Virus record (IMG/VR): IMGVR_UViG_3300048585_000077
Coordinates: 1 to 32,207 of that record
Origin: a virus
Reading direction: 5' to 3' (one strand)
Length of the DNA stretch: 32,207 bases
Numbering within the stretch: the stretch's first letter is position 1; each line of letters starts with the position of its first letter. Of this stretch, positions 1-32,207 are shown in pieces. Position numbers and translations under genes: made by a program. A model generated the notes under the pieces. It was not told the DNA's origin. It saw only the letters and a program-made list of their open reading frames with translations, and did no database searches.

Positions 1-434
1 TGCGCTAGTGATCCTTCCTCGTAGCGAATGACCAGATTCGTGAGAGCCGCAAGATCTCTCGAACGTGGACGCCCTGCTGCCGCTATGTACTGAGCAGCAG
101 TTCGGTTTCGTCCTTCGTCGACTCCTAGAGTCGAATCCGCCCCGTACACCACCGCCGAAACAAATGGAACGCCTGCCTGAATGCACGCCAGTAATCGATG
201 CTGCCCATCTCTGCAGTCCAACGGATCGTTTCCAAATAGCATAGGAATTCCGTTGCAATGCCATTTTCCGTTTTTCATTTCGCCAGCGTACAGCCGAACC
301 GTCGCGGGCATCGGGCTTCGAAAGTTTTTCTGGCTCGCCTTAATGATTGCTCTACATCTGTCAGGCGTGAACGTCTCCACGGCGTACACGTAATTTGTTT
401 GAACACTGCCGATGTAGGTTTTGTCGTTGCTCAT
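1..434 (-). CDS. ParB/Srx-like phage protein, partial (runs off left edge)
   Basis: An open frame starts at ATG 432-434 on the minus strand and stays open to base 1 (144 codons, C-terminus missing). Around residue 82 it has the block RDGQHRL, then an alternating hydrophobic stretch and a DEGRNRT block. This DGQHRL...GxxRT arrangement is known from ParB/sulfiredoxin-like phage proteins that often lie in replication or recombination clusters; their role in phages is not established. The start is preceded by a purine-rich GAAAGCGAGTG stretch. The gene lies 37 bp downstream of the annealing-protein stop codon. Base use is visibly less GC-rich than in the neighbours (many ATT, AAC, GGA codons). 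This whole segment lies outside the circle implied by the 77-bp repeat, so it may belong to a variant genome or to flanking DNA. Confidence 0.72.
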   Translation of the reverse strand, partial: MSNDKTYIGSVQTNYVYAVETFTPDRCRAIIKASQKNFRSPMPATVRLYAGEMKNGKWHCNGIPMLFGNDPLDCRDGQHRLLACIQAGVPFVSAVVYGADSTLGVDEGRNRTAAQYIAAAGRPRSRDLAALTNLVIRYEEGSLA

Positions 435-466
435 GATTTCACTCGCTTTCTGGTTATCAGGCCTGA

Positions 467-543
467 TACGATCACTTCCCCTTCCCGTTCGCCCTTCCGC
501 CCCGCCCGTTCCGGATCTTGTTGCGCTGCTTACCGATCCAGCC
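467..543. repeat. 77-bp exact direct repeat, internal copy
   Basis: Bases 467-543 are identical to 32131-32207. The match breaks immediately to the left (base 466 a, base 32130 t). The copy covers the last codons and the stop of the annealing-protein gene. Its length equals a k-mer size used by common short-read assemblers, so it most likely marks an assembly-graph junction rather than a biological duplication. It implies a circular molecule of 31,664 bp. Confidence 0.95.
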
Positions 544-1518
544 CTTGATGCGGGCCACATCGTCGGCGTGCATGTCCGAGACGCCGAGCAGCTGCTCGTA
601 GTCATCCAGCTCGCCCAGCATGTCGATCCCGCAGACCTGCTTCCAGATCGCCTGCATGTCGGTATCGCTCGCCAGCTTGGGCGATTGGCGGGCCGTTCGG
701 TCGGTATCGTGTGCGTGCTGGCCACCGGACTGCTCGGTAGGGCTCGTCTCGATCCGGCCCGCTGGCCTGTTGTCCGGCAGCCTCTCGACCGGACCGGGCT
801 GGACGTCGATCGTGTCGCCATCTGGCTGATCCTCCAGCCAGGTTGATCCCGTGACCTTGCGGTGAATCTTGGCCAGGAGCTTCCGCTCCGCCTTGCCGAA
901 GATCGCGTCAGTCCCCATCGCGGAATTGACCCGCACGGGGATCCGGCCGTCGTCCACCTCGGTCTTCTCGCAGGCGACCTCCATCGCGTGCCCGCGGTAC
1001 GTCCAGCTGGCCCGCACGCTCACCATCGCCTCCGTGATGGTCGCGTCACCGCGTTTGACGTGTCGCTCCTGGTAGTCGCCGAAATCGATCTCGAGTCCGC
1101 CCACCAGGCCGCGGACCAGACGGCGGTAGTAGTTGAGCGTCAGGTAGCAGCCAGACGCGATGATGTTGAATTCGTTGTCGACCCAGTAGGCGCCGCGGAT
1201 CATCGCCTCGATCGCACAGTCCCGCACGACCTCCGGGCTGTAGGGCTTGAGCCCGCTCTTGTTCCCTGGCGCCCGGTCGGTCAAGTAGCCGAGTCGAGTG
1301 TCCTGCAGGCTGACCAGCGTGTTCAGGATCTCGCCTGTGATGAGTTCACGCATCTTCGCCACCCCGGAGGCGATCCGGAAGGTCCGGATCACGGTCGGGA
1401 CTTCCTGCAGGGCGGCCAGATTGGTCGAGTCCGCGATCTGCTGGATCTCGTTGAGGGCCACTTCCGTACAGGTCAGCTGCCGGTCTGCGGTGGCCACGGT
1501 CTTTGCTTCAGTCGTCAT
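472..1518 (-). CDS. RecT/Red-beta-like single-strand annealing protein (putative)
   Basis: The protein has 348 residues. The start at 1518 was chosen because ATG overlaps the TGA of the upstream gene (ATGA, 1515-1518); a longer open frame upstream only shadows that gene. The core (about residues 1-235) contains the pattern of phage RecT-like annealing proteins: an EAMIRGAYWVDNEFNIIA block, where the family reads roughly GNEFNIIAGRxYITK, then YYRRLVR, a beta-rich part, and GTDAIFGKAERKLLAKIHRKVTGS near the end of the core. The tail (about 235-348) is hydrophilic and ends in a basic GRGGRANGKGK-like stretch. Annealing proteins of this kind pair complementary strands during phage replication and recombination. 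On the circle the next gene encodes the replication protein, which supports this. No partner exonuclease was recognised. The family call rests on remembered motif similarity, not a search. Confidence 0.6.
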   Translation of the reverse strand: MTTEAKTVATADRQLTCTEVALNEIQQIADSTNLAALQEVPTVIRTFRIASGVAKMRELITGEILNTLVSLQDTRLGYLTDRAPGNKSGLKPYSPEVVRDCAIEAMIRGAYWVDNEFNIIASGCYLTLNYYRRLVRGLVGGLEIDFGDYQERHVKRGDATITEAMVSVRASWTYRGHAMEVACEKTEVDDGRIPVRVNSAMGTDAIFGKAERKLLAKIHRKVTGSTWLEDQPDGDTIDVQPGPVERLPDNRPAGRIETSPTEQSGGQHAHDTDRTARQSPKLASDTDMQAIWKQVCGIDMLGELDDYEQLLGVSDMHADDVARIKGWIGKQRNKIRNGRGGRANGKGK

Positions 1519-1823
1519 CCGTCTTGCTCCATGCGGTGAAGGATCTGGCGAGCGTCGGCCCAGAGGGGGCACCGGACGGCCGCCACCCGGCGGCACATGC
1601 CGCCCAGGTAGGGCCCCTCCGCGCACCGGCACGTTCCGGCGGCGATCTGACGCTCGATCGTGTCGCGCACGTACTGGCAGCAGGCATGCATCTCGATGTT
1701 CGTTACCGGCCTGCCGTCAAGCTCCATACCGTTCGCGTTCTCGTGCACATATTTCCCCAACTCGAGCAGTTTCTCGCGCGAGTCTGCCATCCAGTCGGTC
1801 GAGGGCTGCGCAGAATTCGACAT
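1515..1823 (-). CDS. Small cysteine-containing phage protein, unknown function
   Basis: The protein has 102 residues. ATG 1823 has a strong Shine-Dalgarno (GGGGAGG) about nine bases upstream, which decides the start although it lies inside the preceding gene. The N-terminal half looks helical (SREKLLELGKYVHEN). The middle carries a CC pair, and the C-terminal third has clustered cysteines (CRC, then GGMCRR, then CPLW), suggesting metal binding. It overlaps the previous gene by 107 bp in another frame and the annealing-protein gene by 4 bp (ATGA), so the three are probably translated together in the early operon. I do not recognise a family. Confidence 0.7.
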   Translation of the reverse strand: MSNSAQPSTDWMADSREKLLELGKYVHENANGMELDGRPVTNIEMHACCQYVRDTIERQIAAGTCRCAEGPYLGGMCRRVAAVRCPLWADARQILHRMEQDG

Positions 1824-1959
1824 AGTCGGCCGCCTCCCCGGCGGTCAGGAACTCCCGAGCGACCTGGCCGGAAGCGTCTCGGACGACCCATCGGTCGAGC
1901 ACGTCGGAGTAGTGATGCGCGCGAGCGCAGGCGGGCGGTGCTGGGTGTCGTCTGGCCAT
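1717..1959 (-). CDS. Small protein, unknown function, overlapping both neighbours
   Basis: The protein has 80 residues from ATG 1959, with GGAAG about ten bases upstream. The central stretch (DRWVVRDASGQVAREFLT, then AGEAADYVEFCAALDRL) reads like a genuine folded domain with GC-rich third positions. It resembles the short 'data plus query position' modules of small phage proteins, but I cannot name a family. The first 115 bp overlap the C-terminal tail of the CsrA-like gene in a different frame, and the last 107 bp overlap the next gene. Such long overlaps on both sides are unusual. One alternative is a frameshift that in a relative joins the CsrA-zinc ribbon gene to this domain, because the CsrA-like protein's own last 25 residues are low in sense-like pattern. 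Confidence 0.5.
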   Translation of the reverse strand: MARRHPAPPACARAHHYSDVLDRWVVRDASGQVAREFLTAGEAADYVEFCAALDRLDGRLARETARVGEICARERERYGA

Positions 1960-2249
1960 CGGGAAAGCTTCCAGTTGTGCGAGCCGCACTGGCAGTGGTC
2001 TTCCGGGTAGCCGCGGTCTCCGCCGACCACGACCCGCTTGGCCCCGCAGGCACGGCATTGGTACCAGAGCAGCGTGTCCGGATCGGCGACCAGCAGTTCG
2101 CCCCGGTGGGCGACCAGATAGCTGGCGGCCGAGAGGCCGACCACCACGCGGCCGTGGGACACCTTCTCGATCGAGATCGTCAGATGGTGGGTCCTGGCCG
2201 TGTCGGTGATGACAATCACATCCCCGGCCGATCGATTGAGCGTAAGCAT
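1845..2249 (-). CDS. CsrA-like domain joined to a zinc ribbon
   Basis: The protein has 134 residues from ATG 2249, with AAAGGA about seven bases upstream. Residues 1-52 follow the CsrA/RsmA pattern: an MLTLNRSAGD start with Arg6, alternating beta strands, a VVVGLSA strand, and VAHRGEL at 46-52 where CsrA has VHREE. His48 and Arg49 sit at the CsrA RNA-contact positions. Residues 62-95 form a four-cysteine zinc ribbon (Cys65, Cys68, Cys86, Cys88). CsrA proteins bind GGA motifs in mRNA leaders and change translation or stability. A phage copy could control phage early mRNAs or host mRNAs (inference). The last 25 residues are read from DNA that looks better coding in the frame of the next gene, so the natural C-terminus is uncertain. 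Confidence 0.65.
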   Translation of the reverse strand: MLTLNRSAGDVIVITDTARTHHLTISIEKVSHGRVVVGLSAASYLVAHRGELLVADPDTLLWYQCRACGAKRVVVGGDRGYPEDHCQCGSHNWKLSRWPDDTQHRPPALARITTPTCSTDGSSETLPARSLGSS

Positions 2250-2284
2250 CGTGAGTCCTTTCGTGTTGGATGTCGTGATAGCTG

Positions 2285-2695
2285 TCAGGAGCTCGCTGGC
2301 GCGCCGGCCGAACCGCCGTAGCCGTCGCCGTAGCCGTCGCCGTCGCCGTCGCCGTAGCCGGAGCCGGAGCCGTAGCCGTCGCCGGAGCCGTCGCCGTAGC
2401 CGTAGCCGTAGCCGGAGCCGTAGCCGTAGCCGTCGCCGTCGCCGTCGCCGGAGCCGTAGCCGTAGCCGTAGCCGTCGCCGTCGCCGGAGCCGGAGCCGGA
2501 GCCGGCCAGAAGTTCGAGCGGGATGTCGGACCGGCCGACCACCGCGCTGATTTCCTCGCAGGCGAGTAAATCTCGCTCGGCCGCAAAGCGCAGCTGGCCT
2601 TGCGTGAGGTCCTCGAGCGAGGCCCCGACGGCCGGCAGATCGCCGCACGCGCCGCACAGCTTTGCGCGTGCCAGTAGTGCGGCCGTTACGACCAT
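2285..2695 (-). CDS. Protein with C-terminal Gly-(Tyr/Asp/Ser) dipeptide repeat
   Basis: The protein has 136 residues. ATG 2695 was chosen because it lies just before the stop of the upstream gene (10-bp overlap); the longer open frame runs through that gene. Residues 1-65 form an ordinary domain with a CGAC motif near residue 15 and a helical part (QLRFAAERDLLACEEI). The remainder is an almost perfect run of 31 X-Gly pairs in which X is Tyr, Asp or Ser, followed by a short tail. Such glycine-tyrosine low-complexity tails are flexible and can drive self-association in other proteins, but I know no phage homologue. Every unit uses GGC for Gly and a codon ending in C, so the DNA is a 6-bp repeat that can change length without breaking the frame. 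Confidence 0.7.
   Translation of the reverse strand: MVVTAALLARAKLCGACGDLPAVGASLEDLTQGQLRFAAERDLLACEEISAVVGRSDIPLELLAGSGSGSGDGDGYGYGYGSGDGDGDGYGYGSGYGYGYGDGSGDGYGSGSGYGDGDGDGYGDGYGGSAGAPASS
2315..2500 (-). repeat. 6-bp coding microsatellite (31 units, GGC plus TAC/GAC/TCC)
   Basis: On the plus strand every sixth base starts GCC followed by GTA, GTC or GGA. On the minus strand this reads as X-Gly dipeptides. The three unit types are mixed without an obvious higher-order period, and the first and third codon positions are constant. Unit gain or loss would keep the frame. The antisense strand reads as Arg/Ser repeats, which is a shadow. Confidence 0.92.
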
Positions 2696-2964
2696 GGCGA
2701 AGCCTCCCATTTCGCGACAGCCTGCGGGGTGACCTCGATCACGGCCGAGACGCCGCGCAGCTCGATCGTCGGGACCTGCGGGCCGATCCGACAATCAGAA
2801 CTCGGCCCGTCGGACGCGAGCCCCAGTACGCCCCGCAGCGCTCGGGACCAATAGACGCACATCCGGGCCCGTTCGAGCGTGACCGTGGCCCCGCTGGTGT
2901 CCTGCGCGTAGCCGAAAAAGACGCCTCGATACTTCGTACAGATGACAACCGGTCGACATTCCAT
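2686..2964 (-). CDS. DUF6948-like phage protein
   Basis: The protein has 92 residues from ATG 2964, with AGAGGA about seven bases upstream. The sequence MECRPVVICTKYRGVFFGYA, followed by a TVTLERARMCVYW block, a conserved-looking Cys near residue 58 and an E-V-T-P-x-A-V-x-x-W-E ending, matches the pattern I remember for DUF6948 proteins of phages and metagenomes: small beta proteins with a YxGVYFG N-terminus and a YWSG middle. Function is unknown. It sits in the early leftward operon between the HNH nuclease and the Gly-X repeat gene. Confidence 0.7.
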   Translation of the reverse strand: MECRPVVICTKYRGVFFGYAQDTSGATVTLERARMCVYWSRALRGVLGLASDGPSSDCRIGPQVPTIELRGVSAVIEVTPQAVAKWEASPWS

Positions 2965-3000
2965 AGCGTTTCCTCTCAGATCTGGGATGAAGGTAAATAG

Positions 3001-3026
3001 CCGCGTCCGGCTCCGTGCCGACGCGG
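3001..3026 (-). terminator. GC-rich hairpin between two early genes
   Basis: The arms CCGCGTC(C)GGC and GCCGACGCGG pair over ten base pairs with one bulge and a five-base loop. On the minus strand the hairpin is followed by CTATTTACCTT, only weakly T-rich, so it may be an attenuator or RNA-processing site rather than a full terminator. It lies in the 68-bp gap between the HNH gene and the DUF6948-like gene. Confidence 0.4.
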
Positions 3027-3032
3027 TGTAGA

Positions 3033-3632
3033 CTACTCCTGCGAGCAGGCCTCCGGCCCGCCAGGGCGGCTACCGTTCCGCCTCCAGTCGTGCACGATCC
3101 GGGTTGCCTCCTCGACGGTCGGCAGCGGGACGTGCTTCCAGTGTTCTCGCTTGATGACGTGCGCGATCGTGTTGATCGCGTGCCCGAGCTCGCGTGAGAT
3201 CCGGATCGCCCCCCAGCGGAGTACGATCCGGAGCGCCAGAGCGACCAATACCTCCCGCTCGGTCAAGACGGACGTCCGGACCTGAGATCCGTGCGGCCTC
3301 GGGATCGCGCGCCGCCGATCGGCGTCTCGCACGTTGTCGCCCGGCGTCCCGGCGTAGAGGTGCGCGGGATTACAGCAGACCCGGTTGTCGCACGTGTGGC
3401 AGACAATACAGCCTGCCGGGACCGGCCCGCTGGCCAACACGAAGGCGACCACGTGGGCGGAGACGACGTGGTTGTTGTTCTTCAACGCCCCGTAGCCGTT
3501 CCGCAGCCCACCAACCCACGGCCAGCAGGCCTCGGGGCCTTGCCGCAGCACCCTGGCGGAGAAGCGGCCGCGAAGTGATTCGTCGACCTCGATCTCGACC
3601 CGTCGATTGATTCCGCGTGGTAGAGCATCCAT
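3033..3632 (-). CDS. HNH homing-type endonuclease with C-terminal helix-turn-helix
   Basis: The protein has 199 residues from ATG 3632, with AAAGGA seven bases upstream. Residues 36-100 give the HNH_3-type core: CWPWVGG, NGYG, a His at 60, CHTCDNRVCCNPAHL at 78-92 and GTPGDN at 96-100. The paired cysteines (78/81 and 86/87) should hold zinc, and His79, Asn88 and His91 are candidate catalytic or metal residues. Residues 123-165 (LTEREVLVALALRIV, then ISRELGH) look like a DNA-binding HTH as in free-standing phage HNH nucleases. Such enzymes nick or cut DNA and often spread as selfish genes; in phages some act near replication or packaging. Here it is the second gene of the leftward operon, 12 bp after the membrane protein gene. 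Confidence 0.85.
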   Translation of the reverse strand: MDALPRGINRRVEIEVDESLRGRFSARVLRQGPEACWPWVGGLRNGYGALKNNNHVVSAHVVAFVLASGPVPAGCIVCHTCDNRVCCNPAHLYAGTPGDNVRDADRRRAIPRPHGSQVRTSVLTEREVLVALALRIVLRWGAIRISRELGHAINTIAHVIKREHWKHVPLPTVEEATRIVHDWRRNGSRPGGPEACSQE

Positions 3633-3644
3633 GCCGGGCGTCCT

Positions 3645-3821
3645 TTAGTTCCGACTGCCCAGCAGGGCACGCTGGATCCGTTCCCGGTCGCGCTGGCGAG
3701 CCTCGGCCTCGAGGCGTTCGACGTGCCGCCGGATTGCCCGCTCGCACGAGATCCAGGTGGCCAACAAGCCGACGGCCACAATCGAGCCCAGCACCAAACC
3801 GTAGATTACCGTCGCGGCCAT
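3645..3821 (-). CDS. Small single-span membrane protein with basic coiled tail
   Basis: The protein has 58 residues. ATG 3821 is preceded by a very strong AGGAGGAGG site, so it is preferred over an upstream in-frame ATG that lies in the AT-rich control region. Residues 5-25 are a hydrophobic span (VIYGLVLGSIVAVGLLATWI). The rest is a charged helix rich in Arg and Glu. It is the first gene of the leftward early transcript. Function is unknown; small phage membrane proteins of this type are sometimes superinfection-exclusion or host-takeover factors, but nothing here shows that. Confidence 0.75.
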   Translation of the reverse strand: MAATVIYGLVLGSIVAVGLLATWISCERAIRRHVERLEAEARQRDRERIQRALLGSRN

Positions 3822-3923
3822 GACGATCCTCCTCCTAGGGAAATATCGGAATCCACTTGCGAGAGTTTTAATGCAAGCTTTAATATGATGCAATACTGGA
3901 ATCGGATTTTTCCCTAGGAGGCC
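3822..3923. promoter_or_regulatory. Divergent control region between leftward and rightward early genes
   Basis: About 100 bp, clearly AT-rich compared with its surroundings, lies between oppositely oriented genes whose Shine-Dalgarno sites sit at both ends. The motif CTAGGGAAA at 3835-3843 is repeated in inverted orientation as TTTCCCTAG at 3909-3917, each running into the Shine-Dalgarno of its gene. Overall the two edges form an imperfect inverted repeat of about 20 bp. AT-rich hexamers such as TATGAT occur near the middle, but I cannot assign -35/-10 pairs with confidence. Confidence 0.65.
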
Positions 3924-3926
3924 ATG

Positions 3927-4328
3927 ATGCGAAAAGAACCTAACCTCCGGATCGAGCAGTACCGCTACACGCCGGCCGGCTTTGAATCACCGGCGGGCGT
4001 GAACTATGGAGCGTTTCGGATCTTGTTCCGGGGCGTGGCCTTGCGGGTGATCTCGAGCGGGCATGACGAGGAAAACGGCTGGGAGCACGTCAGCGTGTCG
4101 CTCAACGGACGCTGTCCAACCTGGGCCGAGATGCAGCACGTCAAGGAACTGTTCTGGCGTGATGACGAGACGGTCGTCCAGTTCCATCCCGCCAGGTCGC
4201 AGTACATCAACAACATGCCGCATTGCTTGCACATGTGGCGCCAGATTGGCGAGGCCTACAGGCTGCCGCCCGGGCAGCTGATTGGCGTCCCGGAACTGAA
4301 CGTCACGAACGACCAGGTGGAAGCATGA
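3927..4328 (+). CDS. DUF7694-like phage protein
   Basis: About 133 residues. Two ATGs stand side by side (3924 and 3927). AGGAGG ends at 3921, giving two or five bases of spacing, so the second ATG is the better start. The conserved pattern is GWEHVSVSL, then RCPTWAEMQHVKELFW, then VVQFHP, then CLHMWR. This combination (W-HVSVS, P-x-W-x-EM-x-x-VK-x-x-FW, HP, LHxWR) is what I remember of the DUF7694 family, common in phages and with no assigned function. It opens the rightward operon and is followed by a gene with a 4-bp overlap. Confidence 0.8.
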   Translation: MRKEPNLRIEQYRYTPAGFESPAGVNYGAFRILFRGVALRVISSGHDEENGWEHVSVSLNGRCPTWAEMQHVKELFWRDDETVVQFHPARSQYINNMPHCLHMWRQIGEAYRLPPGQLIGVPELNVTNDQVEA

Positions 4329-4543
4329 GCGACCTGGGCGAGCGACTACGGAACATTGCCGACGCGGCCCACGGGATCGAGTGGGAGCTTCCGATCACGA
4401 CCATCGGAGACCTGGAACGCGCTGCCGCGATCGTCGATATGTTGGACGAGCCGGCCATTCTGCTCGCCGTCCCGCAACCACAGCGGATGAGTATCAGCGG
4501 ATTGCTGCACAGCGAAGCGAGAACGAAACGGAAGGCGAAGTGA
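4325..4543 (+). CDS. Small phage protein, unknown function
   Basis: The protein has 72 residues. ATG 4325 overlaps the TGA of the preceding gene (ATGA), which indicates translational coupling. It starts MSDLGERLRNIAD, continues with a predicted helix (ERAAAIVDMLDE) and ends in a basic tail (SEARTKRKAK). I do not recognise a family. It is the last gene of the short rightward unit before the opposing HTH gene. Confidence 0.7.
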   Translation: MSDLGERLRNIADAAHGIEWELPITTIGDLERAAAIVDMLDEPAILLAVPQPQRMSISGLLHSEARTKRKAK

Positions 4544-4566
4544 TGACGCGATACGGCGTTGCTGCC

Positions 4567-4857
4567 TCAGTTCGACTCGGCCTTGTGTGGCCTTGGGTCT
4601 TTACTGCGAGGGCGACCTGGTCCGCGCGGACGCAAGGCGTAGCGACGAACGCTGGACGCGTCTACGACCCAAAAATTCGGCGTCAACTTCTCGCCGGTCA
4701 ACGTGCCTGCGATGAGCAGTTGGCAGACCCTGGACGTATTGCAGCCGATCGCCTCGGCGGCGTCCTTGACGGTCATCTTCGATTTCGGGAGCGGCACGGT
4801 AATCATCTCCGGAATTATGCGGGTCGGCTCCGAAAATGCAACGTTGCGAGGCGGCAC
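4567..4857 (-). CDS. Helix-turn-helix protein, excisionase or repressor candidate
   Basis: Up to 96 residues. The frame opens at GTG 4857; in-frame ATGs at 4806 and 4776 are alternatives and none has a clear Shine-Dalgarno, so the start is uncertain. The core MTVKDAAEAIGCNTSRVCQL followed by a GTLTGEKLTPNFWVVDASSV strand pattern is a MerR/excisionase-type winged HTH (helix, turn, recognition helix, then the wing with W and V-x-x-S-V). The C-terminus is strongly basic (RPRGPGRPRSKDPRPHK). It is transcribed away from the integrase, with a 182-bp gap between them. Small HTH proteins beside phage integrases are usually excisionases or regulators of lysogeny. No other repressor candidate was found. 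Confidence 0.75.
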   Translation of the reverse strand: MPPRNVAFSEPTRIIPEMITVPLPKSKMTVKDAAEAIGCNTSRVCQLLIAGTLTGEKLTPNFWVVDASSVRRYALRPRGPGRPRSKDPRPHKAESN

Positions 4858-5039
4858 CCTAGTGAGCCTGGACTCACAAGGGATTTCACCTATGTGCAGC
4901 TGGCCCCCAAGGATTTGAAGATAGGGAAGTTTTTTCTTTCCCTAGCCGGATGCCCATTTTCGTTCCGTGATGTCGGATCACTCGCGCGGCCACGATCTGA
5001 AAGGAGTGAGCTAAGTTTTCCATCAAAGGGGGTCGATCG
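4858..5039. promoter_or_regulatory. Integrase/HTH divergent gap; candidate operator and attP region
   Basis: A 182-bp non-coding stretch lies between divergent genes. It holds TAGGGAA (4922-4928) and TTCCCTA (4938-4944) as inverted arms around a T-rich nine-base centre, the same motif as in the early control region. GTGAG and CTCAC arms surround CCTGGA near 4863. Two Shine-Dalgarno-like runs precede the integrase (AAAGGAG near 5000 and AAAGGGGG near 5026); the second has seven bases of spacing to ATG 5040. Phage attachment sites often lie next to the integrase gene, so attP may be here, but no core sequence can be shown. Confidence 0.5.
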
Positions 5040-5987
5040 ATGGCCGCCGAATCGATTGTGTGGAACGAAATGATTGGGCAGATCATGACGCATGCAACGA
5101 CCGAGACACCGCTACTCACCTACCTGAACGAGTTCTACGTGCTCGAGAAAGCCCTCGCGGTCGGGACCGAATACCTGATGTCCGTCTCGGTCCGGGACTT
5201 TTCGGCGTGGCTCAAACGCGAAGCCATCGTGGGTGACCTGACGGAAGTCACGGTCTCGCGATGGATCCGCGACCTCGAACAGGCTGGCAAGCTGGCCGCC
5301 AAGACGATCTCCGGTCGACGCGGGGACGTCATGGCGATCTGGCGCCACGCGGCCGATGACAACCTGGTCAACGAGCCCAAGCGAGTTCGGAACGTCAAGG
5401 TCCCTAGACCGATGCCGGTCGCCTGGACGATGGACGAGTTCGACAAGATCCTCGAGGCTTGCAGGACGCTGACCGGCTACTTGAAGAACGGGCTCCCTCG
5501 CGCTCGGTACTTCTGGGCACTGCTCAAGGCCGGATACGAGACGGGCCTCCGGAGAAACGACCTCCTGCGGCTCCGGCTCGCCCCCTTCACGCCCGACGGT
5601 GTCGTGGTCGTCGTCCAACACAAGACCAACCGAGCCCACGCGGCGGCCGTCAGGCCCGACACGCTCGAAGCCATCAAGGAGCTTGGCAAGATCCTTCGCC
5701 AGCACGGTGAGCCGAACGCCGATTGCCCGCTCCGCTGGCCCTACACGCCCCGGCAGCTCTACTACTGGATCGATCGCATCACCGAACTGGCGGGCGTCCG
5801 GCACGGTGCCCTCCAGCAATGCCGCCGGACAGGCGCGACCCACACCGAACGAGTCGCCCCCGGATCGGCCGTCCGGTATCTCGGACACGCTTCGGTCAGC
5901 CAGGCCCAGTCACACTACATTGACGCCTCGCAGGCCTACGGGGTCGTGATTCCCCCGACGGTCGGCGATGCGATCCGGACAGGCTAG
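5040..5987 (+). CDS. int: Tyrosine-family site-specific integrase
   Basis: The protein has 315 residues from ATG 5040, with AAAGGGGG seven bases upstream. Residues about 25-115 form the SAM-like core-binding domain (DFSAWLKR, TVSRWIRDLEQAG, ISGRRGDVMAIWRHA). The catalytic part starts near 130. The first Arg is Arg171 in ETGLRRNDLL. The beta-hairpin Lys is Lys195 in VQHKTNRAH. The second Arg is Arg262 in QQCRRTGATH, where the usual HxxR His is replaced by Gln. His283 lies in YLGHASVSQ and the nucleophile is Tyr293 in SHYIDAS. The enzyme integrates phage DNA at a host site by strand exchange through a covalent tyrosine link. This makes the phage temperate. Gln in place of the first box-II His is seen in some active integrases. 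Confidence 0.93.
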   Translation: MAAESIVWNEMIGQIMTHATTETPLLTYLNEFYVLEKALAVGTEYLMSVSVRDFSAWLKREAIVGDLTEVTVSRWIRDLEQAGKLAAKTISGRRGDVMAIWRHAADDNLVNEPKRVRNVKVPRPMPVAWTMDEFDKILEACRTLTGYLKNGLPRARYFWALLKAGYETGLRRNDLLRLRLAPFTPDGVVVVVQHKTNRAHAAAVRPDTLEAIKELGKILRQHGEPNADCPLRWPYTPRQLYYWIDRITELAGVRHGALQQCRRTGATHTERVAPGSAVRYLGHASVSQAQSHYIDASQAYGVVIPPTVGDAIRTG

Positions 5988-6001
5988 AAGGATCTTCACG
6001 G

Positions 6002-6529
6002 ATGAGCCCCAACACGCTTGACGAACTGCTCGACCATCTTCCGGCCTTGCGGAAACTCCGGAGCCTAAACGCCGATTGGCTCCGGATCTTGCTCGACCGC
6101 CCGGCCCGGCATTGCACATGGTGCGGCCAGCGGGTTGGCAAATACCGCTCGACCTGGTGTTCGGATGCGTGCGTCGAGGCCTTTCGGGCTCGATGCTGCA
6201 AGGTCACCCAGGCCCGGCTGGTGAGCGACCGCGATCACGGGATCTGTCAGGAGTGCGGCCGCGACACCCTGGCGGCCGAACGGGATGCCGAGCAGGCCGT
6301 CCGGGACGCCCTGGCGGCGCGACGACTGAGCCCCTACAGCGCGGAAGGTCGCGAGATCCGGCACGCGATCGTCAGCCAGTTCGGCTACGCGCGGTCCAGA
6401 TGGCGCGAGGTGGATCACATCATCCCCGTCGTGGAATCCGGCGGGCTGTGTGGAATCGATAACCTGCGGCTGATCTGCGGAGCCTGCCACCTGGCAGCCA
6501 CCAGCCGGTTGGCCGGTCGACGGAGGTAG
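6002..6529 (+). CDS. HNH endonuclease with extra zinc-binding cysteines
   Basis: The protein has 175 residues from ATG 6002, fourteen bases after the integrase stop. Residues 38-57 hold a treble-clef-like zinc site (CTWC at 38-41, then Cys53 and Cys57). Residues 82-163 are the HNH core: CQEC at 82-85, VDHIIPV with Asp138 and His139, GGLCGIDNLRLIC with Asn154, and CGACH at 159-163. This is the HNH_1/McrA-like layout in which Asp-His bind metal and Cys pairs bind zinc. It is a DNA nuclease by family; its role in this phage is unknown. It is probably transcribed with the integrase. Confidence 0.87.
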   Translation: MSPNTLDELLDHLPALRKLRSLNADWLRILLDRPARHCTWCGQRVGKYRSTWCSDACVEAFRARCCKVTQARLVSDRDHGICQECGRDTLAAERDAEQAVRDALAARRLSPYSAEGREIRHAIVSQFGYARSRWREVDHIIPVVESGGLCGIDNLRLICGACHLAATSRLAGRRR

Positions 6530-6636
6530 GTGACGATGCTGGCACGCGTACTGATGCAACGTGGATCGTGTGGGTCGTGATTGCGCTCGTTTATGCCGTG
6601 ACACAATTCATCCGCAAACGAGGCGAAAGGTGCATG

Positions 6637-6828
6637 ATGGTCAAGCATTGTCCGTTTTGCGGCTCCGTGAAGTCGCGTACCGAGGAGTACGACGGAAACA
6701 CGTGGCGGGTCTGCTGCCGATGCCTTGCCTCGTCTCCGCCGCGGAGCTCGGCGGCCGCGGCACTTGAGGCCTGGAATGACAGGCGATACTGGAAGGACCG
6801 ACAAACCGCGAAGAAACGGAGGGCATAG
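6637..6828 (+). CDS. Lar-like (restriction alleviation) zinc protein
   Basis: The protein has about 63 residues. Two adjacent ATGs (6634, 6637) follow GAAAGG; the second gives six-base spacing. The pattern VKHCPFCGSVKSR, then WRVCCRCLASSP, then SAAAALEAWNDRR is the Lar family signature (CPFCG, CxxC, A-x-x-AWNxR). Lar from the Rac prophage modulates type I restriction-modification so that unmodified phage DNA is less restricted; most phage members are untested. The frame is also open upstream to about 6530 and would add a hydrophobic segment (VVIALVYAVTQF) if translation began at GTG 6568, so a membrane-anchored longer form cannot be excluded. Confidence 0.75.
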   Translation: MVKHCPFCGSVKSRTEEYDGNTWRVCCRCLASSPPRSSAAAALEAWNDRRYWKDRQTAKKRRA

Positions 6829-6832
6829 ACAT

Positions 6833-7297
6833 ATGAACATCGCCGACGTCCCCACAGACCGATTACGCGAAATCGTGAAGGCGACCGAGGCCGCCGTCGG
6901 ACAGGATTCGATCAGCCTTACGATGCTGAAGAGTGAGTTGCATAGGCGCGAGATCCGGAATGCACAACTGGAGGAAGCGACCATGAGACACGCAGTTACC
7001 TGTCAGGCCTACCTAACCGCTGGCGAGCCGTTCGACGAAGCCCGCTGCAACTGCGAGTTCCAGGTGGCCAACTTGAAGGAAGAACTGACCTTCTACAAGT
7101 CCCGCTGCCTGTGCTTGCACGAGCACCGGATGGATTTTCGAGAGCCCGAGCGAACCATCCTGCGTGACGTGCTGGCCAATGGTGCCACACGGGTCTCCGG
7201 CTATCCGTGTGGGCATGGCGTGCCGATCGAAGATACATGCGACGATTGCGACACGCTCACGTACGGGCGTCAGGCCGGAGAGGACGACGGAGTATGA
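6833..7297 (+). CDS. Small protein with C-terminal Cys-His-Gly zinc motif
   Basis: The protein has 154 residues from ATG 6833, preceded by GGAGGG. The N-terminal 50 residues are helical (DVPTDRLREIVKATEAAVG, LKSELHRREIRN). The C-terminal part carries scattered Cys/His and ends with YPCGHGVPIEDTCDDCD, a CxHG...CxxC metal-binding motif that returns in the next protein. An in-frame ATG at 6983 has a strong GGAGGA site and may start a shorter second product covering the Cys-rich part. No family was recognised. It couples to the next gene by a 4-bp overlap. Confidence 0.65.
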   Translation: MNIADVPTDRLREIVKATEAAVGQDSISLTMLKSELHRREIRNAQLEEATMRHAVTCQAYLTAGEPFDEARCNCEFQVANLKEELTFYKSRCLCLHEHRMDFREPERTILRDVLANGATRVSGYPCGHGVPIEDTCDDCDTLTYGRQAGEDDGV

Positions 7298-7530
7298 GCA
7301 AGCAGAAGCCTGACGATCGCTGCCGGGCCTGCCTGCAGGCCGAGATCGATATCGAGCAGCTGGAGCAGCGACTCGCGAATGCGACGGCTGAGGTCGATAG
7401 GCTGCGGCTGAAGTACGAGCCACTCCCTGACCATTGTGAACACGGCGTGGCCGATGGCGATTGGTGTGAACCGTGTAATCGGGCGTACAAGGAAGCCGCG
7501 GCGGCATCAAGCGAAGTGAGGGGAACATGA
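7294..7530 (+). CDS. Small coiled-coil protein with CxHG...CxxC zinc motif
   Basis: The protein has 78 residues. ATG 7294 overlaps the stop of the previous gene. It begins with a CRAC pair, continues as a clear coiled coil (IEQLEQRLANATAEVDRLR) and ends with HCEHGVADGDWCEPCN, closely resembling the motif of its upstream neighbour. Together this looks like a zinc-stabilised coiled-coil protein, perhaps a partner or relative of the gene before it. Function is unknown. Confidence 0.7.
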   Translation: MSKQKPDDRCRACLQAEIDIEQLEQRLANATAEVDRLRLKYEPLPDHCEHGVADGDWCEPCNRAYKEAAAASSEVRGT

Positions 7531-7865
7531 GCTTTGATACGTGGTTTTGGGAACAGTGCAGCAGACCTGGATTTCGGCACAACAATCCGGGTGACGAACA
7601 ACTCGCCCGCGAGGCGTACATGGCTGGATCTATGTCTGCTCAGCCAGAAGTGGATGAACTAGAAAAGCAGCTCGTAGAAGCGAAGGCAGTGAAAACGTGC
7701 GAATGGTGCACTGACGCCGAGGATGGTGAAGTGTACGAAACGTCGTGCGGGAAAGTGTGGCAGTTCATCGACGGCGGACTGTCGGAGAACAGCTTGAAGT
7801 TCTGCCCATTCTGCGGTGGTCGCGTGAAGGATGTTTCACACTTTCTAGAAGTGGAATCAACATGA
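7527..7865 (+). CDS. Zinc-ribbon small protein, unknown function
   Basis: The protein has 112 residues. ATG 7527 overlaps the TGA of the preceding gene. The N-terminus is an aromatic helix (SFDTWFWEQCSR) followed by AREAYMAG, an arrangement common in small phage proteins. The second half is a zinc ribbon: CEWC at about 58-61, a Cys near 74, and FCPFCGGRV at about 92-100. Base use is less GC-rich than in the structural genes. No family name can be given with confidence. Confidence 0.7.
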   Translation: MSFDTWFWEQCSRPGFRHNNPGDEQLAREAYMAGSMSAQPEVDELEKQLVEAKAVKTCEWCTDAEDGEVYETSCGKVWQFIDGGLSENSLKFCPFCGGRVKDVSHFLEVEST

Positions 7866-8179
7866 ATCGAGTAATTACGACGCCCCAGCAGGTGATCGCC
7901 GAACTGCGGGCTGTGTCGGCCCAGATCATTCACCCGAAGGACACCTACCTTTCCGGCATGGCCGACGTGGTCGAGCAGCTCGCCGGGCAGGCCATGAGTT
8001 ACCGCGAGCAGGCCGTTCGAGCCAGGGCGGAACGAGAGGCCGTATGCGGGCGGTTGGAATGGTGCAACGTGAACGGAGGCCAGGCGTATGTCTTGCTTGG
8101 AGTCGGCGCGTATGAGTTGAATCGCTTTCTGATGGCCGCTGGCGACGTGGCCGTAGCAAAGATGGAAAGAGAGGGATGA
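7862..8179 (+). CDS. Small helical protein, unknown function
   Basis: The protein has 105 residues. ATG 7862 overlaps the preceding stop (ATGA). It is mainly helical (TPQQVIAELRAVSAQI, then MADVVEQLAGQAMSYREQAVRARAEREAV) and has two Cys flanking a Trp-containing segment. I do not recognise it. It belongs to the closely packed rightward series of small genes after the integrase. Confidence 0.6.
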   Translation: MNRVITTPQQVIAELRAVSAQIIHPKDTYLSGMADVVEQLAGQAMSYREQAVRARAEREAVCGRLEWCNVNGGQAYVLLGVGAYELNRFLMAAGDVAVAKMEREG

Positions 8180-8180
8180 A

Positions 8181-8462
8181 ATGGATCCAGAGAGTCGCGT
8201 TTCTGAGCAGTGGGTGCGTGACATTCGCGCGTGGCTGGAAACCCAGCCCGGAGCAACCGAGTTCGACGGTTCTCCGCTGGATGGCGTGCAGCGTGTGATG
8301 AGCATCAAGGACCAGCGGATTGCGGAACTGAAAACACAGCTCGCGGAGGCGCGGGCGGCGGCGCGGTGGTTCTATGCCGATCGTTTGACATGTGTAAGCG
8401 TACAGGCGATCAATCTCGAACGCTGGCCTTGGTTAGCCGACGAGGCGGGGGATGGTGTGTAG
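8181..8462 (+). CDS. Small helical protein, unknown function
   Basis: The protein has 93 residues from ATG 8181, with GAGGG five bases upstream. The middle is a coiled-coil-like helix (IKDQRIAELKTQLAEARAAARWFY) and the C-terminus is Trp-rich (LERWPWLADE). The gene nearly abuts the previous one (1 bp apart). Function is unknown. Confidence 0.65.
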   Translation: MDPESRVSEQWVRDIRAWLETQPGATEFDGSPLDGVQRVMSIKDQRIAELKTQLAEARAAARWFYADRLTCVSVQAINLERWPWLADEAGDGV

Positions 8463-8511
8463 TCACGCTACCTAGCGTGTTGTGTGTGTTCAGTTATTGG
8501 GAGTACATGTT

Positions 8512-8718
8512 ATGGATGGTGAGCGCATTGCGAGCTGGACTGTGTCGAAGGACGGGAAGGTTGTCGTGCAGCAAGTCGGGAGCGAGGTTCATCCCAAGTT
8601 TCCGCAATTGCTGCGAGACGAGCTGGACGGTGTACTGAACCGTCATGGCGACTTTCACGGGACGCTTGAGTCGTTTGGTGACGGGACCGTGATCCTGACA
8701 CTGAAGTCAGTGCGGTGA
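8512..8718 (+). CDS. Small beta-rich protein, unknown function
   Basis: The protein has 68 residues. ATG 8512 is preceded by GGGAG with eight bases of spacing and is preferred to an upstream in-frame GTG at 8482 that lacks a site. Short strands (IASWTVSKDGKVVVQQV, then GTVILTLKSV) surround a helix (FPQLLRDELDGVL). No family was recognised. Confidence 0.6.
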   Translation: MDGERIASWTVSKDGKVVVQQVGSEVHPKFPQLLRDELDGVLNRHGDFHGTLESFGDGTVILTLKSVR

Positions 8719-8768
8719 TACTGGGTGGTATCAGCCCGCACGGAATCGCGTGCGGGCGGGAGGGAATC

Positions 8769-8963
8769 GTGGGCAGTGACTACGCAAAACGACTGTCGAA
8801 TGTGTCGAAGCTGGACGACGACAGTTCGATGCCGTTCGGTATTCACAAGGGTACGCGACTCGGCGACTTGCCAGATAGCTACTTCCGCTGGTTCCTCGAG
8901 AGGGACTGGTGCGATGAGTGGCCTGACCTGGTGCAGTACGCAAACCACGTTTTGGAGGACTGA
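8769..8963 (+). CDS. DUF3820-like small protein
   Basis: The protein has 64 residues from GTG 8769, which has a strong GGGAGGG five bases upstream. A GTG at 8715 overlapping the previous stop is the alternative start. Its core reads MPFGIHKGTRLGDLPDSYFRW, which fits the DUF3820 pattern (MPFGKHKGxxLxxxPxxYLxWL). That family is widespread in bacteria and phages; some members have been linked to nucleic-acid enzymes, but here the role is unknown. Confidence 0.75.
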   Translation: MGSDYAKRLSNVSKLDDDSSMPFGIHKGTRLGDLPDSYFRWFLERDWCDEWPDLVQYANHVLED

Positions 8964-8968
8964 TCGCG

Positions 8969-9235
8969 ATGGAGTTTGAATGTTACGACCTACTGCACGG
9001 CGGCGAGGGGCCGCGTGGCGACAAGGTGACGGTTTTCGTAGGCAATAACAGGTCCGATGCAGCCGAGGAGGCTGCCACGTACTTTGACGACGTCGAGCAA
9101 CGCAAGGAGCGGTGCGGAAACGACTGTTTCGACGGAGCGGTCAGGTACATCGAGGTGGTCGGGCCTGACGGGCGATCGACGAAACACGAGGTCTCTTGCG
9201 AGGTCACGCGATCCTACACGGATGTGATCCGATGA
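8969..9235 (+). CDS. Small protein, unknown function
   Basis: The protein has 88 residues from ATG 8969, with GAGGAC about nine bases upstream. It looks alpha/beta: a strand pair (DKVTVFVGNNRSD), a helix (AAEEAATYFDDVEQRKE), two Cys near residues 49 and 53, and a final strand (RYIEVVGPDG). No family was recognised. The next gene starts inside its last codons (ATGA). Confidence 0.65.
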   Translation: MEFECYDLLHGGEGPRGDKVTVFVGNNRSDAAEEAATYFDDVEQRKERCGNDCFDGAVRYIEVVGPDGRSTKHEVSCEVTRSYTDVIR

Positions 9236-9444
9236 AGCGATCCGATGCCGAGTACGCACTGGCGACCTGCCTGACCTACTTCCACGAGATCCGCCGGACC
9301 GGCCAGGTCGGCTGCCCGTACGATCTGGCCGACCGGATCCGCCTGCTGGACGACTTGCTCGAGCGGCCGACAGACAACCACCTGGCCGGGATCCTGCACG
9401 ACTACGACGGGCCGCACGCGATCACGAAACACAAGAGAACGTGA
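9232..9444 (+). CDS. Small helical protein, unknown function
   Basis: The protein has 70 residues; ATG 9232 overlaps the preceding stop. It is helical (DAEYALATCLTYFHEIRR, then DLADRIRLLDDLLE) with a C-terminal HDYDGPHAI stretch. Codon use is GC-rich again, like the structural genes. Function is unknown. Confidence 0.65.
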   Translation: MKRSDAEYALATCLTYFHEIRRTGQVGCPYDLADRIRLLDDLLERPTDNHLAGILHDYDGPHAITKHKRT

Positions 9445-9519
9445 TGCCAGGCCTGATTTACTCCGACCTGGCGGCGCGTTAGCTTGGGTCCGTATCACCA
9501 ACATCCTGGAGACAAATTG

Positions 9520-9903
9520 ATGAAGTCCGAGACGGTTCTCTACCAGGCCAATCCGGCCATGTTTCGTTCCAGCCCAGCTCGATTTCTGCTGGTCGTCTTC
9601 CTATGCTTCCTGCTGGTCGGGATCCCGATCCTGATTGCCTGGTGGTTGACGTGCAAGAGCACCGAGCTGACCGTCACGGACGAGCGGGTCAGTCTGCGAA
9701 AAGGGATCCTGAGCAAGCAGCTTAACGAGGTCAAGCTCGACCACGTCCGCAATGTCCAGCTCCGCCAGGGTGTCCTGCAGCGGATGTTGGGAGTCGGCTG
9801 GATCGGGATCTCGTCAGCCGGTCAGGGCGGCCTCGAGATCGAGGTCGACGGCATCCCGGCTCCCGATCGCGTGAAGGCGATTATCGACGAACGAACCCGG
9901 TAG
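9520..9903 (+). CDS. Membrane protein with bacterial PH domain (YdbS-like)
   Basis: The protein has 127 residues. ATG 9520 follows GGAGAC and is preferred over an upstream in-frame ATG at 9484. Residues about 18-43 form a long hydrophobic span (PARFLLVVFLCFLLVGIPIL). Residues 47-120 match the bPH_2 domain: STELTVTDERV, LRKGILSKQLNEVKLDHVRN, VLQRMLGVGWIGISSAGQGG, IEVDGIPAPDRV. PH-domain membrane proteins of this family are found in many bacteria with poorly known roles. In a phage it may be a lysogenic conversion or envelope gene. It is the last rightward gene and overlaps the end of the leftward transcript by 23 bp. Confidence 0.85.
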   Translation: MKSETVLYQANPAMFRSSPARFLLVVFLCFLLVGIPILIAWWLTCKSTELTVTDERVSLRKGILSKQLNEVKLDHVRNVQLRQGVLQRMLGVGWIGISSAGQGGLEIEVDGIPAPDRVKAIIDERTR

Positions 9904-10186
9904 TCCGTCGCCACCAGGTCGCAATTCGATGGCCTACTCGATTCAGAGCCTCCTGTCTGGCTGGACAGTTACACACGGTCTGGAGGCCGAGCAGCTTCTT
10001 GGCCCGCAGGTATCGCGAGCGGGTCAGGCCGCATCGATGCAGCCAGGCGGCCAGGTGGTCGCCCCAGCCGGGCTCCAGTCCGCCGAGCTGCTCGTAGCCA
10101 CACAGACACGAGATCCGGACCGCACTGGCCGGCAGGTAGGCGACGATCCGACAGGCCGGGCAACGCCACTTCAATTGACCTGACAC
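9881..10186 (-). CDS. Cysteine-rich zinc-binding protein at the end of the tail cluster
   Basis: The protein has 101 residues from ATG 10186. The N-terminal half is a zinc ribbon (CPACR, then SCLCGYE). The second half holds CGLTRSRYLRAKKLLGL followed by CNCPARQEALN, a layout I associate with small proteins at the end of tail gene clusters in some GC-rich phages, without known function. It overlaps the upstream gene by 16 bp and converges with the PH-domain gene. Confidence 0.75.
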   Translation of the reverse strand: MSGQLKWRCPACRIVAYLPASAVRISCLCGYEQLGGLEPGWGDHLAAWLHRCGLTRSRYLRAKKLLGLQTVCNCPARQEALNRVGHRIATWWRRTTGFVRR

Positions 10187-10650
10187 GTCATCGACCCCCA
10201 GTCGGAACAGACCGCCCCGGTCGGGACAGAGACCAGCGTCAGCGTCCTGGCGGCCGTGCAGTCGATCGGATCGCTCGTACTGCTAGTCCACTTCCAAGCC
10301 GCGAACGCAATTTCTCCGTAGTAAATGATGCCGCCGTAGATCCGGAGGTTTACTATCCACTCCGACCGCCCACCGAAACCAGGCCAGACGGCCGCCTCGA
10401 CCGAATAGCTGACGAGACCATACAGGCCTCCACAACTCACCATCGCGGAGCCTTTGCGCCAGTAGCACGCGTTGTCGATCCTTCGTGATAGGATGTGGGT
10501 CGCGTTCAGGCTGGAGCACACGCAGTCCCCGTTGCTCAATCCAGCGAGCGTAACAGCCAGCGTGTCGGCGTCGGCACTGCAGATGTAGCAGGGCGGCGGG
10601 TCCTCGATGCAGCCCTTGCAGCCCGGATTGTGTTTTTTGAACGTCGCCAT
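10171..10650 (-). CDS. Cysteine-rich virion-associated protein (putative)
   Basis: The protein has 159 residues from ATG 10650, whose A is the last base of the preceding TGA (TGATG). The N-terminus is dense in cysteines (CKGCIEDPPPCYIC, then CVC). The remainder is beta-rich with Trp and Gly (YGGIIYYGEIAFAAWKW), ending with two more Cys. The layout suggests a disulfide- or metal-stabilised tail-tip or fibre-like protein, inferred from its place downstream of the tape measure. No family was recognised. Confidence 0.65.
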   Translation of the reverse strand: MATFKKHNPGCKGCIEDPPPCYICSADADTLAVTLAGLSNGDCVCSSLNATHILSRRIDNACYWRKGSAMVSCGGLYGLVSYSVEAAVWPGFGGRSEWIVNLRIYGGIIYYGEIAFAAWKWTSSTSDPIDCTAARTLTLVSVPTGAVCSDWGSMTCQVN

Positions 10651-11030
10651 CACTCGCAGTTCTCGACCGTGACCCAGAGGGTGCCGAACACGTCTTCGCT
10701 GATGAACAGCCAGGTGGCCGAGTCGACGGCGGTCGTGACCATGTTCCGGACCGTGAAGCTAATCGCCGCTCCGCTGTCGTCATTGAGGGTCACGAGCGTA
10801 CCGGTGGTGGCATCGAGTCGGTAGAGATTGACTGTCCCGCTGCCTGGCGTCAGGCCGACCAGGGCGGTGATGCTCGAGGTCGACTTGGCCACGTAGCCGC
10901 GGCAGACCGGTGCGCGCGGGAGCTGGACGCCGGACTGCGGTCCGCCGCCCGTCAGCCGATCACGCGCGAGCAATCGCCCCAGCCCGTCGGCCTGGCGCTC
11001 GGTCAGGGTGTAGTGGGTCTTGCGGGCCAT
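10650..11030 (-). CDS. Tail-region protein, unknown function
   Basis: The protein has 126 residues from ATG 11030, four bases after the previous stop. The N-terminus is a basic helix (HYTLTERQADGLGRLLARDRL) and the rest is beta-rich (ITALVGLTPGSGTVNLYRLD, then WLFISEDVFGTLWVTVENC). The position suggests a small virion protein of the tail tip. I cannot name a family. Confidence 0.65.
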   Translation of the reverse strand: MARKTHYTLTERQADGLGRLLARDRLTGGGPQSGVQLPRAPVCRGYVAKSTSSITALVGLTPGSGTVNLYRLDATTGTLVTLNDDSGAAISFTVRNMVTTAVDSATWLFISEDVFGTLWVTVENCE

Positions 11031-11034
11031 CTCG

Positions 11035-11406
11035 TTAGCGGTCCAGGGCGTAGATCTCGACGTCGACGGCGGCCGTGTTGGCCTTCATCCGGAGCGTTTT
11101 GCCAGTCATGCGTTCGAAGAGGGCCACTCCGCCGGGTCGGATCTTCCCGATCGACTTCATCGTCCCGGCGTCGCTCATGCCGAACTCGACATAGTTCGTC
11201 GCGTCCAGGTTGCGGATCAGGATGTAGGCAGGGTCGGTCAGGTCTCCGAACGCGACATCCTCCTCGCTGGTACCGATGTTGACGACGCCCGGATTACCGC
11301 CCCGGGCGGTCGCCTGATCGAGCTGGATGCCGGTCATCGATTTGTCGAATGTGAACGCACCGTTCCGGCATTGAAGCCGAAGCGTGATGGTGATTTCGTC
11401 CGCCAT
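11035..11406 (-). CDS. Tail-region beta protein, virion component (putative)
   Basis: The protein has 123 residues from ATG 11406. It opens with MADEITITLRLQCRNGAFTF, continues with an NIGTSEEDVAFGDL turn and a YILIRNLDATNYVEFGMS block, and ends KIRPGGVALFERM. This resembles small beta-sandwich virion proteins seen near tail-tip genes (pattern L-x-N-x-D-x-T-N-x-V-x-x-G, then KPGE-like). The role is probably structural. It sits between two other putative tail-tip genes. Confidence 0.65.
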   Translation of the reverse strand: MADEITITLRLQCRNGAFTFDKSMTGIQLDQATARGGNPGVVNIGTSEEDVAFGDLTDPAYILIRNLDATNYVEFGMSDAGTMKSIGKIRPGGVALFERMTGKTLRMKANTAAVDVEIYALDR

Positions 11407-11418
11407 GGGGTACTGCTC

Positions 11419-12282
11419 CTATGAGTAATCGAGCGTCAGATCCGCGAAATCCTTCTGGGCGTAGAGGTTGAAGGTCAGGTAGTAGGGCACATCCGATCGG
11501 CCGCCGGATCCGTCCAGGTAGCCCGACGTCGGGTTCCCGCTCGCGTCCATGAAGATCTTGGTCTGGTTGGACTCCGTGTAGCGGGTCCCGTTATCGAGCG
11601 GCTGGATCTGCCACCCGGCGTCATTGAACGCGTTTCCGACCTTGAACTTGAACGTGTAGGACACATTCCAAAGCGTCCGGCCCTCGATCTCCTCCTGGCT
11701 GGCCGTGATACCGGCCAGCAGGACCGACTTCGGCGGAGCGCCCCAGAAGGTCGACTGATTGACGCGGTTAACGTAGTCGACGATCAGCAATGGGGAGAAG
11801 GTGGCCTCATATCTGGTGATCGTCAGAATCGGGATCGGGGCCGGAGTGGTGACGAGGAGCGGCTCGCCGGACGAGTTGGCGATCGGCTCCTGGGTTTCCT
11901 GGTCGTAAACGATCACGACGTCTTGCGTCTCGAACCCCCAGTTGACCTTCGGGGCCCGGGCCTCCGGGGCGGTCTCTTGCTCTTGATCCTCGGCATCCTT
12001 GGTCTCGTTGTCGTACTTCAGCGCGACCTTCCAGAAGTCCGTCCCCTCTTCATGTTCCTCCACCGAGGCGCCGCGAAACTTGCACTGGGGGTCGTATACG
12101 TTCCCCCAGCCGAACGGCTGACCCCAGACGAGCCCGACGGACTGCAGGACGTCCCGCTCGCCCTCCTGCCCGTTGGAGAGCATCAGGACCGTGGTCCCAC
12201 GCGTGACGGTCAGCTTCCCGGTGGTGTCGATCGACTCATCGAACGATCGCGAACCCGGGACCTCGCCTACCAGTACGGCCAT
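11419..12282 (-). CDS. Tail protein downstream of the tape measure (distal tail candidate)
   Basis: The protein has 287 residues. ATG 12282 overlaps the tape-measure stop (TGATG); a GTG one codon earlier is possible. The sequence is beta-rich with many aromatic residues (TFWGAPPKSVLLAGIT, YTFKFKVGNAFNDAGWQ) and ends with YYLTFNLYAQKDF. The first gene after the tape measure in siphoviruses is usually the distal tail protein or a baseplate hub component, which is the basis for the call. The acidic stretch near residues 95-110 (KDAEDQEQETAPEAR) looks like a linker. No sequence family was recognised. Confidence 0.6.
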   Translation of the reverse strand: MAVLVGEVPGSRSFDESIDTTGKLTVTRGTTVLMLSNGQEGERDVLQSVGLVWGQPFGWGNVYDPQCKFRGASVEEHEEGTDFWKVALKYDNETKDAEDQEQETAPEARAPKVNWGFETQDVVIVYDQETQEPIANSSGEPLLVTTPAPIPILTITRYEATFSPLLIVDYVNRVNQSTFWGAPPKSVLLAGITASQEEIEGRTLWNVSYTFKFKVGNAFNDAGWQIQPLDNGTRYTESNQTKIFMDASGNPTSGYLDGSGGRSDVPYYLTFNLYAQKDFADLTLDYS

Positions 12283-14039
12283 CACTCATCCTCCAGGCTG
12301 ACCACCACGGGAGATTGCTCGAGCCGCCGGTCGATGGACTTCAGGTAGCCGGCCGTGTCGACCGTGGCCTTCTGGATCGCCGCCATGGCCTGATCCTGAC
12401 CGGTCTGGATCTCGCGGGTCGCGGCCCCAACGGAGCCGCGCATCAAGACCTCCGGCGCCCGGGCGGCCATCGCGACGGCCGCCACGGCCGCGGCGGCGAC
12501 CTGAGGGGATCCGCCGGCGGTAGCTCGCGCCGTCGCGCCGGTCGCCTGGTCGGCCGCCTCTTTCTTGGCGGCCGCTTCGGCTATGGCCTTGTCGCGTTCC
12601 TGCCGGAGGGCCTCTAGCTCGGCCTCGTTGCCCTCCAGCTTGGCCGCCGAGGTGGCGGCCCGTTCGTCCTCGCGGGCCCGCTTCTCGCGCTCGAGGTCGG
12701 CCACCTGGCTTTTGGTCATGTCGCCGACCATCTTGGCCATCTGGTCCGGGTCTTCGCCCATAAACCAGGCCATCACTTTCGCGATCTGCTCACCCAGCCA
12801 GCCGGACATCTTTCGCCAGGCGGTCTTGATGTACGAGATCGTGGCATCCAGGACGCTCATCATCGTGTCCCGCAGGCCGTACCAGATATCCAGCAAGGAG
12901 TTGACACCCTCGGTCCAGATGACCTTCAGGCTTAACCACGCGATCTCGGCAGCGAGCGTGAGGTCCCCGGCGGCGAACGCATCCGAGATCCCGCCCCAGG
13001 TCTCCAGTGCGAAGTCCTTCATCTCGCCCAGCCAACCCATGACGGAGCTGACGGCCGACTGGCCGGAGTCCGTGAAGGTTGCCCACACGTAGGCCGCCCC
13101 GGCCAGGGCGGCCAGGACGAGTCCGACGGGCGAGAGCAGGAAGGCGAACCCGCTCGCTACGGCCGTGATGGCGCCGACGAAGGTCCCCAGGATCGCCGCC
13201 GCGCCGGTGAACATCGCCCCGATGGCCGCGATGGCCATCCCGGCGGTCGCGATCGCGGCCCCGATGCCGGCCACGACGGCGGCCGCCTTGGCAATCGAGA
13301 GGATCAGGCCCCGGTTTTCCTTCACCCAAGCGATCACGACCGCAACGGTCTCACTCGCCCGCTTGGCAATATCGGTCAAGGTCGACGCCATCGCGGCCCC
13401 GACGTTGAACGCAATCGCCTTGCCCTGTTCCTTCAGGGTGTCCCACGCGTCGCCCAACGCGGCGGCGGCGGCCGCATCCTCGCCCGACATCGTCAGCCCG
13501 AGAGCCTTCGACTCATCCAGCATGGCCGCGATGCCCTCCCGTCCGCCCTTGAGCATCGGGAGCAACTCGACCCCCTTCTTGCCAAACAGTTCCATCGCCT
13601 TGGCCGCCTGGGCGGTCGGGTCCTTCATGGCCGCAATCGCGTCTGCGGCGTCGAGCATGAGTTCCTCCGGGCTGGCGGATCCATTCCCGGCCGCGGCGGC
13701 TGCCTTCTGGAGCTTGGCCATCCCGGCCGTCACGGCCTCCAGGCTGGACCCGCTCATCAGGGCCGCGTGGCCGATCCCGGACAGGAACTCGACCGACGCG
13801 CCGGTCCGCTGCGAGAGGTCATCCAGCGCGCCCCCCATGTCCATGAAGGTCGCCGTCGCGGCCGCCAGCGGCCCCAGCGCGGCGGACCCCACTCCGGCCA
13901 GCCCGGCCCCCAGGGCCGCGATCGACCCACCGGCACTCTTGAGCTTGCCCCCGATGGCATTGAGATCCTTCGAGACCGTGTCCCGAATGGAAAACTCGAC
14001 ATAGGCCGCGCCGGCCTTGATCGCTCCCGAGACGCTCAT
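12282..14039 (-). CDS. Tail tape measure protein
   Basis: The protein has 585 residues from ATG 14039, overlapping the preceding stop by ATGA. The N-terminus has helical Ala/Gly-rich repeats and a LSQRTGASVEFLSGIGHAA block at about 75-94, typical of tape measure proteins. A long hydrophobic region spans about 243-325, and a charged coiled coil lies near 430-500 (LEREKRAREDERAATSAAK, LEALRQERDKAIAEAAAKK). Tape measures set tail length and are ejected with the DNA; at about 0.15 nm per helical residue this one would fit a tail near 85-90 nm. Its size, composition and place after the chaperone genes agree. Confidence 0.92.
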   Translation of the reverse strand: MSVSGAIKAGAAYVEFSIRDTVSKDLNAIGGKLKSAGGSIAALGAGLAGVGSAALGPLAAATATFMDMGGALDDLSQRTGASVEFLSGIGHAALMSGSSLEAVTAGMAKLQKAAAAAGNGSASPEELMLDAADAIAAMKDPTAQAAKAMELFGKKGVELLPMLKGGREGIAAMLDESKALGLTMSGEDAAAAAALGDAWDTLKEQGKAIAFNVGAAMASTLTDIAKRASETVAVVIAWVKENRGLILSIAKAAAVVAGIGAAIATAGMAIAAIGAMFTGAAAILGTFVGAITAVASGFAFLLSPVGLVLAALAGAAYVWATFTDSGQSAVSSVMGWLGEMKDFALETWGGISDAFAAGDLTLAAEIAWLSLKVIWTEGVNSLLDIWYGLRDTMMSVLDATISYIKTAWRKMSGWLGEQIAKVMAWFMGEDPDQMAKMVGDMTKSQVADLEREKRAREDERAATSAAKLEGNEAELEALRQERDKAIAEAAAKKEAADQATGATARATAGGSPQVAAAAVAAVAMAARAPEVLMRGSVGAATREIQTGQDQAMAAIQKATVDTAGYLKSIDRRLEQSPVVVSLEDE

Positions 14040-14602
14040 GCGGCACTGCTCCCGCCCTGACGGCCAAAGAATTGCGGAAACTTCGGCGCCACCAACCGGA
14101 AGGCCGGACCCATAAAGGGCCGCCGGGGATAGCGGGCCAGCCGGTCGCGGTAGAGGTGCCAGGGGCGGGGGCTGAACCGCCGGTCGTGCCGGAACCAGGT
14201 CTTCCCCTTGTCGAAGCTGACTTCCCGGATCCGGATCGTGCCACCAAATTCATGGATGGCCGGAACGGACATCGAGCCGCCCGTCTTCGCGTCCTGGTTG
14301 ACCTGATTGAGCCGCCGGGGGCCGACGATCACCGAGTCCTTCTGGGGCGAGAATGCGTACAGGATGTTGCGCAGGTTCGCAAATTGGTCCCGGGAGTGGA
14401 CGCTCGGCGGACTGCCGGCCTGACTGACGGCCTTGCGGCGCCGCAGGACGTCCCGCCGGGCGGTCTGGCGGGTGTGCGAACCGGCCTGGTAGAGGGCCCG
14501 GTAGGCGATCTTGTTCGCCATCGCCCGCACTTTCGCGCGGTCGAAAAAGTAGTCCTTCACGGCCGCCTCGACGGTCAGACCATCACCGTTCAATCTCGCC
14601 AT
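14036..14602 (-). CDS. HK97 gp10-like / tail completion protein (putative)
   Basis: The protein has 188 residues from ATG 14602, which overlaps the previous gene's end by about 20 bp; a longer frame upstream shadows it. It has a basic N-terminal half (RALYQAGSHTRQTARRDVLR), a VPAIHEFGG motif and a RYPRRPFMGPAF ending. The IHEFGG and RPFMGPA motifs are typical of HK97 gp10-like and related virion morphogenesis proteins that join head and tail. Such genes usually lie between the connector and the tail tube. Here it sits between the chaperones and the tape measure, an unusual place. Confidence 0.72.
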   Translation of the reverse strand: MARLNGDGLTVEAAVKDYFFDRAKVRAMANKIAYRALYQAGSHTRQTARRDVLRRRKAVSQAGSPPSVHSRDQFANLRNILYAFSPQKDSVIVGPRRLNQVNQDAKTGGSMSVPAIHEFGGTIRIREVSFDKGKTWFRHDRRFSPRPWHLYRDRLARYPRRPFMGPAFRLVAPKFPQFFGRQGGSSAA

Positions 14603-14927
14603 CACGTCCTCCCGTCTCGCCGTCTCGTCCGTTCGTCTCACGCACCTGCGGGACGAACATCTTCAACATCCCGATCGTCTCACGGGTGATCGGGAACGCG
14701 TTCTCGGCCGCTCCCCTTCTCGCCCGGGCGGTCGTCATCGGGTTGAAGTCATCCGGCGTGAACTTCCTCGAGCGAGATCGTTTCTTAGGCGCCATGTTGG
14801 CCACGAGGGCCATCAGGCTGGACGTCCGACCCCACTCGGCGCGCTGGCGTCCCCGCCAGGCGGCATAGAGTTCGGCGAGCGTCCAGTCTCCCCACCAGAC
14901 TCCGAGCACTCCGGCGAGTTCGTACAC
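14583..14927 (-). CDS. Tail assembly chaperone-like protein, downstream reading frame
   Basis: The frame is 114 codons from GTG 14927, but it is open further upstream, where it reads LPAELDGWGLVYELAGVLGV, so the true N-terminus may come from the preceding gene by a -1 frameshift. The block WTLAELYAAWRGR, then EWGRTSSLMALVAN, then FTPDDFNP resembles a conserved phage protein (pattern TLxELxWMxxGRxxxxWxxxAxLxAxIAN...FxPxDFxP) found before tape measure genes. It overlaps the upstream ORF by 115 bp. The two frames differ by -1, as in lambda G/GT. No ideal slippery heptamer is visible; TGGGGGC near 14932-14938 is the closest. An independent GTG start is the alternative. Confidence 0.7.
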   Translation of the reverse strand: MYELAGVLGVWWGDWTLAELYAAWRGRQRAEWGRTSSLMALVANMAPKKRSRSRKFTPDDFNPMTTARARRGAAENAFPITRETIGMLKMFVPQVRETNGRDGETGGRDGEIER

Positions 14928-15421
14928 GAGCCCCCATCCGTCGAGCTCGGCTGGGAGAGTTCGCGATCGAGCTCGGCCCCGAAGACCTTCGTCGCTTGAT
15001 CGACCCTTTCGTTCATGTTGACCCGACTGAGCTTCGTCTGGACCAGCTGGGCCGTCCGGTCCATGTAGGCCAGGTGGGCCCGATAGGCTTGTTGGAGCAG
15101 TTGGCCCACGGCCGGCTGCCAGCCTAGGAAAAAATCGTTGATCTCCTCCGCCAGGGCGGCGGCCGCGACCTTCAAGACCTCGCCCGAGAGCCCGTCCGTG
15201 AAGTCCTCGACGGTCAGGCCCGCGGCCCGGACCTGGGGACCGCAGACCGCCACGAGCATTTTGCTCAGGGTCAGCGGGTCGGTCAGGACCTCGGCCCAGA
15301 CGTTCTTGATGTTCTGGACGTTCAGGAAATCAATGCCGGCCTGGTCCCGTAAGGCCGCCAGGGCGGTCGCGTTACCGCGCACCGACCAGGGCCGTCCGGA
15401 GGAGTCAGAAAACTGTCGCAT
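14813..15421 (-). CDS. Tail assembly chaperone-like protein, upstream reading frame
   Basis: The protein has 202 residues from ATG 15421, with GGGGG about nine bases upstream. The order MRQFSDSSGRPWSVRGNATA, NVWAEVLTDPLTLSKMLVAV, VEDFTDGLSGEVLKVAAAAL, EEINDFFL fits the pattern of phage tail assembly chaperones encoded after the tail tube (N-terminal beta part, then DPxxLxxxL and FxxxLxGDxLxxAxxA helices). After about residue 160 the frame turns into a Ser/Gly/Pro-rich sequence that looks like antisense of real coding, and the -1 frame takes over. The chaperone guides tail tube polymerisation around the tape measure. Confidence 0.78.
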   Translation of the reverse strand: MRQFSDSSGRPWSVRGNATALAALRDQAGIDFLNVQNIKNVWAEVLTDPLTLSKMLVAVCGPQVRAAGLTVEDFTDGLSGEVLKVAAAALAEEINDFFLGWQPAVGQLLQQAYRAHLAYMDRTAQLVQTKLSRVNMNERVDQATKVFGAELDRELSQPSSTDGGSCTNSPECSESGGETGRSPNSMPPGGDASAPSGVGRPA

Positions 15422-15455
15422 CGCCAACCCCCGTTAGCAAAATGAACCTATCATC

Positions 15456-15476
15456 GTCGCGCGACTGTCGCGCGAC
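15456..15476 (-). terminator. Double-palindrome hairpin after the tail tube gene
   Basis: The palindrome GTCGCGCGAC occurs twice, separated by one base, so the RNA can fold into a nine- to ten-base-pair stem. It begins one base after the tail tube stop codon on the minus strand. A short TTTT run follows about twelve bases later. It may cut expression after the abundant tail tube gene or protect its mRNA. Confidence 0.55.
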
Positions 15477-15935
15477 CTACGCGGTCGTGACGTCGTACCA
15501 GCTTGGTGCGTTGGCCGAGTAGGTCGGCTTAGCCGTGACGTCCACCGTGACGGCTTCCTCCAAGGCCTCGTTGCGGCTGAAGGACAGCACCGACATATCG
15601 GCCCGGAGGCCCTGGGTCGTGTCCCCGCTGGCCGGCGGGACGACCCCGTCAACCACCAGCAGTTCGAGCGGGGTGTTGTTCAGGAACGCATCCCGGATGG
15701 CCTCGAAGTCTTCATCCGTCGGGTCCCAGACCATCGAGAACGAAATGTCGGCTTCCTTCAAGGTCCCGACCGTCTGCCGCCAGCCGTTTCCACCCCGGAC
15801 GGTCACATCCGCCTCGCCCTTCGCGAGCGAGAGCGTGAGGTCCTTCACGTTCGTGATTTCATTCCAGGTCGGGGACGCGAACGTCCCGGTGTTGCGATAC
15901 AGCTTGCACGCCAGGCCGAGGATTGGATCACCCAT
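15477..15935 (-). CDS. Major tail (tube) protein
   Basis: The protein has 152 residues from ATG 15935. It reads MGDPILGLACKLYRNTG, W-x-EITNVKDLTLSLAKGEAD, VRGGNGWRQTVGTLKEADIS and WDPTDEDFEAIRDAFLN, the strand order of TP901-1/lambda-gpV-type tube proteins. These hexamers stack into the tail tube. It lies between the tail terminator and the chaperones, as in other siphophages, and overlaps the terminator gene by 8 bp. Confidence 0.85.
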   Translation of the reverse strand: MGDPILGLACKLYRNTGTFASPTWNEITNVKDLTLSLAKGEADVTVRGGNGWRQTVGTLKEADISFSMVWDPTDEDFEAIRDAFLNNTPLELLVVDGVVPPASGDTTQGLRADMSVLSFSRNEALEEAVTVDVTAKPTYSANAPSWYDVTTA

Positions 15936-16362
15936 GAGTCAGTTCCCTGTAGGTGGCGTTGAGGGTGGCGACGAATTGACCGTTCGCCTCCGCCAGCGCG
16001 ATGTCGTATGGTTGCTCCCGGTCGACCGAGCGGGCCACCAGGCCGGAGATCACGGCCGACCGGAGGTCGGTTTCGATCTCGCTCGCGAATGTCAGCAGGT
16101 CGGCCAGTTCGTCACTTGCTGTGGTGTTGAGCTTGCACTGCACATGGACGTCAACCCGGTAGGTCGAATCCATGTCGCCACGCCGATTCAGTCTTACGCT
16201 CGTCGCCGGTCCGATCGTGACGTCGACCACCAAACTCCGGACCGCCTCTAAGGCGAACGTCGCCGTGGCCCGGACGGCCGGGAGGCCGACCGGAGTCAAG
16301 CTGTACGACCCGGCAGCCAGCCGGGCCGCGACGGCGGTGGCGATTTCGTAATGGCGATCCAT
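15928..16362 (-). CDS. Tail terminator / tail-to-head joining protein (putative)
   Basis: The protein has 144 residues from ATG 16362, overlapping the preceding stop by one base. It starts with a helix (HYEIATAVAARLAAG), followed by alternating strands (RSLVVDVTIGP, STYRVDVHVQCKL) and helices, the alpha/beta layout of gpU/HK97 gp10-neighbour tail terminators. The place just before the tube protein supports this. Identification is mainly by position and size. Confidence 0.7.
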   Translation of the reverse strand: MDRHYEIATAVAARLAAGSYSLTPVGLPAVRATATFALEAVRSLVVDVTIGPATSVRLNRRGDMDSTYRVDVHVQCKLNTTASDELADLLTFASEIETDLRSAVISGLVARSVDREQPYDIALAEANGQFVATLNATYRELTHG

Positions 16363-16727
16363 TAGGTCGGTAGCTCGGTCAGTTTCGAGTGAATCCGCAG
16401 GCCCACTCCGTACGGATCGAACGGGTCGGCGACCCGCCCGGACGGACCCGGCAGGACGTCATAGACGGTGCCCAGCCGGGTGATCGTATCGCCCCGAAGT
16501 GGAGTCATCTCCAGATCGGCGGCTTCAATAATCCAATCCACCTGGGTGGAGTTCTCGAGCACGATCCCGAACGCCCCTTCGGACGCGTTGGCCGTACGGC
16601 CCGGGACGGCGGTCAGCTGATAGCTGGCACCGCCCCGGCCGTACAGCACTGGCACGCCCGCGGTGGCCTTGAGCATACGCACATGGGCCACCGCCGCGGC
16701 GGTAACGGGGATCGCTTCGTAGGCCAT
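16362..16727 (-). CDS. Head-tail connector / head closure protein (putative)
   Basis: The protein has 121 residues from ATG 16727. It is beta-rich: a GVPVLYGRGGASYQLTAVPG start, a VDWIIEAADLEMTPLRGDTI block, and a DVLPGPSGRVADPFDPYG end. The motif LxPxxGDxI followed by YxVLP is typical of phage head closure and neck beta-barrels of the lambda FII / SPP1 gp16 type. Its position between capsid and tail terminator agrees. Confidence 0.72.
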   Translation of the reverse strand: MAYEAIPVTAAAVAHVRMLKATAGVPVLYGRGGASYQLTAVPGRTANASEGAFGIVLENSTQVDWIIEAADLEMTPLRGDTITRLGTVYDVLPGPSGRVADPFDPYGVGLRIHSKLTELPT

Positions 16728-16742
16728 CGGGCCTCCAGTCGG

Positions 16743-17672
16743 TTACGCCAAGGCCGTCTCGGTGCTCAAGATCGCGTCCGTGACGACAATCGGAACCTCG
16801 TGCGACTCGCTGGGGAACGGGGCCGGGGCACCGGTCGGCGTGGTGGCCGTCCGGCTGTTCTGCAGCTGCTTCCAGGATCGCCGGTTCATGGCGATCAGGT
16901 TCGGCCGACGGCCGACGGGGAACAACGCGATCGCGGCGGCGATCAGGTCATCCGTCAGGCTGTTCGAACTCGCGTCCAGGTTGCAGATCCGGGCCACGTC
17001 GTAGGTCGACGGGATCTGGAGGGCCATCCAGGCCGTGATGGGCGTGTAGTACGCCGGGTAGGTGCCGGTCGTGCCGGCAATCCGGACGACGGTCGTCTCG
17101 TCCATCGCGATATTGCCCTCGTTGCCGAGCACGAGCGCGACCGCATCCTCGCCGGTCCGGAGCAACCAGACGGACGAGCAGCCCGACGACCCGCCGGCAT
17201 TCACGACCTGGCCGTCGGCCAGTTGGTTGTAGGCCGCATTGTCACCCAAGCCGGCGAAACCGGCCGCACTGCCGCCCGTCCCGGTCCCGTAGGCGACCTG
17301 CTTTTCGGCATTGAAGAACGCCGACCGGAGGTGCCGGGAGGCCTCGCGGGCCACGAAGGCCTGCCAGCCGCCCGTGAACGATTCAGCGAGCGCCTTGTCG
17401 ACCGCGAAGCTGGCGTCCAGGATCTTGCAATTCAGCGTCACGACCGTGTCGGCCGAGACGCTGTTCTCGCGTCCGTCATTCACGGCCCGGAAGCCGGTCG
17501 TGACTTCGGTCGTCTCGGTGATGACCTTGTGGTCCGTCCCGTTGGACGCATAGACGCTCGCCAGTGCTCGGACGAGCGGCGAGTCGTTCAGGATGTTGGA
17601 GGCTTCGAAGGGCGCCAGGTTGGCGTCATTGATCTTGACCATCGAGGCCAGCGGATAGAAGGTGTCAGCCAT
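16743..17672 (-). CDS. Major capsid protein
   Basis: The protein has 309 residues. ATG 17672 follows AGGAG and is preferred to an upstream in-frame start. It begins MADTFYPLASMVKIND, contains VITETTEVTTGFRAVNDGRE near 50-70, a helix-rich centre (GGWQAFVAREASRHLRSAFF) and a Gly/Ser region, then IAMNRRSWKQLQNSR and VPIVVTDAILSTE near the end. The last two blocks (MNRRSxxxLxxSR, then VPIVxTDxI) are typical of HK97-fold capsid proteins. It lies downstream of the protease/scaffold gene as expected, and a small hairpin precedes its start. Confidence 0.88.
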   Translation of the reverse strand: MADTFYPLASMVKINDANLAPFEASNILNDSPLVRALASVYASNGTDHKVITETTEVTTGFRAVNDGRENSVSADTVVTLNCKILDASFAVDKALAESFTGGWQAFVAREASRHLRSAFFNAEKQVAYGTGTGGSAAGFAGLGDNAAYNQLADGQVVNAGGSSGCSSVWLLRTGEDAVALVLGNEGNIAMDETTVVRIAGTTGTYPAYYTPITAWMALQIPSTYDVARICNLDASSNSLTDDLIAAAIALFPVGRRPNLIAMNRRSWKQLQNSRTATTPTGAPAPFPSESHEVPIVVTDAILSTETALA

Positions 17673-17701
17673 CAGGAGGCTCCTGTGCGGTGACGGCCGG
17701 C

Positions 17702-17726
17702 GTGTCACACTGACACGTCCGTGTCA
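17702..17726 (-). other. Alternative hairpins in the capsid leader
   Basis: GTGTCA (17702-17707) can pair with TGACAC (17711-17716), and TGACACG (17711-17717) can instead pair with CGTGTCA (17720-17726). The two stems are mutually exclusive. They lie in the gap between the protease/scaffold stop and the capsid start, where an mRNA-stability or translation-control element would help capsid output. Confidence 0.5.
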
Positions 17727-17754
17727 CATGTCTACTCGGTACAGGTAAGCGGCT

Positions 17755-18192
17755 TTAGCCGCGTCGAATCGAACTGGCGATCGTCCCACCAGGCTGTTGG
17801 ACCGGCGGGGCGGGACTGAGCGGTAGCGGCTCGCCCTTGAGGGCGGCCAGGTTGTCTCGGGCGGCCGACAGGTCGGCCTCCAGGGCGGCGACCCGGACCC
17901 GCAGGGCGTCGCGTTCCTGCCGGATCCCATCCGGGATCGACAGGCCGGCCAGCAGGTACCGGACGCCGAGCTCATCCCCGAACTCGTCTCGGTAGGGCTG
18001 CAGGGCGGCCCGCATGGCTTCCGGGGTCGGGATCGGCGGGGCGGACTGGCCCGGCTCGGCTGCCGGTCCGGGCAGTGGATCCGGTGTCGGGTCCGGCTCG
18101 GTCTCGACCGGCGGGGTAGCGGGTACTGGATCCGGCACGGGCGGGCTATCAGGCTCGACAACCGGGGCGGGCTCGCTGGACAGTTTCGTCAT
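17755..18192 (-). CDS. Scaffold protein from internal start within the protease gene
   Basis: A second product of 145 residues is predicted from ATG 18192 (codon 258 of the protease), in the same frame. A strong AGGAAG lies six bases upstream, inside codons for GRKI. The protein would begin MTKLSSEPAPVVEPDSPP, have a long Pro/Asp-rich flexible part, and end with the coiled coil. Lambda makes its scaffold Nu3 in the same way from the C gene. Whether the internal start is used here is an inference from the ribosome site and the domain border. Confidence 0.65.
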   Translation of the reverse strand: MTKLSSEPAPVVEPDSPPVPDPVPATPPVETEPDPTPDPLPGPAAEPGQSAPPIPTPEAMRAALQPYRDEFGDELGVRYLLAGLSIPDGIRQERDALRVRVAALEADLSAARDNLAALKGEPLPLSPAPPVQQPGGTIASSIRRG

Positions 18193-18963
18193 GGAAATCT
18201 TCCTGCCGTAATGGCGTTCGAGAAATCGGTGAGCCTTGGCCAACACGGCCTCGGGCGAGTATTGGGCAAAATGCCGCTCGACCAGCCAGGTCGCGGCGGC
18301 CGGGATGTCGGTGGCGTCCTGGACGCTGGAGAACAAGCCGCCCCGCGTGGCCGCCGGGGTGTCGACCAGGTCGGCCGCATGGAGGCCCTTGATCCGCAGT
18401 GCCGTCGGGGCGTCGAGGTCGGATTCGTCCGACCCGTCCGATCCGTCGTCCGACTCGGAGTCGCCATCCTCCGGGCCGTCGAACATGTCATCCGCCAAGA
18501 GGGTCGCGACCGAGACCCCGAACGCCTCGGGATCCTGCTCGGCCAGGTCGAGCACGTAGTTCCCGAGGTCACCCTTGGGAGTGTCGAAGCTCGAGTCCGC
18601 CAGGTGGAGATCGGCCACGACGAACCGCTCCGGCTCCTGACCGACAACCCGCAGGTTCCGCCAGTAGCCCAAGAAGGTCCCCAGGCCGTCGTCCGACATG
18701 GACGGGTGGGCGAACCGGGCCTTGAGGCCGCGATTCTTCCGGCTCCCGAAATCGACAACTTGCTGGAGCGTCTGGCCATCTACGAACCAGTTCCGCGAGT
18801 CGCCCTCGACCAGCGGCCCCTCTTCGATCAGCTTGGCGCCGAAGATCACGTTCTTGTTGCGGTCGACTCCCGACCAGTAGGTCGACGATCCGGCCGTCCG
18901 GTTGGTCCGGAAATAGGATTCGAGTTGGCGGACCGTCACGGTCCCGGCTGCCAGGCTGGGCAT
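17755..18963 (-). CDS. Capsid maturation protease with C-terminal scaffold domain
   Basis: The protein has 402 residues from ATG 18963. The N-terminal 160 residues look like a phage prohead protease: NVIFGAKLIEEGPLVEG, a LKARFAHPSMSD block with candidate catalytic His86, FVVADLHLADSS strands, and FGVSVATLL with candidate nucleophile Ser151. A DS-rich acidic linker follows (about 165-185). After residue 257 comes a Pro/Asp/Glu-rich stretch, then a coiled coil (RQERDALRVRVAALEADLSA) typical of scaffolds. This protease-scaffold layout equals lambda C/Nu3. The protease trims capsid and scaffold during maturation. Identification of catalytic residues is by pattern only. Confidence 0.8.
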   Translation of the reverse strand: MPSLAAGTVTVRQLESYFRTNRTAGSSTYWSGVDRNKNVIFGAKLIEEGPLVEGDSRNWFVDGQTLQQVVDFGSRKNRGLKARFAHPSMSDDGLGTFLGYWRNLRVVGQEPERFVVADLHLADSSFDTPKGDLGNYVLDLAEQDPEAFGVSVATLLADDMFDGPEDGDSESDDGSDGSDESDLDAPTALRIKGLHAADLVDTPAATRGGLFSSVQDATDIPAAATWLVERHFAQYSPEAVLAKAHRFLERHYGRKISMTKLSSEPAPVVEPDSPPVPDPVPATPPVETEPDPTPDPLPGPAAEPGQSAPPIPTPEAMRAALQPYRDEFGDELGVRYLLAGLSIPDGIRQERDALRVRVAALEADLSAARDNLAALKGEPLPLSPAPPVQQPGGTIASSIRRG

Positions 18964-20405
18964 TACTTGGACTCCGATGGTTTGGTCGGTGGGGCGGGGA
19001 CGATCACCTGACTGGGAGGCGGCGCGGCGGTATCGAGACTGACGCCCGCCCGGGCGGCGTAGCGGAGCTCGGCCGCGATCTTGTCGACGTTGTCGAACCA
19101 GCTCCGGCCCGTCCGTTCTCGCACGACTTCGTCATGGGTCTTGAAACCGGACCGGATGGCCTCGACGTCGGCCTTGGTCTCTTCGAGCGGCCTCCACCAG
19201 GGCGTGCCTTCATGGACCCACTCGAACACCAGGTCGGCCAACCTGGTCTTAGCCGGTAGGACCAACTCGCCGGACTCGATCCAGCCGAACGTTTTCCAAA
19301 GCGTGACGGCGTTCAGGAACTCGTGCAGGTCGGCCCGCTTGTGCGCGCAGCTCCGCTCGTACTGCATGGCGGCAGCGCGGCTGCCGTAAAAGTTCGTCGC
19401 CGATTCGTCGTAGAAACTGAACGGGATGTCGAGGGACTTCAGCGCGATCGCGATCGTGGTCTCGCTGAAATCCTGGAAGGGCTGGCTGGGTGAATTGGCC
19501 TCCATGAACTCGGCCTTATCGCCGGGATCCAGCTCGAGCTTGATCGGCCCCTTTCCGAAATCGACCTCATAGCGCTGCTCTTCATCCTCGTGGTCGGTCG
19601 TTTCGCTCACGGGATCGTCGACCTGCTTGGTCAGCGGATCGGCATCGTCGACGGCCTCGCGGAAGATCGCCAGCCCGAAGATCTGCGAGACCTTCATCTT
19701 TGCCAGCGCGTACCCGTGGGCCTCGTAGAGGTCACGCAGGGGATTGATGGCCGTCGCGAGGGGCGAGACGCCCCGGACCTGGTCGGCTTCGTCGTAGTAG
19801 CCGACCGGCAAGATGCTCGTCGCCTCGACCCAGCGTTCGAACGAATAGCATCCATAGCGGTCGCGGCTATGGACCGCGTAGCGGAGCGGCCGCCCGTAGG
19901 AATCGATCTCGATTCCGTGGTGACAGTTGTCGGGTACCTTTGGGGCACCGGACCCCTCGGGGTCCCGGACTCGATCGCCCTCGATCACCTGCAGGTGACC
20001 GCTCGCGAGCTTGATTGGGAAGACGTCTCCGTCGACCGTACGGCGGAGCTCGAGCTGGCGTACGATCGATTGGAGGTTCCGGCGGCCCGTCGCGTCCGAT
20101 CGGTCGGGGCTCGAGTAGTCACGCATCAGTTTCGACCAGCGGTCATCGAGGGCATCGTTGCCCGTGTTGGGCATAAAGCTGAACTGCGTCACGTAGTCGA
20201 GATGACGCCGGACCGCCCAGGCCGCGACGGCGAAATTCTGCTGAAGGTCCCGCGTGCCGGCCTGTAGGCGCCGACGCTTCACATCCGGAAGCAAGTCATC
20301 CGAGGTCTTGATCCTCGCGCCGACATCCCGCCGGCGGGTCGATGACTCGCTGGCGTCGTAGGCCAGAGCGGCAATCCGTCTGCGGGGCTTCGTGGGTGCT
20401 TGCAT
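18963..20405 (-). CDS. Portal protein (lambda gpB-like)
   Basis: The protein has 480 residues from ATG 20405, whose A is the last base of the preceding TGA (TGATG). The N-terminus is basic. The middle has AAWAVRRHLDYVTQFSF, then a GDVFPIKL strand, a QVIEGDRV motif, and VRGVSPLATAINPLRDLYEA followed by ALAKMKVSQIFGLAIF. The IEGDRV and RGVSxLA...L.DLxEYxxALxKAKV pattern is the hallmark of lambda-type (Phage_portal_2) portals. Twelve copies form the DNA entry channel at the head vertex. Gene order (gpW-like, portal, protease/scaffold, capsid) matches lambda. Confidence 0.92.
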   Translation of the reverse strand: MQAPTKPRRRIAALAYDASESSTRRRDVGARIKTSDDLLPDVKRRRLQAGTRDLQQNFAVAAWAVRRHLDYVTQFSFMPNTGNDALDDRWSKLMRDYSSPDRSDATGRRNLQSIVRQLELRRTVDGDVFPIKLASGHLQVIEGDRVRDPEGSGAPKVPDNCHHGIEIDSYGRPLRYAVHSRDRYGCYSFERWVEATSILPVGYYDEADQVRGVSPLATAINPLRDLYEAHGYALAKMKVSQIFGLAIFREAVDDADPLTKQVDDPVSETTDHEDEEQRYEVDFGKGPIKLELDPGDKAEFMEANSPSQPFQDFSETTIAIALKSLDIPFSFYDESATNFYGSRAAAMQYERSCAHKRADLHEFLNAVTLWKTFGWIESGELVLPAKTRLADLVFEWVHEGTPWWRPLEETKADVEAIRSGFKTHDEVVRERTGRSWFDNVDKIAAELRYAARAGVSLDTAAPPPSQVIVPAPPTKPSESK

Positions 20406-20647
20406 CAAAACGCGTTGTCCAATCGGATGTTGGAAATCCGCTCCCGCCTGCCCGCCAGGGCGGACAGCCGACGATTCCAGTAGTCGATCTCATCCAGGAT
20501 GGGCTTACGGCTGAAGCTGCTCGACGTGCCGTCAATCGAGACAGACTGGACGCCGGCCGGCAGGGCATCCAGTTGGGCCTGCAGGTCGGTGATCCGGGCT
20601 CGAATTTCAGCCAAGGCGGCCGCGCGTCCGTCGAGTGGGCTCGTCAT
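20405..20647 (-). CDS. gpW-like head-tail joining protein (putative)
   Basis: The protein has 80 residues from ATG 20647. It is helix - hairpin - helix: AEIRARITDLQAQLDAL, VQSVSIDGTSSSFSRKPI, ILDEIDYWNRRLSAL. This is the layout of lambda gpW (68 residues), which sits between terminase and portal in lambda and attaches to the head-tail interface. Identification rests on size, layout and synteny. Confidence 0.65.
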   Translation of the reverse strand: MTSPLDGRAAALAEIRARITDLQAQLDALPAGVQSVSIDGTSSSFSRKPILDEIDYWNRRLSALAGRRERISNIRLDNAF

Positions 20648-20707
20648 TCACGAGAGCCTGACGGCCGGGCGGGGAAATCGCTAGCGAGGAAATGCCGGTT
20701 GGCGGTT

Positions 20708-20962
20708 TCAGGCCGCCCGGTCCGGACCGTCGGACGACGGGTCGTTCGTGACGCGCCGGATCAGGTACCGTTTCCCGCAGGTCCGGCAGGAGGTGTACCA
20801 CCAGCTGTACAGCTTCCCGCTGGACCGCACGGTCTTGAAAGGCCGCTTGGCCTCGCGATCGTGCGAGCCGCACTTCGGACAGGGGTCCACCGATTCCGTG
20901 ACGGTGTCGAACCGCTGCGTCTGGGCGCCTTTCGGACGCCCGGTCTTCTTGGGCTTGGTCAT
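20708..20962 (-). CDS. Zinc-ribbon protein between terminase and gpW-like gene
   Basis: The protein has 84 residues. ATG 20962 overlaps the terminase stop (ATGA). A basic N-terminus (KPKKTGRPKGAQTQRF) is followed by a four-cysteine zinc ribbon (CPKCGSHD, then SCRTCGKRY). The region between holds WWYTS. The ribbon resembles those in DNA-binding small proteins; a packaging accessory role would suit its place, but no evidence shows it. Confidence 0.7.
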   Translation of the reverse strand: MTKPKKTGRPKGAQTQRFDTVTESVDPCPKCGSHDREAKRPFKTVRSSGKLYSWWYTSCRTCGKRYLIRRVTNDPSSDGPDRAA

Positions 20963-23070
20963 AGGTAGGTCACCCGCTTCTTCCGTGGTTTCTTCGGAGA
21001 CGAGGATCCTTCCCTCGAGGTCATGTCAGACCCGGGCGGCCTACCCGGCGGGATGTGGAACGGTATACCGGCGATCGATCCCGCGACCTGACATCCTACC
21101 AGACAATCCCAAAAATGGTTGTCGCGCCTGTCTGGCTTCTGCTTCCACTCGAAGACCGTCCGGCCGAGCGCCTCGACCTTGATCGGCAGCTCGCTAGTCA
21201 GCTGATCGGCCAGCATCCGGTGCCGCCTGGCCGCGTAGAACGCGACCGCCCCGGGGTCGCCGAGCTCCATCATGAGTCGCTCGGCCAGGGTGGTCTTCCA
21301 GAAGTTGGTGTCGTACAGGACGTGCCGGACCTCGCGGCTGTTTTGCTGCAAGGGGATCCGCCAGTAGTAGCCGCTGGTCGCCCGGCCGGAGTATTCGCCT
21401 AGCGGCCGCGAGGCGGCACCGATGAACTTGCCGTGACTGGGGAAGATCCGGTAGGGCAACTGACGGCAGACCGCGTAGACGCAGTTGCGTGACTCGCCCC
21501 AGTTGGCGTCCACGAGCGCGAGGTCGAGCTTGTGCCCCTCCCAGTTGTCTCCGAACAGGTAGGCCGACAGGCTCCGGATCCCGGCCGCCAGGCGGCCCTC
21601 CAGGGTGCCGCGCGGGAACTCAAGTTCGAGCGTGCGGCGGATCGACCGGTAGGAAAAGAAGTCCTCGGTCTGTTCCGGCATGGTCCCGTAGTCGACCACA
21701 TAGCCGGTCGTCTGTTCCGTCCAGGCCGTGACGACGTAGTAGAGGGCCTGCTTCTGGACGTCCACAAAGGCGGTCAGCCGCGAGGTGTCGGGCGGGATGG
21801 CCCGTCGCATGTAGCCGTGGCGGCGATCCTCGAGTGATTTCGCCTCCAGCCGCGGGACGTCGACATCCCGGGCGGGCGGGAGGGGCTCGTTCTGGTACTC
21901 GGCCGCGAAGGCCTCTTCGCCCTGGAGCTTTAGATTGTAGGCGTTCTGGAGGGCGGACAGTTCGTCATCGTTTTTGCGTTGCGGCCAGGCGACCTTCGCC
22001 CCTTCGTCCATCACGGCACGGTGTTTCCGGTAGTAGGCCGTGGCGCGTTTGAGGCCCCTGTCGGCCGCCATGTCGGCCGCCCAGATTTTCCCGTACTCGG
22101 CCCAGCAGGCCTCCGCCTCGGGACCTTTCGGCCACTCGTAGATCAGCTTGGTCCGCTCGCCCCGCCAATCTGGATGCTTCTCGCGATCGAGCATCCGGTC
22201 CGCCAGGTCGTTATCGGTGATGACCGTACAGGGCATGATGGCCGCGATCTTCCGACCCGGTCCGGCCAGACCGAGAATCGCGCCTGATATGATCGCCTCT
22301 CGATCGCGTGTCTGCGAGGCCGACCGGGCGGACTCGTCCGTCTGGGGATCGTCGATGATTGCCAGGTCGGGCCGGATGGTTTCACCGGTCGGAGTCTTGA
22401 AGTTCATCCCCCGAATCCGACCCGTGATCCCGGCAGTCCGGAGGACCGCGCCGGGTTGATGGCCCGGCACGGTCGGGAGCCGGATCGTGTGGGCCGTCCA
22501 GTGGATGTAGGTCGGCCGCCCGTCGCACGTCTGACCCTTACACCGGTTCGTGATGCGCTCGAGGGCGCGGACCGGCAGGCAGGCTTCCGGGAAGTCGGCG
22601 GCCAGGAGGTCATTCGTCTCGAGCGTGATCTTGATCGATTCGAGCCGCTCGGCCGAGCTGCCCTCATCGGCTCCGACTAGCGCGACGTAGCGCCGGTAGC
22701 CAAACAGGATGGCCCATAGGGCGGCCGCCTCGGCCAGGCTGGTCTTGCCCGAGCCGCGCGGCATGGCCTGCGCGAACAGCCCGCCGTCCCGGACGGCCGT
22801 CTCGATCTTGCCGATCACCACCAGGTGGTCGGCCGACCAGGCCAGTTTGAAGACATCCGCCAAGTAGGTCTCGCAAAAGCAGCGGAAACTCCTCTTCGCC
22901 TTGGCCCTGCGGCGCGGATTGGCCGGTTTGGGAATCGATCCGATCTCCCGCGCGGCGGCCGACATGGCGGCCTGGCGTTTCGCCGCTCGGGCTTTGTGCT
23001 TCGCGTAGCCGACGTCCTGGGCGGGCCGGGCTGGACCGTCCGGACGGGTCGTCCTGGCGGGTGCGAACAT
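20959..23070 (-). CDS. terL: Terminase large subunit
   Basis: The protein has 703 residues from ATG 23070 (TGATG overlap with the small subunit). A basic N-terminus is followed by the ATPase: Walker A-like PRGSGKT near residue 105, Walker B LAIIDD near 238, and a downstream coupling region. The nuclease domain has acidic residues in TAFVDVQKQ (Asp near 437), LALVDANWGE (Asp near 521) and NHFWDCLVG (Asp near 655), as in the RNase H-like fold of lambda gpA-type enzymes. It cuts concatemers and drives DNA into the prohead. Length is near that of lambda gpA (641), somewhat longer through both termini. Confidence 0.95.
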   Translation of the reverse strand: MFAPARTTRPDGPARPAQDVGYAKHKARAAKRQAAMSAAAREIGSIPKPANPRRRAKAKRSFRCFCETYLADVFKLAWSADHLVVIGKIETAVRDGGLFAQAMPRGSGKTSLAEAAALWAILFGYRRYVALVGADEGSSAERLESIKITLETNDLLAADFPEACLPVRALERITNRCKGQTCDGRPTYIHWTAHTIRLPTVPGHQPGAVLRTAGITGRIRGMNFKTPTGETIRPDLAIIDDPQTDESARSASQTRDREAIISGAILGLAGPGRKIAAIMPCTVITDNDLADRMLDREKHPDWRGERTKLIYEWPKGPEAEACWAEYGKIWAADMAADRGLKRATAYYRKHRAVMDEGAKVAWPQRKNDDELSALQNAYNLKLQGEEAFAAEYQNEPLPPARDVDVPRLEAKSLEDRRHGYMRRAIPPDTSRLTAFVDVQKQALYYVVTAWTEQTTGYVVDYGTMPEQTEDFFSYRSIRRTLELEFPRGTLEGRLAAGIRSLSAYLFGDNWEGHKLDLALVDANWGESRNCVYAVCRQLPYRIFPSHGKFIGAASRPLGEYSGRATSGYYWRIPLQQNSREVRHVLYDTNFWKTTLAERLMMELGDPGAVAFYAARRHRMLADQLTSELPIKVEALGRTVFEWKQKPDRRDNHFWDCLVGCQVAGSIAGIPFHIPPGRPPGSDMTSREGSSSPKKPRKKRVTYL

Positions 23071-23423
23071 CACGGATTCCGGGCCAGTTGCTCGAGTTTC
23101 TCGATCACCTTCGCGGCTGACGCAAAGTCCTCCGCCTGGACCATCCGGAAGTAGAGATCCCGGTAGGCGTCCAGTGCCCAGCCGCGCACGACCAGCGGGT
23201 CGGCGTTCCCGACGGTGCGGAAATACTCCGCCGCCGCGGTGAACAGCTTGTCGATGTTCGCGCGCGGATGCTTCTTTTTCAGGATGGAGCGAATGACCGT
23301 GGCGTCAACGCCGAGCACCAACAAGTGGCGGACATGCTGGGCTGGGTCCTGAGTCATCGTCCAGTCGGACGTGACCGTCAGGGCCGTTTCGGTCGTGTGG
23401 TGAAGATCCTCTTCGTCGAACAC
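23070..23423 (-). CDS. terS: Terminase small subunit (putative)
   Basis: The protein has 117 residues. The open frame begins at 23423 with MFDEEDLHHTTETALTV. A short HTH-like segment (DATVIRSILKKKHPRANIDK) is followed by an oligomerisation helix pair (YRDLYFRMVQAEDFASAAKVIEKLEQLAR), a layout seen in small terminases that recognise the packaging site. It lies directly before terL. The 264-bp gap upstream is a candidate packaging site. The call is by position and fold pattern. Confidence 0.78.
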   Translation of the reverse strand: MFDEEDLHHTTETALTVTSDWTMTQDPAQHVRHLLVLGVDATVIRSILKKKHPRANIDKLFTAAAEYFRTVGNADPLVVRGWALDAYRDLYFRMVQAEDFASAAKVIEKLEQLARNP

Positions 23424-23687
23424 CGGCAGCCCTCCCGTGCCTGCGGGCCGCCGTATCTTACCGAAACCGCCAGAAACCTGGCGAAAAGAAAGAAAGTCTG
23501 CCGCCTATTTCGGCGGTTCCCGTAGGTCTGCCCCGAGGGCAGAGGAAAAGTAGTACCTACAACTTTCGGACCGCCATTGGGTGGGTGGGATGGCTTACCA
23601 TTCTGGATCAGGACGACGCCAGTCTCGCGAACCCTCCGGTTCGCTGGTCGAATTGGGATTGTGATGGGGTGGTCATTATGCGTTCGC
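23424..23687. other. Hairpin-rich non-coding gap before terS (candidate packaging site)
   Basis: A 264-bp gap in an otherwise packed transcript. Four perfect small hairpins are visible: CGCCAG/CTGGCG (23468-23483), CCGCC/GGCGG (23501-23516), CTGCCC/GGGCAG (23528-23542) and GCGAACC/GGTTCGC (23627-23644). AACCGCC (23465-23471) is also inverted at 23512-23518. No convincing protein frame and no T-run is seen. Phage cos or pac sites usually lie just upstream of terS. Confidence 0.55.
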
Positions 23688-24698
23688 TCACGCCCCGCAA
23701 TTCAAAAACAGGTTGTCGGCAAACGTACTGTCCTCGCAGTCCACTCGGACCATCGCATGGTCGCACTGGCTTCCACGGTTATGGGCGACCATTGCGCCCC
23801 GTAGACCTCGAAGGTACAGCGGATAGCCGCACCGCGCGACGTTGTTGTTGCACACAGAAACGTTGCGCTGTGTGAAGCCGACACCTGCACCAACCGTCAG
23901 CAGCCCGATCGCGAACGACCCGCAGTCGGACACCGTGTTGCCGTGGATCGTGACGACTGGATAGAGGTCCTCGGCAGTCTGCTGCTGGAGCTTCATTCCG
24001 ACACCGATGCAGTGATCGATGATGTTGTCCGCGAACTCCAGGTTGCCCCCACGCATCAGGTAAGCGCCATGCTGGCCAGGCATGTCGTGGATGTGATTGT
24101 TTGCGACAATCATGTCAGCCTCGCCCGGAACCAACAGGCCGAACGCGTGGCCAGAGATGTCGTTTCCGGCGATGCTGATACGTCGCTTCGGAATGCTATT
24201 CGCCGTACCGAGAATCGCGCCGTCGTATCCGTTGTCGTTCGGCTGAATGTGATCGCGGCCCATGCCCACAATCGTGTTGTCGAGAATCCGAATCCCACTG
24301 CACGCTCCATCTAGTACGACCGACCCGCCAGCGTGATTGGTGAGTCGGCAATCTCGCATGAGCACGTCATTAGCGGTAGATAAATGGAGGCCAGCAACGC
24401 CGTTGTACGGTGTCGAGTGCTGATGCCACGGCGATTCCAGCCCACACCCTCGCAATGTCAGTCCGACGATCTGCACGCCACTACAGCCGACGAGCGACAA
24501 CGTTTTCGCGTGTTCAGCGGCTTGGGTCAGCATGGCACCGTAGCCAAGGACTGCCAGATTCGACTTCCGGACCGTGCAATCCCCGGCCACGCGAAACGCA
24601 CCGTCCAGCGTGATCGTCGAGTACGGCTCGGCGCGCTCGAACGCATCACGCAACAACTGCGTGTCGTCGGAGCCGGTCGGCCGAAGTATTGTCTGCAT
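23688..24698 (-). CDS. Right-handed beta-helix tail spike, shorter paralogue
   Basis: The protein has 336 residues from ATG 24698, with AAGG about ten bases upstream; an upstream in-frame start overlaps the preceding gene. It lacks an N-terminal attachment domain and starts MQTILRPTGSDDTQLLRDAF, the usual entry of pectate-lyase-like spikes. About ten beta-helix coils follow, with repeated NxI/NxV turns (LDNTIVGMG, IAGNDISGHA, VANNHIHDMP, FADNIIDHC). It aligns along most of its length with the upstream spike (shared NGVAGLHLSTANDV-like and NDNGYDGAILG-like blocks). Beta-helix spikes bind or degrade surface polysaccharide. DNA is visibly less GC-rich than in the head genes. Confidence 0.8.
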   Translation of the reverse strand: MQTILRPTGSDDTQLLRDAFERAEPYSTITLDGAFRVAGDCTVRKSNLAVLGYGAMLTQAAEHAKTLSLVGCSGVQIVGLTLRGCGLESPWHQHSTPYNGVAGLHLSTANDVLMRDCRLTNHAGGSVVLDGACSGIRILDNTIVGMGRDHIQPNDNGYDGAILGTANSIPKRRISIAGNDISGHAFGLLVPGEADMIVANNHIHDMPGQHGAYLMRGGNLEFADNIIDHCIGVGMKLQQQTAEDLYPVVTIHGNTVSDCGSFAIGLLTVGAGVGFTQRNVSVCNNNVARCGYPLYLRGLRGAMVAHNRGSQCDHAMVRVDCEDSTFADNLFLNCGA

Positions 24699-24708
24699 CG
24701 CAGTGGCC

Positions 24709-26397
24709 TTATGAGGTAGCGAGGAATCCAGCGTTTTCCAAGGCAGCGAGAATCGCGTTGATGGTCGCGATCTCCGTTCCGCCAGCTGCGTCTGCAATGT
24801 GAGCTTGCTGGTAGAGTTTGATGATCTTGCCGCCTTCGGTCATGGCATGGATCGCCGTATTTCCCGCGGACACGTCGAACGCGTAAAGCGACGCGCGATT
24901 CGTGTACGCAGTCGGCGCAGTCTTGGACTGTTCCAGCGGTACGATGTGTGTGATTGTAGGAGTCGCGGAATTAACAACGGTCGTACTGTTCAGGAATGGC
25001 CCCGTGATCTCAATCACCGCATTCGCGTCGCCATTTAGGGCGGCCTGCAAATTGGCTGGCGGTGAGTAGTCCTCGAACCTCCATCGGATGTTGCTGAATA
25101 ACACCTTACCGTTGTTGGGTGATACCTCGTCTGACACGAACGCCATACACCTGTACGTTGGCGCAGTAGACGCTCCCGCGTTAATCGGACAATCGACGAT
25201 TGTCGCACCGTCGATCACGATTCGATGTTGCGGTTTGTAGATGTTAAACGCAGCGCCCTCGCATTGGGAAATCCTGTTATTGAGGAAGTCTCCCTGCGAG
25301 TCCCAAATGTACATCCCGAGCCAGCTGCACTTGCGAATGCGATTAGAAGCCGCCAATACGTTCTTGGCAGCCTTCACGTACAAACCGTACTGCACGTCAT
25401 AGATGTTATTGCCAATGATGGACGTGTTCGTCGTATAGTAGCCATCACCTGCGCCGGCCGGCATGATCGCCACGCCAGAGTCGCCGCATTTTGAGATGGA
25501 GTTTCCAGTGATGTTGCAAACGCAGTCGACCGTTTCAGCGTTTTGATTTTGCAGCTTGATTGCGTTTTGCGCGATGTTGTAAAACGAATTTCCAGCAACC
25601 GTCATGTCGCCGCCTTGCTGGATGTATAGCCCCATCTGCCCGAATATGTCGCGCACCACGTTGTCAACGACCAACATGCCTTGTCCAGTTGTGGCAAAGA
25701 TCCCGTGAGCGTGCCCGCTTAGATAGTTTCCACTGATGATTAGGCCATTTTTGGATTGGATGTTGCCAGCTGAACCAATGCAGGCATCTGCACCGTTGTC
25801 GTTATACCCACCCGTCCCCATGCCGATCACACGGTTGCGCTCAATGCGTAGACCATCACAAATGCCGTGTATCTGAATACCACCTCCCGCATGATTCGAC
25901 AGATGGCAGCGCTCCACCGCCACATCGTTCGAGGCCGTTACGTATACGCCTGCCACGCCATTCCACACCGTATTGCCGGCTGCCCACGGATCCTCAGTCC
26001 CGTTGCCAATCAGGCGGAATCCAGATACTCGGCACCTGGAAACGCCAGATAGCGTGATGGTTTTTTTCTGTGTGCCCGTCTGGGTAATTGAGGCCCCGTC
26101 GCCGTCAAGAATTACGTCATCTACGGCCAGCGTGAGCGTGTCCGAGACGGAGAATGCACCGCGAAAGATGACGCGGGTGTTTGGCGTGATCCCGGCCAGG
26201 ATGGCATTGATTGCAGCCGTATCGTCGGCGCCGCTGGGCTTGAGGAATACTGACTGTCCGTACAGACGGTTGCGGAGCGACCGCAACGCGATCCGGCGGG
26301 ATTTCGGCGTCGAGGCAATGTCGGTAACGACCGGGAAACAATCGTCCTCGCCCATGTCTGTCACCGCCGTGAACGCCGAGACTTTTTTCTTCGCCAT
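24709..26397 (-). CDS. Right-handed beta-helix tail spike with particle-binding N-terminus
   Basis: The protein has 562 residues from ATG 26397. Residues 1-45 (KKVSAFTAVTDMGEDDCFPV, then SRRIALRSLRNRL) form the short attachment domain common to phage spikes and fibres. Residues about 50-385 are a beta-helix (FLKPSGADDTAAINAILAGI entry, many NxI/NxF turns). Residues about 385-500 look like a beta-rich binding or trimer part, and the last 40 residues (IIKLYQQAHIADAAGG, then INAILAALENAGFLAT) match a C-terminal tag seen in many tail proteins. It probably acts as receptor-binding or depolymerising spike. The ATG overlaps the TAA of the small gene before it. Confidence 0.88.
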   Translation of the reverse strand: MAKKKVSAFTAVTDMGEDDCFPVVTDIASTPKSRRIALRSLRNRLYGQSVFLKPSGADDTAAINAILAGITPNTRVIFRGAFSVSDTLTLAVDDVILDGDGASITQTGTQKKTITLSGVSRCRVSGFRLIGNGTEDPWAAGNTVWNGVAGVYVTASNDVAVERCHLSNHAGGGIQIHGICDGLRIERNRVIGMGTGGYNDNGADACIGSAGNIQSKNGLIISGNYLSGHAHGIFATTGQGMLVVDNVVRDIFGQMGLYIQQGGDMTVAGNSFYNIAQNAIKLQNQNAETVDCVCNITGNSISKCGDSGVAIMPAGAGDGYYTTNTSIIGNNIYDVQYGLYVKAAKNVLAASNRIRKCSWLGMYIWDSQGDFLNNRISQCEGAAFNIYKPQHRIVIDGATIVDCPINAGASTAPTYRCMAFVSDEVSPNNGKVLFSNIRWRFEDYSPPANLQAALNGDANAVIEITGPFLNSTTVVNSATPTITHIVPLEQSKTAPTAYTNRASLYAFDVSAGNTAIHAMTEGGKIIKLYQQAHIADAAGGTEIATINAILAALENAGFLATS

Positions 26398-26552
26398 TAT
26401 CTGTCCTCACCTTCGATATCGTCATCCTCTTCGGTCAGGATGATTTCCGTTTCGTCCGTGTCTTCCTCGGTCAACAGTTCATCGCAGCCAACTCGCTTGC
26501 GAACTGGCGTCAGCGGTGCCTGCGACATGCGATGGAGGATTACTTCAGCCAC
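26397..26552 (-). CDS. Small acidic protein before the tail spike
   Basis: The protein has 51 residues from GTG 26552, preceded by AAGGG with eight bases of spacing. Its stop TAA (26397-26399) shares a base with the spike's ATG (TAATG), which indicates coupling. The first 22 residues are ordinary (AEVILHRMSQAPLTPVRKRV) and the rest is strongly acidic (LLTEEDTDETEIILTEEDDD). Function is unknown; it may be a small chaperone or adaptor of the spike by position. Confidence 0.65.
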   Translation of the reverse strand: MAEVILHRMSQAPLTPVRKRVGCDELLTEEDTDETEIILTEEDDDIEGEDR

Positions 26553-26556
26553 GGCA

Positions 26557-26895
26557 CTAACCCTTCATGAACACCGGCACGTCTGCGGTGGCAATACCGC
26601 CTGTCGCGACCAGCTTCAGACGTTGATAGTTGTACGCGACACTAGGCAGCGGGTACGGCAACCCGGCTGTTACGGCTTTCGGCGCAATCGGACTCCAATC
26701 CTCGTCATTCGCAATCCCGTACGCCTCGGAGCCGACCTGGGCGTAGACGGTGATTTCAGTCGTTCCGCTCGTCGCCGGCAGATGGAACGAGCCGCCGCCG
26801 AAAAGGCGGGTGTCGATCACGGTCGAGTCGGCAACCACCGTGCCGATCGTGATCGTCATGTCGGGCGTGTGGTCGCGTGCGATAGGGGTCGTCAT
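26557..26895 (-). CDS. Small beta-rich virion-like protein
   Basis: The protein has 112 residues from ATG 26895, with AGGAGGAAG upstream and an ATGA overlap with the preceding gene. It is beta-rich (DMTITIGTVVADSTVIDTRL, FHLPATSGTTEITVYAQVGS) and ends YQRLKLVATGGIATADVPVF. This strand pattern with a late VATGG turn is seen in small phage virion proteins near fibre genes. No family name can be given. Confidence 0.68.
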   Translation of the reverse strand: MTTPIARDHTPDMTITIGTVVADSTVIDTRLFGGGSFHLPATSGTTEITVYAQVGSEAYGIANDEDWSPIAPKAVTAGLPYPLPSVAYNYQRLKLVATGGIATADVPVFMKG

Positions 26896-27254
26896 CGTAC
26901 TTCCTCCTGACTGGTCGGGCGGGTGAGGTCAAAGGCCGGATCGGTGTCTAGTTCGTCCGAACAGTCGTCTAGTTCGGCCGAACAGTCGTCTAGTTCGGCC
27001 GCCGGACAGGCCAGATTGGTGAGCATACAGGGACGCGTCAGGATGATGTCCGTGACGACCTGCTGGCGGGTCTCGAGCGTGGCGACGCGGCGATGGGTCG
27101 AGGCCACCAGGTCGTAGAGTCGCAGGTCGTCCGGGCCGGTGTGGTTCACGGCATCGTTCGCCTGCTTGGATTGCTGTTTGGCCCGATAGCCGTAATAGGC
27201 CGCCAGGGCGGCCATCAGGGCGGTCAGGAGTGTCGAGAAGGATTCTTGTCCCAC
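26892..27254 (-). CDS. Small membrane-anchored protein with LDDCS tandem repeat
   Basis: The protein has 120 residues from GTG 27254, with GAGGG six bases upstream. Residues 6-24 are hydrophobic (STLLTALMAALAAYYGY). A helical middle follows (LRLYDLVASTHRRVATLETR), then a CMLTNLACPA segment and an acidic repeat (AELDDCSAELDDCSDELD). An N-terminal anchor plus coiled part is reminiscent of small phage holin-associated or spanin-like proteins, but nothing is diagnostic. The repeat is a 21-bp DNA duplication. Confidence 0.65.
   Translation of the reverse strand: MGQESFSTLLTALMAALAAYYGYRAKQQSKQANDAVNHTGPDDLRLYDLVASTHRRVATLETRQQVVTDIILTRPCMLTNLACPAAELDDCSAELDDCSDELDTDPAFDLTRPTSQEEVR
26946..27003 (-). 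repeat. 21-bp tandem repeat (about 2.7 copies) in a coding region
   Basis: The unit begins GTCTAGTTCG and ends CGAACAGTC. Copies stand at 26946 and 26967, with a partial third at 26988. The second copy contains the 12-bp palindrome GTTCGGCCGAAC. Each copy adds seven residues, so copy-number change keeps the frame. Confidence 0.9.
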
Positions 27255-27400
27255 GAGGCCCTCACGTCTAAATGTAAATCACGAGAGGGCGTGCCAGTGC
27301 TGTCGCCGGTAGCGAGCGATTCCCCGTCGGCCCGCTGGCTGGATGGTGGTTGATCGCGGGCCGGACGACCAGTCTGGAAATATCGAGCGGACGTTTCGGC

Positions 27401-28402
27401 CTAGCTGGAGAGCTGGCGGATCTGCGGGCAGGTGTCGTACACGAGCTCCCGCTCGTAGCCCCGCACGGACGCGACGGCCCATACGCTCCCGTCCGAGATC
27501 CAGCGTGTGAAGAAACGCGACCGGACCCACCAGGTCCCGTCCGGCTGCTCGTGCCGCTTTCCGCCTGAGTTCCACTTCCCCCAGTTGTGCCAGTGGAGCC
27601 AGAGCGGCCCGCCGTACTGGTCATGCGCCCACTGGGTATCGTCCACCGCCATGATCGCGATCGCGTGATGCCAGACCCCATCGGGGTCCGAGACGCCATC
27701 CTGGTTACGGGTCGAGCTGTAGCCGTCCGACCCGCAGCGCACGAGCCCGAACCCGCTCGCGACCGCGTCGCGGGCCTCGTCACTACTTCGGACCGGATAG
27801 ACCCGCAGGGCCTTGTTGGCGGCCGCCTGGGCGTTCAGCCAGGCCGGGGTGCCGCGTCGGCCCCACGATCCCGACAGGCCGGGACTGTAGATCGACAGGT
27901 CGATCGTGCCGCCGTCCGGACCGGCGTAGGATCCGCGTGGCAGAAACCCGCCCGCCCCCTCGGGGCTGACGTAATGGCACAGCCGCCCGCAGTCCGCCCC
28001 CTCGCCCCCGTGGCCCCGCATGCCATAGATGTTTTCGTCGCACAGCCGGCCCCGCCAGGTCGTCTCGCCGAACAGGCTGTCAATCGCGTAGTCGAGCGAG
28101 CCGGCATTCCGGACACACTTCCCGACGCAATCCCCCTGCCGCTGGGCCTCGCCCTTCACGGCCGGCCCGTCGGGATCGAGGGCCATCAGGGCCCGGTAGG
28201 GCAGACTGACCCGCCCGGCCCCGCTGGCTCGCGCGAGCGGGAAGGCGTCATAGAACGGCACCGCCTGGCTGGCGAGCAGGACCCGGTAGGCCTCGCCCCG
28301 GACGGACCCCGGGAAACCGGAGCGGTAGATCGCCTCGATCTGGTCCGGCGTGCAGTCGAAATCGTAATCGGCGAAACTCAGGTGCTCGGGCATGGCGGTC
28401 AT
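27401..28402 (-). CDS. Papain-fold cysteine peptidase-like protein
   Basis: The protein has 333 residues; ATG 28402 or ATG 28393 (the latter with GGATGA upstream) may start it. Residues 87-97 read QRQGDCVGKCV, like the QGSCGSCW box of papain: Gln89 for the oxyanion hole and Cys92 or Cys96 as nucleophile. WHHAIAIMAVD at 244-254 gives the catalytic His, and WHNWGKWNSGG at 271-281 gives the Asn and the NSWG-like loop. All parts of a papain site are present in order. GMRGHGGEGADCG and DLSIYSPGLSGSWG between them are typical of a phage papain-like group often found among virion proteins. It may cleave a virion or cell-wall peptide. It lies in the lysis/tail-spike region. Confidence 0.78.
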   Translation of the reverse strand: MTAMPEHLSFADYDFDCTPDQIEAIYRSGFPGSVRGEAYRVLLASQAVPFYDAFPLARASGAGRVSLPYRALMALDPDGPAVKGEAQRQGDCVGKCVRNAGSLDYAIDSLFGETTWRGRLCDENIYGMRGHGGEGADCGRLCHYVSPEGAGGFLPRGSYAGPDGGTIDLSIYSPGLSGSWGRRGTPAWLNAQAAANKALRVYPVRSSDEARDAVASGFGLVRCGSDGYSSTRNQDGVSDPDGVWHHAIAIMAVDDTQWAHDQYGGPLWLHWHNWGKWNSGGKRHEQPDGTWWVRSRFFTRWISDGSVWAVASVRGYERELVYDTCPQIRQLSS

Positions 28403-28430
28403 CCGGGTTGGGCCTGGCGGCGGTTGGCGA

Positions 28431-28685
28431 TCAGTCGACCGAGCCGTGTTCCATGAAGAGCGGCAGCAAGGTCAGCAGGATCTTGAGCAGCTGCTCCAAG
28501 ATCGACGACCAGTCGGCCTGGTAGCGGGCCAGCAGGACGGCCTTGATCTCGTCCGCATTGGCGCCAGGATTCTCGGCCCGGTAGTCCCGGATGTCATCCC
28601 GGACGAGCCGCCGGAACTGGCGTTCCTCCCGGGCGTTGAGGCGGCGTTCGGACGGTCCGGCCGTCAGGATCGGTGTGTCGGTCAT
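28431..28685 (-). CDS. Small protein with hydrophobic C-terminus
   Basis: The protein has 84 residues from ATG 28685, with GGGGAA upstream. It starts with a charged helical part (RRLNAREERQFRRLVRDDIR) and ends with a hydrophobic helix (SSILEQLLKILLTLLPLFM). A C-terminal anchor is possible. Function is unknown; its neighbours are envelope-related genes. Confidence 0.65.
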   Translation of the reverse strand: MTDTPILTAGPSERRLNAREERQFRRLVRDDIRDYRAENPGANADEIKAVLLARYQADWSSILEQLLKILLTLLPLFMEHGSVD

Positions 28686-28742
28686 GTCAGTTCCCCGTGC
28701 CTGCGAGGTTGGTTGCGTGTGGGTGCTGTCAGGTGGGTGATC

Positions 28743-29444
28743 TCAACCGGCCAGCGCGGCCGCGATGGCGTGAAAGGCCTCGACGTGGCCCGCCAGATCG
28801 TCGGCCTTGAGCTTCAAGTCCGCGATCGCTTTCGCGTAGGCCGACCACCAGGGCCGCCAGGCGGCAAGACTTTCGGGCGTCATGGCAGATGCCGCCCGGG
28901 TCTTGACCTGGTCGGCCATAGCGGCCGGGTCCCAGCTGGTCGGATTCGCGGCCGCCTGGCTGGCGATCGCGAGAAAACAATCCGCGAGGGCCTTGCGATC
29001 AGCCCGCTGGGGTTCGGGCACGAGCGCGATCGCGGCCGTGATTTTGGAGCTGAAGTCCGTCGGGGGAGGCGGAGGGGGCGGAGGTGGAGGCGGAGGTGGG
29101 GGCGGCGGGACCGGACCGCCCTGGACTTCGATCACGTGCAGCCAGGACTTCTTCGCCACCGAGCGTTTCTCCCAGTCGATCGACATCGTGGTCAGGTTGA
29201 CCGAGTAGACGCCCGGCGGGGCGACGAAGTGGAGCATCCGGCCGCCCTCGACCTCCACGGCCGAGATCGGTTTCGTCGCGTCCCAGATCCAGGTGTAGAC
29301 ATCCGCCGGCGACTCGCTGGTCATCGGGATGATCGTGTAGGGCGGGACGGACTTCGGGGCCGAGATCTGGGCCGAGGCGGTGCGGACCAGCAGGGCTGCG
29401 GTCAGGACGACCAGGACGGTCAGGAGCGTGATTCGTGGCTTCAT
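28743..29444 (-). CDS. Secreted protein with polyproline linker
   Basis: The protein has 233 residues. ATG 29444 begins a clear signal peptide (KPRITLLTVLVVLTAALLV, then an ASA-Q cleavage site near residue 25). A beta domain follows (about 26-115, YTWIWDATKPISAVEVEGG, then VYSVNL), then an unbroken run of 16 or more prolines at about 112-130, then a helical domain with Trp-rich part (about 130-233). The protein is exported, so it acts outside the cytoplasm. The polyproline run is a rigid spacer between two domains. No family was recognised; an envelope, exclusion or lysis role is possible. Confidence 0.7.
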   Translation of the reverse strand: MKPRITLLTVLVVLTAALLVRTASAQISAPKSVPPYTIIPMTSESPADVYTWIWDATKPISAVEVEGGRMLHFVAPPGVYSVNLTTMSIDWEKRSVAKKSWLHVIEVQGGPVPPPPPPPPPPPPPPPPTDFSSKITAAIALVPEPQRADRKALADCFLAIASQAAANPTSWDPAAMADQVKTRAASAMTPESLAAWRPWWSAYAKAIADLKLKADDLAGHVEAFHAIAAALAG

Positions 29445-29470
29445 GGTGGATCCAGTGCGGAGAAAACATC

Positions 29471-29510
29471 GCGGCCCGCCGGGCTGAGGAGAGTCGATCC
29501 GGCGGGCCGC
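29471..29510 (-). terminator. 12-bp perfect inverted repeat upstream of the secreted-protein gene
   Basis: Arms GCGGCCCGCCGG (29471-29482) and CCGGCGGGCCGC (29499-29510) pair perfectly around a 16-base loop. On the minus strand the stem is followed within three bases by GTTTTCT, so it resembles an intrinsic terminator or attenuator between the membrane protein gene and the secreted-protein gene. Confidence 0.6.
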
Positions 29511-29523
29511 TCGCGGTCGTGTT

Positions 29524-29727
29524 TCAGCTTGGGGGCTGAGGTTTTGCATCGCTGGCGAACAGGAGCCCGACGCCGCTCACGATGGTTGTGCCCGCGATCG
29601 CCCAATCGGGCATGGTCGACGGATCGCCGTCGAGCAAGGCGGCCAGGACGGTCAGGATCGCGGCGGCGATCATGCAGCAACCGGCCAGACTGGTTCTCGG
29701 GTTGGCGAAAAAACCTTTTGCGTTCAT
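29524..29727 (-). CDS. Two-span small membrane protein, holin-like
   Basis: The protein has 67 residues. ATG 29727 overlaps the preceding stop (ATGA). It has two hydrophobic segments (SLAGCCMIAAAILTVLAALL and WAIAGTTIVSGVGLLFAS) separated by a DGDPSTMPD loop, and a short tail (DAKPQPPS). The DGDP...PD loop between spans is common in small phage membrane proteins of unknown role that sit near lysis genes. A holin function is plausible by size and layout only. Confidence 0.7.
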   Translation of the reverse strand: MNAKGFFANPRTSLAGCCMIAAAILTVLAALLDGDPSTMPDWAIAGTTIVSGVGLLFASDAKPQPPS

Positions 29728-30110
29728 CGGCGGCGAAAAATATCTCGCAACCGCCATCTCGCACGCGGGCGAACCGGCTGGTTGCTGGTTGGTGGCTTGA
29801 CGGTCGCCGACTGGCAGGACGTACAGGACGATCCCGTAGGTTGGTCGGCCGCCTCGCTGGCGGTTGTGCCCGTCGGGCAGACCCCACCCGGGCAGCTGGA
29901 CGGGGCCCTCAAGATCGCTCGGGTTCGTTCCACGGTCCGGAGCTCGTACACCGGCTGGCTGGCGAGTTCGTACCGGACCGGAAGGCCGTACTGAACGCTG
30001 GAACCAGCGGGCTCCAGGTTGGCCGACGGCTCGACCGTTTGGGCAAACAGCCCAACCGCCAGGCACCCGACAAGAGCGACGATCAGGAGCGCGATCGAGC
30101 AAGTTCGCAT
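29724..30110 (-). CDS. Exported protein, lipoprotein candidate
   Basis: The protein has 128 residues from ATG 30110, with GAGG five bases upstream. The N-terminus is a signal sequence (RTCSIALLIVALVGCLAVGL). LVGC could be a lipobox with Cys16, although hydrophobic residues continue after it and a standard cleavage near LFAQ is also possible. The mature part is Pro/Ser/Thr-rich with SSCPGGVCPTGTT and SSCTSC cysteine pairs and a basic end (RARWRLRDIFRRR). A spanin-like or envelope role is possible. It couples to the two-span membrane protein. Confidence 0.65.
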   Translation of the reverse strand: MRTCSIALLIVALVGCLAVGLFAQTVEPSANLEPAGSSVQYGLPVRYELASQPVYELRTVERTRAILRAPSSCPGGVCPTGTTASEAADQPTGSSCTSCQSATVKPPTSNQPVRPRARWRLRDIFRRR

Positions 30111-30132
30111 AGCATCCTCGGCGTTAGAAGAA

Positions 30133-30169
30133 CCGAGGGCAGCCCCGCAGGCATGCTGGCTGCCCTCGG
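30133..30169 (-). terminator. 12-bp perfect hairpin with T-rich tail
   Basis: Arms CCGAGGGCAGCC (30133-30144) and GGCTGCCCTCGG (30158-30169) pair perfectly around a 13-base loop. On the minus strand TTCTTCT follows directly. It lies in the 141-bp gap between the 74-residue gene and the exported-protein gene, so it could terminate or attenuate the early transcript before the envelope genes. Confidence 0.6.
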
Positions 30170-30251
30170 CCGTATCACCTGACATCCCAGAGACCCGACG
30201 ATAGCCGACCGGCCGGGAAGGCCAATCGGGGAAATCGCCAACGGGAGTTTC

Positions 30252-30476
30252 TCAAGGGATCACCCGCAGGCTGATCGGGATCCGGTTCGTCTTGCCGGTC
30301 AGGAAATCCTGCAGGCTGTGCGGGCCGGGGATGAAGGCCTCGATCGTGATCCCGTTCTGGATCGCAACAACCAGGTTGTCCGTTCGGCCGATCAGGGCGG
30401 ACGTCTGGGCGGTCAGGGTGTCGATCGACTGATCGGCGTTCTGGAGCGTGGCTTTGGCCTGTTTGCGAAGCGTCAT
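30252..30476 (-). CDS. Small protein, unknown function
   Basis: The protein has 74 residues from ATG 30476, with a strong GGAGGA six bases upstream. It starts as a helix (LRKQAKATLQNADQSIDTLT) and ends TRIPISLRVIP-like after a GITIEAFIPGPHSL segment. No family was recognised. Confidence 0.65.
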   Translation of the reverse strand: MTLRKQAKATLQNADQSIDTLTAQTSALIGRTDNLVVAIQNGITIEAFIPGPHSLQDFLTGKTNRIPISLRVIP

Positions 30477-30511
30477 GTATGGTCCTCCGTGCGTGCGTGA
30501 ACTGAACCGAA

Positions 30512-30787
30512 CTAGAAATCGTCGTAGCGATCAAACACCGTCCCGGCGGTCGGCCGGAAGACCAACCGGTCGGCGGCGGTCCGGAGCTCCACGGCCCGCT
30601 GGCCGAGCTCGCGCTCGAAAAACCGCAGGCTGACGAGCCGGAGCTCGAGCGTCTCGCTCGCCCGACCGGCCAGCAGGCCCTCGAGTCGGTCGGCCTCCTC
30701 GGTCGTTCGGGCCTTGAGCCCATCGAGCCAGCGGGCCATCTCGAGTAGGCCCGCTGACAACTCGCTGTCACTCTTGGTGGATCTCAT
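30512..30787 (-). CDS. Small helical protein, unknown function
   Basis: The protein has 91 residues from ATG 30787. It is helical throughout, with Glu/Leu/Arg heptad-like pattern (LLEMARWLDGLKARTTEEAD, LRLVSLRFFERELGQRAVEL), then a short YDDF end. It starts nine bases after the zinc-ribbon stop. Possibly an oligomeric coiled coil; function is unknown. Confidence 0.68.
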   Translation of the reverse strand: MRSTKSDSELSAGLLEMARWLDGLKARTTEEADRLEGLLAGRASETLELRLVSLRFFERELGQRAVELRTAADRLVFRPTAGTVFDRYDDF

Positions 30788-30796
30788 TGGGGCCTC

Positions 30797-31046
<250 letters not shown>

Positions 31047-31047
<1 letters not shown>

Positions 31048-32042
31048 CACGCCCTCACCTTCTCGCGTTTTTCGATCCGCCGTCCGTCCTTCGTGGTCGG
31101 CCACTCGGGCACGATGTTGACGCGCCGGAGCAGCTGGGTGAGCTCGAGGCCCCGCCGGGCGACCGCCTCGGCCAAGCAGGCGAAAAAGTGGCTCGGCTTA
31201 TCGCGGCCGTTCAGCTCCGCACCGCGACACGCGGAATAGACCTCCGCCTCGGAGAGTTCCCCGATGTCGGTCTCGAGCAAGGCCGCCACGCCCCAGAGGT
31301 TCCCGCCGTCCGGGCCGCTGTAGTGGCAGGCGTCGAAGATCGCTCGAGCCTGCTCGGCGATGGCCTCGATCGTGACGGCCGTTCGGATCGTCGAGCTCGC
31401 GGCCGTCTTGGGCTTTCTCTTCCGGGCCTCCCCCCCTCCCCGCATCTGGTCCAGGTCCTCGCACGCGCCCGCGTGCGTTCTTGGACCAGGTGTATTCTTC
31501 TCTTCTCTTCTCTTCTCTTCTCTAGTGACGTTTTCGTCACACGGCGGGCGTGACGGATTCGTGACGGCCGCGTGACGGCCGCGTGACGGAACCGTGACGG
31601 TCGTCACGTTCTCGTCACACGAAACTTGTGACACATCCGTGACGGAGTCGTGACCGGGACGTGACGGACGTTCGGCTTTCGTCACGCCAGAACCGTGACG
31701 CCCGCGTGACTCGCGCTGCCGCGTCATCGCCTCCGCACGGGCCTTCGCGGTCCGTCCGTTGTGTTTTTCGAAGTCCGGGAAGGCCACCTGGTCGGCCCAG
31801 ACGTCCAGCCAGCCGACCAGCTCCATCGCGACCGCGAAGCCCTCGCGGCCGACATAGCGGTCGACCCACCGGACCGTGATCCCGGGTGCCGTCCCGTCGG
31901 CCGTCTGGCGGTCCGCCCAGCTCCACAGCCGATGGAGCTTACCGACTACCTCGTCTTCCGAGATGTCGAGCGCGGCCGCCATTCGGATGACCGCCGGGTC
32001 GTCCGCCAGGTCGACCCGCATCTTGATCCAGTCACCTGCCAT
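31047..32042 (-). CDS. Replication initiator-like protein (lambda O / DnaD-type layout)
   Basis: The protein has 331 residues from ATG 32042. The N-terminal 95 residues (DWIKMRVDLADDPAVIRMAA, VVGKLHRLWSWADRQTADG, VDRYVGREGFAVAMELVGWL) match the winged-helix domain of phage replication proteins that bind the origin. A disordered Ser/Thr/Arg-rich linker follows (about 100-205), ending in a REEKRREEK stretch encoded by a pyrimidine tract. The C-terminal part (about 215-331) is helical (IAEQARAIFDACHYSG, FFACLAEAVARRGLELTQLL) like helicase-loader domains. The linker DNA carries an iteron array, as the lambda O gene does. On the circle it follows the annealing protein gene by 93 bp. Confidence 0.72.
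31446..31710. other. Candidate replication origin inside the replication gene
   Basis: Three elements lie side by side. (1) A nested hairpin: CTGGTCCA/TGGACCAG outer arms (31446-31453, 31482-31489) and GCACGCG/CGCGTGC inner arms (31461-31467, 31470-31476). (2) A 29-base pure pyrimidine tract with period 5 (31495-31523). (3) Twelve GTGAC sites at 31525, 31550, 31561, 31572, 31583, 31594, 31628, 31639, 31650, 31661, 31695 and 31706, mostly followed by G, plus inverted GTCAC at 31536, 31603, 31614 and 31681. Runs are spaced exactly 11 bp. Eleven is not a multiple of three, so the repeat is not a peptide repeat and must be kept at DNA level. Confidence 0.7.
31495..31523. repeat. Homopyrimidine TCTTC tandem tract
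   Basis: Twenty-nine consecutive pyrimidines on the plus strand with about five TCTTC units; the coding strand reads the Arg/Glu/Lys-rich linker of the replication protein. Such tracts melt or form triplex structures more easily than the surrounding GC-rich DNA. Confidence 0.9.
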
Positions 32043-32130
32043 CGTGAGATTCCTTCAAGCTTGAGTCCGTCGCGTGCCGAGAATCGCTGAATCCATTACG
32101 ACGTGGCCTGCAGAATTTGCGGAAACTCAT
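32043..32130. promoter_or_regulatory. Short gap upstream of the replication gene
   Basis: On the circle this 88-bp stretch separates the annealing gene stop from the replication gene start. It is less GC-rich than the genes around it (AATTTGCGG, AATCCATTACG). TTGAAGGAATCTCACG precedes ATG 32042 on the coding strand, giving an AAGGAA ribosome site. No promoter can be assigned. Confidence 0.4.
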
Positions 32131-32207
32131 TACGATCACTTCCCCTTCCCGTTCGCCCTTCCGCCCCGCCCGTTCCGGATCTTGTTGCGCTGCTTACCGA
32201 TCCAGCC
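32131..32207. repeat. 77-bp exact direct repeat, terminal copy
   Basis: This is identical to 467-543 and ends the window. It carries the last codons and stop of the annealing-protein gene, so that gene continues into base 544 when the circle is closed. Confidence 0.95.

What the first reader, a model, noticed from the sequence alone, without database searches (positions are those of the whole stretch)
31446..31710. Iteron-type origin embedded in the replication gene, with 11-bp phased GTGAC repeats
Twelve direct GTGAC sites and four inverted ones crowd into under 190 bp. The runs 31550-31594 (five sites), 31628-31661 (four sites) and 31695-31706 have exact 11-bp spacing, and the runs are separated by 34 bp steps in which inverted copies sit. 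Eleven bp is one helical turn, which would put the sites on one face of the DNA. Because 11 is not a multiple of 3, the coded peptide is not repetitive, so selection is on DNA. A pyrimidine tract and a nested hairpin stand beside it. Lambda places its iterons inside gene O (established knowledge). The motif, phasing and hairpin make a tripartite origin that I have not seen described for this kind of phage.
Basis: partly seen in the sequence, partly recalled or inferred. Interest (0 to 1): 0.85.

Follow-up and report, generated by a model that had tools for sequence, protein, structure and literature searches.

The report
Phage replication origin hidden inside initiator gene
The repeats are very probably the phage's own replication start site, written inside the gene for the protein that binds it, and comparison with hundreds of related phages suggests which two amino acids of that protein read the site.

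Summary
The array is real: 12 GTGAC and 4 GTCAC sites in 186 bp, with the 11- and 34-bp spacings described. It lies in the linker-coding part of a phrog_2509 replication initiator gene (31047-32042, minus strand). The same grammar (half-site, 11 bp, half-site, 14 bp to inverted half-site, 11 bp, inverted half-site, then a purine tract AGAGAAGAG...) occurs in relatives from E. coli Rac (YdaU), epsilon15, Pseudomonas, Burkholderia and Planctomycetota. A motif-blind test finds 11-bp direct repeats in 90 of 100 distinct homologs (42 expected). The half-site letters differ (GTCAC, GTAAC, GTCCG, rarer others) but track residues 105 and 109 on one face of a helix after the winged-helix domain: 149 of 156 homologs match, none crosses to another main class. 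A second array elsewhere in the gene follows the same residues (87 of 89). The window has the largest array seen (16 half-sites, three tandem cores; median 4, next 8). Best reading: an in-gene, lambda-O-like origin whose initiator reads its iterons with a basic helix, the tract being the unwinding element. Binding and origin activity are untested. In-gene origins are known; the phased grammar, purine tract and residue-to-iteron code look new in the literature I could search.

The parts
31047..32042 (-). Replication initiator gene, 331 aa (phrog_2509), host of the origin
   Evidence: PHROGs E 8e-49 over residues 1-123; 80+ viral and 67 genomic relatives
31764..32042 (-). Codes for residues 1-93, winged-helix domain
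   Evidence: AlphaFold2 model, pLDDT about 89-98 for residues 11-90; VIA-align Z about 5 to CRP winged helices and to plasmid Rep-DNA structures 5kbj/4pql
31692..31763 (-). Codes for residues 94-117, basic helix (HNGxxAKxRA...R....R) proposed to read the half-site
   Evidence: Helix 97-117 in the model (pLDDT 61-69); residues 101, 105, 109, 112 carry the highest mutual information with half-site class
31716..31730 (-). Codons 105-109: Ala105 and Gln109, the predicted specificity residues (A/G/S + Q/K goes with GTCAC)
31681..31710 (-). Core 1: half-sites 31706, 31695, 14-bp dyad to inverted 31681 (the next inverted site, 31670, is degenerate)
31603..31665 (-). Core 2: four half-sites 31661-31628 at 11 bp, 14-bp dyad to inverted 31614 and 31603
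31525..31598 (-). Core 3: five half-sites 31594-31550 at 11 bp, 14-bp dyad to inverted 31536, then 31525 abutting the purine tract
   Evidence: core position relative to the tract is shared by relatives
31495..31523 (-). Purine tract (GAGAA)n on the coding strand, proposed unwinding element; codes REEKRREEK
   Evidence: Least stable 30 bp of the gene, lowest 0.06% of the window; in relatives the peptide's Arg codons are AGA in 359 of 360 against 8% elsewhere
31446..31489 (.). Nested hairpin beside the tract; real but not conserved, role unclear

Best explanation
31495-31710 is the phage's theta-type replication origin, embedded in the coding sequence of its own initiator. Initiator molecules bind the GTCAC/GTGAC half-sites. 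The inverted pair 14 bp apart (a 19-bp dyad, the size of a lambda iteron) is bound as a dimer, and further half-sites 11 bp (one helical turn) outward extend the complex on the same DNA face. The specificity-giving contact is made by a basic helix (residues about 97-117) following a winged-helix domain, with residues 105 and 109 setting the half-site letters. The complex melts the adjacent purine/pyrimidine tract, and the variable C-terminal domain, with a DnaC-like or other loader in relatives, brings in the host helicase. Shown here: the array, its conservation, its coupling to residues 105/109, selection on the tract. Inferred: binding, dimerisation, melting, helicase loading, origin activity.
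For: Gene identity. Motif-blind test over 100 homologs under 85% identity: direct 5-mer repeats at 11 bp in 90 (42 expected from synonymous shuffles, z 10), inverted at 14 bp in 90 (48 expected, z 8.9). Fixed layout relative to the purine tract in 145 clusters: half-sites at -42 and -31, inverted at -17 and -6. Residues 105/109 predict the half-site class in 149 of 156 homologs with no cross-over between the three main classes; still true when genes whose sites overlap those codons are removed (139 of 139 classified); the separate N-terminal core agrees in 87 of 89. The half-site class changes about 22 times on a tree built from residues 1-93 alone, and residues follow. Tract. Loader genes downstream in Rac (YdaV) and phiPSA1. 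Rac is reported to carry an active origin, oriJ (PMC3945230).
Against: No binding, footprint or replication data for any family member were found. The cumulative GC skew of the window shows no significant extremum (p 0.28). The helix has modest model confidence (61-69). The tree is poorly resolved: on starred branches only 5 independent switches can be counted for GTAAC (4.8 of 5 follow, p 0.06). Helix and linker array are neighbours, so they can be exchanged as one block by recombination, which would inflate the association. The window record holds no DnaB match and no recognised loader.
Confidence: 0.86

Rival explanations
1. The array is an operator: the initiator (or a repressor) binds inside the gene to shut off its own transcription, and replication starts elsewhere.
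For: Initiators often autoregulate (general knowledge); co-variation with the initiator helix shows a cognate site, not an origin as such.
Against: Sites sit mid-gene, not at a promoter; they abut a conserved low-stability purine tract at fixed distance, as in lambda ori (PMC7466680).
Confidence: 0.08
2. The repeats are a by-product of a low-complexity protein linker (Val-Thr and Arg-Glu-Glu-Lys peptides) selected as protein.
For: The linker is Val/Thr-rich, and synonymous shuffles alone keep about 7 of the 16 half-sites.
Against: Sites use all three frames; 11- and 14-bp spacings exceed synonymous shuffles in 100 homologs; Arg codons in the tract peptide are AGA 359 of 360; half-site letters track residues elsewhere in the protein.
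Confidence: 0.02
3. The sites are for a host protein or another phage protein (partition, packaging, DnaA-like, methylase), not for the gene's own product.
For: Nothing direct; array binding by other factors cannot be excluded from sequence.
Against: Site letters change together with two residues of this protein across about 22 switches and across many hosts.
Confidence: 0.03

Closest known systems
Phage lambda ori inside gene O (and Stx phage relatives)
   Same: Origin in the middle of the initiator gene; iterons that are 19-bp inverted repeats with half-sites 14 bp apart (PMC7466680); an A+T/purine-rich unwinding tract beside them; separate C-terminal part and a loader gene downstream.
   Different: Lambda has four separate dyads at 20-24 bp; here half-sites are multiplied outward at 11 bp and cores joined at 9 bp. 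The proteins belong to different PHROGs (phrog_277 against phrog_2509). No residue-to-iteron code was found described for lambda.
phrog_2509 initiators: Rac YdaU, epsilon15, SPN1S, phiPSA1, TL-2011b
   Same: Same protein family, same half-site grammar, same tract.
   Different: Half-sites GTAAC (Rac, TL-2011b) or GTCCG (epsilon15, phiPSA1) instead of GTCAC; usually about 4 half-sites in the linker plus a second core in the N-terminal coding part; the window has 16 in the linker and no N-terminal core. No published origin map for these genes was found.
RepA_N plasmid initiators (pSK41 RepA; PDB 5kbj, 4pql)
   Same: Winged-helix initiator; weak fold match over model residues 6-90 (Z 5.1, rmsd 2.8, 75 aligned); in-gene iterons are known for this family (general knowledge).
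   Different: Match no better than CRP winged helices; no sequence relation; no trailing basic helix compared.
DnaD-like phage replisome organisers (TP901-1 Rep)
   Same: Phage initiator/helicase loader; in-gene origin (general knowledge).
   Different: TP901-1 Rep shows no 11/14-bp grammar and other PHROGs.

Membership tests
phrog_2509 phage replication initiators | N-terminal domain matches the profile | tested here: met
   E 8e-49, residues 1-123
phrog_2509 phage replication initiators | Half-site grammar 11/14 bp plus purine tract in the linker-coding part | tested here: met
Lambda-O-type in-gene origin | Iterons inside the initiator's own gene | tested here: met
Lambda-O-type in-gene origin | Easily melted tract adjoining the iterons | tested here: met
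   lowest 0.06% of 30-bp windows; it is a purine tract, not strictly A+T-rich
Lambda-O-type in-gene origin | Protein belongs to the lambda O sequence family | tested here: not met
   window protein hits phrog_2509 and phrog_9474 only; lambda O hits phrog_277 and relatives
Lambda-O-type in-gene origin | Initiator binds iterons and starts replication there | not testable with these tools
   needs binding and replication assays
bZIP-like DNA reading by one basic helix | Isolated helix after the fold, with specificity residues on one face | tested here: inconclusive
   helix 97-117 modelled at pLDDT 61-69; 101/105/109/112 top the mutual information list; no homology claimed
RepA_N initiators | Fold of the N-terminal domain | tested here: inconclusive
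   Z 5.1, tied with CRP

The most novel reading that the evidence does not exclude
A family-wide recognition code: in this very common phage initiator family, two residues on a single basic helix (105 and 109) dictate the letters of the iteron half-site (A/G/S+Q/K: GTCAC; T+V: GTAAC; D/E+K: GTCCG; R: GTGGC; K+Q: GTAGA), so that origins and origin cross-talk between prophages can be predicted from sequence, and initiator and array switch specificity together in evolution.
Probability: 0.6. Interest if true: 0.8.

Novelty: new variant of a known kind. Interest (0 to 1): 0.7.

Why it matters
It locates, by sequence alone, the likely replication origins of a large family of phages and prophages, including Rac and epsilon15, where I found no published map, and offers a clear testable link between initiator residues and iteron letters. 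That makes origin specificity, prophage cross-replication and origin evolution open to direct tests, and it explains an otherwise odd 'REEKRREE' peptide as the coding shadow of an unwinding tract.

Tried and rejected
Hairpin as a third conserved origin part: not general in relatives. GC skew: no significant extremum. Protein-repeat explanation: rejected by synonymous shuffles, reading frames and Arg codons; the first Arg count was circular because the tract was defined by purines, so it was repeated on the peptide. Residue 112 as specificity residue: ranked high but its codon is inside the array in some genes, so not relied on. TP901-1 Rep as a relative with the same grammar: none found. Foldseek gave no match at E <= 0.001, and no PDB sequence relative was found. 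Looking for DnaB or a loader in the window: none. Ten literature searches found no description of this array or code; most subscription papers, including the oriJ plasmid paper cited in PMC11014345, were not readable here, so prior description of Rac oriJ inside ydaU cannot be excluded.

Full report
1. Observation. Chance is excluded both by base composition and by synonymous shuffling of the gene itself. Reading the coding (minus) strand, with m = GTCAC and rc = GTGAC, the order is m 333, m 344, rc 358; m 378, 389, 400, 411, rc 425, 436; m 445, 456, 467, 478, 489, rc 503, m 514; then the purine tract from 520. The rule is: m to m 11, m to rc 14, rc to rc 11, rc to next m 9. This gives three tandem cores, the last abutting the tract. 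The final site is m where rc is expected, a single C/G change.

2. Gene. The open reading frame 31047-32042 (minus) matches phrog_2509, replication initiation protein, over residues 1-123. No Pfam family matches. The model shows a winged helix (16-87) and then a helix at 97-117. The fold comparison gives generic winged helices, with the plasmid Rep-DNA structures among the top rows but tied with CRP.

3. Relatives. Relatives were drawn from viral contigs, genomes and named phages, among them Rac YdaU, epsilon15, phiPSA1, TL-2011b and Xanthomonas CP2. Hosts include Pseudomonas, Burkholderiales, Enterobacterales, Xanthomonadales, Verrucomicrobia and Planctomycetota. After removing sequences over 85% identical in the N-terminal part, 100 and then 176 clusters remained.

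4. Conserved grammar. Without naming any motif, direct 5-mer repeats at 11 bp occur in 90 of 100 genes (42 expected), and inverted ones at 14 bp in 90 (48 expected); the peaks at 10, 12 and 16 are the same dyads read from longer arms, and those at 23, 25 and 34 follow from dyad plus 11-bp steps. By gene, significant half-sites are GTCCG (31), GTCAC (28), GTAAC (14), with rarer GTTGC and GTGGC. Relative to the purine tract the half-sites stand at -42 and -31 and the inverted ones at -17 and -6. Most relatives also have a core in the N-terminal coding part, at nt 149 in the GTCAC/GTAAC groups and nt 66 in the GTCCG group; the window lacks it. With 16 linker half-sites the window has the largest array of 442 genes counted (median 4, next 8).

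5. Residue-to-iteron coupling. Residue 105 carries 1.41 of 1.48 bits of half-site class, residue 109 carries 1.12, then 112 and 101: spacing 4, 4, 3, one face of the helix. A/G/S105 with Q/K109 goes with GTCAC, T/V105 with V/L109 with GTAAC, D/E105 with K109 with GTCCG: 149 of 156 (five counted from ties), and the seven exceptions have unlisted or degenerate sites, not another main class. K+Q goes with GTAGA in 5 of 7 and R with GTGGC in 2 of 2. Removing genes whose sites overlap codons 105-109 leaves 139 of 139. The N-terminal core agrees in 87 of 89; the two exceptions, L037 and L061, have an acidic 105, GTCCG in the linker, and still GTCAC in the N-terminal core, as expected of switches in progress. 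On a tree of residues 1-93 the class changes about 22 times. Support is limited: on starred branches 3 to 5 independent pairs, nearly all in the predicted direction, p about 0.06-0.25. Recombination of helix and array as a block is a possible contributor.

6. Unwinding tract. (TCTTC)5.6 at 31496-31523 is the least stable 30 bp in the gene and in the lowest 0.06% of the window. In 128 clusters with the REEKRREE-type peptide, 359 of 360 Arg codons are AGA, against 301 of 3624 elsewhere, so the DNA, not only the peptide, is selected.

7. Mechanism. By analogy to lambda, where 19-bp inverted-repeat iterons bind O and the two next to the A+T-rich tract suffice for replication in vitro (PMC7466680), I propose dimer binding at the 14-bp dyads, lateral growth at 11 bp on one face, melting of the tract, and loading of the host helicase through the swapped C-terminal domain (DnaT-like in several relatives) and a DnaC-like loader downstream in Rac and phiPSA1. 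Lambda's own half-sites are also 14 bp apart. None of these steps is shown for this family here.

8. Known or new. In-gene phage origins are established. I found no description of this grammar, of the purine tract or of the residue coupling in the open literature searched, but the library lacks most subscription papers, and Rac's oriJ may have been placed in or near ydaU already. Hence 'new variant of a known kind'.

Noticed in passing
L006:1952-3058, L008:3001-4023, L017:3001-4038: An HNH endonuclease domain (PF14279/PF01844) is inserted in frame in the linker of the initiator, splitting the iteron array in two. Could be a homing element in an origin or a nickase tied to the initiator.
   Followed up: partly
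window 32131-32207 and 467-543: The last 77 bp of the record repeat exactly at 467-543, the length of a common assembly k-mer; the genome may be a circle of about 31.66 kb with 1-466 an alternative end, perhaps an integration junction.
   Followed up: no
window 2315-2504: Array of about 32 copies of the hexamer GCCGTA.
   Followed up: no
window 26946-27001: 2.7 copies of a 21-bp tandem repeat, 97% alike.
   Followed up: no
window 31010-31040: (GT)15.5 run just past the stop codon of the initiator gene.
   Followed up: no
window 5040-5987: Integrase (phrog_1), so the phage is probably temperate.
   Followed up: no
window 23688-26397: Two neighbouring genes with beta-helix / NosD domains, likely tail spikes.
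   Followed up: no
L152, L153, L155-L158: Distant relatives (Planctomycetaceae, Chromatiales, Delftia, Paraburkholderia, Kluyvera, Lampropedia) carry GTAACG/GTGACG repeats often at 12-bp spacing, as do the K105 members L100/L122.
   Followed up: partly
L037, L061: Acidic residue 105 with GTCCG in the linker core but GTCAC in the N-terminal core: apparent origins caught in mid-switch.
   Followed up: partly
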